Shown: in pieces, positions 1 to 64,000 of the stretch
Position numbering within the stretch: the stretch's first letter is position 1
Layout: each line of letters opens with the position of its first letter
From: Spirochaetota bacterium
GTDB taxonomy: Bacteria; Spirochaetota; Spirochaetia; Sphaerochaetales; Sphaerochaetaceae
Length of the DNA: 64,000 bases
Direction of reading: 5' to 3'
NCBI GenBank assembly: GCA_918298275.1
Contig: CAKJZO010000024.1
Coordinates: 1 to 64,000 of the forward strand
Notes under the pieces: model-generated
The model's input: the letters and a program-made list of their open reading frames with translations, nothing else
Told to the model about the DNA's origin: nothing
Databases searched by the model: none
Made by a program: the position numbers and the translations under genes

Positions 1-596
1 GGGGTCTTGTGGACGATGATCTCCGAGAATGTGATCTGATCCCTGGTCTCGAAAAGCTCGTTCATCAGGGCGATCTTTTCCTTCTCCGAAACATCCTCAT
101 AGACGTTGAAGACCTTCTCTTCGATGAAGTCGTAGCTCTTCATCATCTCCATGAAAGTCTCCATGAGGTCCTTGGTGGTCACATCCTCCCAAAGCTCCTC
201 GTCGGAGAACGGGAGCTGGAATTCTGATGCCTTGCGCTCGATGTTGAAGTTGTCGGAGCCTTCGTTGCCCATAAGCAGTTCCGAGTATTTCTTGAACTTG
301 GAATACTCAAGAAGTCTTTCTACAAGCTCTTCCCTGGGGTCGGCATATTCGTCACCGAACTCGAGGTCCTTGATGGGCAGCATCATCTGGCTCTTGATCC
401 AGATCAGCTCAGCTGCCATCTTGTAGAACTCCGAGAGGTCCCCCAACCCTATTTCCTTGGCATGATGCAGATACTCCAGGAACTGGTCGGTGATCTCCGA
501 TATGGGGATATCGTAGATGTTGACCTCGGCCTTTTGTATCAGAGCCAGAAGCAGATCGAGAGGACCTTCGAATTTTTCGGTCTTGAAAGCAACCAT
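1..596 (-). CDS. scpA: Segregation and condensation protein A (partial, 3' end outside window)
   Basis: Kleisin subunit of the SMC-ScpAB complex, which bridges SMC heads during chromosome segregation. The protein begins MVAFKTEKFEGPLDLLLALI, and FEGPLDLLLxLI is the hallmark N-terminal ScpA motif. It continues with QFLEYLHHAKEIGL and EFYKMAAELIWIKSQMMLP, the helical SMC-neck-binding region. About 198 residues are visible before the left window edge cuts it. The ATG lies 2 bases after the recA stop, with no separate strong ribosome site, so translation is probably coupled to recA. Its partner smc lies 3.4 kb away on the same strand but in another transcription unit. Identification is secure; only the C-terminal winged-helix part is unseen. 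Confidence 0.93.
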   Translation of the reverse strand, partial: MVAFKTEKFEGPLDLLLALIQKAEVNIYDIPISEITDQFLEYLHHAKEIGLGDLSEFYKMAAELIWIKSQMMLPIKDLEFGDEYADPREELVERLLEYSKFKKYSELLMGNEGSDNFNIERKASEFQLPFSDEELWEDVTTKDLMETFMEMMKSYDFIEEKVFNVYEDVSEKEKIALMNELFETRDQITFSEIIVHKT

Positions 597-598
597 TA

Positions 599-1684
599 TC
601 AGATTTCCGTCAATTCAGCAGCATCGGCAGAAGGAACGCCCTTTGCCACGCCGTTTCCGAACATGGCCTGTCTGAGCTTACCGTCGAGCTCTGCAAGGAC
701 ATCCGGATTCTGCTTGAGGAAGTTCAGGGTGTTGTCACGGCCCTGACCGATCTTCTCTCCGTTGAACGAATACCATGAGCCCATCTTGTCGATGAATCCG
801 TAACGCAGGGCGCCGTCGAGGATTCCGCCGGCATAGGAGATGCCTTCGTCGAACATCAGGTCAAGCTCGACCTTCCTGAAAGGAGGTGCAACCTTGTTCT
901 TGACGATCTTTACCCTGACGCGGTTTCCCACGAACTCGTCGGAACCCTTGCTGATTGTCTCGATCTTCCTTACATCCATTCTGATGGAGCTGTAGAACTT
1001 GAGTGCATTTCCGCCTGTGGTAGTCTCGGGATTGCCGAACATGACGCCAATCTTCATTCTGATCTGGTTGATGAAGATGATGGTCGTCTTGCTCTTTGCA
1101 AGGATGGCCGTCAGCTTTCTGAGAGCCTGGCTCATGAGGCGGGCCTGGAGACCCATGTGGGAGTCTCCCATGTCGCCTTCGATCTCGGCCTGAGGCGTGA
1201 GGGCTGCAACGGAGTCGACGATGATGATATCGACGGCACCGCTTCTGACAAGGGATTCGGCAACTTCAAGAGCCTGCTCACCGCTGTCCGGCTGGGAGAT
1301 CCACAGTTCATCCGTGTTGACTCCGAGTTTCTTTGCATAAGTCGGGTCCAGGGCATGCTCGGCATCGATGAAGGCGGCAATTCCGCCGGCCTTCTGGGCT
1401 TCTGCAACGGCGTGGAGGGCCAATGTTGTCTTACCTGAGGACTCGGGTCCGTAGATCTCGATGACTCTTCCGCGGGGATAACCGCCCACACCGAGAGCTT
1501 CGTCGAGAAGAATGGAACCGGAAGGAATGACATCGATGTTGGCAGCAACGGGATTATCACCCAGTTTCATCAGCGAGCCCTTGCCGAACTCCTTGTCAAT
1601 CTGGGCCCTTGCAGCCTCGAGAGCTTCGAGTTTCTGCTTCTTCACATCGATAACTTTAGTCTCTGCAACCTTTTCCTTAGCCAT
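599..1684 (-). CDS. recA: Recombinase RecA
   Basis: ATP-dependent strand-exchange protein for recombinational repair and SOS signalling. It has 361 residues, close to the usual 340-360. Walker A GPESSGKT is at residues 79-86, followed by the Walker B strand [12 protein letters not shown], loop L1 around [24 protein letters not shown], the loop L2 [10 protein letters not shown] segment and a normal C-terminal domain. The first 20 or so residues are a charged extension ahead of the conserved [12 protein letters not shown] segment. The start is supported by AGGAG upstream of the ATG. It is the third gene of an rpe-dtd-recA-scpA run; the dtd-recA gap is 32 bases. No obvious LexA box was seen in that gap. 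Confidence 0.98.
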
Positions 1685-1716
1685 ATCAATCTCCTGTATA
1701 TATCACCCTTTTACCA

Positions 1717-2172
1717 TTATCTGACAAACAGCCGGTCGGAATCCATCAGAATCGTCACAGGACCGTCATTTTCATAGCAGACGTGCATGTGAGCTCCGAA
1801 CTGCCCGTGTGCAACCTCAAGACCCAGCTCCCTGAGATCCTTCATGAAAACCTCATAGAGCCTCTCTGCAAGCTCGGGATTGCCTGCTTCATCGAAGGAA
1901 GGCCTGTTTCCCCTCTTCATGCTGGCATAGAGCGTGAACTGGCTTACGACCAATACCTTCCCGCCGACATCCGAGACGCTGAGGTTCATCTTCCCGTTCT
2001 CATCCTGGAATATCCGCATCCTTGCAATCTTGGATGCCATCTTTTCACAGGTCTCTTCCGTATCCGAATCACAGACACCAAGATAGACGAGAAGCCCGAG
2101 ACCGATACCTCCTGTAACGGTTCCGTCAACTGTCACACTGGCATCTCTGACGCGCTGGACAACGGCTCTCAT
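1717..2172 (-). CDS. dtd: D-aminoacyl-tRNA deacylase
   Basis: Hydrolyses D-aminoacyl-tRNA (and Gly-tRNA-Ala), recycling tRNA mischarged with D-amino acids or glycine in the cytosol. It has 151 residues, full length for DTD. It opens with [17 protein letters not shown] and contains SQFTLYAS and the C-terminal [18 protein letters not shown], which corresponds to the family's cross-subunit Gly-cis-Pro-type active-site motifs. The expected GPRPSF segment reads GNRPSF here. The gene overlaps the end of rpe by 4 bases (ATGA), so the two are translationally coupled. Confidence 0.95.
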
Positions 2173-2834
2173 GCGTTCTCCCCCTGGCCTTTGGACATCT
2201 TCCTGACAAAAAGGGTCTTGTCCGGGGCGTTGAAGTACGCAGAACCGGCTACAGCCACGTCGACTCCGCTTTCTGCAACAGCAGAGATGGTCTTGAGATT
2301 CACGCCGCCGTCAATGGATATGAGATAGCGTCTCGAACCTCTTACCTCTTTCAGCCACCGCACCTTTTCAAGAGTCTCGGGAATGAGGCCCTGACCTCCG
2401 AATCCCGGATTCACGCTCATTATAAGCACGAGATCCAGATCATCGAGGTACTTCTCCATATCAGTCACAGGAGTATCCGGCTTAACGGTAAGACCGCATT
2501 TGATGCCGTAGCTTCTGATCAGATCCAGAGTAGCCTTTATGTCCCTGCATGCCTCCGTATGGACAGTGATGCAGTCACAACCGGCCTTAGCAAATTCCTC
2601 AATGAATCTTGATGGTTCCTCAACCATCAGATGGGCATCGAAGAACAGGCCTGTGCACGGGCGTATATCCTTTATGAATTTTGCACCGAATGTGATGTTT
2701 GGCACGAACATGCCGTCCATGACATCCAGATGTACCCAGGAGGTACCGCTGTGCTCAATCTGTGACAATGCACCTCTGATGTCCGAGAAATCAGCGGACA
2801 GTACCGAAGGGGCGATTATGATGCTTCTTTCCAT
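2169..2834 (-). CDS. rpe: Ribulose-phosphate 3-epimerase
   Basis: Interconverts D-ribulose 5-phosphate and D-xylulose 5-phosphate in the pentose phosphate pathway. It is a TIM barrel with [10 protein letters not shown] at the N terminus, the metal/catalytic [16 protein letters not shown] segment, [10 protein letters not shown], and the C-terminal phosphate loop VDGGVN...AGSAYF in the form [10 protein letters not shown] and VAVAGSAYF. The chosen start gives 221 residues beginning [11 protein letters not shown], matching family length. An in-frame ATG 27 bases upstream is possible but adds residues unlike the family. Neither start has a good Shine-Dalgarno. It is the first gene of the rpe-dtd-recA-scpA operon. 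Confidence 0.95.
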
Positions 2835-2947
2835 GGCCCAATAGTAGCATAGCTGAGACATCTTTAAAAGATATTTGAGGCTGTTTTAAGTGAAATTCCT
2901 TAACATTTTGCAAGTATTATTAGGCTGCAAATAACAAATTTTGCATC

Positions 2948-2990
2948 AAAAAGACAAAATTTAAGCGCTGCCCGTAAGAACAGCGCTTCA
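2948..2990 (-). terminator. Rho-independent terminator after the RpiR-type regulator
   Basis: On the minus strand the sequence reads AAGCGCTG, a 10-base loop, then CAGCGCTT, followed by a T-rich run. The 8-bp stem is perfect (2963-2970 with 2981-2988). It separates the regulator gene from the rpe operon. Confidence 0.85.
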
Positions 2991-3008
2991 ATCGTATTAA
3001 CGAGAAAA

Positions 3009-3869
3009 TCAGCTGTGGGTAACGCTGAAGTTCCACCTTCTCAGGACTGCGGTCTTCTCTTCCTCCGTCATCTTTCCGAGGACAGCACTGTACAGAACGT
3101 CGGTTACGAAGATCTGCAGGATTCTGGTAAGGGTTGATCCTGTTCTGAACTCATATCCTGAAGCAGGAATCTGAAGCTTCACATCTGCAAGTCTTGAAAG
3201 GTGGTTGTGACCGATCTTGGTAAGTGTGATGAGCTTACCGCCGGATTCCTTTACAGCCTTTGCAGCCTGGTTGACCAGCTGGTCCTCACCGAAGTAGGAA
3301 ATGCCGAATGCAACCATATCATCCGTAAGAGAATAAGACTGTGCGATCTGGAGGTTGACATCCTTGGAATAGATGACGTTCTTTCCGAGTCTGGCAAGCT
3401 TGTACTGAAGGTCGCTCAGGATAACTTCAGCTGAACCCTGACCGAGCAGGAGAACCGTCTTTGCCTTGTTGATGACCTCTGCGGCAGCATCAACGGTCTT
3501 CGGATCAAGAACTGATTCGAGGTTACTGAGGTTCTTGCTGGTGAATTTGATGTACTGGACAATCAGGTCCCTGGTGCTCAGACCGCTGTCATAGAAGTTC
3601 TCCATGACCTGCTCCGGCTCCTCATCCTTGCCCTCATTTGAGAATACCTCTCTTGAAAGGCGGATCTTGAAGTCCGAGTATCCGTCTACGTTCAGTCTCT
3701 TGCACAGTCTGACGACGATGGCCGGGCTGGATCCTGCTGCGGCAGAAAGCTCTGTCATTGTCATGAAAAGCGGTGCCGAGGGGTTCTGGAGAACGTAGTC
3801 AGCGATTTTTCTCTCGGAAGCCGGGAGTTCCTTTTCTATCTGTTCAATTAAAGTTAAAAAGCTCTGCAT
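3009..3869 (-). CDS. RpiR/MurR-family transcriptional regulator with SIS domain
   Basis: Transcription factor of 286 residues. Residues 1-77 form the RpiR helix-turn-helix (LTELSAAAGSSPAIVVRLCKRL recognition region) and about 110-250 form a sugar-isomerase (SIS) fold with the phosphosugar-binding LLLGQGSAEVI and SYFGEDQL segments. RpiR proteins sense phosphorylated sugars or amino sugars and control sugar-phosphate or cell-wall sugar genes. It is monocistronic, with its own promoter and a downstream terminator. Palindromes directly upstream suggest autoregulation. The target pathway cannot be told from neighbours, which are housekeeping genes. Confidence 0.9.
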   Translation of the reverse strand: MQSFLTLIEQIEKELPASERKIADYVLQNPSAPLFMTMTELSAAAGSSPAIVVRLCKRLNVDGYSDFKIRLSREVFSNEGKDEEPEQVMENFYDSGLSTRDLIVQYIKFTSKNLSNLESVLDPKTVDAAAEVINKAKTVLLLGQGSAEVILSDLQYKLARLGKNVIYSKDVNLQIAQSYSLTDDMVAFGISYFGEDQLVNQAAKAVKESGGKLITLTKIGHNHLSRLADVKLQIPASGYEFRTGSTLTRILQIFVTDVLYSAVLGKMTEEEKTAVLRRWNFSVTHS

Positions 3870-3875
3870 ATCATA

Positions 3876-3904
3876 AATATACTACTATTCGGGTCCGTTG
3901 TAAA
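3876..3904 (-). promoter_or_regulatory. Promoter of the RpiR-type regulator
   Basis: The -35 box TTTACA (3904-3899) and -10 box TATATT (3881-3876) are separated by exactly 17 bases, and the -10 lies 7 bases before the ATG. That would leave a very short or absent leader. Confidence 0.65.
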
Positions 3905-3908
3905 GAAT

Positions 3909-3933
3909 TTTTCAATATTGAAAACAAATTTCA
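3909..3933. promoter_or_regulatory. Candidate operator: overlapping palindromes upstream of RpiR-type gene
   Basis: A perfect 16-bp palindrome, TTTTCAATATTGAAAA (3909-3924), overlaps an inverted repeat TGAAA-N5-TTTCA (3919-3933), right upstream of the regulator's -35 box. It is a natural candidate for autoregulation. The region is AT-rich, which weakens the statistical weight. Confidence 0.45.
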
Positions 3934-3997
3934 GATATGAAAAAGTGAAAAATTAATCCATGCCCGGATAATAAGATAAATACAACTGAGTAAGCTA

Positions 3998-6799
3998 TTA
4001 TCCTTTGAGGGTATCGTGCTCCTTTGCAATATCCTCGATATCCTCGAGTCTGTACCCTATCATCTTGGAAACGCCTGGCTCCTGCTGGGTTACGCCCAGA
4101 AGGCAGTCGGATCCCATTACGGTACCCTTGTTATGGGTGATGATGATGAACTGGCTCTTGTCCTCGAACTTGTCCAGAACGCGCATGAAGGCTCCGACGT
4201 TTCTGGCATCGAGGGCGGCATCGATCTCATCGAGGATACAGAACGGCGAAGGCTTGACCATATATGTGGCAAAGAGAAGAGCTACGGCTGTCATGGAGCG
4301 TTCTCCACCGGAGAGAAGACCCAGCTGCAGCATCTTCTTTCCCGGCGGCTGGGCCTTGATGTCGATACCTGATTCAAGGATGTTCTCCTCATCGGTAAGC
4401 ACAAGCTCTGCCTTTCCGCCTCCGAAGAGCGTTGTGAACATCTCCTGGAAATTGACTGATATCTGTCCGTAGGTCTCGAGGAACATCTCCTCGCTTCTTC
4501 TCCTGATTTCGGTGATGACTTCTTCAAGATCGTTCTTGGCCTTTGTAAGGTCTTCGAGGTTCTTGCTGTAGAAGTCATAGTTCTTCTTTGCCTCGTTGAA
4601 TTCCTCTTCGGCCATATAGTTGATGAATCCGAGTCCCTCTATCCTCTTCTTGACGGAATCGAGCTCTGCCTTGAGTTCCTCGTCGGAAGCAGTGATCTCA
4701 TGGTCGTTGAACTCCTTGAGGCTCTTCTGATAGTTGTCGAAGAAGTCGGTGAAGATCTTCTGGATGCTTTCCTGGACGCCCTTGATGTTCTCTCTGGCAG
4801 TAGCTATCTCGACAGCCAATTCCTGCTTGCGCTGGAACTTGCCCTGGAACTCGGTATTGTTCTGGGTCATCTCCTGGGTCTTCTGCTCTATCGTCAGGTT
4901 CAGGGCTGAAAGCTCTTCCTTGAGGCTCCTGATCATATCGAGCGTATCGGCCTTGCTGTTCTTGAGTTCATCGATCTTCTCGAGAATCTCGTTGACCTTG
5001 CTTTCCTCGGCCTGGACTGCTGTATTTGCATCCGTGAAATCGAATTCCATCTGCTGCAGGCTTGCCTTGAGCTCTGATATGGAAGACTTGAGGGAGTCGA
5101 TGCGGGCCTTGAACTGGACTTCGTCAAGCTCCAGGTCACGCTGGTCGGATTCCTTGAGGATAAGAAGCCTTGAAAGTCTTTCGTTCTCGGCCTGCAGATC
5201 CGCTATCTTGTTGCGGTTCTCGGCTTCCTTCTCATATGAAGCGGCAAGTGCCTCGTCGAGCTTGCGCTTTGTTTCAAGGGTACCTTCCGGTGATGTGAAT
5301 TCATCAAGGAAGGTTGGAATAGTACCGCTGTATTCCTGGAAAAGTCCCTTGATTTCATCAATCTGTTCAAGGATTGCTTCCTCTGTCTGATCAACAGCTT
5401 CCTGGAAAACGCTCTTGTCGAAGTCTACGGAAGAAATGTCGCGCAGGAAAGAGACCTTCTGCTGAAGGATATTTCGTGTCTTTGTAAATTCTGCAAGAAG
5501 GGCCTTTTCTGCTTTAGCCCTCTGGGTCGAGCTGTATCCACTACCCTTTATGTTCTCTTCAAGTTTGTTGGCGATGTCATTGGCAAGGTCACTAATCTGT
5601 GCCGTGATCTGAATTCTCTCAGCGGAGATTCCTTCATTCAGCTCATTCAGTTCATCGATATCGACCTGGTGCATTACACGGTCGCTCTTGATCTTGAGTA
5701 TCTCTTCCTTTGCCTTTTCGATGCTCTCCTGCGTCAGTCTCAGGTTCTCGGTGGTATTCTCCATGTCACTGATCTTCTCTTCCAGACGGATCTTGTCATG
5801 GTCCATTCTTTCCTGAACTTGGAGAGCCTTGTCCTTGGCCTGTTTTGAACGTTGGGAGATATCGCTGAATCTTTCGTTGAAGATCTCGATCGAGTAATTG
5901 AAGGAATTGACCTTTTCATCAAGGGCACGGACCTTTCCCGAAAGATCCTCCCTTGTGGTCCTCATTTCCTCAAGTAACTGCTGCTGCTTGTCCAGATCCT
6001 CGCGGGCATTGGAAAGCGTGGCTTCAATTGTGCTTGATTCGATTTCCAGCTTATCGAGTTCATTCTGCCTGAAGTCCTTGAGTTTTGTCAGTGACTGTAC
6101 ATATGAAAGCTGAAGGTCTACCTCAAGCTTTTCCCTCTGGGCTGTAAGTTCACGATGCTTGAGAACCTTGTCAAGCTGGACCTTTCTGGAGTTGTACTGG
6201 CGCTCGGCTTCCTTGAACAGAAGCTCGACCTGGGCCATGTTCTCATCGGTTTTCTGAAGCTTGCGGGCAGCTTCCTCACTCTGCTGCTTGAATCTGCTTA
6301 TACCGGAGGCTTCCTCGAAGATATAGCGTCTGTCTTCCGGTTTCATGAGCAGTATCTGGTCGATCTTACCCTGCTCCAGAATGCTGTATGCCGCTTTTCC
6401 TACACCGGTATCAAGGAATAGTTCCCTGATGTTTCTGAGCAGGCACTTTTCACGGTTGATGAAGTACTCGTTGTCGCCGTTTCTGAAGGCACGTCTCTTT
6501 ATCTCAACTTCCGTTGCATTGATATTGAGGATTCCGGTCTCGTTGTTGAGTGTGAGAATGACCTCACACATAGGCATGGGCTTTCTCTTGTCTGTACCGT
6601 TGAATATGACATCCTCACGCTTGCTGGCTCTGATTGTGCTCAGCGCCTGTGTTCCGAGAACCCACTTCACGGAGTCGACGACATTGCTCTTTCCGGAGCC
6701 GTTTGGGCCCAGAAGAGATGTAATACCATCTGAGAACTCGAATTTTGTCCTATCTGCAAAGGATTTGAAGCCAAAGAGCTCAACTGATTTCAGAAACAT
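3998..6799 (-). CDS. smc: Chromosome segregation ATPase SMC (short form)
   Basis: SMC protein that compacts and segregates chromosomes with ScpA/ScpB. It begins MFLKSVELFGFKSFADRT, with Walker A GPNGSGKS at residues 31-38. Long coiled coils follow. Near residue 829 comes the signature LSGGERS, then Walker B CILDEIDAALD and an H-loop IIITHNKGT. At 933 residues it is far shorter than the usual about 1,180. The middle (roughly residues 400-530), where the hinge should be, shows no glycine-rich hinge motif that I can recognise. The reading frame extends 129 codons upstream, but those residues are not SMC-like. No Shine-Dalgarno precedes the chosen ATG; a TATAAA lies 6 bases upstream, so a leaderless message is possible. 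Confidence 0.93.
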   Translation of the reverse strand: MFLKSVELFGFKSFADRTKFEFSDGITSLLGPNGSGKSNVVDSVKWVLGTQALSTIRASKREDVIFNGTDKRKPMPMCEVILTLNNETGILNINATEVEIKRRAFRNGDNEYFINREKCLLRNIRELFLDTGVGKAAYSILEQGKIDQILLMKPEDRRYIFEEASGISRFKQQSEEAARKLQKTDENMAQVELLFKEAERQYNSRKVQLDKVLKHRELTAQREKLEVDLQLSYVQSLTKLKDFRQNELDKLEIESSTIEATLSNAREDLDKQQQLLEEMRTTREDLSGKVRALDEKVNSFNYSIEIFNERFSDISQRSKQAKDKALQVQERMDHDKIRLEEKISDMENTTENLRLTQESIEKAKEEILKIKSDRVMHQVDIDELNELNEGISAERIQITAQISDLANDIANKLEENIKGSGYSSTQRAKAEKALLAEFTKTRNILQQKVSFLRDISSVDFDKSVFQEAVDQTEEAILEQIDEIKGLFQEYSGTIPTFLDEFTSPEGTLETKRKLDEALAASYEKEAENRNKIADLQAENERLSRLLILKESDQRDLELDEVQFKARIDSLKSSISELKASLQQMEFDFTDANTAVQAEESKVNEILEKIDELKNSKADTLDMIRSLKEELSALNLTIEQKTQEMTQNNTEFQGKFQRKQELAVEIATARENIKGVQESIQKIFTDFFDNYQKSLKEFNDHEITASDEELKAELDSVKKRIEGLGFINYMAEEEFNEAKKNYDFYSKNLEDLTKAKNDLEEVITEIRRRSEEMFLETYGQISVNFQEMFTTLFGGGKAELVLTDEENILESGIDIKAQPPGKKMLQLGLLSGGERSMTAVALLFATYMVKPSPFCILDEIDAALDARNVGAFMRVLDKFEDKSQFIIITHNKGTVMGSDCLLGVTQQEPGVSKMIGYRLEDIEDIAKEHDTLKG

Positions 6800-6871
6800 A
6801 TGTTTTTTATAGCATAAATCACAGTATTTTTCCACAATGACAAAGCATTGGATTTGCATTAAAATCAAGGC

Positions 6872-7474
6872 ATGGAAAGCCAGTTGTCGTTGTTCGAAGA
6901 ACCTGTCTACAACATAGTCATCGGAGCCGATGAAGCGGGTCGCGGTCCGCTGGCAGGTCCCGTATGCGCAGCCGCAGTAGTTCTTCCCACTGACTTCCCC
7001 ACGGAAATCCTGGCAGATTCCAAAGCCCTGTCCGAAAAGAAGCGCAACCTGGCAGAACCAATCATCAAGGAAAAGGCCATCGCCTGGGCAGTAGCCTGGG
7101 GTACTCCGGCAGAGATCGATACCATCAACATCCTCCAGGCCTCGCTTCTTGCCATGAAACGCGCATATCTTCTTGTAAAACAACAACTTGAAACCAAAAG
7201 CATTAAGGCAGACATCCTTCTTGTCGACGGCAACAAGCGCCCCGATGTCGATATCCTGTGCAAAGCCATTGTAAAGGGCGATGCCACCGAGCCTGCGATA
7301 ATGGCGGCATCAATCCTCGCCAAGAACACCAGAGACCGTTTCATGCTCTGTGCTGCAAAACGTTGGCCCCAGTATGGCTTTGAAAAACATAAGGGCTACC
7401 CGTGTGCTTCACACAAGGCAGCCCTCCGTCAGTTCGGACCATGTCCGATACATAGATTGACCTTCAGATATTAG
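6872..7474 (+). CDS. rnhB: Ribonuclease HII
   Basis: Cleaves the RNA strand of RNA-DNA hybrids and nicks at misincorporated ribonucleotides. It has 200 residues, the normal length. The N-terminal motif is GADEAGRGPLAGPVCAA with catalytic D20 and E21; further acidic residues lie in LLVDGNKRPD and SILAKNTRDRFM. The C terminus has GYPCASHKAALRQFGPCPIHR, as expected. It is divergent from smc. The only ribosome-like motif, AAGG, is a single base from the ATG, so initiation looks weak. The stop codon overlaps the stop of the convergent PUR-domain gene. Confidence 0.96.
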   Translation: MESQLSLFEEPVYNIVIGADEAGRGPLAGPVCAAAVVLPTDFPTEILADSKALSEKKRNLAEPIIKEKAIAWAVAWGTPAEIDTINILQASLLAMKRAYLLVKQQLETKSIKADILLVDGNKRPDVDILCKAIVKGDATEPAIMAASILAKNTRDRFMLCAAKRWPQYGFEKHKGYPCASHKAALRQFGPCPIHRLTFRY

Positions 7475-7725
7475 TTTTCGCTTTCCTTCTTGCTTGCGTT
7501 GATCTTCATGAAGTCAACAGCCTTCTGGAACTCGCGGATGAACTGTCCCAGATCCTCGGGATAGACAATCACGCTCTGGCGCACATAGCGGCCCTCATCG
7601 GCTGTACCCTTGCTCTCAACGATGTTGAGGAACATGTCCCCCTTGTAGTTCTCCTTGACATTGAAGAAATACGTTCTGTCATTGGTAACGAACCTTGTTG
7701 AAAAAACCTCACCTCTCTGACCCAT
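7471..7725 (-). CDS. PUR-domain (DUF3276-type) nucleic-acid-binding protein
   Basis: Small protein of 84 residues with MGQRGEVFSTRF, the strand pattern TYFFNVKENYKGDMFLNIVESK and YVRQSVIVYPEDLGQFIREFQKAV, matching the bacterial PUR-alpha-like family (DUF3276) found in spirochaetes and Bacteroidota. BpuR of Borrelia, from this family, binds DNA and RNA and modulates expression post-transcriptionally. That role is inferred here. The start is chosen for the AGGAG 8 bases upstream; an upstream extension would run into the tRNA-Gly terminator. The convergent rnhB stop overlaps this stop. Confidence 0.82.
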   Translation of the reverse strand: MGQRGEVFSTRFVTNDRTYFFNVKENYKGDMFLNIVESKGTADEGRYVRQSVIVYPEDLGQFIREFQKAVDFMKINASKKESEN

Positions 7726-7748
7726 GGGGACATCTCCTTCGCTTTGAT

Positions 7749-7773
7749 ATAAAAAAACCACGCATGGCGTGGT
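7749..7773 (-). terminator. Terminator downstream of tRNA-Gly
   Basis: On the minus strand ACCACGC-CAT-GCGTGGT is followed by seven T. The 7-bp stem is perfect. It sits between tRNA-Gly and the PUR-domain gene, close to that gene's leader. Confidence 0.88.
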
Positions 7774-7778
7774 CACTT

Positions 7779-7849
7779 AGCGCCCGACGGGAGTCGAACC
7801 CGCGTCTTCAGCTTGGAGGGCTGAGGTAATACCGTTATACCACAAGCGC
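7779..7849 (-). tRNA. tRNA-Gly (anticodon TCC)
   Basis: Cloverleaf of 71 nt: acceptor GCGCTTG paired with CGGGCGC (two G-U pairs), anticodon stem TCAGC/GCTGA with loop CCTCCAA (anticodon TCC), and T arm GCGGG-TTCGACT-CCCGT. The 3' CCA is not encoded. A strong terminator follows. Confidence 0.95.
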
Positions 7850-7895
7850 ACGTACTCTGTACTTATATTCAAAAACCCGAAATACGTCAAGTACA

Positions 7896-8831
7896 TCACA
7901 GAACGATTCTGGTTCCTGTTTCTCCGTTAAGGGCCTGCAGGGCCTTGTCCAGCGATGTAATCAGGGCGACCCTGCCCTTCTTGCTCTCTGCGAACTGCAC
8001 ACACGCATTTACCTTCGGAAGCATGCTTCCCGGAGCGAACTGCCCCTGAGCAGCATACTCTTCGGCTTCCGCTACAGTCATTTCGGTGAGCCATTTCTCA
8101 TCGGGAGTCTTGAAGTTGATGGCAACCTTCTCAACTGCAGTAAGTATGATAAGAATATCGGCATCCACCAGTTCGGCAAGCTTCTCGGAAGCATAATCCT
8201 TATCAATTACGGCAGGAGTCCCGTAAAGAAGCCCGTCTTCTCGCCTGACAACAGGGATTCCGCCTCCGCCTACTGTAATAACAACATTACCTGCAGCAAT
8301 AAGTCGTTCTACGGTCTTCTTCTCAATCACATCGATCGGTTTAGGTGACGGGACAACGCGCCTGTAACCGCGTCCGGCATCCTCGACCATCGTGTAGCCC
8401 TTTTCGCGCATGAGCTTTGCAGCAGCTTCCTTGTCGTAGAATCCTCCCACAGGCTTGGTTGGGTTCTGGAAAGCCGGATCGTTCTCGTCTACAAGCACCT
8501 GGGTTACTATGGTGCTTACTTCCTTATCTATTCCCCTCTGCTTGAGCTCGTTTCCGATGGCATTCTGAAGATGATAGCCGATATATCCCTGACTCATAGC
8601 TCCGCACTCCGGAAACGGCATATCGCTTTTGATTGCACCGGAACGTGAAGCAGTGGCAAGTCCCAAGTTGATCATTCCTACCTGAGGTCCGTTGCCATGG
8701 GCGATTATTACCTCATTGCCTTCCTGAATAAGGTCGACAATGGGCTTTGCTGTCTCACGCACGAGCTCCAACTGTTCATACGGTGTATTTCCAAGCGCAT
8801 TACCGCCGAGTGCAATGACTATCTTCTTCAT
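7896..8831 (-). CDS. arcC: Carbamate kinase
   Basis: Transfers phosphate between carbamoyl phosphate and ADP, giving ATP, ammonia and CO2. It is the last step of the arginine deiminase and related fermentative pathways. At 311 residues it matches the family. It shows MKKIVIALGGNALG at the N terminus, HGNGPQVG, the PSPKPIDVIE segment and ITVGGGGIPVV. It stands alone, with no arginine deiminase or ornithine or other carbamoyltransferase next to it, so the source of carbamoyl phosphate is not shown here. It has its own promoter. Confidence 0.96.
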   Translation of the reverse strand: MKKIVIALGGNALGNTPYEQLELVRETAKPIVDLIQEGNEVIIAHGNGPQVGMINLGLATASRSGAIKSDMPFPECGAMSQGYIGYHLQNAIGNELKQRGIDKEVSTIVTQVLVDENDPAFQNPTKPVGGFYDKEAAAKLMREKGYTMVEDAGRGYRRVVPSPKPIDVIEKKTVERLIAAGNVVITVGGGGIPVVRREDGLLYGTPAVIDKDYASEKLAELVDADILIILTAVEKVAINFKTPDEKWLTEMTVAEAEEYAAQGQFAPGSMLPKVNACVQFAESKKGRVALITSLDKALQALNGETGTRIVL

Positions 8832-8863
8832 TCATGAACCTCAAGACAAGATTTGCTAAATGA

Positions 8864-8892
8864 AGTATAGCCCCCTCTGCAACAAAACGCAA
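8864..8892 (-). promoter_or_regulatory. Promoter of carbamate kinase
   Basis: TTGCGT (8892-8887), a 17-base spacer and TATACT (8869-8864). The arcC start is about 33 bases downstream, preceded by TTGAGG. Confidence 0.6.
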
Positions 8893-8902
8893 CAATATTG
8901 AA

Positions 8903-10216
8903 TCAGATATATGTTACAACATGTACATATATATTTCCGGAGTACATGCCACCGGCAAGGTTTTCAGGAGTATTGTTGAATGTTTGTTCAGATGCCTGTG
9001 GAATAGTAATGGATATAGTACCCGAATCAAACCAACGGACATATTTATCATTCTGTTTGTCTATCATCGATTCACCGCTGATTACGAGATAATTGGTTCT
9101 TAAAATCGGAGTGTCTTTCATCCATCCGTCTGTTCCGTCATATGCAATCGTCACTCCGGTAGCACCAGGACCATCGGAGTACTTATAACCTCGTTCTGAA
9201 TTCAGATACGCAATGAAATTGATGCTGTTTGAGGCCGAATCAATTTCACTGATACCTCCCGTATTAGGGTCAGTATAACGTAAAGTGAATTTGTTTATGG
9301 AGGCTCCGGTTGTTGTCTGCCCGGTCGGGGAGCTGGACAGGTAAATATATACAAGTCCGTCTGAGTTACCGTTCATAACTGAATTTGTTGTGTATCCATA
9401 ATCGGCGACATCAATCGGCAGTCTTGTCTCATATAATTGTGCAATGTCAAAGGATGTTGCAGCAGCAAGACGTGAAACGCTCATTATGGATGTCATGCTT
9501 GAATCCGGTTTGTTGTTCGGTTTATAAGTGCCTGCCAGATGAAGATCATACTGTTGCTCGGTACCGTCTGAACAAGAGATTGTAAACCGAATAGTAGCTG
9601 TATAGTACTCGTCAGTTGGAATCAGACGATAAATCGTTCCACCATACTCGACCTGATCATTGACGGTATCTACAGGAAGATCCATTACAAGCGCAACGTC
9701 CCACCAAATTGAATCGTAATTCTTTGCAATATTGGCAGGAACAGTGATTGAATCGGTACCCGAACTTGAATGAGGCTGGTTTCCCATGTGCCATGAGTAA
9801 TTAGCTACATCGACATCAGACGAGCCATTTCTTCCTCGGCAAAAGAGATCAATACCGAAAGGACGTTTATAATCCTCATTCCCGATAAGCGTATAGCACC
9901 ATTCGGAAGAAATAAGCTCAGCACTCAGAGTAATGTCACCATAAGCAACATACTGACCATCTACTTTATGCCTAATCTCAGTAATTCCCACAACCGCAAG
10001 ATTCTGAGGCCAGTAATACTTGCCTGTATCTCTCAGGTTCGATGCATCAGTTGAACTGTTGCCTGTAAAGCTGGATCTTGTAGTGTGCGAGAGAAAGGCA
10101 TTGGACGCGAGATCGACAACTGTACATCTGTCATTCTGACGCATATATGGCTGCAATGCAGAGCATGAAAGCAAAACGAGGAACAGGAATAAAACTGATG
10201 TCAGAACTTTTCTCAT
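8903..10216 (-). CDS. Exported beta-rich protein of unknown function (operon gene 4)
   Basis: Not recognised. It has 437 residues with a signal peptide MRKVLTSVLFLFLVLLSCSA; the LLSC could be a lipobox. The mature part is rich in Ser, Thr, Tyr, Asn and Asp, consistent with a secreted beta-sandwich or adhesin-like fold. It ends with a strand-like GGMYSGNIYVHVVTYI, a C-terminal G-x-Y pattern shared with at least two sister genes. The start is fixed by GGAGGG upstream of the ATG, and one base separates it from the preceding gene's stop. It is the largest member of a four-gene unit (12126 down to 8903) and possibly a tip or surface subunit, but that is only inference. Confidence 0.65.
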   Translation of the reverse strand: MRKVLTSVLFLFLVLLSCSALQPYMRQNDRCTVVDLASNAFLSHTTRSSFTGNSSTDASNLRDTGKYYWPQNLAVVGITEIRHKVDGQYVAYGDITLSAELISSEWCYTLIGNEDYKRPFGIDLFCRGRNGSSDVDVANYSWHMGNQPHSSSGTDSITVPANIAKNYDSIWWDVALVMDLPVDTVNDQVEYGGTIYRLIPTDEYYTATIRFTISCSDGTEQQYDLHLAGTYKPNNKPDSSMTSIMSVSRLAAATSFDIAQLYETRLPIDVADYGYTTNSVMNGNSDGLVYIYLSSSPTGQTTTGASINKFTLRYTDPNTGGISEIDSASNSINFIAYLNSERGYKYSDGPGATGVTIAYDGTDGWMKDTPILRTNYLVISGESMIDKQNDKYVRWFDSGTISITIPQASEQTFNNTPENLAGGMYSGNIYVHVVTYI

Positions 10217-10217
10217 A

Positions 10218-10832
10218 TCAGATTCCCTCCAGAAGGAAAGTAACCGTTGCATTATATGTGCCGTCAGGAACCAAAGTATCATTGTTCTTGTTTGCATCTG
10301 TGGTTTCATCAAGCATGAACAGTACATACTGGTTTTCTTCCGTAGAAATCAAGGGAGTATTTAAACCTGTCAAATACGAAATGTTTTCCAGGTTGAATGT
10401 CGTATTCTCTCCACTGTGGACGGTTATGAATTCGGTTCTTGTAGAAAACGATCCGTCGCTGTTCTCTCCCGCATAGGAAAGACGGAATTTGAGATAATAG
10501 CCGATGGAACTGTTTCCGTTGACAAGGTCGGTTGCAGAAATCTGCAGTGATCTTGTCTGATAATTAGTTGCGATAATCCAAGTCGCAATGACTCTTCCCT
10601 GAAGAGGATTGGTACTGTATGCTACATCGTTTCCCAAAAGGTCAAACGGGAAGCCTATTGAACCGCTTCCTTCGGCCAGGATAGGAAATACATTCACGAT
10701 ACAGTACTTCTTGATGAAACCGCGAAGAACGAGTTCTTTAGAATTGTTCGCGATCTTTTTTTCAGTCGGATCAGCACAGATACTGAACAGAAGAACCATC
10801 AAGAGGGTCAAGATAATCAACACACGTTTCAT
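10218..10832 (-). CDS. Exported beta-rich protein of unknown function (operon gene 3)
   Basis: Not recognised. It has 204 residues. The signal peptide MKRVLIILTLLMVLLFSICA is followed by a short polar mature domain ending GTYNATVTFLLEGI, the G-x-Y plus alternating hydrophobic terminal strand also seen in genes 1 and 4. The start at 10832 is preferred over 10847 because GAGGGGG lies at the right distance; 10847 would overlap the upstream gene by 4 bases (ATGA). The small size and shared terminal strand fit a subunit-like paralogue. No chaperone or usher gene is nearby. Confidence 0.6.
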   Translation of the reverse strand: MKRVLIILTLLMVLLFSICADPTEKKIANNSKELVLRGFIKKYCIVNVFPILAEGSGSIGFPFDLLGNDVAYSTNPLQGRVIATWIIATNYQTRSLQISATDLVNGNSSIGYYLKFRLSYAGENSDGSFSTRTEFITVHSGENTTFNLENISYLTGLNTPLISTEENQYVLFMLDETTDANKNNDTLVPDGTYNATVTFLLEGI

Positions 10833-10843
10833 TTCCAGCCCCC

Positions 10844-11563
10844 TCATACCGATGATATGACCAGCCTTACCCTGGCAACATATTTCATGTTTGCTTCAGG
10901 AGTGCGAGCCGGACTCCCGAAATAAATATTCATACTAAAGGAGATTGAGTTTTCTATAAACTGATCTTCTGTTAAACCACGGATTACTCCATTCTGACTG
11001 GGAATGTCGGTATTGTTTACCCATGAACCGTTCTTTTTTTTCTCACTTGTAATCTTGCTGGTGATTACACCTCTGATTCCGGAAGCCGTGAGCGGTTTAA
11101 TTGAATAATTTGATCCACTGGTAGTGAATCCGCTCAATGTCCATTTGCCTTTATAACGATAATCGACGGAATTATATTCGCATGTAACGGTATTCGTACT
11201 CATTCTTGAATTTGAAGTCGTATAAGTAGCAGTAAAAAAATCGGTAGGATCATATTCATTTATGAAAGGATAGAACCAGAGTTCAACAGCTATGTCATTC
11301 TTCAGATTCGTAGAAATCTTAACTGTAAGAGCGTTATTGAGAGTTTGGTTGTAATTGTTAAGTCCGTATTCCTGAGTAGTACCTGTGATGTCGGTATCAT
11401 AGTTGTTTGATATAGTTATCGTGTATCTCAAAGGCGGAAGTTCCGGATTCTTGTAGGCAGAGAACACAAGTGATGAATTTGCGGTGGAGACATCTCCTCC
11501 ATCACAGAAAACAACTGAGATTATGATAAGAAGCAGTAATGAAACAACAATCAGTCTTCTCAT
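10844..11563 (-). CDS. Exported beta-rich protein of unknown function (operon gene 2)
   Basis: Not recognised. It has 239 residues with signal peptide MRRLIVVSLLLLIIISVVFC and probable cleavage before DGGDVSTANSS. The mature part has regularly spaced Tyr, Thr and Asn-rich strands and ends NMKYVARVRLVISSV. It overlaps gene 1 by 4 bases (ATGA), implying coupled translation and stoichiometric expression. Its amino-acid composition resembles genes 1, 3 and 4 and differs from the housekeeping genes around it. Confidence 0.62.
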   Translation of the reverse strand: MRRLIVVSLLLLIIISVVFCDGGDVSTANSSLVFSAYKNPELPPLRYTITISNNYDTDITGTTQEYGLNNYNQTLNNALTVKISTNLKNDIAVELWFYPFINEYDPTDFFTATYTTSNSRMSTNTVTCEYNSVDYRYKGKWTLSGFTTSGSNYSIKPLTASGIRGVITSKITSEKKKNGSWVNNTDIPSQNGVIRGLTEDQFIENSISFSMNIYFGSPARTPEANMKYVARVRLVISSV

Positions 11564-12126
11564 GTTGCGGCCGCCTCGATAAGAACAGTTCCTTTATATG
11601 AACCATCTGCATATGAATCAAGATAAGGTTCAAAATTAAAGGAAATCGGATAATAACAGGTGACGGAAATATCATTCGATGGTGAATAGTCTCCTGTAAA
11701 TGTAGTGGAGTAAGTATTTGACGGATTGCTGCTCACTGTAACAGTTCCGTCGGTAATATCCGTATACTCTTCATTGACCAATCTGTAGACTTTTGCCTGA
11801 TACTCTCCCCAGAATGATGGAGATGGATCATATTTCAGAGTCAAAGGTGTAAAAGACAATGTGATAGTATATGGATTTTTCGTAGTCTTGTTGGTATAAA
11901 CAGCAGCGAATACCTGTGGATGCGAAAGATCAGAACTCAAATCAATGTCATAAGAAGAGATTCTGTTCTTATTAATATCAGTAAAATACATGTCAGAAAT
12001 AGTGTCTGCAACAATACGCTTGAAGAAGTACTTGAATTCCACAACACCTGTTTCAGCAAAAACGGAAAAGATAGATATAGAGAGAACAATCAAAATAGCA
12101 ATGATTCTAGTGCTGTATCTCTTCAT
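11560..12126 (-). CDS. Exported beta-rich protein of unknown function (operon gene 1)
   Basis: Not recognised. It has 188 residues with signal peptide MKRYSTRIIAILIVLSISIF and likely cleavage after VFA. The mature domain begins ETGVVEFKYFFKRIVAD and ends DGSYKGTVLIEAAAT, again the G-x-Y terminal strand. The start at the ATG (12126) is chosen because GAGG precedes it by 6 bases; an in-frame TTG 12 bases earlier overlaps that ribosome site. It is the first gene of the exported-protein operon and sits right behind a strong promoter. Confidence 0.62.
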   Translation of the reverse strand: MKRYSTRIIAILIVLSISIFSVFAETGVVEFKYFFKRIVADTISDMYFTDINKNRISSYDIDLSSDLSHPQVFAAVYTNKTTKNPYTITLSFTPLTLKYDPSPSFWGEYQAKVYRLVNEEYTDITDGTVTVSSNPSNTYSTTFTGDYSPSNDISVTCYYPISFNFEPYLDSYADGSYKGTVLIEAAAT

Positions 12127-12142
12127 TTCTAACCTCAACTAA

Positions 12143-12172
12143 ATAATACTAAAGGTTTAGTTTAGCTGTCAA
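12143..12172 (-). promoter_or_regulatory. Promoter of the exported-protein operon with a palindrome in its spacer
   Basis: TTGACA (12172-12167), an 18-base spacer and TATTAT (12148-12143). The spacer contains the perfect inverted repeat ACTAAA-2-TTTAGT (12148-12161), touching the -10. That placement suits a repressor or a MerR-like activator site. The ATG is 17 bases past the -10. Confidence 0.65.
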
Positions 12173-12235
12173 CAAAATTGGAAAAGATTTTTCAAAAAAA
12201 CTTAAAAAGTTATGAAAAATATTTTCTTCGATGTA

Positions 12236-12265
12236 ACAAAAAAGGACACCCTTTCGGATGTCCTT
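12236..12265 (-). terminator. Terminator after rpsU
   Basis: Minus-strand AAGGACATCC-GAAA-GGGTGTCCTT followed by six or more T. One mismatch or wobble in the stem. It lies 27 bases past the rpsU stop. Confidence 0.87.
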
Positions 12266-12291
12266 GTGTGCAATACGGCACTGGCTGAGAA

Positions 12292-12501
12292 TTAATAAGC
12301 CTTGGAATTGCGCATCTTCTTGACTTTCAGCATCTGCTTGCGGGCAAGTGCCTTCTTCTTTCTGTGCTCAATTGCGGAGGGCTTCTCGAAGTACTCGCGC
12401 ATCTTGAACTCGCGGATCACGCCTTCCTTCTCAACCATTCTCTTGAAACGCTTGATAGCTTTCTCAAGTGGTTCAGTCTCATCGACTTTCACGTATGCCA
12501 T
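12292..12501 (-). CDS. rpsU: 30S ribosomal protein S21
   Basis: Small-subunit protein next to the 3' end of 16S rRNA, aiding initiation. It has 69 residues: [21 protein letters not shown], then the basic [20 protein letters not shown] core and a lysine-rich tail. The start is set by GAGGGGG upstream; a longer frame adds 17 residues foreign to S21. The gene has its own terminator. Confidence 0.95.
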
Positions 12502-12601
12502 ATAACTCACCCCCTCTGCCCCTCGGCTCAAGAATCCTTTGCAATCTATCATTACGTGAGAACTTTGTCCACACCAATTCGTAATTATTTCACGAAATAT
12601 T

Positions 12602-13645
12602 TCATTCCGTGAAAAGGCCGTCCGTCATCAGTTTCAGGCCGATACCCCTGATATCGGTCGCCTCGACATCACAGTCGGACGGAAGAACGCACCTGAGAGT
12701 ATACAGACTTGTATTGAAGAACTCCGGCAGTTCCTCCTCAGTAGATGGGAGAATACGAAGTGCATCAGTCACAGCACCGCCGAGGTTTACGATTATCTCG
12801 TTGTCCATAAGCGAGATGTAACCTACCCTCTTCAGGTTTTCGTCGAAAGAAAGAAGCCTGTCGAGCTCCGGGCTCTGACTATGTGATCTCAGATAGCCGT
12901 CCTCGAATTCAAAACGAACCTTCTGACGCTTTCCGAACACTTCCACATCTGCAGTGAAGAAACCGCCTGCAGACTTCCTGTCTGCAAGGAAGCTGAGCCT
13001 GTCGAAATCCATGCTGCTCAGAAATTGCCTTCCGGATGCAAGCTCATGGTTTCCGCCGTAGAACAGGGTCTCTTCCGGGACATCGAAAGAGAAGTCAGTT
13101 CCCTCTCCGGCAATCCTCATGCTGACTATTTCGCTTTCATTGAGACGCTGCGTCCTGTATTCGGAAACAAGTCCCAGATTTGCGATATTGTAGCTTATCT
13201 TGCGCTCAAGAGCCTGCCAAGCCTCTAAATCATCCTCGTCGAAGACATCCACGACGCACCATGGAACGGCAATCCTGCGGCCTAGCACCACAGGTTCAGC
13301 AAGATGCCCTAGCTTCTGGATCGCTCCCATGTCAGTTGGTTCGACGACGATATCTAGGATCTTGCCTTCAAGATTGCGTCTTCCCTTATGTGAAAGCCTG
13401 AGCATGGCATATCCGGTAGGAAGATGTGCAGGAGGCTGCGGATCGAATTCAAGGACCTGAACGGGTTTGCCCTTCTCTATTACAACGATCTTTACGGTGA
13501 CATCGGTAACGGCAAGTGCTATTCTGGCGATTGTCTTTGCGAAGTCGACATCCTTCTCGTCAGTATTGATGGAAAGGGCATCGCCTACTCTCAGCGCGAG
13601 AAGGTCCCTGATGATTGTATTTGCGTAGTTTTCGTATTTGTCCAT
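12602..13645 (-). CDS. Degenerate M29 (thermophilic aminopeptidase)-like protein
   Basis: It has 347 residues. The N-terminal part ([20 protein letters not shown]) and the middle ([37 protein letters not shown]) follow the linear pattern of M29 metallo-aminopeptidases: GEGTDL, WxGG, PTGEV and G-x-v. The PTxEV-type metal-binding glutamate is replaced by MDFDRL, and I cannot find the His ligands of the C-terminal half, so it is probably not an active aminopeptidase. It is separated from coaX by 2 bases and likely co-transcribed with coaX and the ABC-F gene. Family assignment is inference from motif order. Confidence 0.5.
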
Positions 13646-13647
13646 AA

Positions 13648-14391
13648 TCAGCTGTTCAAAAGACAGGCTATCCTTGCACCTTCAAGCGTAAAGCCTACAT
13701 CGGCCCTGTTGACGTAGATGGCGCCCTCAAGATAGCGGGAGAAGCCTCCGGTGGCAACGACAATGACCTTGTGTCCTACTTCCTTCTCGATCTGGTCAAC
13801 AATACCTTTGAGCTGGCCTATGAAGCCGTAGATTACGCCTGCGCGGATCGATGCTACGGTATCACGGCCCAGCACGGTTTCCGGAATATCGAGCCATATT
13901 TCAGGAAGCTGGGCTGCATTCTCGAACAGTGCCTTGACGGAAGTCATCATTCCGGGACCGATCGTTACGCCAAGGACTTTTCCTTCCGGTGATACGGTCT
14001 CAGTCGTGAAGGCGGTACCGAAATCAGCGACGGTCACATACTCATTCGGGTAGATCCTGTGGGCAGCGATGAGATTGCAGAGGATATCGGAACCGAGCTC
14101 TTCGGGAATCGATTCCCTTACTAGGCCCGTCTCAATAAATCTGGAGATGACAAGAGGTTCTAAGCCGACGACAGTTCTGACTGCTTCTATGATTGAACCC
14201 GTCAGATTTGGAACGACGCTGCTGAGAACTGCTTTGTCGCACTTGATTCCGTTGAGGATTGCGCGTACTTCCGGTACGGCCTTCTTGCTCTTTGTCTTGA
14301 CTCTTTTTTCTGCAGACCAGGACTGTCCGTCATGAATCGAGATGGAAATGTTGGTGTTACCAATGTCTATACCCAATATGCGATCGTTCAT
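13648..14391 (-). CDS. coaX: Type III pantothenate kinase
   Basis: First step of coenzyme A synthesis: phosphorylates pantothenate with ATP. It is a member of the ASKHA fold. The N-terminal ILGIDIGNTNISISI is the phosphate-1 loop (DxGNT). Further in are the YVTVADFGTAFTTETV phosphate-2 region with the catalytic Asp, and ATGGFSRYLEGA. It has 247 residues, slightly shorter than the usual about 255. The second of two in-frame ATGs is chosen because GAGG lies 6 bases upstream of it and touches the first. It follows the ABC-F gene by 8 bases. Confidence 0.93.
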   Translation of the reverse strand: MNDRILGIDIGNTNISISIHDGQSWSAEKRVKTKSKKAVPEVRAILNGIKCDKAVLSSVVPNLTGSIIEAVRTVVGLEPLVISRFIETGLVRESIPEELGSDILCNLIAAHRIYPNEYVTVADFGTAFTTETVSPEGKVLGVTIGPGMMTSVKALFENAAQLPEIWLDIPETVLGRDTVASIRAGVIYGFIGQLKGIVDQIEKEVGHKVIVVATGGFSRYLEGAIYVNRADVGFTLEGARIACLLNS

Positions 14392-14399
14392 CTTCATCC

Positions 14400-16034
14400 T
14401 CAGAGTGCAACAGCATTCTTGGAGCCGTACATCTCCATTCTAAGAGCCTTGATGGCAGGATCAGACATGTAGTCATCGAACTTCATGTAGCGGTCGATAA
14501 GTCCCTTCGGAGTGAACTCGATGATCCTGTTTGCAATCGAATCGACGAACTGGTGGTCATGCGAGTTGAAAAGCACCACACCGTTGAAATCGATGAGGCC
14601 GTTGTTGAGGCTCTGGATTGCCTCGAGGTCAAGATGGCTTGTCGGCTCATCAAAGATGAGACAGTTGGCGCCTTCGAGCATGAGCTTGGCCAGAACACAG
14701 CGGACTTTCTCTCCTCCGGAAAGGACCTTGCAGCTCTTGAGTGCCTCATCTCCTGAGAAGAGCATTCTGCCGAGGAATGATCTGAGGTATGTCTCATCGG
14801 CATCCTCTACGAACTGTCCGAGCCAATCGGTTATGCTCATGTCTTCCATGAACAGTGCATCGTTGTTCTTCGGAAAATAGCCCTGGCTTGTCGTGACACC
14901 CCAGAGATACTCTCCGCTGTCCGGCTGCATGTTGCCTGTGATGATCTCGAAGAGAACGGATTTCGCAAAGTGGTTGGGACCTACGAATGCAATCTTATCT
15001 CCATTGTTAACAAGGAGATTGAGGTTGTCCAGGACCTTCTGACCGTCGATGACCTTTGTAATTCCCTTGATCTCGAGGATGTTCTTTCCGCACTCACGGT
15101 TCGGCTTGAATGCAACATACGGGAAGCGTCTGCTGGACGGCTGGATATCGTCGATGGTCAGCTTGTCGATGAGCTTCTTTCTGCTTGTTGCCTGGCGTGC
15201 CTTGGCGACGTTGCTTGAGAAGCGGAGGATGAACTCCTTGAGCTCGGCGATCTTCTCTTCCCTTCTCTTTTTCTCATCCTTCATCTGCTTGGCGATCAGC
15301 TGGCTGGACATGTACCAGAAGTCGTAGTTTCCGACATAAAGCTGGATTTTGCCGAAATCGATATCCGCTATATGGGTACAAACCGTATTCAAAAAGTGTC
15401 TGTCGTGCGATACGACGATGACGGTATTGTTGAACGTGCTCAGAAAGTCCTCGAGCCAATGGATGGACTCAAGATCCAGGTGGTTGGTCGGCTCGTCCAG
15501 AAGCAGGATGTCCGGGTTTCCGAAAAGCGCCTGTGCAAGAAGAACGCGGACCTTCACGTTGTCCTCGACGTCCTTCATCAGCTTTTCATGCATGGGAACG
15601 GGAATTCCGAGACCGTCAAGAAGCACTCCGGCATCGGCTTCTGCTTCCCATCCGCCGAGTTCGGCGAACTCACCCTCAAGTTCTGCTGCCCTGATTCCGT
15701 CTTCCTCGGAGAATTCCTCCTTGGAATAGATTTCATCACGTTCCTTTCTGACATCGTAAAGCTTTTTATAGCCCATAATTACGGTATCGAGAATGCTGTA
15801 ATCGTTGAATGCGAAGTGATCCTGCCTGAGGACAGCCATTCTCTGTCCGCTGGTAATGATGACCTCACCTGTATCAGGCTCTATCTCTCCGGAGAGAATC
15901 TTGAGGAATGTAGACTTTCCTGCACCGTTTGCTCCGATGATGCCGTAGCAGTTGCCCGGTGTGAACTTTATGTTCACATGTTTGAACAGCACCTGGGTTC
16001 CGAAAGAAAGAGAAATGTCAGAAGCAGTGATCAT
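14400..16034 (-). CDS. ybiT: ABC-F family ATPase, YbiT type
   Basis: Two tandem ABC nucleotide-binding domains and no membrane segments, the layout of ABC-F translation factors that act at the ribosomal E site. It has 544 residues. NBD1 has Walker A GANGAGKST and LLLDEPTNHLD; NBD2 has Walker A in unusual form, GPNHFAKS, with the signature LSGGEK and Walker B CLIFDEPTSHLD. The run LRQDHFAF followed by LDTVIMG closely follows E. coli YbiT. The atypical NBD2 Walker A (HFAKS in place of GxGKS/T) resembles that YbiT group. It lies downstream of the tRNA terminator and upstream of coaX. Confidence 0.9.
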   Translation of the reverse strand: MITASDISLSFGTQVLFKHVNIKFTPGNCYGIIGANGAGKSTFLKILSGEIEPDTGEVIITSGQRMAVLRQDHFAFNDYSILDTVIMGYKKLYDVRKERDEIYSKEEFSEEDGIRAAELEGEFAELGGWEAEADAGVLLDGLGIPVPMHEKLMKDVEDNVKVRVLLAQALFGNPDILLLDEPTNHLDLESIHWLEDFLSTFNNTVIVVSHDRHFLNTVCTHIADIDFGKIQLYVGNYDFWYMSSQLIAKQMKDEKKRREEKIAELKEFILRFSSNVAKARQATSRKKLIDKLTIDDIQPSSRRFPYVAFKPNRECGKNILEIKGITKVIDGQKVLDNLNLLVNNGDKIAFVGPNHFAKSVLFEIITGNMQPDSGEYLWGVTTSQGYFPKNNDALFMEDMSITDWLGQFVEDADETYLRSFLGRMLFSGDEALKSCKVLSGGEKVRCVLAKLMLEGANCLIFDEPTSHLDLEAIQSLNNGLIDFNGVVLFNSHDHQFVDSIANRIIEFTPKGLIDRYMKFDDYMSDPAIKALRMEMYGSKNAVAL

Positions 16035-16049
16035 TGCGCACTCCTATTG

Positions 16050-16075
16050 AAAAAAAAGGCTGTCCTAAGACAGCC
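16050..16075 (-). terminator. Terminator downstream of the tRNA-Gln/Glu pair
   Basis: Minus-strand GGCTGTC-TTAG-GACAGCC followed by eight T; the 7-bp stem is perfect. It insulates the tRNA unit from the ABC-F gene. Confidence 0.9.
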
Positions 16076-16082
16076 CATTGAA

Positions 16083-16154
16083 TAGTTCCAAGGGGAATCG
16101 AACCCCTGTTTAGAGACTGAGAATCTCCCGTCCTAACCCCTAGACGATGGAACC
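16083..16154 (-). tRNA. tRNA-Glu (anticodon CTC)
   Basis: 72 nt. Acceptor GGTTCCA/TGGAACT with a terminal G-U, D stem GTCT/GGAC, anticodon stem GGAGA/TCTCT with loop TTCTCAG (anticodon CTC), T arm AGGGG-TTCGATT-CCCCT, discriminator A. It reads GAG; a TTC-anticodon tRNA-Glu presumably exists elsewhere. Confidence 0.94.
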
Positions 16155-16173
16155 ATCTAGTTTTTCGGTTCTA

Positions 16174-16244
16174 CTGGGATGGAGGGATTCGAACCCCCAA
16201 AGGCAGAACCAGAATCTGCAGTGTTACCATTACACTACATCCCA
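16174..16244 (-). tRNA. tRNA-Gln (anticodon CTG)
   Basis: 71 nt. Acceptor TGGGATG/CATCCCA, anticodon stem GCAGA/TCTGC with loop TTCTGGT (anticodon CTG), T arm GGGGG-TTCGAAT-CCCTC (one weak pair), discriminator G. It is co-transcribed with tRNA-Glu(CTC), 19 bases apart. Both are C34 isoacceptors. Confidence 0.94.
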
Positions 16245-16311
16245 AAAAACAAAGAACATTTGGAGATTACAAGAAACCCTCTGTTCTGTCAATAGCTTTA
16301 AGAAAAACAAA

Positions 16312-17322
16312 TCAGCTCTTCTTGAAGGCGCTTACACGGGCGCTTGCAGACAGATCCATGCCCGATCTTACCCCATCAGCTATATATCTATAGCCCAGTC
16401 CTGCAACCATGGCGCCGTTGTCCGTGCAGAGCTTCAGACTCGGGAAGCTGACTTCGTATCCTTTCTGCTCGAAGGCCTTCAGTGAGCTTCTGACAAGCGA
16501 ATTGGCAGCAACGCCGCCACCGGCTGAAATACGCTTCAGGCCTGTGTCCTTCAGTGCCTTCTCCACCCTCTTGATCAGCATGCCGACTGCAACGCGCTGG
16601 AAGCTTGCTGCGATGTTCTCCGGCGTGGCAGGCTTTCCCGTAGAGAAGATATCCAACTGATTGATGACGGCGGTCTTCAGTCCGGAATAAGAAATATCAT
16701 ATGGATGATAGCTGCTGTCCATCTTGGGCCCGGAGAACTTGAATGCAAACGGATCACCCTTCTGTGCCAGTCTGTCGATCATGACTCCGCCCGGATAACC
16801 CAGACCGTAGTGCTTGGCAACCTTGTCGAAAGCCTCACCGATTGCATCATCCACAGTCGTTCCGAGAACCTCGATGCTATCGTAGCTGTCAACGCGGCAG
16901 ATGACCGTGTGACCGCCGGAAAGAAGGACTCCGAGATAAGGATACTCCAGAGGATGCTCAATCTGAGGTGCATAAAGATGGGCTCTGATATGGTCTATTC
17001 CGATAAAAGGCACATCAAGAACCGCAGCCATTCCTTTGGCAAAATTCAAGCCCACCAAGAGCGATCCCAGCAATCCCGGCCTAGCAGTTGCGGCAATTGC
17101 CCCGATCTGGGATTTCTCGATCCCGGCCTGCAGCACTGCAGCATTTACAACCTGTGATATCCATTCGGTATGCAGTCTGGAAGCAAGTTCGGGAACAACT
17201 CCGTCAAACGGTCGATGAAGCTCGATCTGTGTTGCTATTACGTTGGAAAGTATGTTTCTGCCATCTTCAACGACGGCAGCTGAACACTCATCGCATGAGG
17301 TCTCTATGCCAAGGACGTACAT
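16312..17322 (-). CDS. tsaD: tRNA N6-adenosine threonylcarbamoyltransferase TsaD
   Basis: Transfers threonylcarbamoyl to A37 of ANN-reading tRNAs (t6A). It has 336 residues, ASKHA fold. The start is MYVLGIETSCDECSAAVV. The iron-binding HxxxH is H111 and H115 (GIDHIRAH), with LLSGGHTVI and the C-terminal AGGGVAANS and CTDNGAMVAGLGY motifs all intact. The ATG overlaps the stop of the small upstream gene by one base (TGATG), so translation is coupled. Confidence 0.97.
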   Translation of the reverse strand: MYVLGIETSCDECSAAVVEDGRNILSNVIATQIELHRPFDGVVPELASRLHTEWISQVVNAAVLQAGIEKSQIGAIAATARPGLLGSLLVGLNFAKGMAAVLDVPFIGIDHIRAHLYAPQIEHPLEYPYLGVLLSGGHTVICRVDSYDSIEVLGTTVDDAIGEAFDKVAKHYGLGYPGGVMIDRLAQKGDPFAFKFSGPKMDSSYHPYDISYSGLKTAVINQLDIFSTGKPATPENIAASFQRVAVGMLIKRVEKALKDTGLKRISAGGGVAANSLVRSSLKAFEQKGYEVSFPSLKLCTDNGAMVAGLGYRYIADGVRSGMDLSASARVSAFKKS

Positions 17323-17585
17323 CAGATATCTCCGTCTTTGAAGAAGTCATCCTCGTCTTCTAATTCATCATCAAGATCATCGTAATCGTGGGCTACCTGA
17401 ATCGGCGAGAACTTGCCTGCGAAGAACATGTCAATAAGTCTCTGCTGATTGGCCTGAGGTGCTGCATCATCTATATAGGAAACAATCTCCTTGGAAAGAG
17501 GCATCCCATAGACCTTTGCACCGCGCCTGGACTTCTTCTGAGGCATGAGTTCATCATTGTTTGGAACAATCACGATTTTATTCAT
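17322..17585 (-). CDS. Small acidic protein coupled to tsaD, unknown function
   Basis: Not recognised. It has 87 residues with a basic patch near residues 17-22 (KKSRRG), a helical middle (NQQRLIDMFFAGKFSP) and a strongly acidic tail (YDDLDDELEDEDDFF). There is no signal peptide and no membrane segment, so it is probably cytosolic. It shares one base with the tsaD start and so is co-expressed. The charge layout would suit a protein-binding or RNP-associated peptide, but nothing in the sequence names a function. Confidence 0.6.
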   Translation of the reverse strand: MNKIVIVPNNDELMPQKKSRRGAKVYGMPLSKEIVSYIDDAAPQANQQRLIDMFFAGKFSPIQVAHDYDDLDDELEDEDDFFKDGDI

Positions 17586-17640
17586 GTATCAAAAGTACAA
17601 TCGCACTCACAAATAGTCAACAGTACTTAACAAAAAAACA

Positions 17641-17825
17641 GACAGCTACGACAGCGGAGATAGCTGGCCAATCAAGATTATCTAGAACAGCTAAGAACGC
17701 TGAAACAACGAAGACTGCCAACAACAGCGAATCCTATATGAAAGACAATTCGCTGTTGATCGCTGACCTAGCTCAGCTAGTTGTGTCAGCTGTGATAGCT
17801 ATATTCGCTATACTCGCTATAAGTG
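17641..17825. repeat. TAGC/CGCTATA-rich repeat tract with a central 11-bp inverted repeat
   Basis: Intergenic. Around a 15-base loop, CAACAGCGAAT (17722-17732) pairs perfectly with ATTCGCTGTTG (17748-17758), and imperfect complementarity continues outward. The right arm has near-tandem AGCTATA, TTCGCTATA and CTCGCTATA units; the left arm is rich in AGCT and CAGC. A 99-codon frame crosses it, but its composition is not protein-like. It could be a decayed repeat or MITE-like element. Confidence 0.55.
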
Positions 17826-17826
17826 T

Positions 17827-17843
17827 GCCAGAAAAGGGAATCG
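17827..17843. repeat. 17-bp duplicate of the tRNA-Thr 3' end (putative att remnant)
   Basis: GCCAGAAAAGGGAATCG here is identical to 17982-17998, which encodes the acceptor and T-arm 3' portion of tRNA-Thr. The two copies lie 155 bp apart as a direct repeat on the side where a tRNA-integrating element would lie. No integrase is present. It is probably the scar of a lost or collapsed element. Confidence 0.6.
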
Positions 17844-17872
17844 CTTTTGCCTACCGGTAGTCCTGCAAAAGC
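17843..17872. repeat. Hairpin next to the duplicated tRNA end
   Basis: GCTTTTGC (17843-17850) pairs with GCAAAAGC (17865-17872), enclosing the palindrome CTACCGGTAG. A GC-rich stretch without coding appearance follows to about 17940. It may be part of the same remnant. Confidence 0.5.
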
Positions 17873-17943
17873 CGGCTCCGCTGCAGTATCCTGCGCAAGC
17901 TCGGATCCTGCCCTACGCTCCGCTTCAATTCCCTACGTCCATA

Positions 17944-17975
17944 TACAAACAAGACCCCACGGATGTGAGGTCTTG
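17944..17975 (-). terminator. Terminator downstream of tRNA-Thr
   Basis: Minus-strand CAAGACC-TCACATCCGTGG-GGTCTTG followed by TTTG. The inner CAC/GTG also pairs. It lies 6 bases past the tRNA 3' end. Confidence 0.75.
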
Positions 17976-17980
17976 TTTTC

Positions 17981-18052
17981 AGCCAGAAAAGGGAATCGAA
18001 CCCTTGACCTGCTCATTACGAGTGAGCTGCTCTACCCCTGAGCTAATCTGGC
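17981..18052 (-). tRNA. tRNA-Thr (anticodon CGT)
   Basis: 72 nt. Acceptor GCCAGAT with TTCTGGC (one T-T mismatch at the base), D arm GCTC/GAGC, anticodon stem GCTCA/TGAGC with loop CTCGTAA (anticodon CGT), T arm AAGGG-TTCGATT-CCCTT. Its 3' end is duplicated 155 bp away. Confidence 0.93.
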
Positions 18053-18094
18053 GTGCGATGATTAGATTAAACAATAACGGTTCGTTTGTAAATA

Positions 18095-18132
18095 GAAAAG
18101 AAAAACAATGGAGCCCCAAAAGGAGCTCCATT
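18095..18132 (-). terminator. Terminator after ppdK
   Basis: Minus-strand AATGGAGC, then a roughly 9-base loop, then GCTCCATT followed by a T-rich tail with C interruptions. It lies about 20 bases past the ppdK stop. Confidence 0.85.
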
Positions 18133-18152
18133 CAAATAGAAAACCAGTAAGA

Positions 18153-20849
18153 TTAGTTGATTGCAGCCTGTGCAGCGGCCAGTCTTGCGATTGGCACTCT
18201 GTACGGTGAGCAGGAGACATAATTCAGGCCGACTGTCTGGCAGAAGGCGATTGTCTTCGGATCACCACCGTGCTCGCCGCAGATACCGAGTCTGATGTCC
18301 GGTCTGACGGAACGGCCGAGCTTTGCAGCTGTCTGCATGAGCTTACCTACTCCATCCTGATCGATTGTTGCGAACGGATCGTACTCGTAGAACTGCTTGT
18401 CGGTGTCATTGACATAGTGTCCGAGGAAGCTTGCTGCATCATCTCTTGAGAATCCGCAGGTCATCTGAGTGAGGTCGTTTGTACCGAAGCTGAAGAACTC
18501 TGCTTCCTGAGCGATCTCGTCAGCTGTGATGGCAGCTCTCGGAACCTCGATCATAGTACCGATCTCATAGTCGATCTTCTCTTTTCTCTCTTCGAAAATC
18601 TGAGCGATGACTTCTTCTGCGTGCTTCTTGCAGAACTCGAACTCCTTGTGGTTGCCGACAAGAGGAATCATGATCTCAGGATAGACGTTGATGCCTTCCT
18701 TCTTCACGTTCATGGCAGCCTCGATGATTGCGCGGACCTGCATTCTGAGAATCTCAGGATAGATGATTGCAAGACGGCAGCCTCTGAAACCGAGCATCGG
18801 GTTGAACTCGTGCAGGGATGCAGCCTTTCTGGCAACCTCTTCCTGGCTGATGCCGAGGGCCTGAGCCATCTCATGTCTGGTTGTGCTGTCGTTGGGCAGG
18901 AATTCGTGAAGCGGCGGATCCAGCAGTCTGATGTTTGCCGGAAGTCCCTTCAGCTCGCGGAACATTGCCTCGAAGTCGCCTCTCTGCATCGGAAGGAGCT
19001 CGGCAAGAGCAGCTTCACGCTCGATGAGGTTGTTTGCAAGGATCATCTTTCTCATGGAGACGATTCTGCTTCCGCCGAAGAACATGTGCTCGGTTCTGCA
19101 CAGACCGATACCTTCTGCACCGAGCATGACAGCCATGTGGGTATCCTTCGGTGTATCGGCATTGGTTCTGACGCCCATTGTCTTGATTTCATCGACATAG
19201 CTCATGAACTTCTTGTAGTTCTGGAACAGGTTGGAATCCTTCTCCTTCATTGTTCCCTCGAGAACCTGAACGATCTCGGAAGGCTTGACCTGGATCTTTG
19301 CGTTGTAGACAGCGCCGTTGAAGCCGTCGATGGAGATGAAGTCACCTTCCTTGACGACGACACCGTTGACCTCGAATGTCTTGGTGGGAAGATCGACATG
19401 GATCTCACCTGCACCGGAAACACACGGGCAACCCATACCTCTGGCGACGACTGCAGCGTGGCTGGTCATACCGCCGCGGCATGTGACAACACCCTTGGAA
19501 ACTGCCATTCCGCCGATATCCTCGGGAGAAGTCTCTGTTCTGACAAGAATTACATCCTTTCCGAGCTCATGCCATGCCTCTGCATCCTCAGCAGAGAAAA
19601 CAACCTGTCCGCATGCTCCTCCGGGAGATGCATTGAGGCCGTTGGTAAGCGGCTTGATTCCGTCGGCCTTGATCTGTGCCTGGTCGAGAATCGGAGCAAA
19701 GAGCTTGTTGAACTCGCCTGCCGGAACTCTGGAAACAGCTGTCTTCTTGTCGATGAGGCCTTCCTCGACCATCTCGACCTGGGATCTGAGCCAGCTGAAG
19801 ATCGTTCTCTTTCCGTTTCTGGTCTGCAGCATGTAGAGCTTTCCTTCCTGGATTGTGAACTCCATATCCTGCATGTCGTGATAGTGCTTCTCGAGTGTTT
19901 CTCTGATCTTGCAGAGCTGATCGTAGACATCGGGATTGACCTTGCAGAGGGTCTCGATGGACTGCGGTGTTCTGATACCGGCAACGACGTCCTCGCCCTG
20001 AGCGTTCATGAGATACTCGCCGTAGAAGTGGTTGTCTCCAGTGGCGGGGTCACGTGTGAATGCAACACCTGTACCGGATGTCTCACCCATGTTACCGAAG
20101 ACCATGCACTGGACGTTGACTGCTGTTCCGAGAAGTCCGCGGATGTCATTCATCTGTCTGTACTTGATGGCTCTGGCGTTGTTCCATGAGCGGAAAACTG
20201 CATTGATAGCCTTGAAAAGCTGATCATAGGGATCAACGGGGAACTCCTCGCCTGTTGTTCTCTTGTAGATTCTCTTGTATCTCTTTACGAGGTTCTTGAG
20301 CATCTCCGTGGTGAGCTCATAGTCATATGTGAGGCCTTCCTCGTCCTTGACGTCCTGGATGGCTTCCTCGAACTTGTCGTGGGGAACTCCCATGACGACA
20401 TCACCGAACATCTGGATGAAACGTCTGTAGCTGTCCCATGCAAAACGCTCGTTGCCTGTCTTCTTGGTAAGAGCATCGACTGAATCCGGATTGAGACCGA
20501 GGTTGAGGACTGTATCCATCATACCGGGCATTGACTGTGCAGCACCGCTTCTGACTGAAACAAGAAGAGGATTCTTGTTGTCGCCGAGCTTTGCACCCAT
20601 GGTGCTCTCGAGCTGCTTGAGGTTCATGAGGACCTCGTCCTTCATTCCCTGGGGATACTCTCCGTTGTGCTTTGAGAAGTAATCACAGGCTTCTGTGCTG
20701 ATGGTGAATCCGGGAGGTACCGGAAGACCGATATTAGTCATTTCTGCGAGGTTTGCACCCTTTCCACCCAAAAGATCCTTCATGCCGGAAGTGCCTTCTG
20801 CCTTTCCATTGCCGAAGAAGTAAACCCATTTGGTAACTTTCTTTGCCAT
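18153..20849 (-). CDS. ppdK: Pyruvate, phosphate dikinase
   Basis: Reversibly converts PEP, AMP and PPi to pyruvate, ATP and Pi. In anaerobes it usually serves PPi-linked glycolysis. It has 898 residues, full length. The N-terminal ATP-grasp domain starts KWVYFFGNGKAEG and LLGGKGANLAEM. The central phosphohistidine motif is GGMTSHAAVVARGMG, and the C-terminal PEP domain has GTNDLTQMTCGFSRDD and the catalytic-Cys LGICGEHGGDP. The start MAKKVTKW has AAGGAATGTGG upstream; a longer frame adds 24 unrelated residues. It is monocistronic. Confidence 0.97.
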   Translation of the reverse strand: MAKKVTKWVYFFGNGKAEGTSGMKDLLGGKGANLAEMTNIGLPVPPGFTISTEACDYFSKHNGEYPQGMKDEVLMNLKQLESTMGAKLGDNKNPLLVSVRSGAAQSMPGMMDTVLNLGLNPDSVDALTKKTGNERFAWDSYRRFIQMFGDVVMGVPHDKFEEAIQDVKDEEGLTYDYELTTEMLKNLVKRYKRIYKRTTGEEFPVDPYDQLFKAINAVFRSWNNARAIKYRQMNDIRGLLGTAVNVQCMVFGNMGETSGTGVAFTRDPATGDNHFYGEYLMNAQGEDVVAGIRTPQSIETLCKVNPDVYDQLCKIRETLEKHYHDMQDMEFTIQEGKLYMLQTRNGKRTIFSWLRSQVEMVEEGLIDKKTAVSRVPAGEFNKLFAPILDQAQIKADGIKPLTNGLNASPGGACGQVVFSAEDAEAWHELGKDVILVRTETSPEDIGGMAVSKGVVTCRGGMTSHAAVVARGMGCPCVSGAGEIHVDLPTKTFEVNGVVVKEGDFISIDGFNGAVYNAKIQVKPSEIVQVLEGTMKEKDSNLFQNYKKFMSYVDEIKTMGVRTNADTPKDTHMAVMLGAEGIGLCRTEHMFFGGSRIVSMRKMILANNLIEREAALAELLPMQRGDFEAMFRELKGLPANIRLLDPPLHEFLPNDSTTRHEMAQALGISQEEVARKAASLHEFNPMLGFRGCRLAIIYPEILRMQVRAIIEAAMNVKKEGINVYPEIMIPLVGNHKEFEFCKKHAEEVIAQIFEERKEKIDYEIGTMIEVPRAAITADEIAQEAEFFSFGTNDLTQMTCGFSRDDAASFLGHYVNDTDKQFYEYDPFATIDQDGVGKLMQTAAKLGRSVRPDIRLGICGEHGGDPKTIAFCQTVGLNYVSCSPYRVPIARLAAAQAAIN

Positions 20850-20932
20850 TTCCACATTCCTTATAAAAAAAGATTTCTGATTAACATGACAATTTTTCAC
20901 AAACGTAACACTTCTTGTCAACCATGAACGGT

Positions 20933-20961
20933 ATTATACTGTTTTTATTGCTGAGATACAA
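20933..20961 (-). promoter_or_regulatory. Promoter of ppdK
   Basis: TTGTAT (20961-20956), exactly 17 bases, then consensus TATAAT (20938-20933). The leader to the ATG is about 75 bases. A second -35-like TTGACA lies in the leader without a good -10. Confidence 0.72.
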
Positions 20962-20962
20962 A

Positions 20963-21001
20963 CAAAAAAGCCGAAAAATCATAAATTTCCCGGCTTTTTC
21001 T
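20963..21001 (-). terminator. Terminator after the sigma factor gene
   Basis: AAAAAGCCG (20965-20973) pairs with CGGCTTTTT (20991-20999) around a 17-base AT-rich loop, with T runs on either strand. It sits between the sigma gene and the ppdK promoter. Confidence 0.85.
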
Positions 21002-21029
21002 CAAACGTTTGCGTTTAGTTAATCCGAAA

Positions 21030-21878
21030 TCAGGCGATGTAGGCCTTCAGTTCCTTTACTTCCTGATTCTCGGCAAGGCTTGTAAGTACCTTCTTTTCAA
21101 TCTGACGGATGCGCTCCTTCGTCAGGTGATAGATCTCTCCGACTTCCTTGAGACTCATTGCATCCTGGTTGTCCAGTCCGAAGCGGAGCTTGATAATTCC
21201 TCTCTCCTTCTCGGAAAGTGTATCGAGGATCCTGCTGACTGACGCCTTCAGGGCTTCTGTCATGACAATCTCATCCGGTCTGGGCTTGTCACACTCGATG
21301 AAGTCGCCGTAACTTGTATCTTCACCTGCACTTACAGGTGCATCAAGACTTGATACGTCGCGGGCGATCTGCATGATTTCAAGAACATCGTTCCTATCCA
21401 TTCCGCACTCAAGGGCAATGTCGTCGAGACTTACGTCATCCATGCCGCTCTTCTCGAGATTGGTCTTTGCCTGGAGAATCTGGATCAGGTCAGCACTCTT
21501 GTTCATCGGAAGTCTGATCATGCGTGACTTCTCGCCGATTGCCTTGAGGATTGCCTGTCTGATCCACCACACAGCATAGCTGATGAAATGGTAGCCCTTC
21601 TCCGGCTCGAACTTGTCGATTGCAGTGAGCAGTCCGATGTTGCCTTCGCTGATAAGGTCGATAAGAGGAAGACCTCTGTTCTGATACTGCTTGGCGATGC
21701 TGACTACAAAGCGCAGGTTGCCGTTGACCAGGCGCTCACGTGCATAGGAGTCGCCTGCCTTGGCTTTAAGCGCAAGCTCGTATTCCTCATCCCTTGTGAT
21801 GAGGGGAATCTTCTCGATGTCCCTGAGGTAGAGGGTGAGAGCTGAATTCTCATTGGTGTTTGCGTTGATGTTTGCCAT
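21030..21878 (-). CDS. RNA polymerase sigma-70 family factor (group 2-like)
   Basis: Promoter-recognition subunit of 282 residues without region 1.1. Region 1.2 is TLYLRDIEKIPLITRDEEYEL. Region 2 has LVNGNLRFVVSIAKQY, NRGLPLIDLISEGNIGLL and the -10-binding YAVWWIRQAI. Region 3 follows, and region 4.2 is LKEVGEIYHLTKERIRQIE. All segments are intact. The short length and lack of region 1.1 suit RpoS/RpoH-like group-2 factors, but in small-genome spirochaetes such a protein can be annotated as the main sigma factor, so the role is left open. It has AGGAG upstream and a strong terminator. Confidence 0.88.
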   Translation of the reverse strand: MANINANTNENSALTLYLRDIEKIPLITRDEEYELALKAKAGDSYARERLVNGNLRFVVSIAKQYQNRGLPLIDLISEGNIGLLTAIDKFEPEKGYHFISYAVWWIRQAILKAIGEKSRMIRLPMNKSADLIQILQAKTNLEKSGMDDVSLDDIALECGMDRNDVLEIMQIARDVSSLDAPVSAGEDTSYGDFIECDKPRPDEIVMTEALKASVSRILDTLSEKERGIIKLRFGLDNQDAMSLKEVGEIYHLTKERIRQIEKKVLTSLAENQEVKELKAYIA

Positions 21879-22011
21879 AGGTTTCTCCTGTACAAATTAA
21901 CAAGCAAGGTCTGTGCCAATGAGTAATGCATTTTGATTAAGTTCTTTATAGTAAAGTAATTAAAATGAATAAATTGATGTTTTATTCAATGGTAATTTGC
22001 TATTATATATG

Positions 22012-22036
22012 AAAAAACTGTGTCACTTTGACACAG
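22012..22036 (-). terminator. Terminator overlapping the stop codon of the upstream gene
   Basis: Minus-strand CTGTGTCA-AAG-TGACACAG followed by six T. The TGA stop of the 22023-22463 gene lies inside the right arm of the stem. Confidence 0.88.
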
Positions 22037-22463
22037 CCTTGGAGGTATCGTCCTTATTTGTACCTTTTTGACCCACAGATGGACTGAAATAGTAGATTTT
22101 CTGGTGGAAGAAGGAGCATTTTTCGTCGAAAGGATCTACCGGGAAGTCTATGCGGATTGTCTTGAACCATTGGTCGACGTTTGAAATCGGCCCGAACTGG
22201 GAAGTCTCGATCTCGTCCTTGAGGCTCTGCCATGTATCGCGGATGAGGTCGTGAACCATATCGCCTTCGGGTGCGGAGACTTCAAGATTTCGTTTGGAAA
22301 TGAGGTAGGAGCTCATCTGGATGCTGTAGAAGCGTTTCCAAAGGGGGTCTTCGTCGTTGTCCTTAGCCCTGGCGAGGAAGCAGTCGCAGAGTGTGAGCAA
22401 GGCATCGCGCATGGTCTTCATGCACCTTATCACATCCTTGTCCATACCAGAGCTGCTTTCCAT
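22023..22463 (-). CDS. Hypothetical protein, 146 residues
   Basis: Not recognised. Predicted cytosolic and helical: MESSSGMDKDVIRCMKTMRD at the N terminus, then ALLTLCDCFLARAKD, DPLWKRFYSIQMSSYLIS and a Pro/Phe-rich end (DFPVDPFDEKCSFFHQKIYY). The start at 22463 is preferred because GAGG lies 9 bases upstream; a longer frame of 26 residues has no ribosome site. It is divergent from the acyltransferase and stands alone with a terminator fused to its 3' end. Confidence 0.55.
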   Translation of the reverse strand: MESSSGMDKDVIRCMKTMRDALLTLCDCFLARAKDNDEDPLWKRFYSIQMSSYLISKRNLEVSAPEGDMVHDLIRDTWQSLKDEIETSQFGPISNVDQWFKTIRIDFPVDPFDEKCSFFHQKIYYFSPSVGQKGTNKDDTSKAVSK

Positions 22464-22570
22464 AGTTTTTTCCCTCGACAACAGGTAAGATAATAACGGA
22501 TCTGGAAATCGGAAAGACAAAGAGGGAAAAAAGTTAAGCATATTAAGTCAAAACATGGTAATATTCAGCT

Positions 22571-23812
22571 ATGCCAAGTGAAAATGTTCCAGAAAAATCA
22601 AAGAAAGCAAAAAAACAGCCGGTTTTGCAGAAGCGTCCCAATGCGCTTCTCTATTTCCTTGGAGCCAGAATCTATGCTCCGTTGATGTGCAGAAGAAAGT
22701 TCAATCTAGTAAGCAGCGGCGAACGCGTGAAAGGCCCTGCCCTTATCATCAGCAACCATACTTCCAACCATGATTACAAATTCATCGGCTGTGCTGTCAA
22801 ACCGGCTCGCATCTCCTTTCTGGTAACATATCATTTCTTTACATTCAAGAAATTTGCTTTCTGGCTTAAGGCAATCGGTGCTATACCCAAATACCAGTTC
22901 ACAACCGATCTCGAGGCCATGCGTAAGATCCAGTACGTTGTCCAGAAGCAGAAAGGCACCGTCTACATCGCTCCCGAAGGAACCGTCTATGCCAGCGGGC
23001 ATCTCGGCTTCATCTCCCCTGCCATCGCCAAGATGGTCAGGTTCCTGAAAGTCCCCGTTTATGCCTGTAAGATCGAGGGAGCCGGTCTCGGCAACGCAAA
23101 ATGGTCCACCCATACCCATAAGGGCAAAGTAAGCATAGAGACTCATAAGATCATCGATGCCGAAGAGTCAACATCCCTCTCGAAAGATGAAATCATGGAC
23201 AGGATCATTACTGCCCTCACCTACAGCGAATTCGAATTCCAGAAACGCGAGCACGTTCTTGTGGAAGGCAATGACAAGGCCCTCGGCTTCGAGACGATGT
23301 TCTACAAATGCCCGTGCTGCGGATCCGAGTTCACTCTCTCGACCGAAGGCAACGACGTAAGATGTTCTAAGTGCGGAACAATCGCTACCTTCCAGGATGA
23401 CTTTACGTTCAAGTGGAACACGGAGAAGCAGTATTTCGAGAACTACAGCCAGTGGTATGACTGGCAGTACGAGAAGATTCTGGAGGAAGTAAAGAAGCCT
23501 GATTTCAAGCTTGAGGATGAGGTTGATTACGAGATTGACGAGCCGGGCGTGGACCAGTATGTCAAGGTCGGGCATGGAGTTATGACCTTCAGTCATGACG
23601 GTTGGGACTACAAGGGCACCTACCGTGACCGTGAGTTCGAGGAGCATGATGATCCACGAACCGTCTTCATAGCTACGCTTACCGTCGGTAAGCACTTCCA
23701 GCTTCCGAACCGCGACGGTCATTCCAGGGCATATGCTCCTGCAAACCCGCTTACTTCAATGAAGTGGCACCTTGCATCCAGAGCCATGTCCGAGTTTCTG
23801 CAGAATCAGTGA
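22571..23812 (+). CDS. 1-acyl-glycerol-phosphate acyltransferase (PlsC-like) with C-terminal zinc ribbon
   Basis: It has 413 residues. The LPLAT domain spans about 30-230 with the catalytic HX4D as H63 and D68 (SNHTSNHD) and the substrate motif PEGT at 135-138. A zinc ribbon (C246, C249, C264, C267) follows, then about 140 residues of acidic and aromatic sequence without clear homology. Plain PlsC proteins are about 240 residues, so the zinc ribbon and extra domain are unusual. It probably acylates a lysophospholipid or glycolipid at the inner membrane. It has no N-terminal signal; residues 1-22 are Lys/Pro-rich. It ends one base before the convergent reductase gene. Confidence 0.8.
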   Translation: MPSENVPEKSKKAKKQPVLQKRPNALLYFLGARIYAPLMCRRKFNLVSSGERVKGPALIISNHTSNHDYKFIGCAVKPARISFLVTYHFFTFKKFAFWLKAIGAIPKYQFTTDLEAMRKIQYVVQKQKGTVYIAPEGTVYASGHLGFISPAIAKMVRFLKVPVYACKIEGAGLGNAKWSTHTHKGKVSIETHKIIDAEESTSLSKDEIMDRIITALTYSEFEFQKREHVLVEGNDKALGFETMFYKCPCCGSEFTLSTEGNDVRCSKCGTIATFQDDFTFKWNTEKQYFENYSQWYDWQYEKILEEVKKPDFKLEDEVDYEIDEPGVDQYVKVGHGVMTFSHDGWDYKGTYRDREFEEHDDPRTVFIATLTVGKHFQLPNRDGHSRAYAPANPLTSMKWHLASRAMSEFLQNQ

Positions 23813-24934
23813 TTATTCTTCCTTTCCCGTCTCGTTGAGCTTTGCAAGCTTTTCCATATAGGAAGGGATGTCTATGTTCTGTGGGCAATGCTCCCTGCAG
23901 GAACCGCATCCGACGCAGTTTGAGGGCTGCTTGGCCTCCTCCACATCCTTGAGGTTGTTCTCCCACCTTCTGTTGTACTTGTAATCGTTATAGGTCTTGA
24001 GAAGGCTCGGGATATCAAGCTCCATGGGACAGTTCGGCGTGCAATATCTGCATGCAGTACAGGGAACTGTAAATCCTTCCTTGAAACGGTGTGCAATATC
24101 TATCAGAAAGTCGCTCTGCTCTTTCGTAAGGGCATTGTCCTTCTCGAAGGTCTTGAGGTTATCCACAACCTGATTCATCGTGGACATGCCGCTCAGCATA
24201 ACAATCACATTGTCATGGGTCATCAACCACCTGAAGGCCCAGGACGATACCGACCAGGTCGGCTGTGCCTGTCTGAGTTCCTCATCCAACTGTGGTGTAA
24301 GGCTTGAAAGGCGGCCTCCACGAACCGATTCCATGACGATTACAGGAATGTTGCGCTCAGTCAGTATATTGTATTCTTCCTCGGTTGTGCTGAATTCCCA
24401 GTCAAGGTAGTTCATCTGGATCTGTGCGAAATCCCAATCATGGGCATCGGCAAAACGCCTGAGAGTTTCGGGCTGAGCATGGGAGGAGAAACCGAAATAA
24501 GTGATCTTGCCCTCTTTCTTCATCTGCTCGAAGTACTCGATGCAACCGCAGCTCAGATAGCTGTCGATGTTTCTTTCGGTCATGCAGTGAAGAAGATAGA
24601 AGTCTATATGGTCGGTCTGGAGTCTTCTCAGCTGCTCCTCGAACACAGCCTTGTAGTCGGGATTCGCCCTATAGTTGAACTTGGTTGCGATATAGAAGCT
24701 GTCGCGGGGAAATGCCTTCATTCCCTCGCCGACGCAACGCTCGGAGTCCCCGTTCTGATATACATATGCGGTATCGAAATAGTTGACACCGCCCTTGAGG
24801 GCAGCTTCCATCATCCTGTGGGATTCCGGATAATCGATCGGCGAATTCCATTTGTCATCACCGAGGGACGGAAGCCTCATGTTTCCCATTCCCAGTCGTG
24901 ACAGCTTTATACCCTTGAATTCCTTGTAGATCAT
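23813..24934 (-). CDS. Aldo/keto reductase with C-terminal 4Fe-4S domain
   Basis: It has 373 residues. The N-terminal AKR barrel has LSRLGMGNMRLPS and the catalytic-type FDTAYVYQNG, plus HIDFYLLHCM. The C-terminal ferredoxin-like segment has CTACRYCTPNCP and CVGCGSCREHCP, enough for two clusters. This architecture is common in anaerobes, where it may couple flavin or ferredoxin electrons to carbonyl reduction; the substrate is unknown. GGGGAGG lies 6 bases before the ATG. It is a single gene, convergent with the acyltransferase. Confidence 0.9.
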   Translation of the reverse strand: MIYKEFKGIKLSRLGMGNMRLPSLGDDKWNSPIDYPESHRMMEAALKGGVNYFDTAYVYQNGDSERCVGEGMKAFPRDSFYIATKFNYRANPDYKAVFEEQLRRLQTDHIDFYLLHCMTERNIDSYLSCGCIEYFEQMKKEGKITYFGFSSHAQPETLRRFADAHDWDFAQIQMNYLDWEFSTTEEEYNILTERNIPVIVMESVRGGRLSSLTPQLDEELRQAQPTWSVSSWAFRWLMTHDNVIVMLSGMSTMNQVVDNLKTFEKDNALTKEQSDFLIDIAHRFKEGFTVPCTACRYCTPNCPMELDIPSLLKTYNDYKYNRRWENNLKDVEEAKQPSNCVGCGSCREHCPQNIDIPSYMEKLAKLNETGKEE

Positions 24935-24980
24935 GGCGGACCTCCCCTTTCTTCAACGAATTATATTATGCAAAAAATGT

Positions 24981-25013
24981 AAAAAAAAGCCATCGAGAGT
25001 AACACCCGATGGC
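24981..25013 (-). terminator. Terminator after gpmA
   Basis: Minus-strand GCCATCG, an 11-base loop, CGATGGC followed by eight T. It lies 20 bases past the gpmA stop. Confidence 0.9.
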
Positions 25014-25032
25014 AGATAATCACATTGACAGA

Positions 25033-25779
25033 TTACTTGGCCTTTCCCTGGTTTGCAACGGCAGCCATCTTTGCGGCAAGTGCTTCCTGATCGCCCAGAT
25101 AGTACTTCTTGGTGACCTTGAAGTTGTCGTCGAACTCATAGACAAGTGGAACACCGGTCGGGATGTTGACGCCGAGGATCTCTTCTTTGCTCATGTTGTC
25201 GAAATACTTCACAAGGGCTCTGAGTGAGTTTCCGTGGGCAGCGATGATGACACGCTTTCCGGCCTTCATGTCCTTCTTGATCACGTTCTCGAAATAAGGA
25301 ACGACTCTCTCGATAGTTGTCTCAAGGCTCTCTGTAAGCGGGAGCTCCTTGGGATCAACAGATGCATAGATTGCCTGGTTGGCGGGATTTCTCTCGTCTG
25401 TGGCCTCGAGCATCGGCGGCTTGACATCGAAGGATCTTCTCCAGATCTTGACCTGTTCTTCACCATACTTCTCTGCGGTCTCGGACTTGTTGAGACCCTG
25501 AAGAGCGCCGTAATGTCTCTCGTTGAGCTTCCATGTCTTTGTTACGGGCAGCCATACGCGGTCCATTTCGTCAAGGATATGGTTGAGGGTATGGATTGCT
25601 CTCTTCAGATATGAAGTGTAGCAGACGTCGAAGTCATAGCCTTCAGCCTTCAGCAGTCTTCCTGCGGCAGCAGCCTCTTCGTGGCCCTTCTCGCTCAGAT
25701 CGACATCAGTCCAACCAGTGAACAGGTTGAGCTTGTTCCATTCGCTCTCACCGTGTCTAACCAACACAAGCTTCATCAT
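25033..25779 (-). CDS. gpmA: 2,3-bisphosphoglycerate-dependent phosphoglycerate mutase
   Basis: Interconverts 3- and 2-phosphoglycerate in glycolysis. It has 248 residues, full length. The catalytic histidine is in [20 protein letters not shown], followed by [20 protein letters not shown] and the second histidine motif [21 protein letters not shown] lies 7 bases ahead of the first of two adjacent ATGs. Together with ppdK it shows a complete lower glycolysis running through PEP. Confidence 0.97.
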
Positions 25780-26012
25780 TTATGTACCTCCAGAAGGAAA
25801 AAAATTAGTTAGGTTCAAAACCAATTTATATTCTCACAAAGACAGATTGATGTCTAGTCAGATTAGTTCTTCAAGCATGTCAGTGCAGCCTTGCATGATT
25901 GTCAATGCATTTGTTCCCGTGAGAGTCAATTAACCCGGTTTTTCATTGACTTTACTTTTTTGATGTAGTTTCCATTGCAATGCCTTATAATGGCTTGCAT
26001 GGGAGAGTCCAT

Positions 26013-26834
26013 ATGAAAAAGTTTTTTCTATTGTCGGCGCTGGCATGCATTGTGTTTTCATTATGCTGTTGCGCTGAAAAAGAAATTGATGATGACGGTA
26101 CAATATCATTCAATGGCAAGAAATACATATGCACTTTCTCTGATGAGTTCGAATCCGAAAAACTAGATACAAACAACTGGAGATATTGTCCTCAGCAGCA
26201 GCGTCAGGATGCAGGCGGCTGGTGGAGCAATAAATGCAGTACTTTTGAAAACGGAAACTATGTCATAACATGTACCACCAGAGAAGACGGGACACCGATA
26301 AGCGGAGGAATAAGAAGCCGTGGAAAATTCGAACAGACTTACGGACTCTACAACATACGCTTCAAGGCTGAAAAAGCGGAAGGTCTCTGGTATGCATTCT
26401 GGCTCATGACTGACAAAATGAGTGATGCTACCGCAGGAAACGGCGCAGTTGACGGAGCTGAAATAGATATAATTGAAATAGTACCGCATGAGAAAGCCTA
26501 TTACACGACGATCCACTGGGACGGATACGGTGATAACCTTAAGAGCAAACATCCTGACGGAAAGACGATCAAAGACAGCTTTTACGGAACATACCATGAC
26601 CTATGGTTCCTGTGGGACGAAAACGGATACAAGCTTTACATGGATGGAACCGATAGTGCGCATCTCATCTATAACATGCCGGGAAAGCAGTATGGCGATG
26701 GAACATGTCAGGTTCCGTGTTATCTTAAGATAACGGCTGAATACGGAACATGGGCCGGTTCAATCGTACCGGAGCAGCTCCCGGCTCATTTTTATGTTGA
26801 TTATGTAAAAGTTTATAAGGAAACGGAGGATTAA
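26013..26834 (+). CDS. GH16 family glycoside hydrolase, lipoprotein
   Basis: Likely surface beta-glucanase or related endo-hydrolase: 273 residues, signal peptide MKKFFLLSALACIVFSLCCC with a lipobox cysteine. The GH16 catalytic motif is GAEIDIIEIV (two catalytic Glu and the central Asp). Other family markers are FSDEFESEKLDTNNWRY near the N terminus, GLWYAFWLM, and a final DYVKVYKE strand. The start at 26013 has GGGAG 8 bases upstream. One base separates it from the deacylase gene, whose ribosome site lies inside its 3' end. A -10-like TATAAT lies 17 bases upstream of the ribosome site region, without a convincing -35. Confidence 0.9.
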   Translation: MKKFFLLSALACIVFSLCCCAEKEIDDDGTISFNGKKYICTFSDEFESEKLDTNNWRYCPQQQRQDAGGWWSNKCSTFENGNYVITCTTREDGTPISGGIRSRGKFEQTYGLYNIRFKAEKAEGLWYAFWLMTDKMSDATAGNGAVDGAEIDIIEIVPHEKAYYTTIHWDGYGDNLKSKHPDGKTIKDSFYGTYHDLWFLWDENGYKLYMDGTDSAHLIYNMPGKQYGDGTCQVPCYLKITAEYGTWAGSIVPEQLPAHFYVDYVKVYKETED

Positions 26835-26835
26835 T

Positions 26836-28431
26836 ATGAGACAATTGCTTAAGAACGCCAGAATCTATGACGGAACCGGTTCGGAACCCTATGTATCCGA
26901 TATTCTCGTTGAGGATGACCGCATTGCAAAGATTGCAGCGAATATCGAGGATCCGGCGGACAACGTAATCGACCTGACCGGAAAATCAATTGCATCAGGC
27001 TTCATCGATGCCCATTCGCACAACGACTGGTTTGCAATCAGAAAGGATCCTCTCCCCTATTTCAGCCCATTCATCAAACAAGGAATAACTTCTTTCATAA
27101 CAGGAAACTGCGGAATCTCTGCAATCGGCTTTGACAAGGACAATCCTTATACCGATAAGCTGGGAGGCGGAATCTTCGGCTTCAGGGACACCACCGGCAG
27201 ATACGGAATGCCGGATGAGTATTTCAAGGCAACCGACAAGAATATGCCCTGTAACATCGCAATCCTTGCAGGCCATTGTTCGGCACGAGCAGCTGCAGGC
27301 GGCAATGAGAACAGACCCCTCACTCCTGAAGAGGAAAAGCACATGCTCGCCATCCTTGAGGAGTCTCTCCAGAAAGGAGCAGCAGGTCTCTCCCTCGGCC
27401 TCATGTACACTCCTGGTCTCTATGCCGATACCGAGGAGCTCAAGAAGGTTGCTGCGCTGTGTGTCAAATACAACAAGCCGCTTACAGTCCACGCCCGTGC
27501 ACTTGGAAAGGTATCAATGGCCTATCCTGAGATATTCGGAAGACCTCACCTTCTCAGGGCAATGGATGAGCTGGTGGAGATTGCAAAGGGCACTCCGCTG
27601 AAGCTCCAGTATTCTCATGTCATCTTCATCGGAACCAAGAGCTTCAAGTGTAAGGATGAGCTCATGAAGATGTTCGATGACCTCAAGGCCAGCGGCGTTG
27701 ACCTGATGTTCGATATCTACCACGAGTGTGTAGGAACCACATCAATCCCCGTCATCCTTCCTGCATGGTATCAGGGAATGGATCCTAAGCAGCGCAAGAG
27801 CTTGATCTCAAGGCTGAAGCTCGCTGTCATCAAGGCCTCAGGCATCCTGCTCGGATTCACATTCAACGATATCCTCGTTGCATACATGGGACCCGGTATG
27901 GAGCATTATGAGGGCAAGACCGTCCATCAGATCGCAAAGGAGGAAGGACTTTCAGATCTGAATGCATACCTGATGCTCTGTGAGAAGAGCAACTTCGCCG
28001 GCCGTGCGAACATGGGTCCCTATTCTACTCCCGAGATCATCAGGGATCTTGAGCACAAGGAGAACGTCCTCTACATGACCGATGCCTGGGTTGAGGACTT
28101 CGGAGTCCAGAATCCGGCCATCTATGACTGTTTCCCCAAGTTCCTGCAGGATGCTGTCACAGGCCTCGGAGACACGTTGCCCAATACCGTCCGCAAGATG
28201 ACGGGAGCTGTAGCAGACAGATTCATGATCAAGGAACGCGGATACCTGAAGGAAGGCTATTATGCAGACCTTACGGTCTTCGATGAGGAAAAGGTAAGAA
28301 ACGGAATCCCCGATCAGGAGAAGGCTTTCGGCATTGAAAAGGTCTTCATCAACGGACAGCTGGTCATGGACGAGGACAAGCTGGACGAGAAGGCCCTGAA
28401 GACAACAGGCCGCGCAATCTCAATCATCTGA
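26836..28431 (+). CDS. N-acyl-D-amino-acid deacylase-like amidohydrolase
   Basis: Amidohydrolase-superfamily enzyme of 531 residues, near the usual length for D-aminoacylase. Metal motif AHSHND (H60, H62), the metal-bridging Cys in ITGNCGIS, HARALGK, LQYSHVIFIG, and late YMTDAWVED and DLTVFDEEKVRNGIPDQ all follow the family. Known members hydrolyse N-acyl-D-amino acids, D-glutamate derivatives or imides; the exact substrate is unknown. It is coupled to the GH16 gene (GGAGG in the upstream gene's tail), a pairing that would suit extracellular polymer breakdown, although the two reactions have no obvious link. Confidence 0.85.
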   Translation: MRQLLKNARIYDGTGSEPYVSDILVEDDRIAKIAANIEDPADNVIDLTGKSIASGFIDAHSHNDWFAIRKDPLPYFSPFIKQGITSFITGNCGISAIGFDKDNPYTDKLGGGIFGFRDTTGRYGMPDEYFKATDKNMPCNIAILAGHCSARAAAGGNENRPLTPEEEKHMLAILEESLQKGAAGLSLGLMYTPGLYADTEELKKVAALCVKYNKPLTVHARALGKVSMAYPEIFGRPHLLRAMDELVEIAKGTPLKLQYSHVIFIGTKSFKCKDELMKMFDDLKASGVDLMFDIYHECVGTTSIPVILPAWYQGMDPKQRKSLISRLKLAVIKASGILLGFTFNDILVAYMGPGMEHYEGKTVHQIAKEEGLSDLNAYLMLCEKSNFAGRANMGPYSTPEIIRDLEHKENVLYMTDAWVEDFGVQNPAIYDCFPKFLQDAVTGLGDTLPNTVRKMTGAVADRFMIKERGYLKEGYYADLTVFDEEKVRNGIPDQEKAFGIEKVFINGQLVMDEDKLDEKALKTTGRAISII

Positions 28432-28487
28432 TTCCGCAGAACATCAGTCACATTTACTACGTCTCGATAATGGATAAGCAACAGGAT

Positions 28488-28802
28488 TTACCGATTGTAT
28501 TTTATTCCTGCAGTTATCAGAAGTACTAACCCGGCAACAAAACAAGCAGCAAAACAAAAGAAACTATAAGGCGAACTTGTAAGCCAGAGAATTGCAGCTG
28601 ATATCAATAAACCGATGCCTATCAAAACAAGGCCGATTCCGGAAAGCTTACAGAAGGCAGCTTTGTTTTCTTCTGAGACTTTTTCCACATGATAATCATG
28701 CATCAAAGTAATCTTTTGCTTTTTCCATATGAGCCATCCCAGAATCGAAATGGTAATACCAACTACTGCAAAAATCAGTATTCCGAAAATTTCCCCAATC
28801 AT
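28488..28802 (-). CDS. Small three-helix membrane protein (DUF3784-like)
   Basis: It has 104 residues. Three hydrophobic segments: about 5-25 (FGILIFAVVGITISILGWLI), 55-74 (GIGLVLIGIGLLISAAIL) and 80-100. The loop KITLMHDYHVEKVSEENKA resembles the DUF3784 loop before a conserved Phe/Cys-containing helix. Function unknown. The ATG at 28802 has GAGG 6 bases upstream; an earlier TTG lies on the ribosome site. It is 45 bases past the MATE gene, possibly the last gene of that operon. Confidence 0.6.
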   Translation of the reverse strand: MIGEIFGILIFAVVGITISILGWLIWKKQKITLMHDYHVEKVSEENKAAFCKLSGIGLVLIGIGLLISAAILWLTSSPYSFFCFAACFVAGLVLLITAGIKYNR

Positions 28803-28847
28803 TTTTAACCTCAATCTTCATTTATCATTATTACAGACAAATCATAT

Positions 28848-30629
28848 TTAAAGTGTTACTGTAAAGACATTAATGCCAAGAGTAAGCTGATATTCGGTCT
28901 CTTTGACTATACCCATGAACACACGGATGCTGAGGCTCTTCGGAGAGTCATCCTGCGGGTTGACGAGTTCCGAACGCTCCTTCGGGTTGAAGGGTTTGCA
29001 GTCGTCCTTCAGGCTGATGAAGATCTTCTCTCCCTTGTGCACTACATGGACCTCTATCCTATGCTTCTTCCTATCAGCCTCGAATCTGTCCTTGATGATC
29101 CCGAGGCACAGTTCCTCAACGGCAAGTGCGGAATACGTGGCCTTCTTCTTATCGATGTTACGCTCCTCGCAGAACTTCTGAATTTCCATGGATGTGTTGA
29201 CTGCTTCATCCAAGTTGTGAATGGTGACATCCAGGCATTCATCCTCCGATGCCCCGAAGTCTGCAGGAATGGTTACCCATTCCCGCAATGTCCTAGGCAT
29301 TCGTTTCCAGTAGAAAAGAGCATAGACCGGACCGACAAGAGCAACAATAGCATATCCGATAACCAGTGAAAGCAATACACCGTCGAGACCCATCTTCGGA
29401 ATAAGAAGCAGTCCGAGCGGAACCATGACGGCAACTCCTTCCATAACTGACATCACATTGACAAGGATGTTTCTGCCGATTGACTGGAAATAGTTGGAGA
29501 AAACTTGTGTTATGGTCTCGAAAACGAGGACTGCTGCTCCGAATTTCAGCGCCCTAGCCGTCAGTCTGTATACTTCCAAATCAGGATTCGGATAGAAGAA
29601 TCTCGGGACGTATGGTGAAATCAGGAAGACCAGAAGTGCAGCGCCGAAAGCTATTGGAAGACCTTTTGTGAAAACGGTTTTCATGATGGTGGTAATGGAA
29701 TGTGCATCCTCTTCCCCGTAGCTGACACTGGAAAGGATTCTTCCTGCAGATGCAACTCCTTTTCCGATGGATTCGAAGATCATCATGACAATTATGTATG
29801 TTGAAATGGCAGCGACGGAAATCATCGTCGGATCATAGGAAGCCAGAAGATTGTTGAAGACGCTGCTTCTGATTGAAGTAAGGAAAAACACCAGTGCATT
29901 TGGAAATCCTATTTTTACAAGAGGCCATAATTCTTTCCAATTGATTGACTTAAAGGAGAATTTGAGAGATGCCTTTTTCGTCAGGAAGAATACTGCTGTT
30001 GTGCCCATATAGATCCACTGACTAATGGATGTGGCAAGGCCGACACCCGCAATGCCTTTCTTGAGCACGGCGGCAAACAATAAGTCAAGGACAGTATTTG
30101 TTGCCAGCAACAGGGCCGTTGCATAATAATTGTATCTGTCCTGTCCTTCAAGGGAAAGGAATGTAGAGAACTGTGCACCGAGCACCATCGGAAGAAGACC
30201 TACCCCACGACCGATGATATATCCGGAGAGATCCCCGACAGCTTCCTGTGTAGCACCGAGTATAAGAGCTATCCGCGTGGAAAGTAGAAAGCTTATCAAT
30301 GCAGCACAGACCATCACCAGGAAAGTAAGGACGATGTTGAGAGAAAATACTCCTCTTGTTTTCTGGAGGTTACCGGAACCCATGTACCTTGCACAGAGAA
30401 CCTGTGAGCCTACCATCATTACGGCGGAGACTGCCAGCCAGATCATCGAAAACGGAGAATACAGGCCTATTACGCCCATGGCGCCTGCACCGATGAAGTT
30501 ACTGCTGACAAGGCCGTCGATCAGATTGTTGACTCCGGCAAGAAACATCATGAATATCTGGGCAGGAAGAACCCTGAAATAAAGATTGGATAGAAAACGT
30601 CCGTCCGACTGCAGGTTTGTCTTTTGCAT
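28848..30629 (-). CDS. MATE-family transporter with C-terminal RsbW-like GHKL domain
   Basis: It has 593 residues. Residues about 15-450 are twelve membrane helices with the MATE pattern (FMMFLAGVNNLIDGLV, GAGAMGVIGLYSP, and the second half starting near FGAALLVFLIS). Residues about 470-593 form a soluble serine-kinase-like ATPase fold: SALAVEELCLGII at the N-box position (the usual Asn is Gly), LKDDCKPFNPKE as the D-box and a G-box-like IRVFMGIV. Plain MATE proteins end near 450. The extra domain suggests nucleotide control of transport or partner binding. It follows the GHKL-symporter gene by 62 bases. GGAG precedes the ATG. Confidence 0.85.
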   Translation of the reverse strand: MQKTNLQSDGRFLSNLYFRVLPAQIFMMFLAGVNNLIDGLVSSNFIGAGAMGVIGLYSPFSMIWLAVSAVMMVGSQVLCARYMGSGNLQKTRGVFSLNIVLTFLVMVCAALISFLLSTRIALILGATQEAVGDLSGYIIGRGVGLLPMVLGAQFSTFLSLEGQDRYNYYATALLLATNTVLDLLFAAVLKKGIAGVGLATSISQWIYMGTTAVFFLTKKASLKFSFKSINWKELWPLVKIGFPNALVFFLTSIRSSVFNNLLASYDPTMISVAAISTYIIVMMIFESIGKGVASAGRILSSVSYGEEDAHSITTIMKTVFTKGLPIAFGAALLVFLISPYVPRFFYPNPDLEVYRLTARALKFGAAVLVFETITQVFSNYFQSIGRNILVNVMSVMEGVAVMVPLGLLLIPKMGLDGVLLSLVIGYAIVALVGPVYALFYWKRMPRTLREWVTIPADFGASEDECLDVTIHNLDEAVNTSMEIQKFCEERNIDKKKATYSALAVEELCLGIIKDRFEADRKKHRIEVHVVHKGEKIFISLKDDCKPFNPKERSELVNPQDDSPKSLSIRVFMGIVKETEYQLTLGINVFTVTL

Positions 30630-30691
30630 GAATATGTCTCCTCACCCCTAGATTTGTGCAGTATTGCTGATACTGTACAATGTCTGTGTGG

Positions 30692-32287
30692 TCATCTCTG
30701 TCTGAGACGGTTTAAATCTATTTTATTGAATGAATTGCCCAGCAGAGCAATCTGGCACTGTAGGCAATAGTTGTTGACTGCAACCGTCAGGAATTCCAGG
30801 ATTGCATTGATCGAGATGATTATTGAAAGGGCTTCAGCCCTGATACCCAGCTGGGAAAAGAGGATCGAGAAGCAGACCGTCGTACCACCTATGACGGGCG
30901 GTGTTGCAACCGAAAGGATGAATGAAAGAATGAATGCGGCAAACAGCCAGCCCCATGTTACCTCTATTCCGACAAGATTCGCTGAAAAGAGGCTGCATGC
31001 GGTAAACACTATGCAGTATCCGGGACGGAACAGTATTCCTCCGAGGTTGTAAGAAAGCGGAGCGAAGTTATCGTCTACTCCCATGTCCCCTATCAGCGTG
31101 TTGATAGACGTAACGAAAGCAGCACCCACGCTGGCGCTCGAAAGTGAAATCATGAACGACGGAAGCAGTTTGTGTATGAAGGTACGGGCATTGACCTTCA
31201 GCTTGATGCAGACAACCATAGTATAGGCAAGCAGGATGACAGCCTCACCTATTGCGACTATGAGTATCAGCTTAGCATATCCGAGGATCAATGAACTCGG
31301 GGAAGACAGTACCTGCGTACAGATCATGAGTCCGACATATACGGGAATGAAACGGTTGAGATAGCCGTTGGAAAGAATCGCAACGGTATTAACCTCATCG
31401 AAGATTTCGGTAAGCCGGTCTGCTTTATTGCCCATCTTCAGCATGGCAATGCCGAACATAAGGCCGATTATAATTATATGTACGGAATTGAACTCAAGAA
31501 TCGGAGAAAGTATATTATTCGGCACGAAATCTATGATGATATTCCAGAAATCATAGAAATCTATCGACATGCTGGAAGACATGCCGAAGGTCATTCCTGG
31601 TACAAGCCATGCAGTGTTCAGCAATGTAAGTATAAAAGCTACAAGCAAAAAAGAACGAATCATCTTCTTGCCTATAGTGCTGAAGGTGGAAATATCGCCC
31701 AAACGAACGATTCCTAACGTTATAGATCCGAAACACATCAGGGTTGCCATGACGCATAGCAGTCCCGTGAAGGCATTGGCAACCGGCATGAGAAACTTTC
31801 CGGAAATATCAATTGCATAACTGGGTGCAAAGGCATTTATCAAAAGACCGATTACTGCACCGCTCACGATTCCTATGAGTATTGAGAGAATCTGACTGAT
31901 TTTCTGCTGTTTTGCAATCGTGAATGTTACGAGATTCGCACCGCCACGATATCGCCAGTCCATGTTCAGGGTTTCGGAATTGGCCATCAGCGAACCCATT
32001 ACCGAGAGGTCGGACTCATCCTTCTGTGCAAACGGATCGAGGCTTTCCCCTCGGACGCGCAGGGAAACCCGGAATGTGCCGAAGTAACTGGAAATCCTCA
32101 GAGAAGCCAGGGCATTTTCCGAAAGGAAATCCCTGTACTTGAGCATTGTCTCTTCAAGGAATAGACGAAGACGAAGAGCATCCTTCGAATCGATTTTTAC
32201 CTTTGACAGGATTTTTTCGGTTTCCTCGATAGCTTGGTTGATCGATTGAGTATCCAGAGAAAACTTTTCCCGCAATACCTTATCCAT
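30692..32287 (-). CDS. Dicarboxylate/amino-acid:cation symporter (SDF/DAACS) with N-terminal GHKL-like domain
   Basis: It has 531 residues. Residues 1-125 look like a degenerate RsbW/SpoIIAB fold: LRLRLFLEETMLKYRDF where the N-box should be, a strand pair, then SDLSVMGSLMANSETLNMDWRYRGGANLVTFTI resembling a G-box and final strand. From about residue 128 the SDF transporter follows, including ISLSSASVGAAF (serine-rich re-entrant loop HP1) and the C-terminal HP2 region with ATPPVIGGTTV. Standard SDF proteins lack any such N-terminal domain. AAGGAG precedes the ATG. It is 17 bases after the K+ channel gene. Confidence 0.82.
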   Translation of the reverse strand: MDKVLREKFSLDTQSINQAIEETEKILSKVKIDSKDALRLRLFLEETMLKYRDFLSENALASLRISSYFGTFRVSLRVRGESLDPFAQKDESDLSVMGSLMANSETLNMDWRYRGGANLVTFTIAKQQKISQILSILIGIVSGAVIGLLINAFAPSYAIDISGKFLMPVANAFTGLLCVMATLMCFGSITLGIVRLGDISTFSTIGKKMIRSFLLVAFILTLLNTAWLVPGMTFGMSSSMSIDFYDFWNIIIDFVPNNILSPILEFNSVHIIIIGLMFGIAMLKMGNKADRLTEIFDEVNTVAILSNGYLNRFIPVYVGLMICTQVLSSPSSLILGYAKLILIVAIGEAVILLAYTMVVCIKLKVNARTFIHKLLPSFMISLSSASVGAAFVTSINTLIGDMGVDDNFAPLSYNLGGILFRPGYCIVFTACSLFSANLVGIEVTWGWLFAAFILSFILSVATPPVIGGTTVCFSILFSQLGIRAEALSIIISINAILEFLTVAVNNYCLQCQIALLGNSFNKIDLNRLRQR

Positions 32288-32304
32288 TCAGCTCTGCTCC
32301 TTGT

Positions 32305-33021
32305 CTATTTCTCGTTCCTGAGTTTGTCCATGAAACCTGCGGTAATGATACCGGCAGGAAGCGCTATAACTGCAATTCCGAACAGCGATGACAGCATTGT
32401 TATTATACGTCCTGCAGTTGATACAGGATATATATCTCCGTATCCTACTGTTGTCAGGCTGACAGTCGCCCAGTAAATGGCATCGAAGAAATTACCGAAG
32501 GTATCGGGCTCAACGTTGAAGACTACAAGAGCCGAGATGATTATATAGGAGACAGCCAGGACACAAACTGCAATCAGCGGGGATTTCTGTTCCTTCACCA
32601 CATCGGAAATAAGGACGATGCTCTTGGAATACCTGAGCATCTTGGCGGCCCTGAGGACCCTGAATGCCCTCATCAGCCTGAGGACCTTGAACAACTTGAA
32701 GCTGGATGACAATGCGGTGAAAGACGGCAGAATGCACACAAGATCAAGCAATGCCATCAGTGTGAAAGGATACAATATGAATGATGCCCACCGTTTCTTC
32801 AGTTTGAAATCAGCAGTAATCAGCCTGAAAAAGTAATCGATGATGAAGATCACAACCGAAGCCCATTCCATCACATTGAAGAACGGATAGGTCTTCTTGA
32901 ATGCCAACGGGAGAAGACTCATGGCAATCACTGCCATCATGAAATAGTCGTAGATGGAACTGGCCAGATCTTCTCCTGTGGATGCTTCGATTATCTCAAA
33001 CAATCTTTTCCTGAACTTCAT
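32305..33021 (-). CDS. Voltage-gated potassium channel-like ion channel
   Basis: It has 238 residues, six-helix Kv layout. The S4-type segment is FKLFKVLRLMRAFRVLRAAK with regularly spaced Arg/Lys. The selectivity filter TTVGYGD is near residue 190, followed by the S6 helix IITMLSSLFGIAVIALPAGI. There is no large cytosolic RCK domain. It probably sets membrane potential or K+ flux. It is the first gene of a three- or four-gene operon with the two GHKL-fused transporters and is divergent from the MscS gene. Confidence 0.92.
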   Translation of the reverse strand: MKFRKRLFEIIEASTGEDLASSIYDYFMMAVIAMSLLPLAFKKTYPFFNVMEWASVVIFIIDYFFRLITADFKLKKRWASFILYPFTLMALLDLVCILPSFTALSSSFKLFKVLRLMRAFRVLRAAKMLRYSKSIVLISDVVKEQKSPLIAVCVLAVSYIIISALVVFNVEPDTFGNFFDAIYWATVSLTTVGYGDIYPVSTAGRIITMLSSLFGIAVIALPAGIITAGFMDKLRNEK

Positions 33022-33121
33022 CTATAAACTCCAACTACTGAATCTGCTGATTATTTTACTGAATACTTCTTAAAATTGAAATCCTATTATAATATAATCC
33101 AATCACAGGAGACTCCGTTTC

Positions 33122-36100
33122 ATGACCCGCCTGAAAAACAAAAAAGCATTGATCATCATTATCTGGCTGCTCTTCATGGCAGTTGCAAATGTCATATTCT
33201 TTTCAGTCGAGAACAGACTCAGCCTGTCCAAAGCCAAGGTAGAACTTAAGGAACAGGCCGACAGTATCCTCAAACAGATACCGAGCATCCTCGACAATGA
33301 GAAGTACTGCCTGGAAGAGTCGTCAAGGGTCATTACGGCGAAAACCAGGACAATGGCTTTCGAGTTGGAAAACTATGAGACTATCGAGGAGGCAACTCCA
33401 TTCATAGAGAGTTATATCGGAGTTTCAGGTTTGTCCAAGGTCTCTATCTATGACAGGGATGGAAATCTCATTTACGGAGATCCTGAGCAATCAATCCTGT
33501 CGGCAGAAGAGAGACAATTGGTCGGAATAATCCTTGATTCCAGATTATACAGCGGAGCGGTATCCTTCGATCACTATTATCGCGACAGCAACTCATTGCT
33601 TGATTCATTCATGCAGTACAGCGATGTGTTTACTTCAAATGTGGAGAACACTTACTGGGGAGTAGGAAACAGATGGCTTGTGATGGTGGAGACGGCCAAG
33701 AATGATTATCAGGAAGACATCGAGTCCTATTTTGACTGGAGAAACATCTTCTCGAGAATGAAGGTCGGAAAGGGAGGTTCCATCATAGTTATTTCCGCTG
33801 CAACAGAGGCTGTTGATTCCACTGCCATCAGCGAACTTGCCGGACTTGAGGTCTCCGAACTCGGGATCAAGTCAAAGGACGGCAAAGGTATTTCCGACTA
33901 TTCCGGCCTCAAGACCATGCTCGAGCAGAACGAAGATGTGATACAGCTGACAATTGCGGGAAAGAAATACTATACGATTCAGGTAGGAACCGGCAAAACC
34001 CTGATTCTTGCAATTCTTCCGGTGTCAGAAGTGCGGGCTGAGGTTACCAGCGCAACGGTCATCCTCGAGATGCTTCTGCTTCTCGTAACCGGTATCGGCA
34101 CCCTCTATGCCCTATTCTATTCAAAATCTGATGTCATCGCTGAGGAATCTGCGGTTGAAACGGATGAGGACATCGTAAAGAGCAAGAGGAATCCCAACAG
34201 GCAATGGAACCGCCAGCTTGCAAACAAGATCAAGCTAATCGGAATGATTTCCATCATCGGAGTCCTTGGACTCGGAATATACCTGGAAGCCCTCTCCTCC
34301 TATTCCGATACCTTTGACTACAGCAGGACAAAGGTCAACAATGTAGTTGATCTTCTTGACAACAACGATGTAGCCATCGAAAAGCTGAAAAGCTGGTTCA
34401 ACGAGGAATACCTCACCAGGGCCAAGATGGCGGAATGCGTCCTCTCCCATACCGACCAAGAGGTTGTCGATAAGGATTTCCTGAATAAGCTTGCGGATGT
34501 ACTTGCAGTCAAGGACCTCTACATTTTCGATAAGGACGGCAAGGAAGTCCTTACCAATTCGGAATACGACAAGCGTACTATAGATGAGTCTTCCGACATG
34601 CGTGTCGTTCTTGAAGGAAGACCCTACTACGTTTCAGAACCGCAGTATGACAGCGTTTCCGGTGAGGTTCTCCAGATGGTCGGAATCCGGCTGAAGGATA
34701 AGAACGGCATAAGCGGAGGAATGCTTGTTCTTGTTGCCGATTCGAGGGAACTCAATGCAATAAGCGACAAACTCGGATACAAGACCATTTTCGAGCAGAT
34801 AAGCCTTTCAAACGATTCCTTTGTCATGGTTATCAACGAGGACATGACGATCGAGTACATGGCAAACATCGTTGACGGAGAGTATATACATAGCTTCGAT
34901 ATGTTCAATTACACCGGAATGAGCGTTTCCTTGCTCGGTGTAGACGAAGATAAGCTCCGGGACAACTACAACGGCAATATGTTTGTTCTGAAGAACGAGT
35001 ACTTTGCTTCCGTCAAGAGAGACGGCAATTCATTCTTCCTTGTCATGCGGCCTCAGATCGGAATCGGTGGAAGCAATATTCTTCCCATAATCTATGCCAC
35101 AATCGTCACAGGTCTTTTCATGGCAGTGCTGGTCTGGATAGTAAGTGTGGACAAGGAAGGCGAAAACAAGAAAGCTCCGCGGAAAAGGAAGCATGCCGAA
35201 AGCTCTGTCGACACCGATGATGTAAGGGCGATGATGGGCAGCCTTCTCTACAAGAAAAAGCCGTATTTCGAGGAAAGGTGGCCCAACGAGTGCCGCAAAT
35301 GGCGTGAGAAGACACCTTCCGAAAAGTTCCAGACCGCTTGCGGATTCCTGCTTGTGATCATGTTGATTGCAATCTTCCTTCATGCCGTAATCGCCGGTAG
35401 GAATTCAATCTGGTACTACTGCATCAACGGTGAATGGGATTCGGGTATAAATCTTTACTCCATCACTACATGCGTGATTGCTACCTTTGCCCTTATCATG
35501 GCCAAGATCATCATCCACAAGCTTTTGTTCTACATTGCCAGGGCTGCAAGCCAGAGAGGTGAAACGATCTGTGATCTGCTTGACAGCTTCACTGCATATG
35601 CCCTGTTCATCATAGGTATCGTCATCTTCCTTGCCAATTTCGGAATCAACCTGAGAACCATAACCCTTACGGGCGGAGCAATCGGAGTCATCTTCGGTAT
35701 TGCGTGCAAGAATGTGTTCGATGATATTCTGTCGGGAATAATCATGACTCTTGAAGGAGTTGTCCATGACGGCGACCTTGTCGTCTATCAGGGCAGCTGG
35801 GGTGTTGTTCTCAGCATCGGTGTCAGGACTACAAGACTCAAGTGGTTCAATGACATTACCGTTGTCAGGAACAATGACTTCAAGAACTACATAACAAAGA
35901 AGCAGGAAGAAACAGCCAGGATCACGACTACCATAACCATTGACCTGAACGAGTCTCTTGAGCGTGTTGAATCAATTATTGCCAGGGAAATACCTGATAT
36001 CTCCAGGAAGCTGAGTAAATCGATTGAAGGCAACATCGAAATCCAGTACAGAGGTGTTGAGAACATCAATCTGAACGGTGTAGACCTATCCTTCGCCGTA

Positions 36101-36262
36101 CTTGTTCCTGGAATGTACTTCGGAGTCTTCCGCCAGTTCAACGTGGAGCTTAAGCTCATGTGCGAACGCAACGGTATCAACCTTGCGATGCAGCAGGTCG
36201 TAGTCAACAAACCGGTTGAGTACCCTTCCCTTGTTGTTGAACCAGAGAAGGCCGAGAACTGA
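33122..36262 (+). CDS. MscS-family mechanosensitive channel with two extracytoplasmic sensor regions
   Basis: It has 1046 residues. TM1 at about 9-27, then a sensor-like region to about 310; TM2; a charged linker; TM3 near 370-388; a second sensor-like region to about 650 with LYIFDKDGKEVLTN and YYVSEP, typical of Cache folds; TM4 near 660. Further helices follow, and the MscS pore helix and neck (GGAIGVIFGIACKNVFDDIL) lie near 850, followed by beta and C-terminal domains. Normal MscS is about 290 residues. The layout, resembling chemoreceptor ligand domains on a channel, suggests gating by solutes as well as tension. GGAG lies 10 bases before the ATG. Confidence 0.88.
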   Translation: MTRLKNKKALIIIIWLLFMAVANVIFFSVENRLSLSKAKVELKEQADSILKQIPSILDNEKYCLEESSRVITAKTRTMAFELENYETIEEATPFIESYIGVSGLSKVSIYDRDGNLIYGDPEQSILSAEERQLVGIILDSRLYSGAVSFDHYYRDSNSLLDSFMQYSDVFTSNVENTYWGVGNRWLVMVETAKNDYQEDIESYFDWRNIFSRMKVGKGGSIIVISAATEAVDSTAISELAGLEVSELGIKSKDGKGISDYSGLKTMLEQNEDVIQLTIAGKKYYTIQVGTGKTLILAILPVSEVRAEVTSATVILEMLLLLVTGIGTLYALFYSKSDVIAEESAVETDEDIVKSKRNPNRQWNRQLANKIKLIGMISIIGVLGLGIYLEALSSYSDTFDYSRTKVNNVVDLLDNNDVAIEKLKSWFNEEYLTRAKMAECVLSHTDQEVVDKDFLNKLADVLAVKDLYIFDKDGKEVLTNSEYDKRTIDESSDMRVVLEGRPYYVSEPQYDSVSGEVLQMVGIRLKDKNGISGGMLVLVADSRELNAISDKLGYKTIFEQISLSNDSFVMVINEDMTIEYMANIVDGEYIHSFDMFNYTGMSVSLLGVDEDKLRDNYNGNMFVLKNEYFASVKRDGNSFFLVMRPQIGIGGSNILPIIYATIVTGLFMAVLVWIVSVDKEGENKKAPRKRKHAESSVDTDDVRAMMGSLLYKKKPYFEERWPNECRKWREKTPSEKFQTACGFLLVIMLIAIFLHAVIAGRNSIWYYCINGEWDSGINLYSITTCVIATFALIMAKIIIHKLLFYIARAASQRGETICDLLDSFTAYALFIIGIVIFLANFGINLRTITLTGGAIGVIFGIACKNVFDDILSGIIMTLEGVVHDGDLVVYQGSWGVVLSIGVRTTRLKWFNDITVVRNNDFKNYITKKQEETARITTTITIDLNESLERVESIIAREIPDISRKLSKSIEGNIEIQYRGVENINLNGVDLSFAVLVPGMYFGVFRQFNVELKLMCERNGINLAMQQVVVNKPVEYPSLVVEPEKAEN

Positions 36263-36282
36263 CTAAATATGTTATATTATAA

Positions 36283-36936
36283 TCAGATATCACCTGATTC
36301 TGATTCATTTTCCTTCATCTGATACTTCTTGAGGTCAACCCTGCCTTCAGCTACCTCTATGCCTTCGGCTTCAAGCAGTCTTGCCTGAGCCCCGGCACCG
36401 CCGAAAGCGAATTCACCTGCAAGCTCGCCTTTTGAATTCACGACACGGAAACACGGGATATTGTCAGGATCCGGATTCCTATGCAGTGCATTGCCCACTG
36501 CCCTGGCCATCTTCCTGTCCCCTGCCATTTCTGCAACCTGGGCATATGTGGCAACATGTCCGTAAGGGATTCTCTTTACGGCTTCATAGATTCTCTTAGA
36601 CGGATTGTCCGTTACCAGTCTGTAGCTGTCACGGATCATCAGTTTGATATCCTTATCAGGAATGGAGCCGTCCAGGATTATGGTATTCCAATGCTCCTTG
36701 TTCTGATGGTATCCGGCAGTCACGGAGGCATAGGCATCGCGCCAGAAGAAAGCCTTGTCGGGGTCAACTTTGACGTTCAGATTGATATAACCATTGCGCT
36801 CATAAGTCCAGAGGAAAGCCTTGTCGTTTCCGGAAAACCGCACCAGTTGCCAGTTGTTGTCATGAAAAGGCGCATCAAGATAGGTATCCGGAAACGATAA
36901 ACCGTATTTCAGTGCTTGTTCTCGAGTTTTAATCAT
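36283..36936 (-). CDS. YjbR/MmcQ domain fused to MGMT-type alkyltransferase domain
   Basis: It has 217 residues. Residues 1-108 match the YjbR (DUF419) DNA-binding-like fold (FPDTYLDAPFHDNNWQLVR, LNVKVDPDKAFFWRD). Residues 112-200 are the methylguanine methyltransferase DNA-binding domain (IYEAVKRIPYGHVATYAQVA, ARAVGNALHRNP). The reactive site reads IPCFRVV with C162, so the nucleophile is kept but the usual PCHRV histidine is Phe. It may be an active or partly active alkyltransferase, or an alkylation-damage binder. It ends 20 bases from the convergent MscS gene. No Ada regulator nearby. Confidence 0.85.
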   Translation of the reverse strand: MIKTREQALKYGLSFPDTYLDAPFHDNNWQLVRFSGNDKAFLWTYERNGYINLNVKVDPDKAFFWRDAYASVTAGYHQNKEHWNTIILDGSIPDKDIKLMIRDSYRLVTDNPSKRIYEAVKRIPYGHVATYAQVAEMAGDRKMARAVGNALHRNPDPDNIPCFRVVNSKGELAGEFAFGGAGAQARLLEAEGIEVAEGRVDLKKYQMKENESESGDI

Positions 36937-36962
36937 GCTTTGATTCTAGCACATCTTCGGTT

Positions 36963-38582
36963 TTACTGAAGGTCCTCAATGATTTTCATGACATCCTTGA
37001 GGGTGAAGTCAACCCAGATGATACCGATGTCGTTGGATACATGGCGGTTCTCGCATTCTGCAATGATAGCTTCACCGAGGTCCTTTGCAGGATTATCCAT
37101 CGTACTCCAAAGGTTTTCGTCTGCCTCATAGCCGATCTGGAACATTACCGGACAAGGATTATACATCTCGGCCCAGTCGGCGAATTCACTGCAGATTCGG
37201 CTCAGGCTTCCTCGGAATCCCTGGCTGTCATTGACATAGATCAGTCCGGTTGTAGGCTCAGGGAGATAATCCTCGTCCCAGTGCTTCACGAAAATCGTAT
37301 AGTCCTTGTTAATTGCCTGAACTGCCTTGAGGACTTTCTTGGCTTCCGAGGTTTCAAGTACATCACCCAAGTTTCTAAGCCTCTTACCGCTTTTGCCCTC
37401 AATTTCCCTGGTTCTCCACTTATACCACTCAACATCAATTCCCAGACCCTTTACGCTCGGATGATGCTTGTAGTGATTAAGAACTTCCTTGGCAAGCTCC
37501 ACGAGATCTGCTTCTGCCGGCTCAACCTGAAGCCAAACCGAGTAACCGGCATTGTCCATTGCAGTGAGATAATCCTCGTACATGTCGACATCAGATCCGA
37601 TTACATGCTCGATTTCCTTCGAAAGCGGGAAATCAACCATGCAGTATCCGCCGTTCTGGTTGTTCAGTGTCTCCTCACTTACTCCGCCGATTGTACCGAC
37701 TATGAGGATATATGCACCGGTACTTCCGGGATAGCAGCTTTCCATCTTTGCTCCGAAATCAATCATCGTATCCACATCAGGATAGCGTCCGAAGCTATCA
37801 ATCATTCCATAGGTCGATGCCCTTACGCCCGCCCATTTTGCACTTCCGATGCAGGCAAGATCCTCTGTCTTCTCAAGACCGCAGCTGCTGCATGCATACT
37901 TGCGGAATCCGGTTTCGGTCTTGGTAGGCTCCTTCATTTCAACGAGCTCGAAGTTGTGGGTTTTTACAAGCTGGAAATCATTGATGCTGAGATTTGAATT
38001 CTCATTGACAGTCTTGTTGATAGAAAGCTTTCCGGAAAAACAACCGCCCTTGGCATCGATTTCCTTGTACTGCCCTACTTTTGTCTTGATACTGTAGTTT
38101 CCGTTGGAATCGGTAGTACCGGAATACTTTCTGATATTGGTTCCGATGACTGTTACGGTGGCACCGGCAAGAGGATTGCCGACATCATCCAGAACCTTTC
38201 CCTTTACGAAACCATACTTGAAAGTAAGATTAATTGTTCCGATCTGCGTAGCTGAACCTGCCGAAACGGTTACATCTGCTTTTGAAACCGAGTTATAAGA
38301 TTCCTTGGATATGGTTACCTGATATGTCCCTGCAGGCAAATCGGTGATTTCGAAGTTTCCGTGGGAATCTGGAAGAGCTTTATATGAAGTCTCACCGTCA
38401 GATGTTGCTATGATTGAAAGACCAGCAAGCGAGGCGCCGTCCTCAAGGGTCACGGTTCCCGATATCTTTCCGGGACTTGTGGAAGCTCCCGGAAAGGCAT
38501 CACATGATATCAATACTGATGAAATAAGAATTACTACGATTAATGAGATAATGGAATAAATGAGCGATTTCTGTCTGTTCAT
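36963..38582 (-). CDS. Surface lipoprotein with two carboxypeptidase-regulatory-like domains and a C-terminal putative barrel domain
   Basis: It has 539 residues. Signal peptide with lipobox SVLISC near residue 27. Two CarboxypepD_reg beta-sandwich units follow (GKISGTVTLEDGASLAGLSI and GFVKGKVLDDVGNPLAGATV). A CxxC motif (YACSSCGLEKTED) near residue 230 marks a short linker. The last about 280 residues (VKGLGIDVEWYKW, DYTIFVKHWDEDYLP, IGIIWVDFTLKD) look like an alpha/beta barrel with conserved acidic and aromatic residues, perhaps a glycoside hydrolase-like domain; I cannot name the family. AGGGGG precedes the ATG. It follows the barrel-protein gene by 110 bases. Confidence 0.65.
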   Translation of the reverse strand: MNRQKSLIYSIISLIVVILISSVLISCDAFPGASTSPGKISGTVTLEDGASLAGLSIIATSDGETSYKALPDSHGNFEITDLPAGTYQVTISKESYNSVSKADVTVSAGSATQIGTINLTFKYGFVKGKVLDDVGNPLAGATVTVIGTNIRKYSGTTDSNGNYSIKTKVGQYKEIDAKGGCFSGKLSINKTVNENSNLSINDFQLVKTHNFELVEMKEPTKTETGFRKYACSSCGLEKTEDLACIGSAKWAGVRASTYGMIDSFGRYPDVDTMIDFGAKMESCYPGSTGAYILIVGTIGGVSEETLNNQNGGYCMVDFPLSKEIEHVIGSDVDMYEDYLTAMDNAGYSVWLQVEPAEADLVELAKEVLNHYKHHPSVKGLGIDVEWYKWRTREIEGKSGKRLRNLGDVLETSEAKKVLKAVQAINKDYTIFVKHWDEDYLPEPTTGLIYVNDSQGFRGSLSRICSEFADWAEMYNPCPVMFQIGYEADENLWSTMDNPAKDLGEAIIAECENRHVSNDIGIIWVDFTLKDVMKIIEDLQ

Positions 38583-38639
38583 ACTGCAATCCCCCTATCT
38601 TATAATCGGATAATAACATACTATTTTTCAGTTGGCTAG

Positions 38640-38653
38640 TTTTAACGTTAAAA
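38640..38653. promoter_or_regulatory. Perfect 14-bp palindrome between the barrel-protein and lipoprotein genes
   Basis: TTTTAACGTTAAAA lies in the 110-base gap, 58 bases upstream of the lipoprotein start. Its AACGTT core is like LacI-type operators but it lacks the GAAAACG half-site seen at 58-61 kb. The gap otherwise shows only AT-rich -10-like sequences. It may regulate the lipoprotein alone. Confidence 0.4.
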
Positions 38654-38692
38654 TTGTTACGATTAATTTGCTATTGTATTTTTCAGCAGTAA

Positions 38693-40174
38693 TTACAGGT
38701 AATCAGCTATTACAAGCATTACTCCGGCATAAAGCTTCAAAGCACCCGTATCATGAGTGAGATCCCTTGTATAGCAGACCGAGATATCCATTCCGATTCC
38801 AGGCTGAGGATAGTAGCAGAAATCAGAACCGATGCTCAGAACAGTAGTCACATCACCGGGGAGCTTCAGAGGATCGTACTTGGCCTTGTATTCATCGTCA
38901 TAGGGACTGTCGATATAGTAGCTTCCTCTCTGAAGGAGAGATGCATTGAAATCAATCTTGTATTCCGTTGACTCATAGCTTAGAGACAACAGATGCAAAA
39001 CCGATCCGGGACCATACTTGAAGCCGAGAAAGAATGCATCATCGTCATAGAACTTCTTGGGTCCGGCGTTGGAATTGATCTGGAAATCAGATGTATACTT
39101 GCCTGCACTGACAGCACGGTTATACATGTAGGTACTGCAGTAGTAGAATTCATAGGAAACATTCAGACCTCCGGGGACATGGAGAGTGTCGTCCTTGATG
39201 GCATATCGGTTGTTGCTGAATTCTTTTCCCCAGAAGGGGTTGCCGGATATTACATTGCACTCAACACCTGCAGAGGCCCCTATGGCCGTCGGATTTGTGC
39301 TGGGCTCCTCTGCAAGCCTGAAATCATCCATTGCCAGACTTCCGAAGAGTCGTACAGGACCGAATTTGGCTTCCACTGACATATCTACCATGACGTTGGA
39401 ACAGTCATCCTGGTAGTTGTTGTGCCAAAGTGCAATCGGCGTCCAGTCCAAGAAAGACGGAACCTTGCCGTAGATGTTGTTCATCTCGGTAAACGATACC
39501 CTGAATCGGCTGCCATGGAAGGAAAAGCGATGGGCAAACGTTGTCTGGGGAGCTCCTTCGGCTTCGACTCCACTATCGAAATAGTGTTTGAATGCAAGGG
39601 CGACAAGGTCGTAGCTGAACTTCCAATTAGTTGATATGTCAGTATTTATTTTGAAATAGATATTGTCGAGATAAGGCTGGGAATCAGAAAGAGCCATGCC
39701 GTAATTACCAGGACCCCATTTGATCTGACGTCGTCCGACTGAGAGATAGATAAGCTGCTCTTCTGAGGTGTAATCTATATACCCGACTCTCGGAAAAGAT
39801 AGATCCAAATTGGCATTATTTAGAAACGGAATATTAGTGTAAAGCTTATTTCGGTCGCGAATCTGGACGAAGATATCCTGCAGGACATCTACAAGAACAA
39901 CCATATCGATTTTGTCGGTATCAAGCTCAAATCCCAGATTCAGAAACGCAGGTTTTTCGAAAGCATCATACCAGTAGTCCTGCTTTGTTTCCCACCATTG
40001 AGTGTCCTGGATTCCGGACGGGGATTTCCAATCCAAGCCTTCGATTCCTGCCGTAGTATTGTCAAAAGTAAAGTACGAAGTGAAATCCAGAACAGGTGTC
40101 AGCTTTGCGAACAGTGAAAGAGACAGTATCAACAAAACTGCAGTCAGAACAAGAGTTTTCTTCATAAGCTTCAT
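38693..40174 (-). CDS. Predicted outer-membrane beta-barrel (porin-like) protein
   Basis: It has 493 residues. Signal peptide MKLMKKTLVLTAVLLILSLS, cleavage near LFA. The mature part alternates aromatic-rich strands with Asp/Tyr turns (YYCSTYMYNRAVSAGKYTSD, YAGVMLVIADYL at the end), the profile of a spirochaetal outer-membrane barrel. The ending YL is hydrophobic, as barrels often are. No close family name is recognised. The frame's first ATG overlaps the isomerase-like gene by 4 bases; a second ATG 9 bases later is equally possible. Position after the isomerase-like gene suggests a shared sugar-related role. Confidence 0.65.
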   Translation of the reverse strand: MKLMKKTLVLTAVLLILSLSLFAKLTPVLDFTSYFTFDNTTAGIEGLDWKSPSGIQDTQWWETKQDYWYDAFEKPAFLNLGFELDTDKIDMVVLVDVLQDIFVQIRDRNKLYTNIPFLNNANLDLSFPRVGYIDYTSEEQLIYLSVGRRQIKWGPGNYGMALSDSQPYLDNIYFKINTDISTNWKFSYDLVALAFKHYFDSGVEAEGAPQTTFAHRFSFHGSRFRVSFTEMNNIYGKVPSFLDWTPIALWHNNYQDDCSNVMVDMSVEAKFGPVRLFGSLAMDDFRLAEEPSTNPTAIGASAGVECNVISGNPFWGKEFSNNRYAIKDDTLHVPGGLNVSYEFYYCSTYMYNRAVSAGKYTSDFQINSNAGPKKFYDDDAFFLGFKYGPGSVLHLLSLSYESTEYKIDFNASLLQRGSYYIDSPYDDEYKAKYDPLKLPGDVTTVLSIGSDFCYYPQPGIGMDISVCYTRDLTHDTGALKLYAGVMLVIADYL

Positions 40175-41373
40175 CTTCCCAGGAAGTCTTCAATTTCAGC
40201 TCTGTGGCGGCCGTAGAATACGATATGATGGTTGCCGCAGGGAGCTTTGAGAAGATCTCCTGCATCGTAAGGATCATCAAGTCTGACTTCTATCTGTGTT
40301 CTGCAGAGAGTGCTTTCATGTAGGTTTCCGATGATCTGTCCCTCTGCAATCCAGTAGGTCTTCAGGTCCTTTGCAAGCCTCAGGATTGTAATAGGCTGCT
40401 CTCTAAGTTCACCCTTCACTGCTACTCCGATTCCCGATTCGAAGTGAGTATCGTAGGTATAGGATTCGGCCATGTCATAAGGCATGGTGCAATGTGCCAG
40501 AACAACTAAGTTTTCATTTACATCAATTCTTGAAGGATTGGCTTGGAATGAAGACTGACCTGTCACCTTTCTTACGATTGCCATACTCAGCATGCTCATT
40601 ACATCACCTTCGCATGTTCCGATGAAGCCTTCAGTATTCAGTTGTGCAAGAGAAAGGCAACCTGTTGTATGGATGGAGTCCAGAAGATCGAAACATCTTA
40701 CGGTAAGTCCGTCGAGTTTGTTCATTTCCCTCAGCCTGAGCATTGCCCTTACAAGGCGTCTGGAAGAACCGAAGTCAAGATTATCCGTGATTTCCTCTTC
40801 ATAATCGGCAGATTCGTAATTGCCAAGCAGCTCTTCCATGGGAATCTGAACAAGATCGGTTCCGAATACCTGTTTTACCTTATCCGTTTCAGGAACAGAG
40901 GCAATCAGCCAATCAGATGGCTTTCCGACTACCCCATATCTTCCGCCTAGGTTCACATTTCCCTTGATATGAAGGTTTCTTGCCTCTGCGGCTGCGGATT
41001 GTTCATTCGCGCCTTTCAGAAGTTTCCTGATCCTATCGGCTATGTACTTAGGACTTCCGTGCAGTATCTCCCCTTCATAACCTTCACAGTTGAGGTATGT
41101 AAGAATCTCAATTGAGGCTGCAAGGCTGTTGTCGGTCCCACTTGTAAGAAGGTAATAAGGAGCCTTCATCTCGGGGAAATGCTTGAGAAATATACCTTCA
41201 CTGCCTCCGGAGGATATGAAGACAAGCTTCAGGTCAGCATCATAGTCATCTATGGGCGAGACTTCTATCTGCTCTCCGAGCTCCGCTTCGATTGAAGCAA
41301 GAAATGATGCATGTCGCTGGGCGAGCAGGTCCTGTCTATGAAGATCTGAATGGAAACTCGATACTTTAATCAT
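40171..41373 (-). CDS. L-fucose isomerase-like protein
   Basis: It has 400 residues, shorter than FucI (about 590) but typical of the fucose/arabinose isomerase-like group. The N half is Rossmann-like; the C half has TCEGDVMSMLSM (metal-binding Glu/Asp), VLAHCTMPYDM and GLLxxPCGNHH-type ending LLKAPCGNHHIV. It likely isomerises an aldose or ketose; the exact sugar is unknown. ATGA overlap with the downstream barrel-protein gene and a 15-base gap to the aldo/keto reductase place it in the asd-msrA operon. Confidence 0.8.
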   Translation of the reverse strand: MIKVSSFHSDLHRQDLLAQRHASFLASIEAELGEQIEVSPIDDYDADLKLVFISSGGSEGIFLKHFPEMKAPYYLLTSGTDNSLAASIEILTYLNCEGYEGEILHGSPKYIADRIRKLLKGANEQSAAAEARNLHIKGNVNLGGRYGVVGKPSDWLIASVPETDKVKQVFGTDLVQIPMEELLGNYESADYEEEITDNLDFGSSRRLVRAMLRLREMNKLDGLTVRCFDLLDSIHTTGCLSLAQLNTEGFIGTCEGDVMSMLSMAIVRKVTGQSSFQANPSRIDVNENLVVLAHCTMPYDMAESYTYDTHFESGIGVAVKGELREQPITILRLAKDLKTYWIAEGQIIGNLHESTLCRTQIEVRLDDPYDAGDLLKAPCGNHHIVFYGRHRAEIEDFLGR

Positions 41374-41388
41374 GATAATTCCTTGTAT

Positions 41389-42306
41389 TTACGGTAATTC
41401 GTTGCCGGCAGCAGTATAAAGGGAATACCACTCTTCTCTTGAAAGAGTTATATCGGCAGCCTTTGCAGCCGATTTGATGTGTTCGGGATTCATGGTACCT
41501 GCAATGACCTGCATCCTTGCCGGATATCTGAGTAGCCAGGCGTACGCAATTGTATCGGCCTGTACATTGTACTTGTCTGCCAGTCTGTTGAGTTCAGCGT
41601 TGAGCTTCTCATATTCCGGATCTCCAAGGAAGCATCCGTCGAAGAAGCCCTTCTGAAGCGGTGACCACGTCTGGACAATAATGCCTTTCAGGCGGCAGTA
41701 CTCAAGTGTTCCGGATGACCTTGTCACTGCCCCGTTGAACATTGTGTTGACGTTGATGCCCTCGTCAATCATCGGACTGTGGGCAATGCTCATCTGAAGC
41801 TGGTCTGCAACAATCGGAAAGGAAACACCGCTCTGAAGAAGCTCAAGCTGGAAGCGGTTCATGTTTGAAACACCGAACGATTGAACCTTCCCTTCTTCAT
41901 GAAGTCTGGAGAATGCCTGCTGAACCTCATCAAGGTCCATAAGTGCATCCGGCCTGTGAAGAAGCAGGCAGTCAAGATGGTCCGTCCCGAGGCGGGAAAG
42001 TATTCCGTCAACCGATCGCAGGATATAATCGCGGGAGAAATCGTACAGTCCGTCACGGATAGCGCATTTGGACTGGATGAAGATATTGTCCCTGAGATCC
42101 GGGTCTTTCTTCAGAACCGTGGCAAAAAGCTTCTCGCACTCCCCGTCACCGTAGATATCTGCATGGTCGAAGAAATTGATTCCGGCATCGATTGAAGTCT
42201 TGACGACCCTGTCTACCTGCGTGGGATTCAGCTCGTCCATTCGCATGCATCCCAATCCGATCACCGATACTTTGCGCTTGGTGCATCCGAAATCGAAGTA
42301 TTTCAT
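41389..42306 (-). CDS. Aldo/keto reductase (YdhF-like)
   Basis: It has 305 residues, NAD(P)H-dependent carbonyl reductase. MKYFDFGCTKRKVSVIGLGC at the start, catalytic Asp/Tyr motif FFDHADIYGDGECE, HLDCLLLHRPDALMD, FGVSNMN and QLQMSIAH are all YdhF-group features. Unlike the 23.8 kb reductase it has no Fe-S domain. The start at 42306 overlaps the stop of the 2H-phosphoesterase gene by one base (TGATG), with GGAGG upstream; a longer reading frame exists but ignores this site. Confidence 0.9.
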   Translation of the reverse strand: MKYFDFGCTKRKVSVIGLGCMRMDELNPTQVDRVVKTSIDAGINFFDHADIYGDGECEKLFATVLKKDPDLRDNIFIQSKCAIRDGLYDFSRDYILRSVDGILSRLGTDHLDCLLLHRPDALMDLDEVQQAFSRLHEEGKVQSFGVSNMNRFQLELLQSGVSFPIVADQLQMSIAHSPMIDEGINVNTMFNGAVTRSSGTLEYCRLKGIIVQTWSPLQKGFFDGCFLGDPEYEKLNAELNRLADKYNVQADTIAYAWLLRYPARMQVIAGTMNPEHIKSAAKAADITLSREEWYSLYTAAGNELP

Positions 42307-42884
42307 CAGCTTTCCTCCAGTTTCTTCCACTGTTCGCTTACATCCGTGCTGGTTCCGAGATGGGAATGCCTGTAGACGGAATAGCTTCCAGGTTTTCCGG
42401 TATCGGAGGTACCGATCAGGAAATCCCTTACATGGATTCTGCTTGGAAGCGGAATGGTTCTGATCATCTCGAATGCAGGACCCAGCTTGGAATCCTCATC
42501 GAAAAACAATGTGGCATGATATATGAATGAAAGATCAAATTCATGCGGCTTGACACCGAAAGATGACATCATCAGTTCATCCAGATGGGAGTGTATCTCT
42601 TTAAGTTTGTCGGTTTCCTTCATTCGCACCCAAACTACGCCCGGGGCATGCTCATAGCAATCAGTCTCAACGTTGAATGGACCGAGAGAAGAGAAATACT
42701 TGCATAGAACGGAAACGCATTCATCCAAACGGCTGTCGTCGATTTCAAATGAAATCTTGAGCGAAATATGAAGCGGCAGAATCGTCAACGGACACTTGAC
42801 ACCGAGTTCTTCCCCAATTCCGATTGCCCTATCTCTGAGCTCCTCCAATTCATCCTCGATGTAAAGTGCTGTCCAGACGTTCAT
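42306..42884 (-). CDS. 2H phosphoesterase (2'-5' RNA ligase/LigT-like)
   Basis: It has 192 residues. Two His-x-Ser/Thr motifs define the family: HISL with H39 and HATL with H123, each in a beta strand (LTILPLHISLKISF and LSFIYHATLFF). Family members cleave cyclic phosphates or 2'-5' linkages in RNA or nucleotide signals. Substrate unknown. It overlaps msrA by 4 bases (ATGA) and the reductase by 1. Confidence 0.8.
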   Translation of the reverse strand: MNVWTALYIEDELEELRDRAIGIGEELGVKCPLTILPLHISLKISFEIDDSRLDECVSVLCKYFSSLGPFNVETDCYEHAPGVVWVRMKETDKLKEIHSHLDELMMSSFGVKPHEFDLSFIYHATLFFDEDSKLGPAFEMIRTIPLPSRIHVRDFLIGTSDTGKPGSYSVYRHSHLGTSTDVSEQWKKLEES

Positions 42885-43405
42885 CCTTTCCCCTTGTTAA
42901 GAGCTCTTACGGCCTTGAACTGTCCAAGTGATACATGGCAGTAGCCGCCCGGATTCTTTATCAGGTAATCCTGATGATAATCCTCTGCATTATAGAATAC
43001 ACTCAAAGGCTTGAGTTCGGTGAAGAATTTGTCATATTTGAGCTTTTCTTCTGAAAAAGCCCTATTCAAATCATCAAACAGAGTCATGGGGAAATCAGAA
43101 GGATAATAGATCCCGGTACGGTACTGATCACCTATGTCATGTGCCTGCCCGTCATCCTGTGTCGGATCGATGATGAGAAAGAAAGCCTTAAGGAGAGTTT
43201 CTACGGAAACGATATCAGGATTGAAGCAAACCTCGACGGTTTCACGATAGCCTGTATCTCCTTGTTTGACCTGAGAATAAGTAGGATTATCAATATGGCC
43301 GTTGGCGTAGCCCACAGTTGTGGAGACTACGCCGTCGAGCTGTCTGAATGCATGCTCGGTGCCCCAGAAACATCCGCCTGCAAAGTAGAGTCTGGCTTCT
43401 GTCAT
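42881..43405 (-). CDS. msrA: Peptide methionine sulfoxide reductase MsrA
   Basis: Reduces methionine-S-sulfoxide in proteins. It has 174 residues with catalytic GGCFWGTEHAF (C12), TTVGYANG, TGYRETVEV and EDYHQDYLIKNPGGYC. No MsrB domain is fused. It overlaps asd and the 2H gene by 4 bases each. A second-cysteine candidate lies in GYCHVS. Confidence 0.96.
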   Translation of the reverse strand: MTEARLYFAGGCFWGTEHAFRQLDGVVSTTVGYANGHIDNPTYSQVKQGDTGYRETVEVCFNPDIVSVETLLKAFFLIIDPTQDDGQAHDIGDQYRTGIYYPSDFPMTLFDDLNRAFSEEKLKYDKFFTELKPLSVFYNAEDYHQDYLIKNPGGYCHVSLGQFKAVRALNKGKG

Positions 43406-44484
43406 TTCCTGGTTATATATCCGAGGTCACACAGCATCTCTGCTGCTTCAACTCCGCCGCCTGCAGCTCCGCGCAAGGTATTGTGGGAAAGACCGACGAA
43501 CTTCCAGTCGTAGATCGAGTCCTCGCGAAGACGTCCGATTGAGATGCCCATTCCGTTCTCGTAATTGACATCAAGAGAAACCTGAGGCCTGTTATCGTCC
43601 TCGAGATACTGGATGAACTGCTTGGGTGCTGAAGGCAGATTGTGCTCCTGCGGCAATCCCTTATAGGATCGGAGTTTCTCGATGAGGACTTCCTTTGTTA
43701 CTTTCTTTCGGAACTTGACGAATACCGTTGCAGTATGACCGTTGAGGACAGGCACTCTGATGCACTGGCTGGTGATCCTGATGCTGTCGTCCGGCACTAT
43801 CTGATTACCTTCGATATGACCGAAAACCCTAAGAGGCTCCTTTTCGGACTTCTCCTCCTCTCCTCCGATGTACGGAATGATGTTTCCGATCATTTCCGGC
43901 CAGGATTCGAAGTTCTTTCCGGCTCCGGAGATTGCCTGATAAGTTGATACGACAGCCTCAAATGGCTCGAACTCGCGCCAGGCAGCAAAAGCAGGAGTAT
44001 AGGACTGGATGGAACAATTGGGCTTTACGGCAATGAAACCGCGCTTTGTTCCGAGTCTCTTCTTCTGTGCTTCAATGATCCTGTAGTGATCGACATTGAT
44101 TTCGGGAATGACCATCGGAACATCCGGTGTCCATCTGTGTGCCGAATTGTTGGATACTACAGGGACTTCTGCACGCGCATATTCCTCTTCGATGGCCTTA
44201 ATCTCTTCCTTCTTCATGTCGACGGCAGAGAAAACGAAATCGACCTTATCAGCGATTTCCTTGACACAGGAAACATCCATGACAATGATGTTCTTCACGT
44301 TTTCGGGCATCGGGACATCTATTCTCCACTTGCCTTCTACCGCTTCTTCATATGTCTTTCCGGCTGACCTTGGACTTGCTGCCAGAACAACAATCTCAAA
44401 CCATGGGTGATTGGCAAGAAGCGTTACGAAACGCTGCCCGACCATACCTGTTGCTCCAAGTACTCCGACTTTATATTTTTCCAT
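43402..44484 (-). CDS. asd: Aspartate-semialdehyde dehydrogenase
   Basis: Reduces aspartyl phosphate to aspartate semialdehyde for lysine, diaminopimelate, threonine and methionine synthesis. It has 360 residues of the archaeal/fungal-type subfamily: YKVGVLGATGMVGQRFVTLL, nucleophile in VKPNCSIQSYTPAF, and the late HTATVFVKF and NYENGMGISIGRLREDS. First gene of an unusually mixed operon (asd, msrA, 2H, aldo/keto reductase, isomerase-like, barrel protein). AGGAGG precedes the ATG. Confidence 0.95.
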   Translation of the reverse strand: MEKYKVGVLGATGMVGQRFVTLLANHPWFEIVVLAASPRSAGKTYEEAVEGKWRIDVPMPENVKNIIVMDVSCVKEIADKVDFVFSAVDMKKEEIKAIEEEYARAEVPVVSNNSAHRWTPDVPMVIPEINVDHYRIIEAQKKRLGTKRGFIAVKPNCSIQSYTPAFAAWREFEPFEAVVSTYQAISGAGKNFESWPEMIGNIIPYIGGEEEKSEKEPLRVFGHIEGNQIVPDDSIRITSQCIRVPVLNGHTATVFVKFRKKVTKEVLIEKLRSYKGLPQEHNLPSAPKQFIQYLEDDNRPQVSLDVNYENGMGISIGRLREDSIYDWKFVGLSHNTLRGAAGGGVEAAEMLCDLGYITRK

Positions 44485-44539
44485 CTTTCAGCCTCCTGTA
44501 ACAAGTTATCTGCATCAATCTGTTACTATATACAAAAAC

Positions 44540-44568
44540 ATTGTAGCAATTATGCAGTCTTTGGTAAA
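44540..44568 (-). promoter_or_regulatory. Promoter of the asd operon
   Basis: TTTACC (44568-44563), a 17-base spacer and TACAAT (44545-44540). The leader to asd is about 50 bases and shows no riboswitch-like structure; it is too short for a lysine riboswitch. Confidence 0.55.
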
Positions 44569-44572
44569 CCTG

Positions 44573-44974
44573 TCAGTAGAGCTCGATGGTTCCCGTAAGG
44601 TTGCCTGACACGACAATACGGGCATTCTTGACTTCATAGATCTCATTTTCAGCCCATGCATGACCATACTTGAGATTCACGTTGGCAGTACCCTCTTTAA
44701 GGCACTTGAATTCAAAGGTCTCCTTCCCGCCGACTCCTGAAAGGGCGACATCTCCAGGACCGTCGACCTTGTTCTGGACATATGTTGAACCGACGTATTC
44801 GGCTACGCCGCTGTCATCCATCTTGATCATCCAGGTGCAACCTGTTGTAGGATTGGAATCAAGGGTAAGGAATACACGGTCCGTGGCAACGTTCTTGGGT
44901 GAACTTTCCTTTCCGCAGGAAACCAAGGCAAACATCAGCATTAATGCAGGCACGACAATTAAAAGCTTCTTCAT
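44573..44974 (-). CDS. Chagasin-like (I42) protease inhibitor lipoprotein
   Basis: It has 133 residues. Lipobox LVSC with C20. The chagasin signature NPTTGCTW is at 41-48 (usual NPTTGYxW), followed by GVGGKETFEFKC and YGHAWAE, the three loops that block cysteine proteases. It may protect the cell surface from host or community cysteine proteases. It lies 13 bases after the DUF4097 gene and shares its operon. Confidence 0.85.
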   Translation of the reverse strand: MKKLLIVVPALMLMFALVSCGKESSPKNVATDRVFLTLDSNPTTGCTWMIKMDDSGVAEYVGSTYVQNKVDGPGDVALSGVGGKETFEFKCLKEGTANVNLKYGHAWAENEIYEVKNARIVVSGNLTGTIELY

Positions 44975-44987
44975 ATGAAACCCCTGT

Positions 44988-45905
44988 TCAATTGTTGATT
45001 ATCAGATTTCCGCTGGTGGTTGTGATATCCATATCGCATCCGCCGGCACCGTAGACTATCTTCTTGTTCTTGACCATATAACTGTCGGCTTTAAGCTCTC
45101 CGCTGGTATGGTCAAATTCGATTGAAGCACCATTTGATGGCAACCTGGAAATATTGATGTTTCCACTTGTACATGCAATCTTGAAGCTTTCGCAGTAATC
45201 AAAGCCCAAAACAGTGTTTCCGCTTGTTGCTCCGCCCTTTAGCTCCGTAGCATGAATCCTATCCATGGTAGTATTACCGGATGTAGAACCGAATTTTATT
45301 GACTTTGACCGGATCAAAGAGACGTTCGTGTTTCCGGAAGTGGAACCGAATTCGGCACTGTCTGCATATAAGGCATCGATTGAAATCGAGCCGGATGTGG
45401 CTCCAAACTCGAATTTCCCTGCTCTGGCCGACTTCACATGATAATCGCCGCTAGTGGCACCGAAGTAAGCATTCTTTACCTCAAGATCCGTTGCAAAGGA
45501 AACATCTCCGCTCGTAACTCCGATTTCCAGATCGATACCGTATGGAATCTCGACAGAAATCTTCTTGGAATTGTTCGGAAAAGATCCGTTGTAACCGCTT
45601 TTGCAGAATTGGATCCTTAGCGTATGTCCGTCAAGGTACCAGTGCATCTTCTGGTCATCCGAGAGACCCTTTTCGTTTTCCTCGACTATGAGGGAGTTGT
45701 TCCTGCTTTGGACAACCGTGACATCTCCCGAAACATAATCGATGCAGACCTTATTCACATCGCCTGCTCTATAGGAAAAGCTTCCAATGCTGTATTTGTT
45801 TGCATCGGGATACGTGTGTCCGCTTATCTTGACGATACCTATCCTGTTGCAGCTGCAAAGGAGAAGAGCAATCAAGACAAAAAATAAAAAAAGGGTTTTC
45901 TTCAT
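44988..45905 (-). CDS. DUF4097-family beta-helix-like lipoprotein
   Basis: It has 305 residues with signal peptide MKKTLFLFFVLIALLLCSC. At least eight repeats of the form GATSGD, GSTSGN and ACTSGN every about 20 residues build the DUF4097 repeated-strand domain, presumably a beta-solenoid. The function of DUF4097 is unknown; surface location and repeats suggest adhesion or a structural role. It follows the glycosyltransferase by 27 bases. Confidence 0.88.
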   Translation of the reverse strand: MKKTLFLFFVLIALLLCSCNRIGIVKISGHTYPDANKYSIGSFSYRAGDVNKVCIDYVSGDVTVVQSRNNSLIVEENEKGLSDDQKMHWYLDGHTLRIQFCKSGYNGSFPNNSKKISVEIPYGIDLEIGVTSGDVSFATDLEVKNAYFGATSGDYHVKSARAGKFEFGATSGSISIDALYADSAEFGSTSGNTNVSLIRSKSIKFGSTSGNTTMDRIHATELKGGATSGNTVLGFDYCESFKIACTSGNINISRLPSNGASIEFDHTSGELKADSYMVKNKKIVYGAGGCDMDITTTSGNLIINN

Positions 45906-45932
45906 TGTAAACCTCTGAAATACAAATACTGA

Positions 45933-47099
45933 TCAGCTACCGTAGTGCTGTTTCAAAACATCCTCATACATCTGAATGAGTTTGTCAATCGACTTGTGGA
46001 TGTCATACTCCTTCCCCATTCCCAGGTACTTTCTGGCTTCAGTTCTGCGTTCCTGATCATGCTCGAGCCACCAGTCTATTCTGCTTGCAAGTTCCCTTTC
46101 ATTGCGGGCTCTGTACCTGCTTCTGTCGGAAAGGGCAAACTGGGAAGTTGCAGTATACTTGCCAGTGGCGATTATCGGAACAAGACCCAGCTCTATTGCT
46201 TCCATGCATGAAAGCCCCTCGACCTCGATGGTTGCACAGTGGATGTAGAGATCTGACTTGCGATAAATGGCTTCCAGTTCATCGAGATCATGGAATCCGA
46301 ATTCAACCGGATAACTGATGATTCCTTTTCTATAAAGGGCATCGGCTTTCTTTTTCAATGTTTTTTCTATCGGCCCTCGACCTGCGATTATAAGCCTGAT
46401 TCTTTTTGCAAACTTGGAATACCTCATTGCCTTAAGTAGAGTAACCTGATCCTTTTCAACTGAGTATCTTCCGGTTGAGACTATGGTAAAGGTTCCCTCG
46501 GGATCATCCGAAGCACAGATCGGAGAATTCGAATCAAGACCCTCATGAGGGATCATTCCGTTTGAAATCACACGAATCTCGGGCTTAAAATGCCACCTGA
46601 GCATGTTTTCCTTGGCATTTTCCGTAGGAACCTGCAGCATATCGCACTTGTTATAGACGCCGTTGCGCCACAGTATCATGCAAGCCGCATTGATAAGCTT
46701 GTCCCAAGTCAGATGTATTGAATGGAACAGATTCTGGGTGTGCAGATGGTATGTTGCCGTCATAGGTTTTCCGACTTTTTTTACATAGCTGGCAAGGTTT
46801 CGCTCAAGCTGAAACGGCTCTTCCATGTGGATTATATCGGCCCAATCTACTGCCTCTCTGAAGACTTCATAATCACTGGCAAAGAAAGAATACCCTTGCC
46901 TGTGGATCAGCCCGTCGAAGATGGGGAATTTCCATGGCTTGAGTTTGTATTCAGGAACAGTATCTACAGTGGGTTCAACGCCTGAAAGAACTCTGACATC
47001 AATGCCGGCTTCTTTCAGATAGGCAATAGTCCTCTGTGCAGCGGCAGACAGACCGTTCCCCTTAACATAGCAGTTGTTCACCACATAGAGAATCTTCAT
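45933..47099 (-). CDS. Glycosyltransferase family 4, probable diacylglycerol glucosyltransferase-like
   Basis: It has 388 residues with GT-B fold. MKILYVVNNCYVKGNGLSAA at the N terminus; the C domain has FTIVSTGRYSVEKDQVTLLK, RIRLIIAGRGP and the nucleotide-sugar motif EGLSCMEAIELGLVPI. Enzymes with this look make glycolipids or cell-surface glycans. No membrane segment, so it would act at the inner face. It follows the Fur-type regulator by 18 bases, part of an operon that starts with a metal exporter. Confidence 0.85.
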   Translation of the reverse strand: MKILYVVNNCYVKGNGLSAAAQRTIAYLKEAGIDVRVLSGVEPTVDTVPEYKLKPWKFPIFDGLIHRQGYSFFASDYEVFREAVDWADIIHMEEPFQLERNLASYVKKVGKPMTATYHLHTQNLFHSIHLTWDKLINAACMILWRNGVYNKCDMLQVPTENAKENMLRWHFKPEIRVISNGMIPHEGLDSNSPICASDDPEGTFTIVSTGRYSVEKDQVTLLKAMRYSKFAKRIRLIIAGRGPIEKTLKKKADALYRKGIISYPVEFGFHDLDELEAIYRKSDLYIHCATIEVEGLSCMEAIELGLVPIIATGKYTATSQFALSDRSRYRARNERELASRIDWWLEHDQERRTEARKYLGMGKEYDIHKSIDKLIQMYEDVLKQHYGS

Positions 47100-47117
47100 G
47101 TTTTCTTTATAGTTTAA

Positions 47118-47534
47118 TTATCTGCCCTTTTCAAGGCAGTTGCGGCAAACACCATAGATGATTGAGTTCTTGCACTGAATCTGAAAACCATGCTCAATAT
47201 TGACATGTTCCGCAATCTCATCCATGAAGGAGCAATCGAGGTGAATGATAGCCCCGCATTTCGTACACTGAAGGTGAAGATGTTCCTCGCAGTGATGCTC
47301 ATGATCCACATACTGGTAGACAGCTCGGGTTCCATTCTCGGCAACATATTTCATCACCTGGCCGCATTCAGTAAGTTTATCAAGATAACGGTATATAGTC
47401 GTAATATTTACTTCATTTCCGCCTTCATTGAGAACCTTGAAGATATCATTTGCATTGACAGTCCTGTCCCTGTTTTCCTTCAGTATCCCGAGTATCCTGC
47501 TTCTTGCAGCAGTATTGTAACCATTAGCCGACAT
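47118..47534 (-). CDS. Fur-family metal-dependent regulator
   Basis: It has 138 residues. Winged-helix ITTIYRYLDKLTECGQVMKY (Fur DNA-recognition helix), metal region EHHCEEHLHLQCTKCGAIIH and structural-zinc CxxC pairs (CTKC, CRNC). Whether it senses Fe, Zn, Mn or peroxide is not certain; HLHLQC and the transporter partner point to Zn- or Mn-like sensing. It is 9 bases after the transporter gene and likely represses that operon through the tandem palindrome upstream of it. Confidence 0.9.
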   Translation of the reverse strand: MSANGYNTAARSRILGILKENRDRTVNANDIFKVLNEGGNEVNITTIYRYLDKLTECGQVMKYVAENGTRAVYQYVDHEHHCEEHLHLQCTKCGAIIHLDCSFMDEIAEHVNIEHGFQIQCKNSIIYGVCRNCLEKGR

Positions 47535-47543
47535 CCAACCTCC

Positions 47544-48395
47544 TCAGAAAACCATTCCGACAAGACTGATCATTACTCCCCAGAACAGCCCGATACCGTA
47601 AAGCAAAGCCAGTATAGCTGAACTGGTCCTGATATTCCTGTTTGTTCGGAATAATACGAGTGTACCTACTCCCGCATTAACCAGTAGTCCGGCAAAAAGT
47701 GGACCTGCACCGATGATACCGTCGATATACAGTTGCGTGATGATTACGGAAGATGCACAGTTAGGTATTAGACCTACAAGAGCAGCAATCATCTCTCCTA
47801 CAACCGGCAGGGAATTGAGAAGACCGGCAAGCCTATCTTCTCCTACAAGTCCTATAATCACGTTCAGAACAAATGAAAATACAAAAACATACAGGAATAT
47901 CTCAGCTGTATGCCTGAGAGCGGAATGGAATATATTGCAATGACAATGGAAGCTACCGAATGCATCTTCTGCTTCATTTCTGGCTTCAACATCGACAACA
48001 GCTTTCTTTCTAAACACAAGGTCTACAAGATAGCCGCTTACAAGTGCTATCAGTATCTTCAGACCGACTATCTTGAGTATACGAATCACAGGAACGGCTT
48101 CCGAAATCAGAATCGGGAGCATTTCATCAGATGAAGAGAGAAAAACTGCAACAAGAGTTCCGAGAGTAATGACTTTTCCTGAGTAAAGGCTGGCACTGGC
48201 CGCTGCAAGCCCGCATTGAGGAACAGCTCCGATGAATGCTCCTGCAAGAGGCCCTACTCCTTTTGTTTTTCCGATCAGCTTAGGAAATCTGTTGCCAGCC
48301 TTATGTTCCAGAAACTCTATCAGCAGATAGATCAGATAGAGAAAGGGAATCATCTTCAGGCTGTCAATCAGTGCATCCAGAAACCAGTCAAGCAT
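47544..48395 (-). CDS. Putative heavy-metal/manganese exporter (DUF2899, ArsP_2-type)
   Basis: It has 283 residues, roughly eight to ten membrane helices. The PQCGLAAASASLYSGK and NCASSVIITQLY repeats and the His/Cys-rich cytosolic loop (SFHCHCNIFHSALRH) fit the PF11449 family, commonly annotated as putative manganese transporter or arsenic-type exporter. Exact metal unknown. The start at 48395 has GAGG 5 bases upstream; a longer frame adds 16 residues and would place the operator inside the coding sequence. Confidence 0.75.
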   Translation of the reverse strand: MLDWFLDALIDSLKMIPFLYLIYLLIEFLEHKAGNRFPKLIGKTKGVGPLAGAFIGAVPQCGLAAASASLYSGKVITLGTLVAVFLSSSDEMLPILISEAVPVIRILKIVGLKILIALVSGYLVDLVFRKKAVVDVEARNEAEDAFGSFHCHCNIFHSALRHTAEIFLYVFVFSFVLNVIIGLVGEDRLAGLLNSLPVVGEMIAALVGLIPNCASSVIITQLYIDGIIGAGPLFAGLLVNAGVGTLVLFRTNRNIRTSSAILALLYGIGLFWGVMISLVGMVF

Positions 48396-48410
48396 CAGAA
48401 CCTCAAAAAA

Positions 48411-48442
48411 TGCAAACGACTTGCAATTGCAAATCGTTTGCA
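48411..48442. promoter_or_regulatory. Tandem palindromic operator in front of metal exporter/Fur operon
   Basis: A 32-bp palindrome with a single mismatched pair, made of two 15-bp sites of the form TGCAAA-N3-YTTGCA (48411-48425 and 48428-48442). It starts next to the -10 box and runs over the expected transcription start. Likely the site of the Fur-family regulator encoded in the same operon. Confidence 0.75.
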
Positions 48443-48471
48443 AATTTATCTGATATGGAGTTGATTGTCAA
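48443..48471 (-). promoter_or_regulatory. Promoter of the metal exporter/Fur operon
   Basis: TTGACA (48471-48466), 17-base spacer, TAAATT (48448-48443). It lies directly after the MarR gene's stop; the operator abuts the -10. Confidence 0.75.
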
Positions 48472-48915
48472 TCAGTTCGAAGAATTAAAACCGCCGATTA
48501 CTTTGTAAAGAAGATAATAGAGCGTTTTTGCCTCCTGTTCGTCAAGCTTGACATTGCACCCGACTTTTGCCGGAACATCCTTGAGTTTTTCCCTGAGCTC
48601 CCATCCTGCTTCAGTAGGGCTGACCAGGACGCATCGTTCATCATCGGCTTTTCTCTCTCGACATACATAGCCGTGAGTCTCAAGCTTTTTCAGAACAGGT
48701 GTAAGTGTTCCGGAGTCCAGAAGCAATCTTTTTCCAAGCTCCGATACGGTAACACTGCCCTTTTCCCATATCACTATCATGGCAATATAGTGGGTATAGG
48801 TCAGATTATAGGGCTCCAGAAGCGGTGCGTAGCGGCGCACCAGCTCCTTGGAACACGCATAAAGCGGAAAACAGATCTGATTCTCCAGCTTGAGCTGGGG
48901 AAAATCATTATTCAT
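48472..48915 (-). CDS. MarR-family regulator, OhrR-like
   Basis: It has 147 residues. The N-terminal segment ENQICFPLYACSKELVRRYA matches the OhrR redox cysteine region (CFxLYA), and the winged helix TVSELGKRLLLDSGTLTPVLKKLE is typical. OhrR represses peroxide defence and is inactivated by organic hydroperoxide. It is 5 bases after the glutathione peroxidase, so the regulator is part of the operon it may control through the inverted repeat at 49518-49532. The start at 48915 is preferred to a TTG at 48924. Confidence 0.88.
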   Translation of the reverse strand: MNNDFPQLKLENQICFPLYACSKELVRRYAPLLEPYNLTYTHYIAMIVIWEKGSVTVSELGKRLLLDSGTLTPVLKKLETHGYVCRERKADDERCVLVSPTEAGWELREKLKDVPAKVGCNVKLDEQEAKTLYYLLYKVIGGFNSSN

Positions 48916-48920
48916 GTTCT

Positions 48921-49472
48921 TCAACCTTCCTTGACGAGTTTTTCGACAAAAGCTCTTACATTCTTCATGTCAGCGGTCGGCTCGAAACGTGCGACAACAT
49001 TGCCGTTCCTGTCGACGATGAACTTCGTGAAGTTCCATTTGATCTCACTGTTGTTCTTGTAGTCCTTATCGATTGTCTTGAGAAGCATGCTCATGGCAAG
49101 GGCCTTAGGTCCCTTTCCGAATCCCTCAAATCCTTTCTGGCTCTTGAGATACTTGAAGAGTTCTATAGCATTCTCACCGTTTACGTCACTCTTCTTCATC
49201 TGCGGGAACTGAGTATGATACTTCAGAGTGCAGAAATCATGGATTTCTTCATCGGTACCGGGAGTCTGTCCAGCGAACTGGTTGCAGGGAACATCGATTA
49301 CCTCGAATCCGAGCTCATGGAAATCCTCGTACATCTTCTCGATAGGCTCATAGTGCGGTGTGAATCCGCAACCGGTAGCCGTATTTACAACCATGATGAC
49401 TTTTCCCTGATAATCGCTGAGGCTTACCTCACTTCCGTCTCTTGCTGTTACTTTAAGATCATAGATGCTCAT
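48921..49472 (-). CDS. Glutathione peroxidase-family thiol peroxidase
   Basis: It has 183 residues. The catalytic site VVNTATGCGFTPHY uses Cys (C35), not selenocysteine, together with VPCNQFAGQTPG and IKWNFTKFIVDRNG. Such bacterial enzymes reduce hydroperoxides, usually with thioredoxin. Regulated with the MarR gene downstream. The ATG has AGGGGAG in a standard position. Confidence 0.94.
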   Translation of the reverse strand: MSIYDLKVTARDGSEVSLSDYQGKVIMVVNTATGCGFTPHYEPIEKMYEDFHELGFEVIDVPCNQFAGQTPGTDEEIHDFCTLKYHTQFPQMKKSDVNGENAIELFKYLKSQKGFEGFGKGPKALAMSMLLKTIDKDYKNNSEIKWNFTKFIVDRNGNVVARFEPTADMKNVRAFVEKLVKEG

Positions 49473-49517
49473 TGTACTCCCCTTTCCAGTTTTAACCGGT
49501 GTATGTTTTAGATTTCT

Positions 49518-49555
49518 TACAATTAGATTGTACGCAATTTAATTTCATAAGTCAA
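49518..49555 (-). promoter_or_regulatory. Promoter with OhrR-type operator in front of the peroxidase-MarR operon
   Basis: TTGACT (49555-49550), 17-base spacer, TACAAT (49532-49527). The -10 is one half of a perfect inverted repeat TACAAT-N3-ATTGTA (49518-49532), close to the known OhrR site TACAATT-AATTGTA. A repressor there would block polymerase directly. Confidence 0.78.
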
Positions 49556-49616
49556 GCTGATTCCGATATTTTTGTTTTTTCTTTTCAAACACGATTATTT
49601 GATGCATGATTCAAGC

Positions 49617-50489
49617 ATGGAAAACAGCGGTGGGAAACTAAAGATAACAATCACTATGATTATCTTCGGGACTATAGGAGTTGTCCGCAGATATATACCA
49701 TATTCATCCGCTATGATTTCCTTCTTCCGCGGCTTTCTAGCTGCACTGATTCTACTTATTCTGAGACTTATAAGTAAAAAGGAATCCGATAAGGAAGATC
49801 TCAGAAGAAATCTATTCCCGTTGATTGCTTCTGGCGCCATGATCGGCGTCAACTGGATTCTTCTGTTCGAAGCATATAGATTCACAACAATTGCAGTTGC
49901 AACAATAAGTTACTATATGGCTCCAGTATTCACAATCATTGCCTCTACATTCATTCTCAAGGAAAGAATGACAATAAGGAAAGCAATCTGTGTTGCCGTA
50001 GCGCTTCTAGGCATGGTTTTCGTTTCAGGCGTAATCGAAACCGGAATCACTGGAATCCGCGGTGTTCTCCTGGGTCTTGGTGCAGCCATACTGTATAGCG
50101 GGGATGTCATAATCAACAAGAAAATCAAAGGCGTAGACGGAACAGACCGCACAGTCATACAGATGGCAGCCGCTGCGCTGACCGTACTGCCCTATTGGCT
50201 CTTGACCGATGATTTCTCTGCTCTGGTCCTCGGAGGCCGGGACATAGCCCTGCTTCTTGTTGCATGCATAGTCTGCACCGCACTTCCATACAGCCTCTAT
50301 TTCAGTGCGATTCAGGTAGTAAAAGCACAGACTGCAGCCCTTCTGAGCTACATAGACCCGATCGTTGCCGTGCTTCTCTCAGCCTTGTTCCTCAAGGAAA
50401 AAATGAGCACGCTGACATTGATAGGAATCATCTTGGTTATAGGATCTGCTCTAATAAGCGAAACATCAAAGGAAAACGGGAATGAATAG
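49617..50489 (+). CDS. EamA/DMT-family transporter
   Basis: It has 290 residues, ten membrane helices in two EamA repeats (IIFGTIGVVRRYIPYSSAMI ... FILKERMTIRKAI and VLLGLGAAILYSGDVI ... FLKEKMSTLTLIGIILVIGS). The substrate is unknown; relatives export amino acids or metabolites. Start uncertain: an ATG at 49602 is also possible and neither has a clear ribosome site. It overlaps the phosphatase lipoprotein gene by 8 bases. Confidence 0.87.
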   Translation: MENSGGKLKITITMIIFGTIGVVRRYIPYSSAMISFFRGFLAALILLILRLISKKESDKEDLRRNLFPLIASGAMIGVNWILLFEAYRFTTIAVATISYYMAPVFTIIASTFILKERMTIRKAICVAVALLGMVFVSGVIETGITGIRGVLLGLGAAILYSGDVIINKKIKGVDGTDRTVIQMAAAALTVLPYWLLTDDFSALVLGGRDIALLLVACIVCTALPYSLYFSAIQVVKAQTAALLSYIDPIVAVLLSALFLKEKMSTLTLIGIILVIGSALISETSKENGNE

Positions 50490-51999
50490 AATCAGAAACA
50501 TCCTGGCATTGACTTTTACCGTACTGCTTCTTTCCGTATCATGCGCGGTAACATCGAAATCAAGCTATGTGCCGCCCAAGAAAAACGTAACTGTTTCACT
50601 CGGGCAATCCACGCTTATAATGCGTCCCGGTGAATCAAGAACATTCAACCCCACGTTCAAGAACGCAGAAACTCCTCCCGAATTGATTTGGACATCAAGT
50701 GATGAAAGCGTCATCAGCATCAGTCAGGACGGAACCGTCATCGCCCACAACGATACCTCCGGAAGCCTGTCGGCGCAGATCACCGCTGCAATTGCAGATA
50801 ATCCGAACATGAGGTCAGTCTGCACCATTACCGTCCTCTCACCATCGCAGGTCCACTTCCTCACCGCCGGTCCCGGAGAAGATGCCTCAACCCAGGCAGT
50901 CATTTCCTGGCACTCTGTTCGCCCGACTTCTACGCTTGTCTATGCCGATACCGCCGATCCTGAAGATATCAAGATGCTTCCCCTGGAAGGAGAACCCACT
51001 TCATCAGAATGGGCAGACCTATCTTTCATATACCGATACAAGACTGTTCTTTCAGACTTAACTCCTGATTCAACATATAGTTATTATATACTTGACGAAG
51101 ACGGTAATACTTCCGAGAAGTCCTTCTTCAAGACTGCAGGAACTGACGGCACTTTCAGCTTCGCATGGCTCAGCGATGTCCATGCAAGTACGGCAGACAG
51201 CATGAAAAACACCATTACTCTGCTTGATTATATGAAGGCCAGAAGCGATATATCTTTCTGTCTTTACACTGGAGACTATGTCAATCAGGGCCAGAGATAC
51301 AGATATTGGGAAAGCTGGACGGACAGCGGACTGCTTTCTGAAATGAGCTATTCCTTCCTTATCGGAAACCACGAATACTATCCCAACAATACACCAGAGT
51401 CCGCGACTCCCTCCTATTACCTGGATTTCGCTGCCATACCCGACAACCACGGCAACAGTGCACCTGCAGACTACTGGTTCCTCTATGACAATGTCCTTTT
51501 CATCTGCCTTGACAGCATGGCGGCAGACTTCGCCGAAGGAAACAGAATCAGAGACCGGCAGCTTGGCCTGATCAAAACGGCAATCTCTGAAGCCTGGGGT
51601 GATTTTACATACATTATCGTCGCGCAGCACTATGCATTCCTTGACGGAGATGCTGACGGTACCGGAAAGTATTCCTACTGGTATCAGGCATTCGATAATG
51701 TGGGCATAGACCTCGCCCTCTCATCCGATACACATGCCTATTCCAGATCCAAAACCTTGTTCAACGATCATGAAGACATATTCGGAACCGTGTATGTCAC
51801 AAGCCCCAAGACCGACGGCAATGAGCTTTCCGAAATTGTCAGCGATGATGAACAGCTGGGCATCAGAAGCGCTTTCAACAGCGCAGCAACAGTAACAGGC
51901 GGATGCTATATCGATGTTACGCCCGAAAAGATGACTTTGCATCTCATCAGCAAAGACGGAATTGAATACGATAGCGTTGTAATTCCTGCCCGGAGATAA
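50482..51999 (+). CDS. Surface lipoprotein with BIG2-like and purple-acid-phosphatase/calcineurin-like domains
   Basis: It has 505 residues. Lipobox SVSC near residue 20; an Ig-like (BIG2) domain (LIWTSSDESVISISQDGTVI) at about 35-115; a fibronectin-like PAP N-domain (ISWHSVRPTSTLVYADTAD); then a metallophosphoesterase with AWLSDVHAS, LYTGDYVNQG, LIGNHEYYPNN, VAQHY and SDTHAYSRS, all metal ligands present. A secreted phosphatase/nucleotidase role is likely. Translation is coupled to the DMT transporter. Confidence 0.88.
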   Translation: MNRIRNILALTFTVLLLSVSCAVTSKSSYVPPKKNVTVSLGQSTLIMRPGESRTFNPTFKNAETPPELIWTSSDESVISISQDGTVIAHNDTSGSLSAQITAAIADNPNMRSVCTITVLSPSQVHFLTAGPGEDASTQAVISWHSVRPTSTLVYADTADPEDIKMLPLEGEPTSSEWADLSFIYRYKTVLSDLTPDSTYSYYILDEDGNTSEKSFFKTAGTDGTFSFAWLSDVHASTADSMKNTITLLDYMKARSDISFCLYTGDYVNQGQRYRYWESWTDSGLLSEMSYSFLIGNHEYYPNNTPESATPSYYLDFAAIPDNHGNSAPADYWFLYDNVLFICLDSMAADFAEGNRIRDRQLGLIKTAISEAWGDFTYIIVAQHYAFLDGDADGTGKYSYWYQAFDNVGIDLALSSDTHAYSRSKTLFNDHEDIFGTVYVTSPKTDGNELSEIVSDDEQLGIRSAFNSAATVTGGCYIDVTPEKMTLHLISKDGIEYDSVVIPARR

Positions 52000-52001
52000 A
52001 A

Positions 52002-52027
52002 ATACCTCCGGCCGGAACCGGAGGTAA
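52002..52027 (-). terminator. Convergent terminator between phosphatase and lipoprotein genes
   Basis: ACCTCCGG (52004-52011), 6-base loop, CCGGAGGT (52018-52025). On the minus strand it is followed by ATTTTTA, serving the lipoprotein gene; on the plus strand by an AT-rich tail. Confidence 0.75.
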
Positions 52028-52046
52028 ATTATTCGACGACAACTGA

Positions 52047-52556
52047 TCAGATTGCAGGAACGAATCCATCGAGAGGAATACCTGCCTTGATGGCTTCGTC
52101 GATAGCGGGCTGGACATCCTCGTCATCATCGAACTGAACCTTGATGTCGTTTGCATCCGGCTTGAATGAAAGCTCGTTGGGAAGTCTTCCGTCGGAATCA
52201 GCCTTGAGGAGCTCGATGTCGGAGATGATCATCTCTGTTCCGTCCTCGAAGACAAGCTTTACTTCATATGTATCTGCAATAGGTCTTGTTACGAATCCCT
52301 TCGGATAAACCTTGACCTTACCTGCTGCCCACTTTCCGTCCATGCCGAAACCGTCGACGATGTTGGGATAAAGCTCAGCGGATCCTGCCGGATAGAGATA
52401 CAGGCCGACAACTGTCTTCTCGGTCTTGTTCTTGAACTCAAGTCCGAAATCCATGTACTCGACTGCGGGCTCCTGAGCCTTGGTCTGGCAGCTTGTAAGT
52501 ACTGCACATGCAGCAACTACCATAACGATGAGCAAAATCAATGCACTCTTCTTCAT
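52047..52556 (-). CDS. Lipoprotein of unknown function
   Basis: It has 169 residues. Signal with lipobox (MKKSALILLIVMVVAACAVL then SCQTKA). The mature part, EFKNKTEKTVVGLYLYPAGS and DTYEVKLVFEDGTEMIISDI, is beta-rich and ends in an acidic QFDDDEDVQPAIDEA segment. It lies 59 bases past the small membrane gene at the tail of the ABC importer operon and may be a surface accessory. Not recognised. Confidence 0.6.
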   Translation of the reverse strand: MKKSALILLIVMVVAACAVLTSCQTKAQEPAVEYMDFGLEFKNKTEKTVVGLYLYPAGSAELYPNIVDGFGMDGKWAAGKVKVYPKGFVTRPIADTYEVKLVFEDGTEMIISDIELLKADSDGRLPNELSFKPDANDIKVQFDDDEDVQPAIDEAIKAGIPLDGFVPAI

Positions 52557-52615
52557 TTCTCTCTCCTTTTGTCTGCAGGACTGGCCTGCATGTATTCATT
52601 GTATCATATGTTCCG

Positions 52616-53143
52616 TCAACGACGAGAACCATATTTCTCCAATCTCGCTTCCTTTGAAGCTCTCCGCCTGCGGAAGATGATCTGGGATGAAACCGTCCCG
52701 ATAAGGGAACAGATGATCATCGGTGCTCCGGCAATAGCCAGAAACAGCATGTACTCTGTCTTCCAGTCGGATCTGTCGACTATGAATATCATCGTCACGA
52801 CGACAATCAGGGTGATGATGCTCATCCAGGTGAATGCTGCCGGAACGATATTCATCTTCTCGCGGAAGGCGAATGAAAGCGCCACGCACGGTATGCATGC
52901 GGCTATTGCCGGAATGCTGTACTCAATGATATTCCTGACTGCGACACTGCTGTTTCTGAATGCCATCTCCAACGGTTCCAGAAGCAGCAGGTAGGAAACA
53001 AGCACTACCGCGATGAACAGCAGGGACAGTGAGAACGAATAGACCAGTGTCGGGCTCTTCGGTTTTCCCTCTTCCGTAAGGAAAACAGCCTTGCAGATGC
53101 GGTCAATCTTCTCGGATAGTCTGCTTTTCTCCTTCCCTGCCAT
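52616..53143 (-). CDS. Small membrane protein of the ABC importer operon
   Basis: It has 175 residues, four predicted membrane helices (LVYSFSLSLLFIAVVLVSYL, IIEYSIPAIAACIPCVALSF, AFTWMSIITLIVVVTMIFIV, LAIAGAPMIICSLIGTVSSQ). Basic C terminus (RRRRASKEARLEKYGSRR). Start at 53143 with GGGGATAG. It follows the substrate-binding protein by 14 bases. Not recognised; possibly an accessory subunit. Confidence 0.62.
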   Translation of the reverse strand: MAGKEKSRLSEKIDRICKAVFLTEEGKPKSPTLVYSFSLSLLFIAVVLVSYLLLLEPLEMAFRNSSVAVRNIIEYSIPAIAACIPCVALSFAFREKMNIVPAAFTWMSIITLIVVVTMIFIVDRSDWKTEYMLFLAIAGAPMIICSLIGTVSSQIIFRRRRASKEARLEKYGSRR

Positions 53144-53157
53144 CAATCTATCCCCGT

Positions 53158-54417
53158 TTACTTGGCCTTGCTTCTCCAATACTTGAAGTATGCAGTGACG
53201 TTCGGATACATGGCGTAGATCTTGTCGAAATCAGGCTCGGTGAGAATGACTTCCTCAACTGTCTTGCCGTTCTTGAAGTATTCGACATCATCACGGATCG
53301 ACCATGAACCCCTCTTGTCAAATGCAGTGTAGCATCCGCTCTGACCGTCATCTCCGCCCATGCAGTACATGATGTAGAGTCTGGATCCGGCAGGATTGTC
53401 CGAACCGTTGACAAGATAGGAATAGGAACAGGACTGGAATGCAGTATAGGGCTCCAGGCCGATTACCCAAGCAACGTTCATGCCCATATCGGCATTGTCG
53501 AGCTTGCTGGCTGATGCAAGTCCGAGAGTCGGTCCGTTGATGCTCTGGTCAACAGCATCGACAACTCCGTCACCGTCGTTGAGCTCAGTCATCTTCATCT
53601 GGCTGAAGCGGTAGAAAAGCTCTACACCGGCATTGTCTTTGGGGAACTCCATTACGCCGGGCATGTTGTTCAGCTTGTCGTTGTAGGTGTACTCGAGCTT
53701 CTTTCCGTACTGCTTCTCATACTGCTGCTCCAGCTTGTCGGCATCGATGATAAGCTGGCAGAACAGGCTTGCATAGGACGGACCGTTGATGTCCTTGGTA
53801 TAGATTGTCCAGAACTGATGGTTGACTCCGGAAGCATCATAGTAGGATCCGGTTGAAGTATCATAACCCTCAACGATGTCCCACCAGCTCTTGAGAGGCA
53901 CTCCGTCGGGATACATCTTAGTGTTGTAATACCACGGATTGAATGTGGAATAAAGCGGAAGACCGAACTCCAGAAGATCCTCGCTGATATGCTTTGTCAC
54001 AGATTCGGGTCTGTAGATTGAGATATAGTCGTATAGAACCAGCTCATGGTAGATTTCACCGCTGTTGTCCTTGACCTGCATGACATCGGCATTGATGTTG
54101 CCTGTCTCGCTCTCCATCTCGATCTTGGAAGCAACCGTATCGTTGTCACATGAGATGTACTCGATCTTGTCCTTGAGATCAGGATAGTCGCTCTTGAATC
54201 TCCTGATGGCTGAAGATGCATCCGTGGTGGTTGCATAAACCTTGATTACACCGCTCTCCTGCTTTGCAAGCTCATAGAGTTCAGCCATGGAAAGGGAATC
54301 ATAGTCGATGTCGGAAGCAACAGCCTTGCCGCCCTTCTCGTCCTCTCCGCCGGCAAACACTGCGAAAGTGAATACCAGCATCATCAACAAAATGGAAACC
54401 AACAGTTTTCTTTTCAT
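53158..54417 (-). CDS. ABC transporter substrate-binding protein (FbpA/AfuA-type)
   Basis: Periplasmic binding protein of 419 residues. Signal peptide MKRKLLVSILLMMLVFTFAV followed by FAGGEDEKGG. Class-II fold, with KVYATTTDASSAIRRFKSDYP and MQVKDNSGEIYHELVLYDYI like the iron/phosphosugar group of binding proteins. AfuA of this group binds hexose phosphates, FbpA binds ferric iron. The adjacent fused permease, HAD phosphatase, PfkB and LacI favour a phosphosugar or polyol, by inference. Confidence 0.85.
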   Translation of the reverse strand: MKRKLLVSILLMMLVFTFAVFAGGEDEKGGKAVASDIDYDSLSMAELYELAKQESGVIKVYATTTDASSAIRRFKSDYPDLKDKIEYISCDNDTVASKIEMESETGNINADVMQVKDNSGEIYHELVLYDYISIYRPESVTKHISEDLLEFGLPLYSTFNPWYYNTKMYPDGVPLKSWWDIVEGYDTSTGSYYDASGVNHQFWTIYTKDINGPSYASLFCQLIIDADKLEQQYEKQYGKKLEYTYNDKLNNMPGVMEFPKDNAGVELFYRFSQMKMTELNDGDGVVDAVDQSINGPTLGLASASKLDNADMGMNVAWVIGLEPYTAFQSCSYSYLVNGSDNPAGSRLYIMYCMGGDDGQSGCYTAFDKRGSWSIRDDVEYFKNGKTVEEVILTEPDFDKIYAMYPNVTAYFKYWRSKAK

Positions 54418-54434
54418 TCACTATCCTCCCGGGA

Positions 54435-55592
54435 TCAGTCGTCAATGCCTGCGTGATGCTTGACCTTGGCGAACTTGATGAGTCTTCCTGTTTCTTTATT
54501 ATATACGTTCATTCTCGATGGATGAAGTACAACATAGACCTTCTGGTTCATATCATACTCGACAAGGCCAATCTGCTTGGCCAGGAAGTCAATTCCGTTG
54601 ACTGTAAGCGTAACAAGCGATTCGGAACCGGCAGGCTGGGATGCATAGACCTCGGCGAGAATTGTGTTCTTGTGCTGGGGATCTTCCGTGAAGATATCGA
54701 CCAGCTCCGGTCTCAGACCCAATACGACATCGAATTCCCTGTCCTGCGGAATCTCCTCGTCAAGCTTCATCTTATCCTTGGCAAAGTCATAATCCCCTAT
54801 CGGGCTCTTCACCGTGAGCTTCTCACCGTCAAAGGTTGCCTTGGCATCAATGAAGTTGATTCTCGGGTTTCCGATGAAGTCAGCGGCCTGCAGATCTATC
54901 GGATTCGTGTAGATTCCGAGCGGAGTATCGATCTGGCTGATCTCGCCTTCCTTGAACAGAGCAATCCTTGTGGACATTGTAAGGGCCTCGACCTGGTCAT
55001 GCGTGACGTAGATGATTGTAGTCCCGGTTTCCTTGTGAAGCCTCTTGAGCTCGGCTCTCATATCGATCCTCAGTCTGGCATCGAGGTTTGAAAGAGGCTC
55101 GTCAAGAAGAAGGAGCTTGGGGCTGGAGGCAATTGCACGTGCGATTGCAACACGCTGCTGCTGTCCGCCTGAAAGCTCATTGGGGTACCTGTCGCGGTAC
55201 TCTGCGATTCTCATGGTATCCAGAGACCTCATGACGGTCTTCTCGATCTCGTCCTTCTTCATCTTCTTGATTTTCAGACCGAAAGCGACATTGTCGAAGA
55301 CTGTCATGTGCGGCCAGAGCGCATAGCTCTGGAATACGAGGTTCAGTCCGCGCTTGGAAGGCTCCTCGTAGAATGCCTCGTCTGCATCGATTATGGTCCT
55401 TTCATCCATGGTCATCTTTCCGCCCTGAGGTTTCTCAAGACCGGAAATGACTCTGAGAGTGGTGGTCTTTCCGCAACCGGAAGGTCCCAGCAGAGTCATG
55501 AAATCCCCGTCCTCGATGGTAAGGTTGATATCCTTGAGAACGTGGTTGTCTCCGTAAAACTTATCAATATGCTCCAAAACTATTCTGCTCAT
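54435..55592 (-). CDS. ABC transporter ATP-binding protein (PotA/FbpC/UgpC-like)
   Basis: It has 385 residues. Walker A GPSGCGKTT, signature ELSGGQQQRVAIARA, Walker B LLLLDEPLSNLD and a C-terminal TOBE-type regulatory domain (VLGLRPELVDIF). Start at 55592 (MSRIVLEHIDKFYGDN) with GGAGG 5-6 bases before; an upstream in-frame ATG would add 18 residues overlapping the permease end. Energises the import of the operon's substrate. Confidence 0.95.
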   Translation of the reverse strand: MSRIVLEHIDKFYGDNHVLKDINLTIEDGDFMTLLGPSGCGKTTTLRVISGLEKPQGGKMTMDERTIIDADEAFYEEPSKRGLNLVFQSYALWPHMTVFDNVAFGLKIKKMKKDEIEKTVMRSLDTMRIAEYRDRYPNELSGGQQQRVAIARAIASSPKLLLLDEPLSNLDARLRIDMRAELKRLHKETGTTIIYVTHDQVEALTMSTRIALFKEGEISQIDTPLGIYTNPIDLQAADFIGNPRINFIDAKATFDGEKLTVKSPIGDYDFAKDKMKLDEEIPQDREFDVVLGLRPELVDIFTEDPQHKNTILAEVYASQPAGSESLVTLTVNGIDFLAKQIGLVEYDMNQKVYVVLHPSRMNVYNKETGRLIKFAKVKHHAGIDD

Positions 55593-55602
55593 GTTAACCT
55601 CC

Positions 55603-57447
55603 TCAACCCATGCTCTTGGATACTTCGCCGCCGAGCTTTCCGGCAATCTTGTTGCCGATGAGAATAAACAGGATTATGACTATGCATATTGCATCGGCGA
55701 CCTGCGGCATAGCCTCCTTCGAGTAATCGAACGAAAGGAATGACAGCGTGTAATTGGAAGGAGTCATCAGGAGAGCTATCAAATCCAGCTCCTTGGCTAT
55801 GCTTATGAATGAAAGCAGGAAGCCCGAAACGAATCCGCCCTTTGCAAGAGGAATGACTATCTTTCCGATTCTCTTCCAGAAGCTTGCGCCTGCAAGGTCG
55901 GCTGCCTCTTCCAGCTCGACGCTGATCTGCATCATGTTGGACGATCCCGAACGGCTGGCGAACGGGAAATGCTTTACCACCGAACACAGCAGTATCAGGG
56001 CGAATGTTCCGTACAGCGAAGGAATCAGGCCACCGAGACGCGGTCTGCTGAACATGGCGAAGTAAATGGCGCTGAATGCAACACCTGGCATCAGATAAGG
56101 AATGAAGATCATCTGCTCCGTGCTCTTGCCGTACCACTTTCCGCGGCCTCTGGTCGTGACATATCCGAAGAACTGACCGAATATCGCGGTAATCAGGGAA
56201 CCCAGAACCGAAAGCTTTATTGTATTCCAGGTAGCCCTTCCGAATTCGGAGTTGCGGAACAGTCCGTTCTGTGCGAAAGCCGGGTTCGGTGCGTTTTCTA
56301 TCTTTCCTATCCACGCGTACAGCGAAAGGTTGTTTAGCCCGTATCCCTTACCGGGAACAATCTGGAAGCTCTCCATGACCAGAACGAACAGCGGAAGGAA
56401 CATGGATATGAAAAGGAAGATGATCAGGAACACCATCATCGGTACCTTGGCCTTTCCAAGCGGAATCAGGTTCCTTCTGGTTCCCTTTCCTCCGATCGTC
56501 GCATAGGATTTCCTGGTTCCTATGAGCTTCTGGTTGGCGAATATCGTTCCGCTGGCAAGAAGGATCATCAGGATGCTCATTGCATAGCCGACGCCTTTGG
56601 GGCTGTCGTTGATGAACTCCTTCATTCTTGTGGCAAGAACATAATAATCTATTCTGTTACCGAGGTTTGCAGCAACGCCGTAGGTTCCGATCGACTTCGA
56701 GATCGTCATGATAGTGGCAGAAAGGAACGCAGGCAGAACCAGCGGCAGAGTAATGCTCTTCAGTATCTGGACCTTGTTTGCACCCTGGATTTCTCCCATC
56801 TCCTCAAGCTCAGAGTTGATGGATCTCAACGAACCGGAAACCATGATGTAGGAGAATGCATAGTAGTGCATGCACATGACTATGATTATGGCAAACGGTC
56901 CGTACGCAAGCCAGTCCGGAACAGGTATTCCGTGTCCCGTCAGCAGTCCGTAGCTTCCGGAAAGCTCATTTCGGAACACCGATAGCCAGGATAGCGCCTT
57001 ACACCAGGAAGGTATCATATATGGAATGAGGATCATCGAACTGAGGATCTTCTTTCCGGGTATATCGGTTCTGACCATCAACCATGCTATGATCGATCCC
57101 AACGGCACCGATATGAGAGTGACGAAGATACCGATTATAAGCGAATGGAGCAGCGGCTCCCAGAAAATCGTCTTTGTCAGAGGGCTGGCAAGAAGATATT
57201 TCCAGTAGTACAGCGTATAATCGCCGATCTTTGCCCCGGGGATGCTTCTGAGCTCGGCCTTTGCAACGACGAACGTGTTCTGGACCATGATCAGAAGCGG
57301 AATGATTATCAGCACAAACAGGATTATGAGAGTAAAGAATACAATTACATTGAATGGATTTCCTACGATACCCAGGAATTGGTTCTTTATTCTTGTCCAA
57401 GAGAAATGCCTGTTTTTCTTCAGTTCCTTGACAGATGATACAGCCAT
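55603..57447 (-). CDS. ABC transporter permease, two fused subunits (AfuB/FbpB-like)
   Basis: It has 614 residues with twelve predicted helices in two repeats, each carrying an EAA-type loop (ELEEMGEIQGANKVQILKSITLP and ELEEAADLAGASFWKRIGKIVIP). Fusion of both permease halves is typical of AfuB, FbpB and PhnU/V-type importers. The gene sits 3 bases after the HAD gene and 10 bases before the ATPase gene. Confidence 0.93.
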   Translation of the reverse strand: MAVSSVKELKKNRHFSWTRIKNQFLGIVGNPFNVIVFFTLIILFVLIIIPLLIMVQNTFVVAKAELRSIPGAKIGDYTLYYWKYLLASPLTKTIFWEPLLHSLIIGIFVTLISVPLGSIIAWLMVRTDIPGKKILSSMILIPYMIPSWCKALSWLSVFRNELSGSYGLLTGHGIPVPDWLAYGPFAIIIVMCMHYYAFSYIMVSGSLRSINSELEEMGEIQGANKVQILKSITLPLVLPAFLSATIMTISKSIGTYGVAANLGNRIDYYVLATRMKEFINDSPKGVGYAMSILMILLASGTIFANQKLIGTRKSYATIGGKGTRRNLIPLGKAKVPMMVFLIIFLFISMFLPLFVLVMESFQIVPGKGYGLNNLSLYAWIGKIENAPNPAFAQNGLFRNSEFGRATWNTIKLSVLGSLITAIFGQFFGYVTTRGRGKWYGKSTEQMIFIPYLMPGVAFSAIYFAMFSRPRLGGLIPSLYGTFALILLCSVVKHFPFASRSGSSNMMQISVELEEAADLAGASFWKRIGKIVIPLAKGGFVSGFLLSFISIAKELDLIALLMTPSNYTLSFLSFDYSKEAMPQVADAICIVIILFILIGNKIAGKLGGEVSKSMG

Positions 57448-57450
57448 TGC

Positions 57451-58206
57451 CTACTCCCTACCCATTTCTTTCTTGAGGATTTCGTATACCTCATATATAT
57501 CCGTAATCTCATAATCCGGAGCTACATCGAAATGTCCTATGTCCTTCAGCGGTGACAGAAATGAATTGATCTTGAAGATCTTTCCATATCCTACCTTGCG
57601 CGGGCCTACGACATCACGTGAAAGCGTGTCGCCGACAAAGGCACATTCTTCTGGTTTGAATCCGGACTGCTCTATTGCAATTCTGAAGATATTCGGATGC
57701 GGCTTTCTGTAGCTCACGATGCTTGATAGGGTCAGATCATCGAAATACTCGCGTATTCCGTATTTCTTCATCACATCGAAGACCGCAAAAAGGCTACCGG
57801 TATTGCTGACGGCGGCGATATAAAGCCCGAGGTCGTTCTTAAGACCTTCCAGCATTTCCTTTACATGGGGTCTGAGCTTGCGGTCGAATGCGGTAACTTC
57901 CCACATGGCGGCAATCTCCTCGCTGATTTCAACGAGCTTCTCCCTGTCGATTTCGATGCCTTTGAACCCGTAGTCCGGCCAGATTTCCTCGGGCTTGAGC
58001 TCGATCATCGTTTTCTCGGATTGCTTCTTATAGGCAAGAATCTGAGGTCCGACTATGGACCAGAGCTCTTCTGCCGAGTATTTGGTGCTTAAGCCATGGG
58101 CCTTGAGTATCCTGTCAAGCGCCAGAGCAGTTGCCTTTTCATTGCGCTCGTCTGCATACAGGTCCTCTATGGTTCCGCCCATATCGAACATTACGGCTTT
58201 GATCAT
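57451..58206 (-). CDS. HAD-superfamily hydrolase 1 (head of ABC importer operon)
   Basis: It has 251 residues. Motif I reads VMFDMGGTI: nucleophile Asp present, second Asp replaced by Gly. Motif II AAVSNTG, motif III YRKPHPNIF, motif IV AFVGDTLSRDVVG. The cap has ELKPEEIWPDYG. Probably a phosphatase acting on the transported or derived sugar phosphate. The ATG at 58206 has AAAGGAG 5 bases upstream. Paralogue of the four HAD genes at 61-64 kb. Confidence 0.9.
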   Translation of the reverse strand: MIKAVMFDMGGTIEDLYADERNEKATALALDRILKAHGLSTKYSAEELWSIVGPQILAYKKQSEKTMIELKPEEIWPDYGFKGIEIDREKLVEISEEIAAMWEVTAFDRKLRPHVKEMLEGLKNDLGLYIAAVSNTGSLFAVFDVMKKYGIREYFDDLTLSSIVSYRKPHPNIFRIAIEQSGFKPEECAFVGDTLSRDVVGPRKVGYGKIFKINSFLSPLKDIGHFDVAPDYEITDIYEVYEILKKEMGRE

Positions 58207-58227
58207 GACCACTCCTTTTGCGTTTCC

Positions 58228-58241
58228 GTAAACGTTTTCAT
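58228..58241. promoter_or_regulatory. LacI-type operator 1 (ABC importer operon)
   Basis: Reads ATGAAAACGTTTAC on the minus strand, with a perfect AAACGTTT core. It lies between the promoter and the HAD 1 start. It shares GAAAACGTTTRC with operators 2 and 3. Confidence 0.75.
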
Positions 58242-58255
58242 AACTTCCTATTTAA

Positions 58256-58284
58256 ACCTTAAACTGTCCAAATTTGGAAGTCAA
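58256..58284 (-). promoter_or_regulatory. Candidate promoter of the ABC importer operon
   Basis: TTGACT (58284-58279), 17-base spacer, TAAGGT (58261-58256). The spacer contains a perfect 12-bp palindrome TCCAAATTTGGA (58267-58278). The -10 is weak, suggesting activator or relief-of-repression control. Confidence 0.5.
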
Positions 58285-58293
58285 CAAAAAAAG

Positions 58294-59172
58294 TCAGACG
58301 TAGAACTGTTTTATATAATCCAACACATCCTGCCTGGAACCCATGAAAGGACCGGGGGTTTCCATCTTCAGCGAAACAAGGGCAGCTGAGAATGTCAGAG
58401 CCTCCTGAATGGAGGAATTCTGACGTTCGGTGATGTAACCGGCAAACGTGGTATCTCCCCTTCCGGTGCGGCCTGAAAGGTTCCTGGGCTTGAGGGGTGC
58501 ACGGTAGATACGATCCCCGTCATAGGCTATGACTTCGGTATTGTGGGTAATGACGATCTCCTTTGCCCCCCACTCGTACATCTTTCTGGCGGCTGCCTCC
58601 CTGTCCGTAAGTCCGGTAAGCACTTCGGCCTCGGCGGCATCGGTCTTGAGGAATCTTATGTATTTAAGATATTGGGTTTTTTCGGGCCAATCGTGGAGCT
58701 TGAGTGTCTGATCAGGTTCGACATGGCGGAGCATGCACTGGATGTCCATGGCGACATCGCCGCGGCGGGCGCATTCGATTATCACATCCGGCCCTATATC
58801 CCCATAGCACAGACCCGCAAGATGGTAGACGTTTGTCTGATCATCCGGGATATCCTGCGGTGTATATGGGTCTATTACAGCAAGACAGCGTGATCTCCTT
58901 CTCTCACGATCAGGCGTGAAGTATACATTCTCCATCAACGTGCTGTTCTTGCTTGGCTTTGGGAAAACAGTGATTCCGCTTCCTCCGAAAGCCTTTCCAG
59001 CATCTGTCTCCTCCGGATTCCCCTTTGGAACTACGGCAACCTTCTTCCCTATTGAATTGGCTGCATGTCCGGAATAAAGGACCGCACCGCCGAAGCGATG
59101 CTCGGTTCTACCGTCGTAGTCCGTGTTGGTATCAAGACAGACCTGACCTATTATCATCGTATCGAATTTCAT
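58294..59172 (-). CDS. PfkB-family carbohydrate kinase
   Basis: It has 292 residues, ribokinase fold. Substrate site FGGAVLYSGHAANSIG, and C-terminal catalytic motif GRTGRGDTTFAGY, where the usual GAGDxFxxG reads GRGDTTFAG with the base Asp retained. Sugar specificity not readable. The start at 59172 has GGAG 6 bases upstream and lies 14 bases past the lacI stop. Operates with the HAD phosphatases, presumably on the same sugar pool. Confidence 0.86.
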   Translation of the reverse strand: MKFDTMIIGQVCLDTNTDYDGRTEHRFGGAVLYSGHAANSIGKKVAVVPKGNPEETDAGKAFGGSGITVFPKPSKNSTLMENVYFTPDRERRRSRCLAVIDPYTPQDIPDDQTNVYHLAGLCYGDIGPDVIIECARRGDVAMDIQCMLRHVEPDQTLKLHDWPEKTQYLKYIRFLKTDAAEAEVLTGLTDREAAARKMYEWGAKEIVITHNTEVIAYDGDRIYRAPLKPRNLSGRTGRGDTTFAGYITERQNSSIQEALTFSAALVSLKMETPGPFMGSRQDVLDYIKQFYV

Positions 59173-59186
59173 TGCTATCTCCGTTT

Positions 59187-60188
59187 TCAGACAGAACGGC
59201 ATGAGGTTCTGACAACGAGCCTGGGTTCAATGCTGATTGACTGTCTGTTCTCCTCTTCCGAGGATCTGGTTATAAGTTCGAAAGCCGCTCTGGCCATCTC
59301 CAGCTGCGGCTGTTCTATCGTTGTTATTCCTATTCTCGGCAAAGCCGTAAAGGAAATATTGTCGAATCCCATCAGAGAGATATCTTCAGGAATACGAACG
59401 CCATCCTCATCGGCTGCCTGCATAGCGCCCAATGCCAGCGCATCGGTTGCACAGAAGATGGCTGTACAGCCTTCAGGAGAACGGAAGTATTCCTTCGCAA
59501 GCCTGCAACCTGCTTCCATCGAGCTTTTGCCGTCATTGTCGTTATCCTTGAAGACAACTTCCATTCCAAGTTCCCTGCATGCTGCTACGACTCCCTCTGC
59601 CCTGAGTCTATGGGTCAGGCTTCCCTCTCTGCGTCCGAGATACAGGATTTTCCTATGACCGAGGGATTGCAGATAGCTAACTGCCAGCTTTGCGCCTGCA
59701 GCGTTGTCGATAGCAACGAAGAACTGACCTGCATCGGGAATATTCTCGCTTACATAGACAACCGGGATATCGGTTGAATAAGAAGAGAGATTGGCTACGG
59801 TCTCCTTGCCTGCAGGGATTACTATGATACCGTCTACGCGTCGTCCGAGAAGGAGTGAGAACTGTCTTTTCTCTAGTTCGAGATCGTATGCCGAGTTGCA
59901 TACCATGAGGTTGTAGCCGTTTTCCCTTGCGGTGATTTCAATTGCTTCTATGAGCTCGCTCATGAACGGATTGTTTATGCTAGCGGTCACAACGCCAAGG
60001 ATATTCGTTCGCTTCTTGACCATCGAACGTGCGACGGAATCTGGAATATAGTTCATCTCATCGCAGATCCGAAGAATACGCTCACGGGTCGCTTCCCCTA
60101 TTTCCGAACTGCCGGACAGAGCCCTGGATACTGTAGCATAAGAGACATCAGCAACTTTGGCGATGTCCTTGATTGTCACTTTGTCCAA
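59187..60188 (-). CDS. LacI-family transcriptional regulator, TTG start
   Basis: It has 333 residues. N-terminal TIKDIAKVADVSYATVSRAL helix-turn-helix and NYIPDSVARSMVKKR hinge helix, then a periplasmic-binding-protein-like ligand domain (ILGVVTASINNPFM, IVIPAG, DNAAGAKLAVSYL, ATDALALGAMQ). The start is TTG, fixed by GGAGG 6 bases upstream and by the family's usual N terminus. First gene of lacI-pfkB, with its own operator upstream. Likely responds to the imported sugar. Confidence 0.95.
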   Translation of the reverse strand: MDKVTIKDIAKVADVSYATVSRALSGSSEIGEATRERILRICDEMNYIPDSVARSMVKKRTNILGVVTASINNPFMSELIEAIEITARENGYNLMVCNSAYDLELEKRQFSLLLGRRVDGIIVIPAGKETVANLSSYSTDIPVVYVSENIPDAGQFFVAIDNAAGAKLAVSYLQSLGHRKILYLGRREGSLTHRLRAEGVVAACRELGMEVVFKDNDNDGKSSMEAGCRLAKEYFRSPEGCTAIFCATDALALGAMQAADEDGVRIPEDISLMGFDNISFTALPRIGITTIEQPQLEMARAAFELITRSSEEENRQSISIEPRLVVRTSCRSV

Positions 60189-60201
60189 AGTTTTCCTCCA
60201 A

Positions 60202-60215
60202 TGAAAACGTTTGCA
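60202..60215. promoter_or_regulatory. LacI-type operator 2 (lacI-pfkB)
   Basis: TGAAAACGTTTGCA, six of seven pairs symmetrical. Lies between the lacI -10 and ribosome site, hence probable autorepression. Confidence 0.78.
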
Positions 60216-60221
60216 TTATCC

Positions 60222-60251
60222 ATTGTACGGGCCTGAATCTGCATTTGTCAA
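60222..60251 (-). promoter_or_regulatory. Promoter of lacI-pfkB
   Basis: TTGACA (60251-60246), 18-base spacer, TACAAT (60227-60222). The -35 is back-to-back with the -35 of the divergent membrane gene. Confidence 0.72.
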
Positions 60252-60256
60252 ATATT

Positions 60257-60286
60257 TTGACATAAGAGGTAAATTGCGCGTATTAT
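60257..60286 (+). promoter_or_regulatory. Promoter of the YwaF-like gene
   Basis: TTGACA (60257-60262), 18-base spacer, TATTAT (60281-60286). With the lacI -35 it forms TGTCAA-N5-TTGACA (60246-60262). Confidence 0.68.
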
Positions 60287-60324
60287 ATGTGGGTAAACAT
60301 AATTTCCTTGAAGGGAGAATCACC

Positions 60325-61107
60325 GTGCCGAAAGAGAGTTTCTGGATCATTAGACCATTCAATGCCGTATACCTTTGTACTTTCGGTTTCTTCATCGCCC
60401 TTCTTGTCATTTCGTCGATTCTTCTCCGCAATAAGGAAGAAAAGACCAGACGCAATGTTCTAGCCATCGCCTGCATCATTACGGCCATAGGATTCTTCGT
60501 TTACAAATATTTCCTTTCCATCGACGTGGAATACGATACCGTTGCCTATGCATCCATGGGTGGATTCAACTGGTGGGGAGAACTCCCGCTGCATATGTGC
60601 AACATAAACATGATTCTCATTCCTATCGGAGTATGGCGCAAAAACCGGTCCCTGATGAGTTTCAGTTTCTTCACCGGAACACTGGGTGCCGCAATGGCTC
60701 TGGCCATGCCGAGCATGGGTTTTGCGGGATATCCGCTCTACATGCCCAGAATCATCGGTTTCTACGGAACGCATTTCATGGTGTTCATCTCTGCAATCGC
60801 CCTTGTGACATTCGGGTTGTACCGCCCCAGATACAAGGACCTTCCGAAGACAATCCTTACCTTGCTGATAGTTACTTTCTGCATCTTCCTGATAGATGTT
60901 CTCATCAGGACAAGCGGACTCAATCCGAGAGCAAATTACTTCTTCGCAATGGAAACGGAAGGCAATCCGGTGCTGGAGATCTTCCACAAGCTCATTCCGG
61001 TTCCGTTCGTCTATCTGATCCCCTGTCTTCTCGTGCTTATCCCCTACATGAGCCTGATCATCCTCGGCTTCCATATCGCTGACAAGCACCGCAAGCCTGA
61101 CCAGTAA
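60325..61107 (+). CDS. YwaF/TMEM164-like integral membrane protein
   Basis: It has 260 residues, seven predicted helices. Hallmark GELPLHMCNINMILIPIGVW and later FYGTHFMVFISAIAL and FLIDVLIRTSGLNPRANYFF match the TIGR02206/YwaF family, of unknown function and related to TMEM164 acyltransferase-like proteins. A GTG start at 60325 is chosen for AAGGGAG 7 bases upstream; a longer frame from a TTG overlaps the promoter. Divergent from lacI and followed by the HAD array. No operator lies in its own promoter except the shared intergenic site. Confidence 0.8.
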   Translation: MPKESFWIIRPFNAVYLCTFGFFIALLVISSILLRNKEEKTRRNVLAIACIITAIGFFVYKYFLSIDVEYDTVAYASMGGFNWWGELPLHMCNINMILIPIGVWRKNRSLMSFSFFTGTLGAAMALAMPSMGFAGYPLYMPRIIGFYGTHFMVFISAIALVTFGLYRPRYKDLPKTILTLLIVTFCIFLIDVLIRTSGLNPRANYFFAMETEGNPVLEIFHKLIPVPFVYLIPCLLVLIPYMSLIILGFHIADKHRKPDQ

Positions 61108-61125
61108 TCTTCTTAAACTATTTAT

Positions 61126-61154
61126 TTGACAAACAATCCTGCCTCGTTTAGAAT
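61126..61154 (+). promoter_or_regulatory. Promoter of the HAD array
   Basis: TTGACA (61126-61131), exactly 17 bases, TAGAAT (61149-61154). Leader about 42 bases, carrying operator 3. Confidence 0.8.
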
Positions 61155-61163
61155 CGAATTGAG

Positions 61164-61177
61164 CGCAAACGTTTTCG
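61164..61177. promoter_or_regulatory. LacI-type operator 3 (HAD array)
   Basis: CGCAAACGTTTTCG; its reverse strand reads CGAAAACGTTTGCG, matching operators 1 and 2. It begins 10 bases after the -10, the place expected for a roadblock operator. Confidence 0.78.
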
Positions 61178-61202
61178 TTGATTGTTGCTCAAGGATTTCC
61201 GG

Positions 61203-61967
61203 ATGATAGATACAGTACTGTTTGACATAGGCGGAACACTGATAAAGCAGAAGCGCAGTGCACAGAGGTCCCTTCTCTATTCCCGCTTCGTCAAGCAGAC
61301 TCTCTCTGAAATCGGCATCGATATCACTCTTGATGATCAGAAATTCTTCGACAGAATCTACTCCAATCAAGAAACCTACAAGCACGAGGGAGAAACGACC
61401 TTCAGGGAACTTCCTCCGATTGAAGTCTGGAGAGACAATATCCTTCGCGAATACGACATCACGATCGATAAGCTTGAGCATGTTGCCGAGAGCCTGTCGT
61501 TCACATATGACTATATCCGCATGGAAAACAGTCCCAGACCCAATCTGAGGCAATCATTGGAGCAGCTCAGGTCCATGGGCCTCAAGCTCGGCATCATCAC
61601 GAATACGATATCAAAGACCTTTGCAGAGCATATTCTCAACGAATACATGGTACTTCCCTACTTTCCGGTAATAGTGAAATCCTGCGAGTTCGGTATCCGG
61701 AAACCTCATCCTGCCATCTTCCAGCATGCAATGAATTTGATAGGAAGCACGAGGGAAACCACCTGCTATGTAGGAGATACGATTTCACGCGATGTCCTGG
61801 GTTCCAGGAATGCCGGCCTTGCAATGGCCATCAAGATCAGAAACAGCTCCATAGCCCACAGGGATACCGCCTTTCAGGGGTCTGATGCCCCGAAGGCGGA
61901 TTTCGAGATAGATGACCTCATCGAAATACCTGAGATTATTGAAACCTTCAACAAGGAGAGAACATGA
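61203..61967 (+). CDS. HAD-superfamily hydrolase 2 (first of the tandem array)
   Basis: It has 254 residues. Motif I VLFDIGGTLIK, motif II GIITNTISKT, motif III IRKPHPAIF, motif IV CYVGDTISRDVLGSRNAG. The helical cap lies between residues about 15 and 85 with FRELPPIEVWRDNIL. The second Asp of DxD is Gly. ATG at 61203 preceded by AAGGAT. It overlaps the next gene by 4 bases (ATGA). Confidence 0.9.
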   Translation: MIDTVLFDIGGTLIKQKRSAQRSLLYSRFVKQTLSEIGIDITLDDQKFFDRIYSNQETYKHEGETTFRELPPIEVWRDNILREYDITIDKLEHVAESLSFTYDYIRMENSPRPNLRQSLEQLRSMGLKLGIITNTISKTFAEHILNEYMVLPYFPVIVKSCEFGIRKPHPAIFQHAMNLIGSTRETTCYVGDTISRDVLGSRNAGLAMAIKIRNSSIAHRDTAFQGSDAPKADFEIDDLIEIPEIIETFNKERT

Positions 61968-62686
61968 TAGACACCATTTTCTTTGACGTAGGAAACACAC
62001 TCAGAATCGTCGTTCCTGACAAGGAATTCATAGCCAATGCTGAAGCCGAGCTCATGAAACTCGTACGAACGAAGGAAGACCATGACAGTTTCTTCGCAAA
62101 GCTCGAGGAACGTTGGGTCGCATACCGCAGAACTGCAAAGACTACCCTCCTGGATGCCGGAGAGATGGAACTCTGGCGTGACTGGCTGCTTCCTGACTAC
62201 GATCCTGAGCTGATCAGCGAGAAGGCCGCCCGTCTTACCAGACTCTGGCGTGACCATGACGGTCGCAGAGTGGCCCGTCCCGATGTCAAGACAACCCTTG
62301 AAGAACTGGACAGACGCGGATATACGATGGGAATCATTGCAAATACCATCACGGAAACGGAGATCCCCGACTGGATGTTCGAGGACAAGGTCGCCCGATT
62401 CTTCAAGACCGTCATCCTCTCCTCCAAGGTAAGGATCCGAAAACCTGATCCTGCAATCTATCAGCTTGCCTGCAGGGCAATCAATAAGGAACCTGCAAGC
62501 TGCGCCTATGTAGGAGACAATCCGATCAGGGATGTCCAGGGAACACGTGATGCAGGATTCGGCATGATGATCCGCATAGATGAACCTGACACCATCAAGA
62601 AGGAACCCCAGGAAATCAAGCTCCATCCGGATTACACCATCGAGAGCATCTCGGAATTGCTCAAGATCTTTAAACCTTTATGGTAA
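61964..62686 (+). CDS. HAD-superfamily hydrolase 3
   Basis: It has 240 residues. Motif I IFFDVGNTLRIV, motif II GIIANTITET, motif III IRKPDPAIY, motif IV AYVGDNPIRDVQGTRDAG. The cap segment AGEMELWRDWLLPDYDPEL resembles the equivalent in HAD 2, 4 and 5 (xxELWxxWLxPxY). Same DxG substitution. Translationally coupled to HAD 2; 11 bases to HAD 4. Confidence 0.9.
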   Translation: MIDTIFFDVGNTLRIVVPDKEFIANAEAELMKLVRTKEDHDSFFAKLEERWVAYRRTAKTTLLDAGEMELWRDWLLPDYDPELISEKAARLTRLWRDHDGRRVARPDVKTTLEELDRRGYTMGIIANTITETEIPDWMFEDKVARFFKTVILSSKVRIRKPDPAIYQLACRAINKEPASCAYVGDNPIRDVQGTRDAGFGMMIRIDEPDTIKKEPQEIKLHPDYTIESISELLKIFKPLW

Positions 62687-62697
62687 AAGGAGTTGAT

Positions 62698-63462
62698 ATG
62701 GAAAACAGAGAATTCGATGCAATTTTCTACGACCTTGGCGGAACACTGCGCCTTGTTGAACGCGATGCGGCATTCGAGGCTGAAGCCAGAAGAAAGATAG
62801 CGCAGATGTGCGGAGAAAAAGGAGATCCGGATGAATTCTGCAAGTTCCTCGACTACCGCTATGTCGGCTACCGCAAATGGTGCTTCGAAACCATGAAGGA
62901 AGCTCCGGAAGAGGAACTCTGGACCAAGTGGCTTGCCCCGGAATACCCGAGGGATCTCATCAGGAAGAATGCAATAGAGCTTACCATAGAATACAGGAAC
63001 AAGGACGGTCGCCGTGTAGTGGCACCTAACGGAGCCCAGTCCGTCAGGGATATGTATGCACACGGGTATAAGCTCGGAATCATAAGCAACCTCGTCACAT
63101 CCCAGGAGATTCCGCGCTGGCTCAAGGAAGATGACCTTGAGCAGTACTTCGGCGCAGTACTGCTTTCCTGCGTCGAGGGAATAAGGAAACCGGATCCCAG
63201 AATCAGCGACAAGGCCTGCAGGATCCTGGGAGTCACTCCCGAACGCTGTGTCTATATAGGAGACAACCTCGACAGGGATGTGGAAGGCACGCGTCTTGCC
63301 GGCTATGGGATGTTCATCCTCTACACTACTCCTGAGAAGCTTGCAAAGGAGAAGATCACCGATGCAAACAGACCGGATGCCGTCATTTTCGATTTCAATG
63401 AACTGAAAGACATATTCCCGAAGGCCCCTTACGTGGCATGGGATAAGATCAGGAGAGTATGA
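62698..63462 (+). CDS. HAD-superfamily hydrolase 4
   Basis: It has 254 residues. Motif I IFYDLGGTLRLV, motif II GIISNLVTSQ, motif III IRKPDPRIS, motif IV VYIGDNLDRDVEGTRLAG. Cap PEEELWTKWLAPEYPRDL. The start at 62698 has AGGAG 5 bases upstream; an earlier in-frame ATG overlaps HAD 3. Phosphatase-type, with the same DxG change. One-base overlap with HAD 5. Confidence 0.9.
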   Translation: MENREFDAIFYDLGGTLRLVERDAAFEAEARRKIAQMCGEKGDPDEFCKFLDYRYVGYRKWCFETMKEAPEEELWTKWLAPEYPRDLIRKNAIELTIEYRNKDGRRVVAPNGAQSVRDMYAHGYKLGIISNLVTSQEIPRWLKEDDLEQYFGAVLLSCVEGIRKPDPRISDKACRILGVTPERCVYIGDNLDRDVEGTRLAGYGMFILYTTPEKLAKEKITDANRPDAVIFDFNELKDIFPKAPYVAWDKIRRV

Positions 63463-64000
63463 TGAAGGAAAACATCAAAGCCCTGTTTCTGGATCTGGGA
63501 GGCACATTCCGTGAAGTCTACGAGAACAAGCCTTTCTCAGACGATGCAAGAAGAAGAATAGCCGAAATCTGCAAGACGGATATGGATCCGGATTCCTACT
63601 ACGACTTTCTCAACAAGAGATATGACGTCTACCGTGAGTGGGTCCTGCACTTCATGTGCGAACCGCCCGAGCAGTTTCTGTGGTCACGCTGGCTCTGTCC
63701 CGAGCTCGATACCGACTACATCGAATCCCACGCGCAGGAACTCACCTACTACTTCCGCCGTGCAAAAGGAGAGCGCCTGATAGTCCCCGGAGGTCTTGAA
63801 ACCGTCAAGGAGATCAGAAAACGCGGTTATCTCGTAGGTATCATCAGTGATCTGGTAGGTACCCGGGAAATAGACGAGTGGCTGGACAACGACGGAATCA
63901 GGGATTTGTTCTGCACGGTGCAGCAGTCATCCATCACAATGCTCCGCAAACCCCACCCTGCCATCTACTACCTTGCGCTGAAGGAAGCTCATGTCAGACC
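63462..64000 (+). CDS. HAD-superfamily hydrolase 5 (partial, 3' end outside window)
   Basis: About 179 residues visible before the window ends. Motif I LFLDLGGTFREV, motif II GIISDLVGTR, motif III LRKPHPAIYY; motif IV is beyond the edge. Cap EQFLWSRWLCPELDTDYI. Two adjacent ATGs: 63462 is chosen because AGGAG is 6 bases away; 63459 is only 3 away. The array may continue to the right. Confidence 0.88.
   Translation, partial: MKENIKALFLDLGGTFREVYENKPFSDDARRRIAEICKTDMDPDSYYDFLNKRYDVYREWVLHFMCEPPEQFLWSRWLCPELDTDYIESHAQELTYYFRRAKGERLIVPGGLETVKEIRKRGYLVGIISDLVGTREIDEWLDNDGIRDLFCTVQQSSITMLRKPHPAIYYLALKEAHVR

Follow-up and report, generated by a model that had tools for sequence, protein, structure and literature searches.

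A surface-fibre operon of the Sphaerochaetaceae that probably encodes subunits of a chaperone-usher pilus

Four overlapping genes in the genome of an uncultured, gut-type member of the Sphaerochaetaceae, here called A to D, form what is very probably a surface-fibre operon encoding the structural subunits of a chaperone-usher pilus. The operon lies in the window, by which we mean the whole stretch of 64,000 nucleotides that was analysed (GenBank assembly GCA_918298275.1, contig CAKJZO010000024.1, positions 1 to 64,000). The main evidence that A to D are substrates of a chaperone-usher machine is the linkage and co-occurrence of the corresponding genes in relatives. Within the window's own genus the operon and the chaperone-usher pair are not linked, and so for the window's own operon the assignment to this machine rests on homology.

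The operon (8903-12126, minus strand) is one transcription unit in which all four frames are intact and each gene begins with a signal peptide. A and B overlap by 4 bases (ATGA) and D starts 1 base past the stop of C, while C starts 11 bases past B or, alternatively, overlaps it by 4 bases via an upstream ATG; the start at 10832 is favoured because of its GGGGG Shine-Dalgarno sequence. The exported, beta-rich and tightly packed genes described in a first-pass annotation of this DNA, with their 4-base and 1-base junctions, were thus all seen, and the upper coordinate of 12172 given there is the -35 end of the promoter. The features are, in the order of transcription:

12292-12552, small gene upstream of the operon, read as ribosomal protein S21 from sequence
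12242..12265, minus strand, terminator-like hairpin that closes this small gene and sets the operon apart from it
12143..12172, minus strand, sigma-70-like promoter TTGACA-18-TATTAT upstream of A, near consensus (11/12 matches)
11560..12126, minus strand, subunit A, 188 aa, with signal peptide and mature N-terminus ETGVVEFKYFF as candidate donor strand
11563..11607, minus strand, C-terminal G-x-Y strand of A, DGSYKGTVLIEAAAT
10844..11563, minus strand, subunit B, 239 aa, with which the conserved B-C-D core begins
10847..10897, minus strand, degenerate C-terminal strand of B, EANMKYVARVRLVISSV, with the degenerate form NMKYVARVRLV
10218..10832, minus strand, subunit C, 204 aa, AlphaFold model with pLDDT 85.9
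10704..10775, minus strand, N-terminal extension that follows the signal peptide of C, a candidate donor strand, with no predicted strand before residue 44
10221..10265, minus strand, C-terminal G-x-Y strand of C, DGTYNATVTFLLEGI
8903..10216, minus strand, subunit D, 437 aa, last gene, AlphaFold model with pLDDT 87.5 and pTM 0.82
8906..8953, minus strand, C-terminal G-x-Y strand of D, GGMYSGNIYVHVVTYI

Elsewhere in the window a tRNA gene (7779-7849, minus strand) lies downstream of a carbamate-kinase-like gene.

At their C-termini A, C and D carry G-x-Y and then alternating hydrophobic residues. This shared terminal strand had been remarked on for three of the proteins, and they are indeed its sole carriers, since the pattern G-x-[YFW]-x3-hydrophobic-x-hydrophobic within the last 24 residues occurs in exactly these three of the 57 window genes. 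Across the subunit families, which were defined by operon position and by profiles without signal peptides, the pattern is found in 37/37 C, 33/37 D, 11/29 B and 6/9 A proteins, and in 1-3% of shuffled tails. Archaic pilins and tips also carry a C-terminal G-x-Y strand, for example AGTYSDVINVEVTAN. At the N-terminus the enrichment of the alternating donor-strand pattern is no more than moderate, and D shows the pattern too. Profile-profile comparison relates C to A (79%) and to B (67%), and the A family is found mainly within the window's own genus.

Searches of Pfam, NCBIfam and, by sequence, the PDB returned no match for A to D, which agrees with the first reading that no homologue could be recognised. 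In archaic chaperone-usher pili the pilin domain is SCPU (spore coat U). PF05229 (SCPU) was sought in 37 C, 37 D and 29 B proteins and found in none, no SCPU or Fimbrial Pfam match of the subunit proteins was significant, and the profiles of A to D reached about 3% or less against known pilins, with no significant relation. The invariant cysteine pair that forms the disulfide of archaic pilins is likewise absent, each mature A, B and C having 0-2 cysteines. The machine is thus of archaic type, and the subunits, judged by sequence, stand outside SCPU and are families of their own. The earlier comparison with the terminal strands of spore-coat-U-like proteins therefore pointed in the right direction, as the chaperone and usher are archaic-type, but does not extend to the subunits themselves. 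Homology to a known lipoprotein family, which had been named as an argument against the fibre reading, was also looked for, and a lipoprotein family was rejected: D has LLSCSA-LQPYM where a close homologue has LLSSFA-LQPYM, so the cysteine is not conserved, and no family match was obtained.

In the proposed mechanism, A to D would be exported by Sec into the periplasm, where a PapD-type chaperone would hold each subunit, presumably by pairing with its C-terminal G-x-Y strand, and would pass it to an outer-membrane usher. The subunits would then be joined head to tail by donor-strand exchange through their N-terminal donor strands, with D at the tip as adhesin and A, B and C as shaft and adaptor subunits. 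Fibre assembly, fibre formation and adhesion by A to D are what we infer from these features. Archaic and alternative chaperones have their binding mode in common (PMC4654587).

The predicted folds of C and D have a bearing on these roles. The AlphaFold model of C shows a low-confidence N-terminal extension of 20-odd residues, a first strand from residue 44 and a final strand at the C-terminal end; Foldseek gave no significant structural match for C, with a weak likeness to carbohydrate-binding modules. The model of D is confident and begins with a strand directly after the signal peptide, leaving no free N-terminal extension. Foldseek against the PDB ranks the CfaE-CfaB pilin fusion first for D (E 2e-5) and also places SafD, CsuA/B, CfaE and CupB6 in the top 50, the TM-scores of these matches being low at about 0.2. 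As D is large, stands last and has no free N-terminal extension, it is rather likely to be a tip adhesin with two domains.

A less probable alternative, though one deserving some weight, is that A to D are chaperone-usher substrates that build a short tip fibrillum or an amorphous coat with no long pilus, D being a cap or terminator. Capsule-like chaperone-usher assemblies such as the F1 antigen are known, the operon has one gene per subunit with no obviously dominant major pilin, and adhesive activity is assigned to D from its size, position and fold only. However, D has no free N-terminal extension, a property of tip subunits, and among solved structures it is best matched by CfaE, a tip adhesin, in fusion with its pilin; both points argue against this alternative.

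The case for a chaperone-usher pilus is made chiefly by the relatives of the window's genome. D was found in 61/139 genomes and C in 60/139, and at 63 of the 81 D places C is the gene immediately upstream. A search among related spirochaetes, as had been suggested beforehand, recovered the operon in its own genus and, in the form B-C-D, throughout the family. D and the chaperone lie within 8 kb on the same strand in 32 of the 57 genomes having both, where 0.2 would be expected by chance; their spacing is 4.7-5.9 kb in 31 of these genomes and smaller in G110. In the relatives' loci that were opened the gene order is chaperone-usher-B-C-D, with B directly behind the usher, and in G025 and G020 a 256-aa PapD-domain chaperone and an usher-like protein of 1247/1124 aa are encoded ahead of the subunits. 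Furthermore, the chaperone occurs in 60/64 subunit-positive genomes vs 45/75 others (p 2.7e-6), and three of the 4/64 genomes with subunits and no chaperone are 62-73% complete.

These data speak against the proposal that A to D are stand-alone beta-sandwich proteins, secreted or on the outer surface, such as binding modules or a coat, that take another export route and share G-x-Y as a common edge strand. The absence of a significant pilin profile match, the weak likeness of C to carbohydrate-binding modules and the unlinked position of the operon in its own genus would all suit such proteins, but the same genes stand downstream of a chaperone and an usher in those 32 genomes, the subunits nearly always co-occur with the chaperone, and the C-terminal motif is kept in every C protein. 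We rejected the proposal on the operon linkage to the usher and regard it as improbable.

The chaperone is also found in Sphaerochaeta and in rumen, gut and sediment MAGs of one Spirochaetales family. Sphaerochaeta and relatives (L096, L097, L100, L194, L095), among them the cultured S. halotolerans (L194), have the chaperone-usher pair alone, with no adjoining subunit genes detected and often beside V-type-ATPase-operon-like genes. Sporadic chaperone homologues in the class's other families (G288, G396, G401, G434, G465, G488, G495, G500, G045, G058), sometimes in two copies, suggest that the gene was lost in a patchy way or spread horizontally. Downstream of D, genera g11 and g16 (L170, L094, L037) encode several further exported proteins of 180-230 aa with the same type of terminal strand, and these may be additional, perhaps major, pilins.

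Only one chaperone-usher pair was found in the window's genome (a draft, 86% complete), and it lies on contig C5, where a PapD-type chaperone (G000:C5:12940-13674; PapD_N E 7.6e-10, above the Pfam cut-off) adjoins the usher (L088:9712-12861). The first-pass annotation saw neither usher nor chaperone, which holds for the operon itself and not for the genome. Its suggestion of a surface fibre or adhesin set is the best-supported reading, but the absence of a chaperone-usher route that it implied has to be given up in view of the pair on C5 and the linkage in relatives.

PapD_N is matched by 13/14 members of the chaperone family that were scanned, and the usher family PF00577 matches only 3/15 spirochaete ushers (best 1.1e-5), the window genome's own usher not being among them. 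Using hhalign, the spirochaete chaperones align with SCPU-linked archaic chaperones at 100% (E 1e-48) and the ushers with SCPU-linked archaic ushers at 100% over 748 columns (E 1e-44); the values against classical K-12 proteins are 27% for chaperones and 94.7% over 730 columns for ushers (FimD-type), and unrelated control proteins remain below 1%. Among PDB sequences the chaperone profile matches only EcpB (E 0.0011). Niveispirillum, Gallionella and other Proteobacteria encode homologous chaperones next to Pfam ushers and, at two loci, next to SCPU proteins as well; in Leptolyngbya a homologous chaperone adjoins an annotated pilus usher. These systems are of the archaic type. Tree building places the spirochaete proteins in a clade of their own with full support, and they are therefore a distinct lineage; as the chaperone tree leaves the join of the spirochaete and archaic groups unsettled at 47% support, the archaic assignment rests on the profile scores. 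By these scores the spirochaete chaperone and usher are unambiguous archaic-type homologues.

The spirochaete ushers have an architecture of their own. A hydrophobic segment lies near the N-terminus in 15/15 ushers examined, those of G020 and G025 having several, and a Pro/Glu-rich linker ahead of the usher domain is present in most of the 15, with up to 80% P+E in 60 residues. Membrane segment and linker are seen together at L088:9712-12861 (the window genome's usher), L037:7510-11250 and L094:7862-11233. Proteobacterial archaic ushers, at about 840-860 aa, are without the extra segment and linker, and the Gallionella usher has an ordinary signal peptide. The N-terminal segment may be an inner-membrane anchor, and the TonB likeness of the linker is one of composition only (NCBIfam E 0.7).

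At least five subunit operons were found in the window's genome, on C24 (the window), C105 and C49 and as two in tandem on C21. These probably share one assembly machine, and the pair on C5 would serve all of the at least five dispersed cassettes. The tandem operons on C21 are at L168:4774-11520 and the C49 operon, of about five genes, is at L169:4315-8366; the last gene of the C21 and C49 operons encodes an exported protein of 440-470 aa with a G-x-Y type terminal strand. Compared with the closest species, identity is 54% for A, 48% for B, 79% for C and 85% for D, and it is 99.6% for the chaperone, 95.6% for the usher and 94-100% for the genes flanking A to D. Divergent A and B beside a constant machine are as expected of exposed structural parts. 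Since synonymous divergence (window vs L028) is also raised in A to D, at about 1.0-2.6 and at about 0.1-0.7 in flanking genes, the sequences suggest that the cassette was replaced or exchanged by recombination at the window site, besides fast change. A silent or decaying state of the window operon, as one unexpressed member of a family of variable pilus cassettes, could be argued from the presence of at least five cassettes and the strong divergence of A and B, but four intact frames, a near-consensus promoter and dN/dS of 0.09-0.31, far under 1 in each of the four genes, make this an improbable reading.

If A to D are indeed subunits of a chaperone-usher pilus, adhesive pili would be present in a widespread gut and sediment spirochaete family and many orphan exported proteins of Sphaerochaetaceae would become nameable. 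One machine standing apart from many subunit cassettes raises the question of how one usher picks its fibre, and the extra membrane anchor would alter the view of usher placement in the envelope. More tentatively, and with some doubt, the Sphaerochaetaceae could represent a separate chaperone-usher branch with its own pilins and with inner-membrane-anchored, TonB-like-linker ushers spanning the envelope, in which one machine and several dispersed, fast-diverging cassettes in the window's genus provide combinatorial surface variation.

Among known systems, classical pili (type 1, FimA-H) resemble the spirochaete system in the PapD_N domain of the chaperone and in an usher alignable to FimD, but the match of the machine is far weaker than to archaic pili and A to D have no Fimbrial domain. 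Of the alternative pili, CFA/I (CfaE-CfaB) provides the best fold match of D and ECP (EcpA/EcpD) the chaperone EcpB as sole PDB sequence match; however, A to D have no sequence relation to EcpA or EcpD, and the usher matches EcpC weakly. Proteobacteria, Cyanobacteria and Deinococcota are given as carriers of archaic chaperone-usher pili (PMC4654587, PMC10104325), and no report of them in Spirochaetes was found in the searchable literature. Unlike archaic (sigma) pili such as Csu of Acinetobacter baumannii and CupE of Pseudomonas aeruginosa (PMC9452303, PMC10104325, PMC4654587), A to D are without the Pfam SCPU domain and the conserved cysteine pair, the usher carries an N-terminal membrane segment and a Pro/Glu-rich linker, and the window's subunit operon is separate from the chaperone-usher pair. 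They share with these pili an archaic-type chaperone and usher by profile, the C-terminal G-x-Y strand and the N-terminal extension in C, and, as in Csu (CsuA/B, CsuA, CsuB, CsuE), A to D comprise three small subunits and one large subunit.
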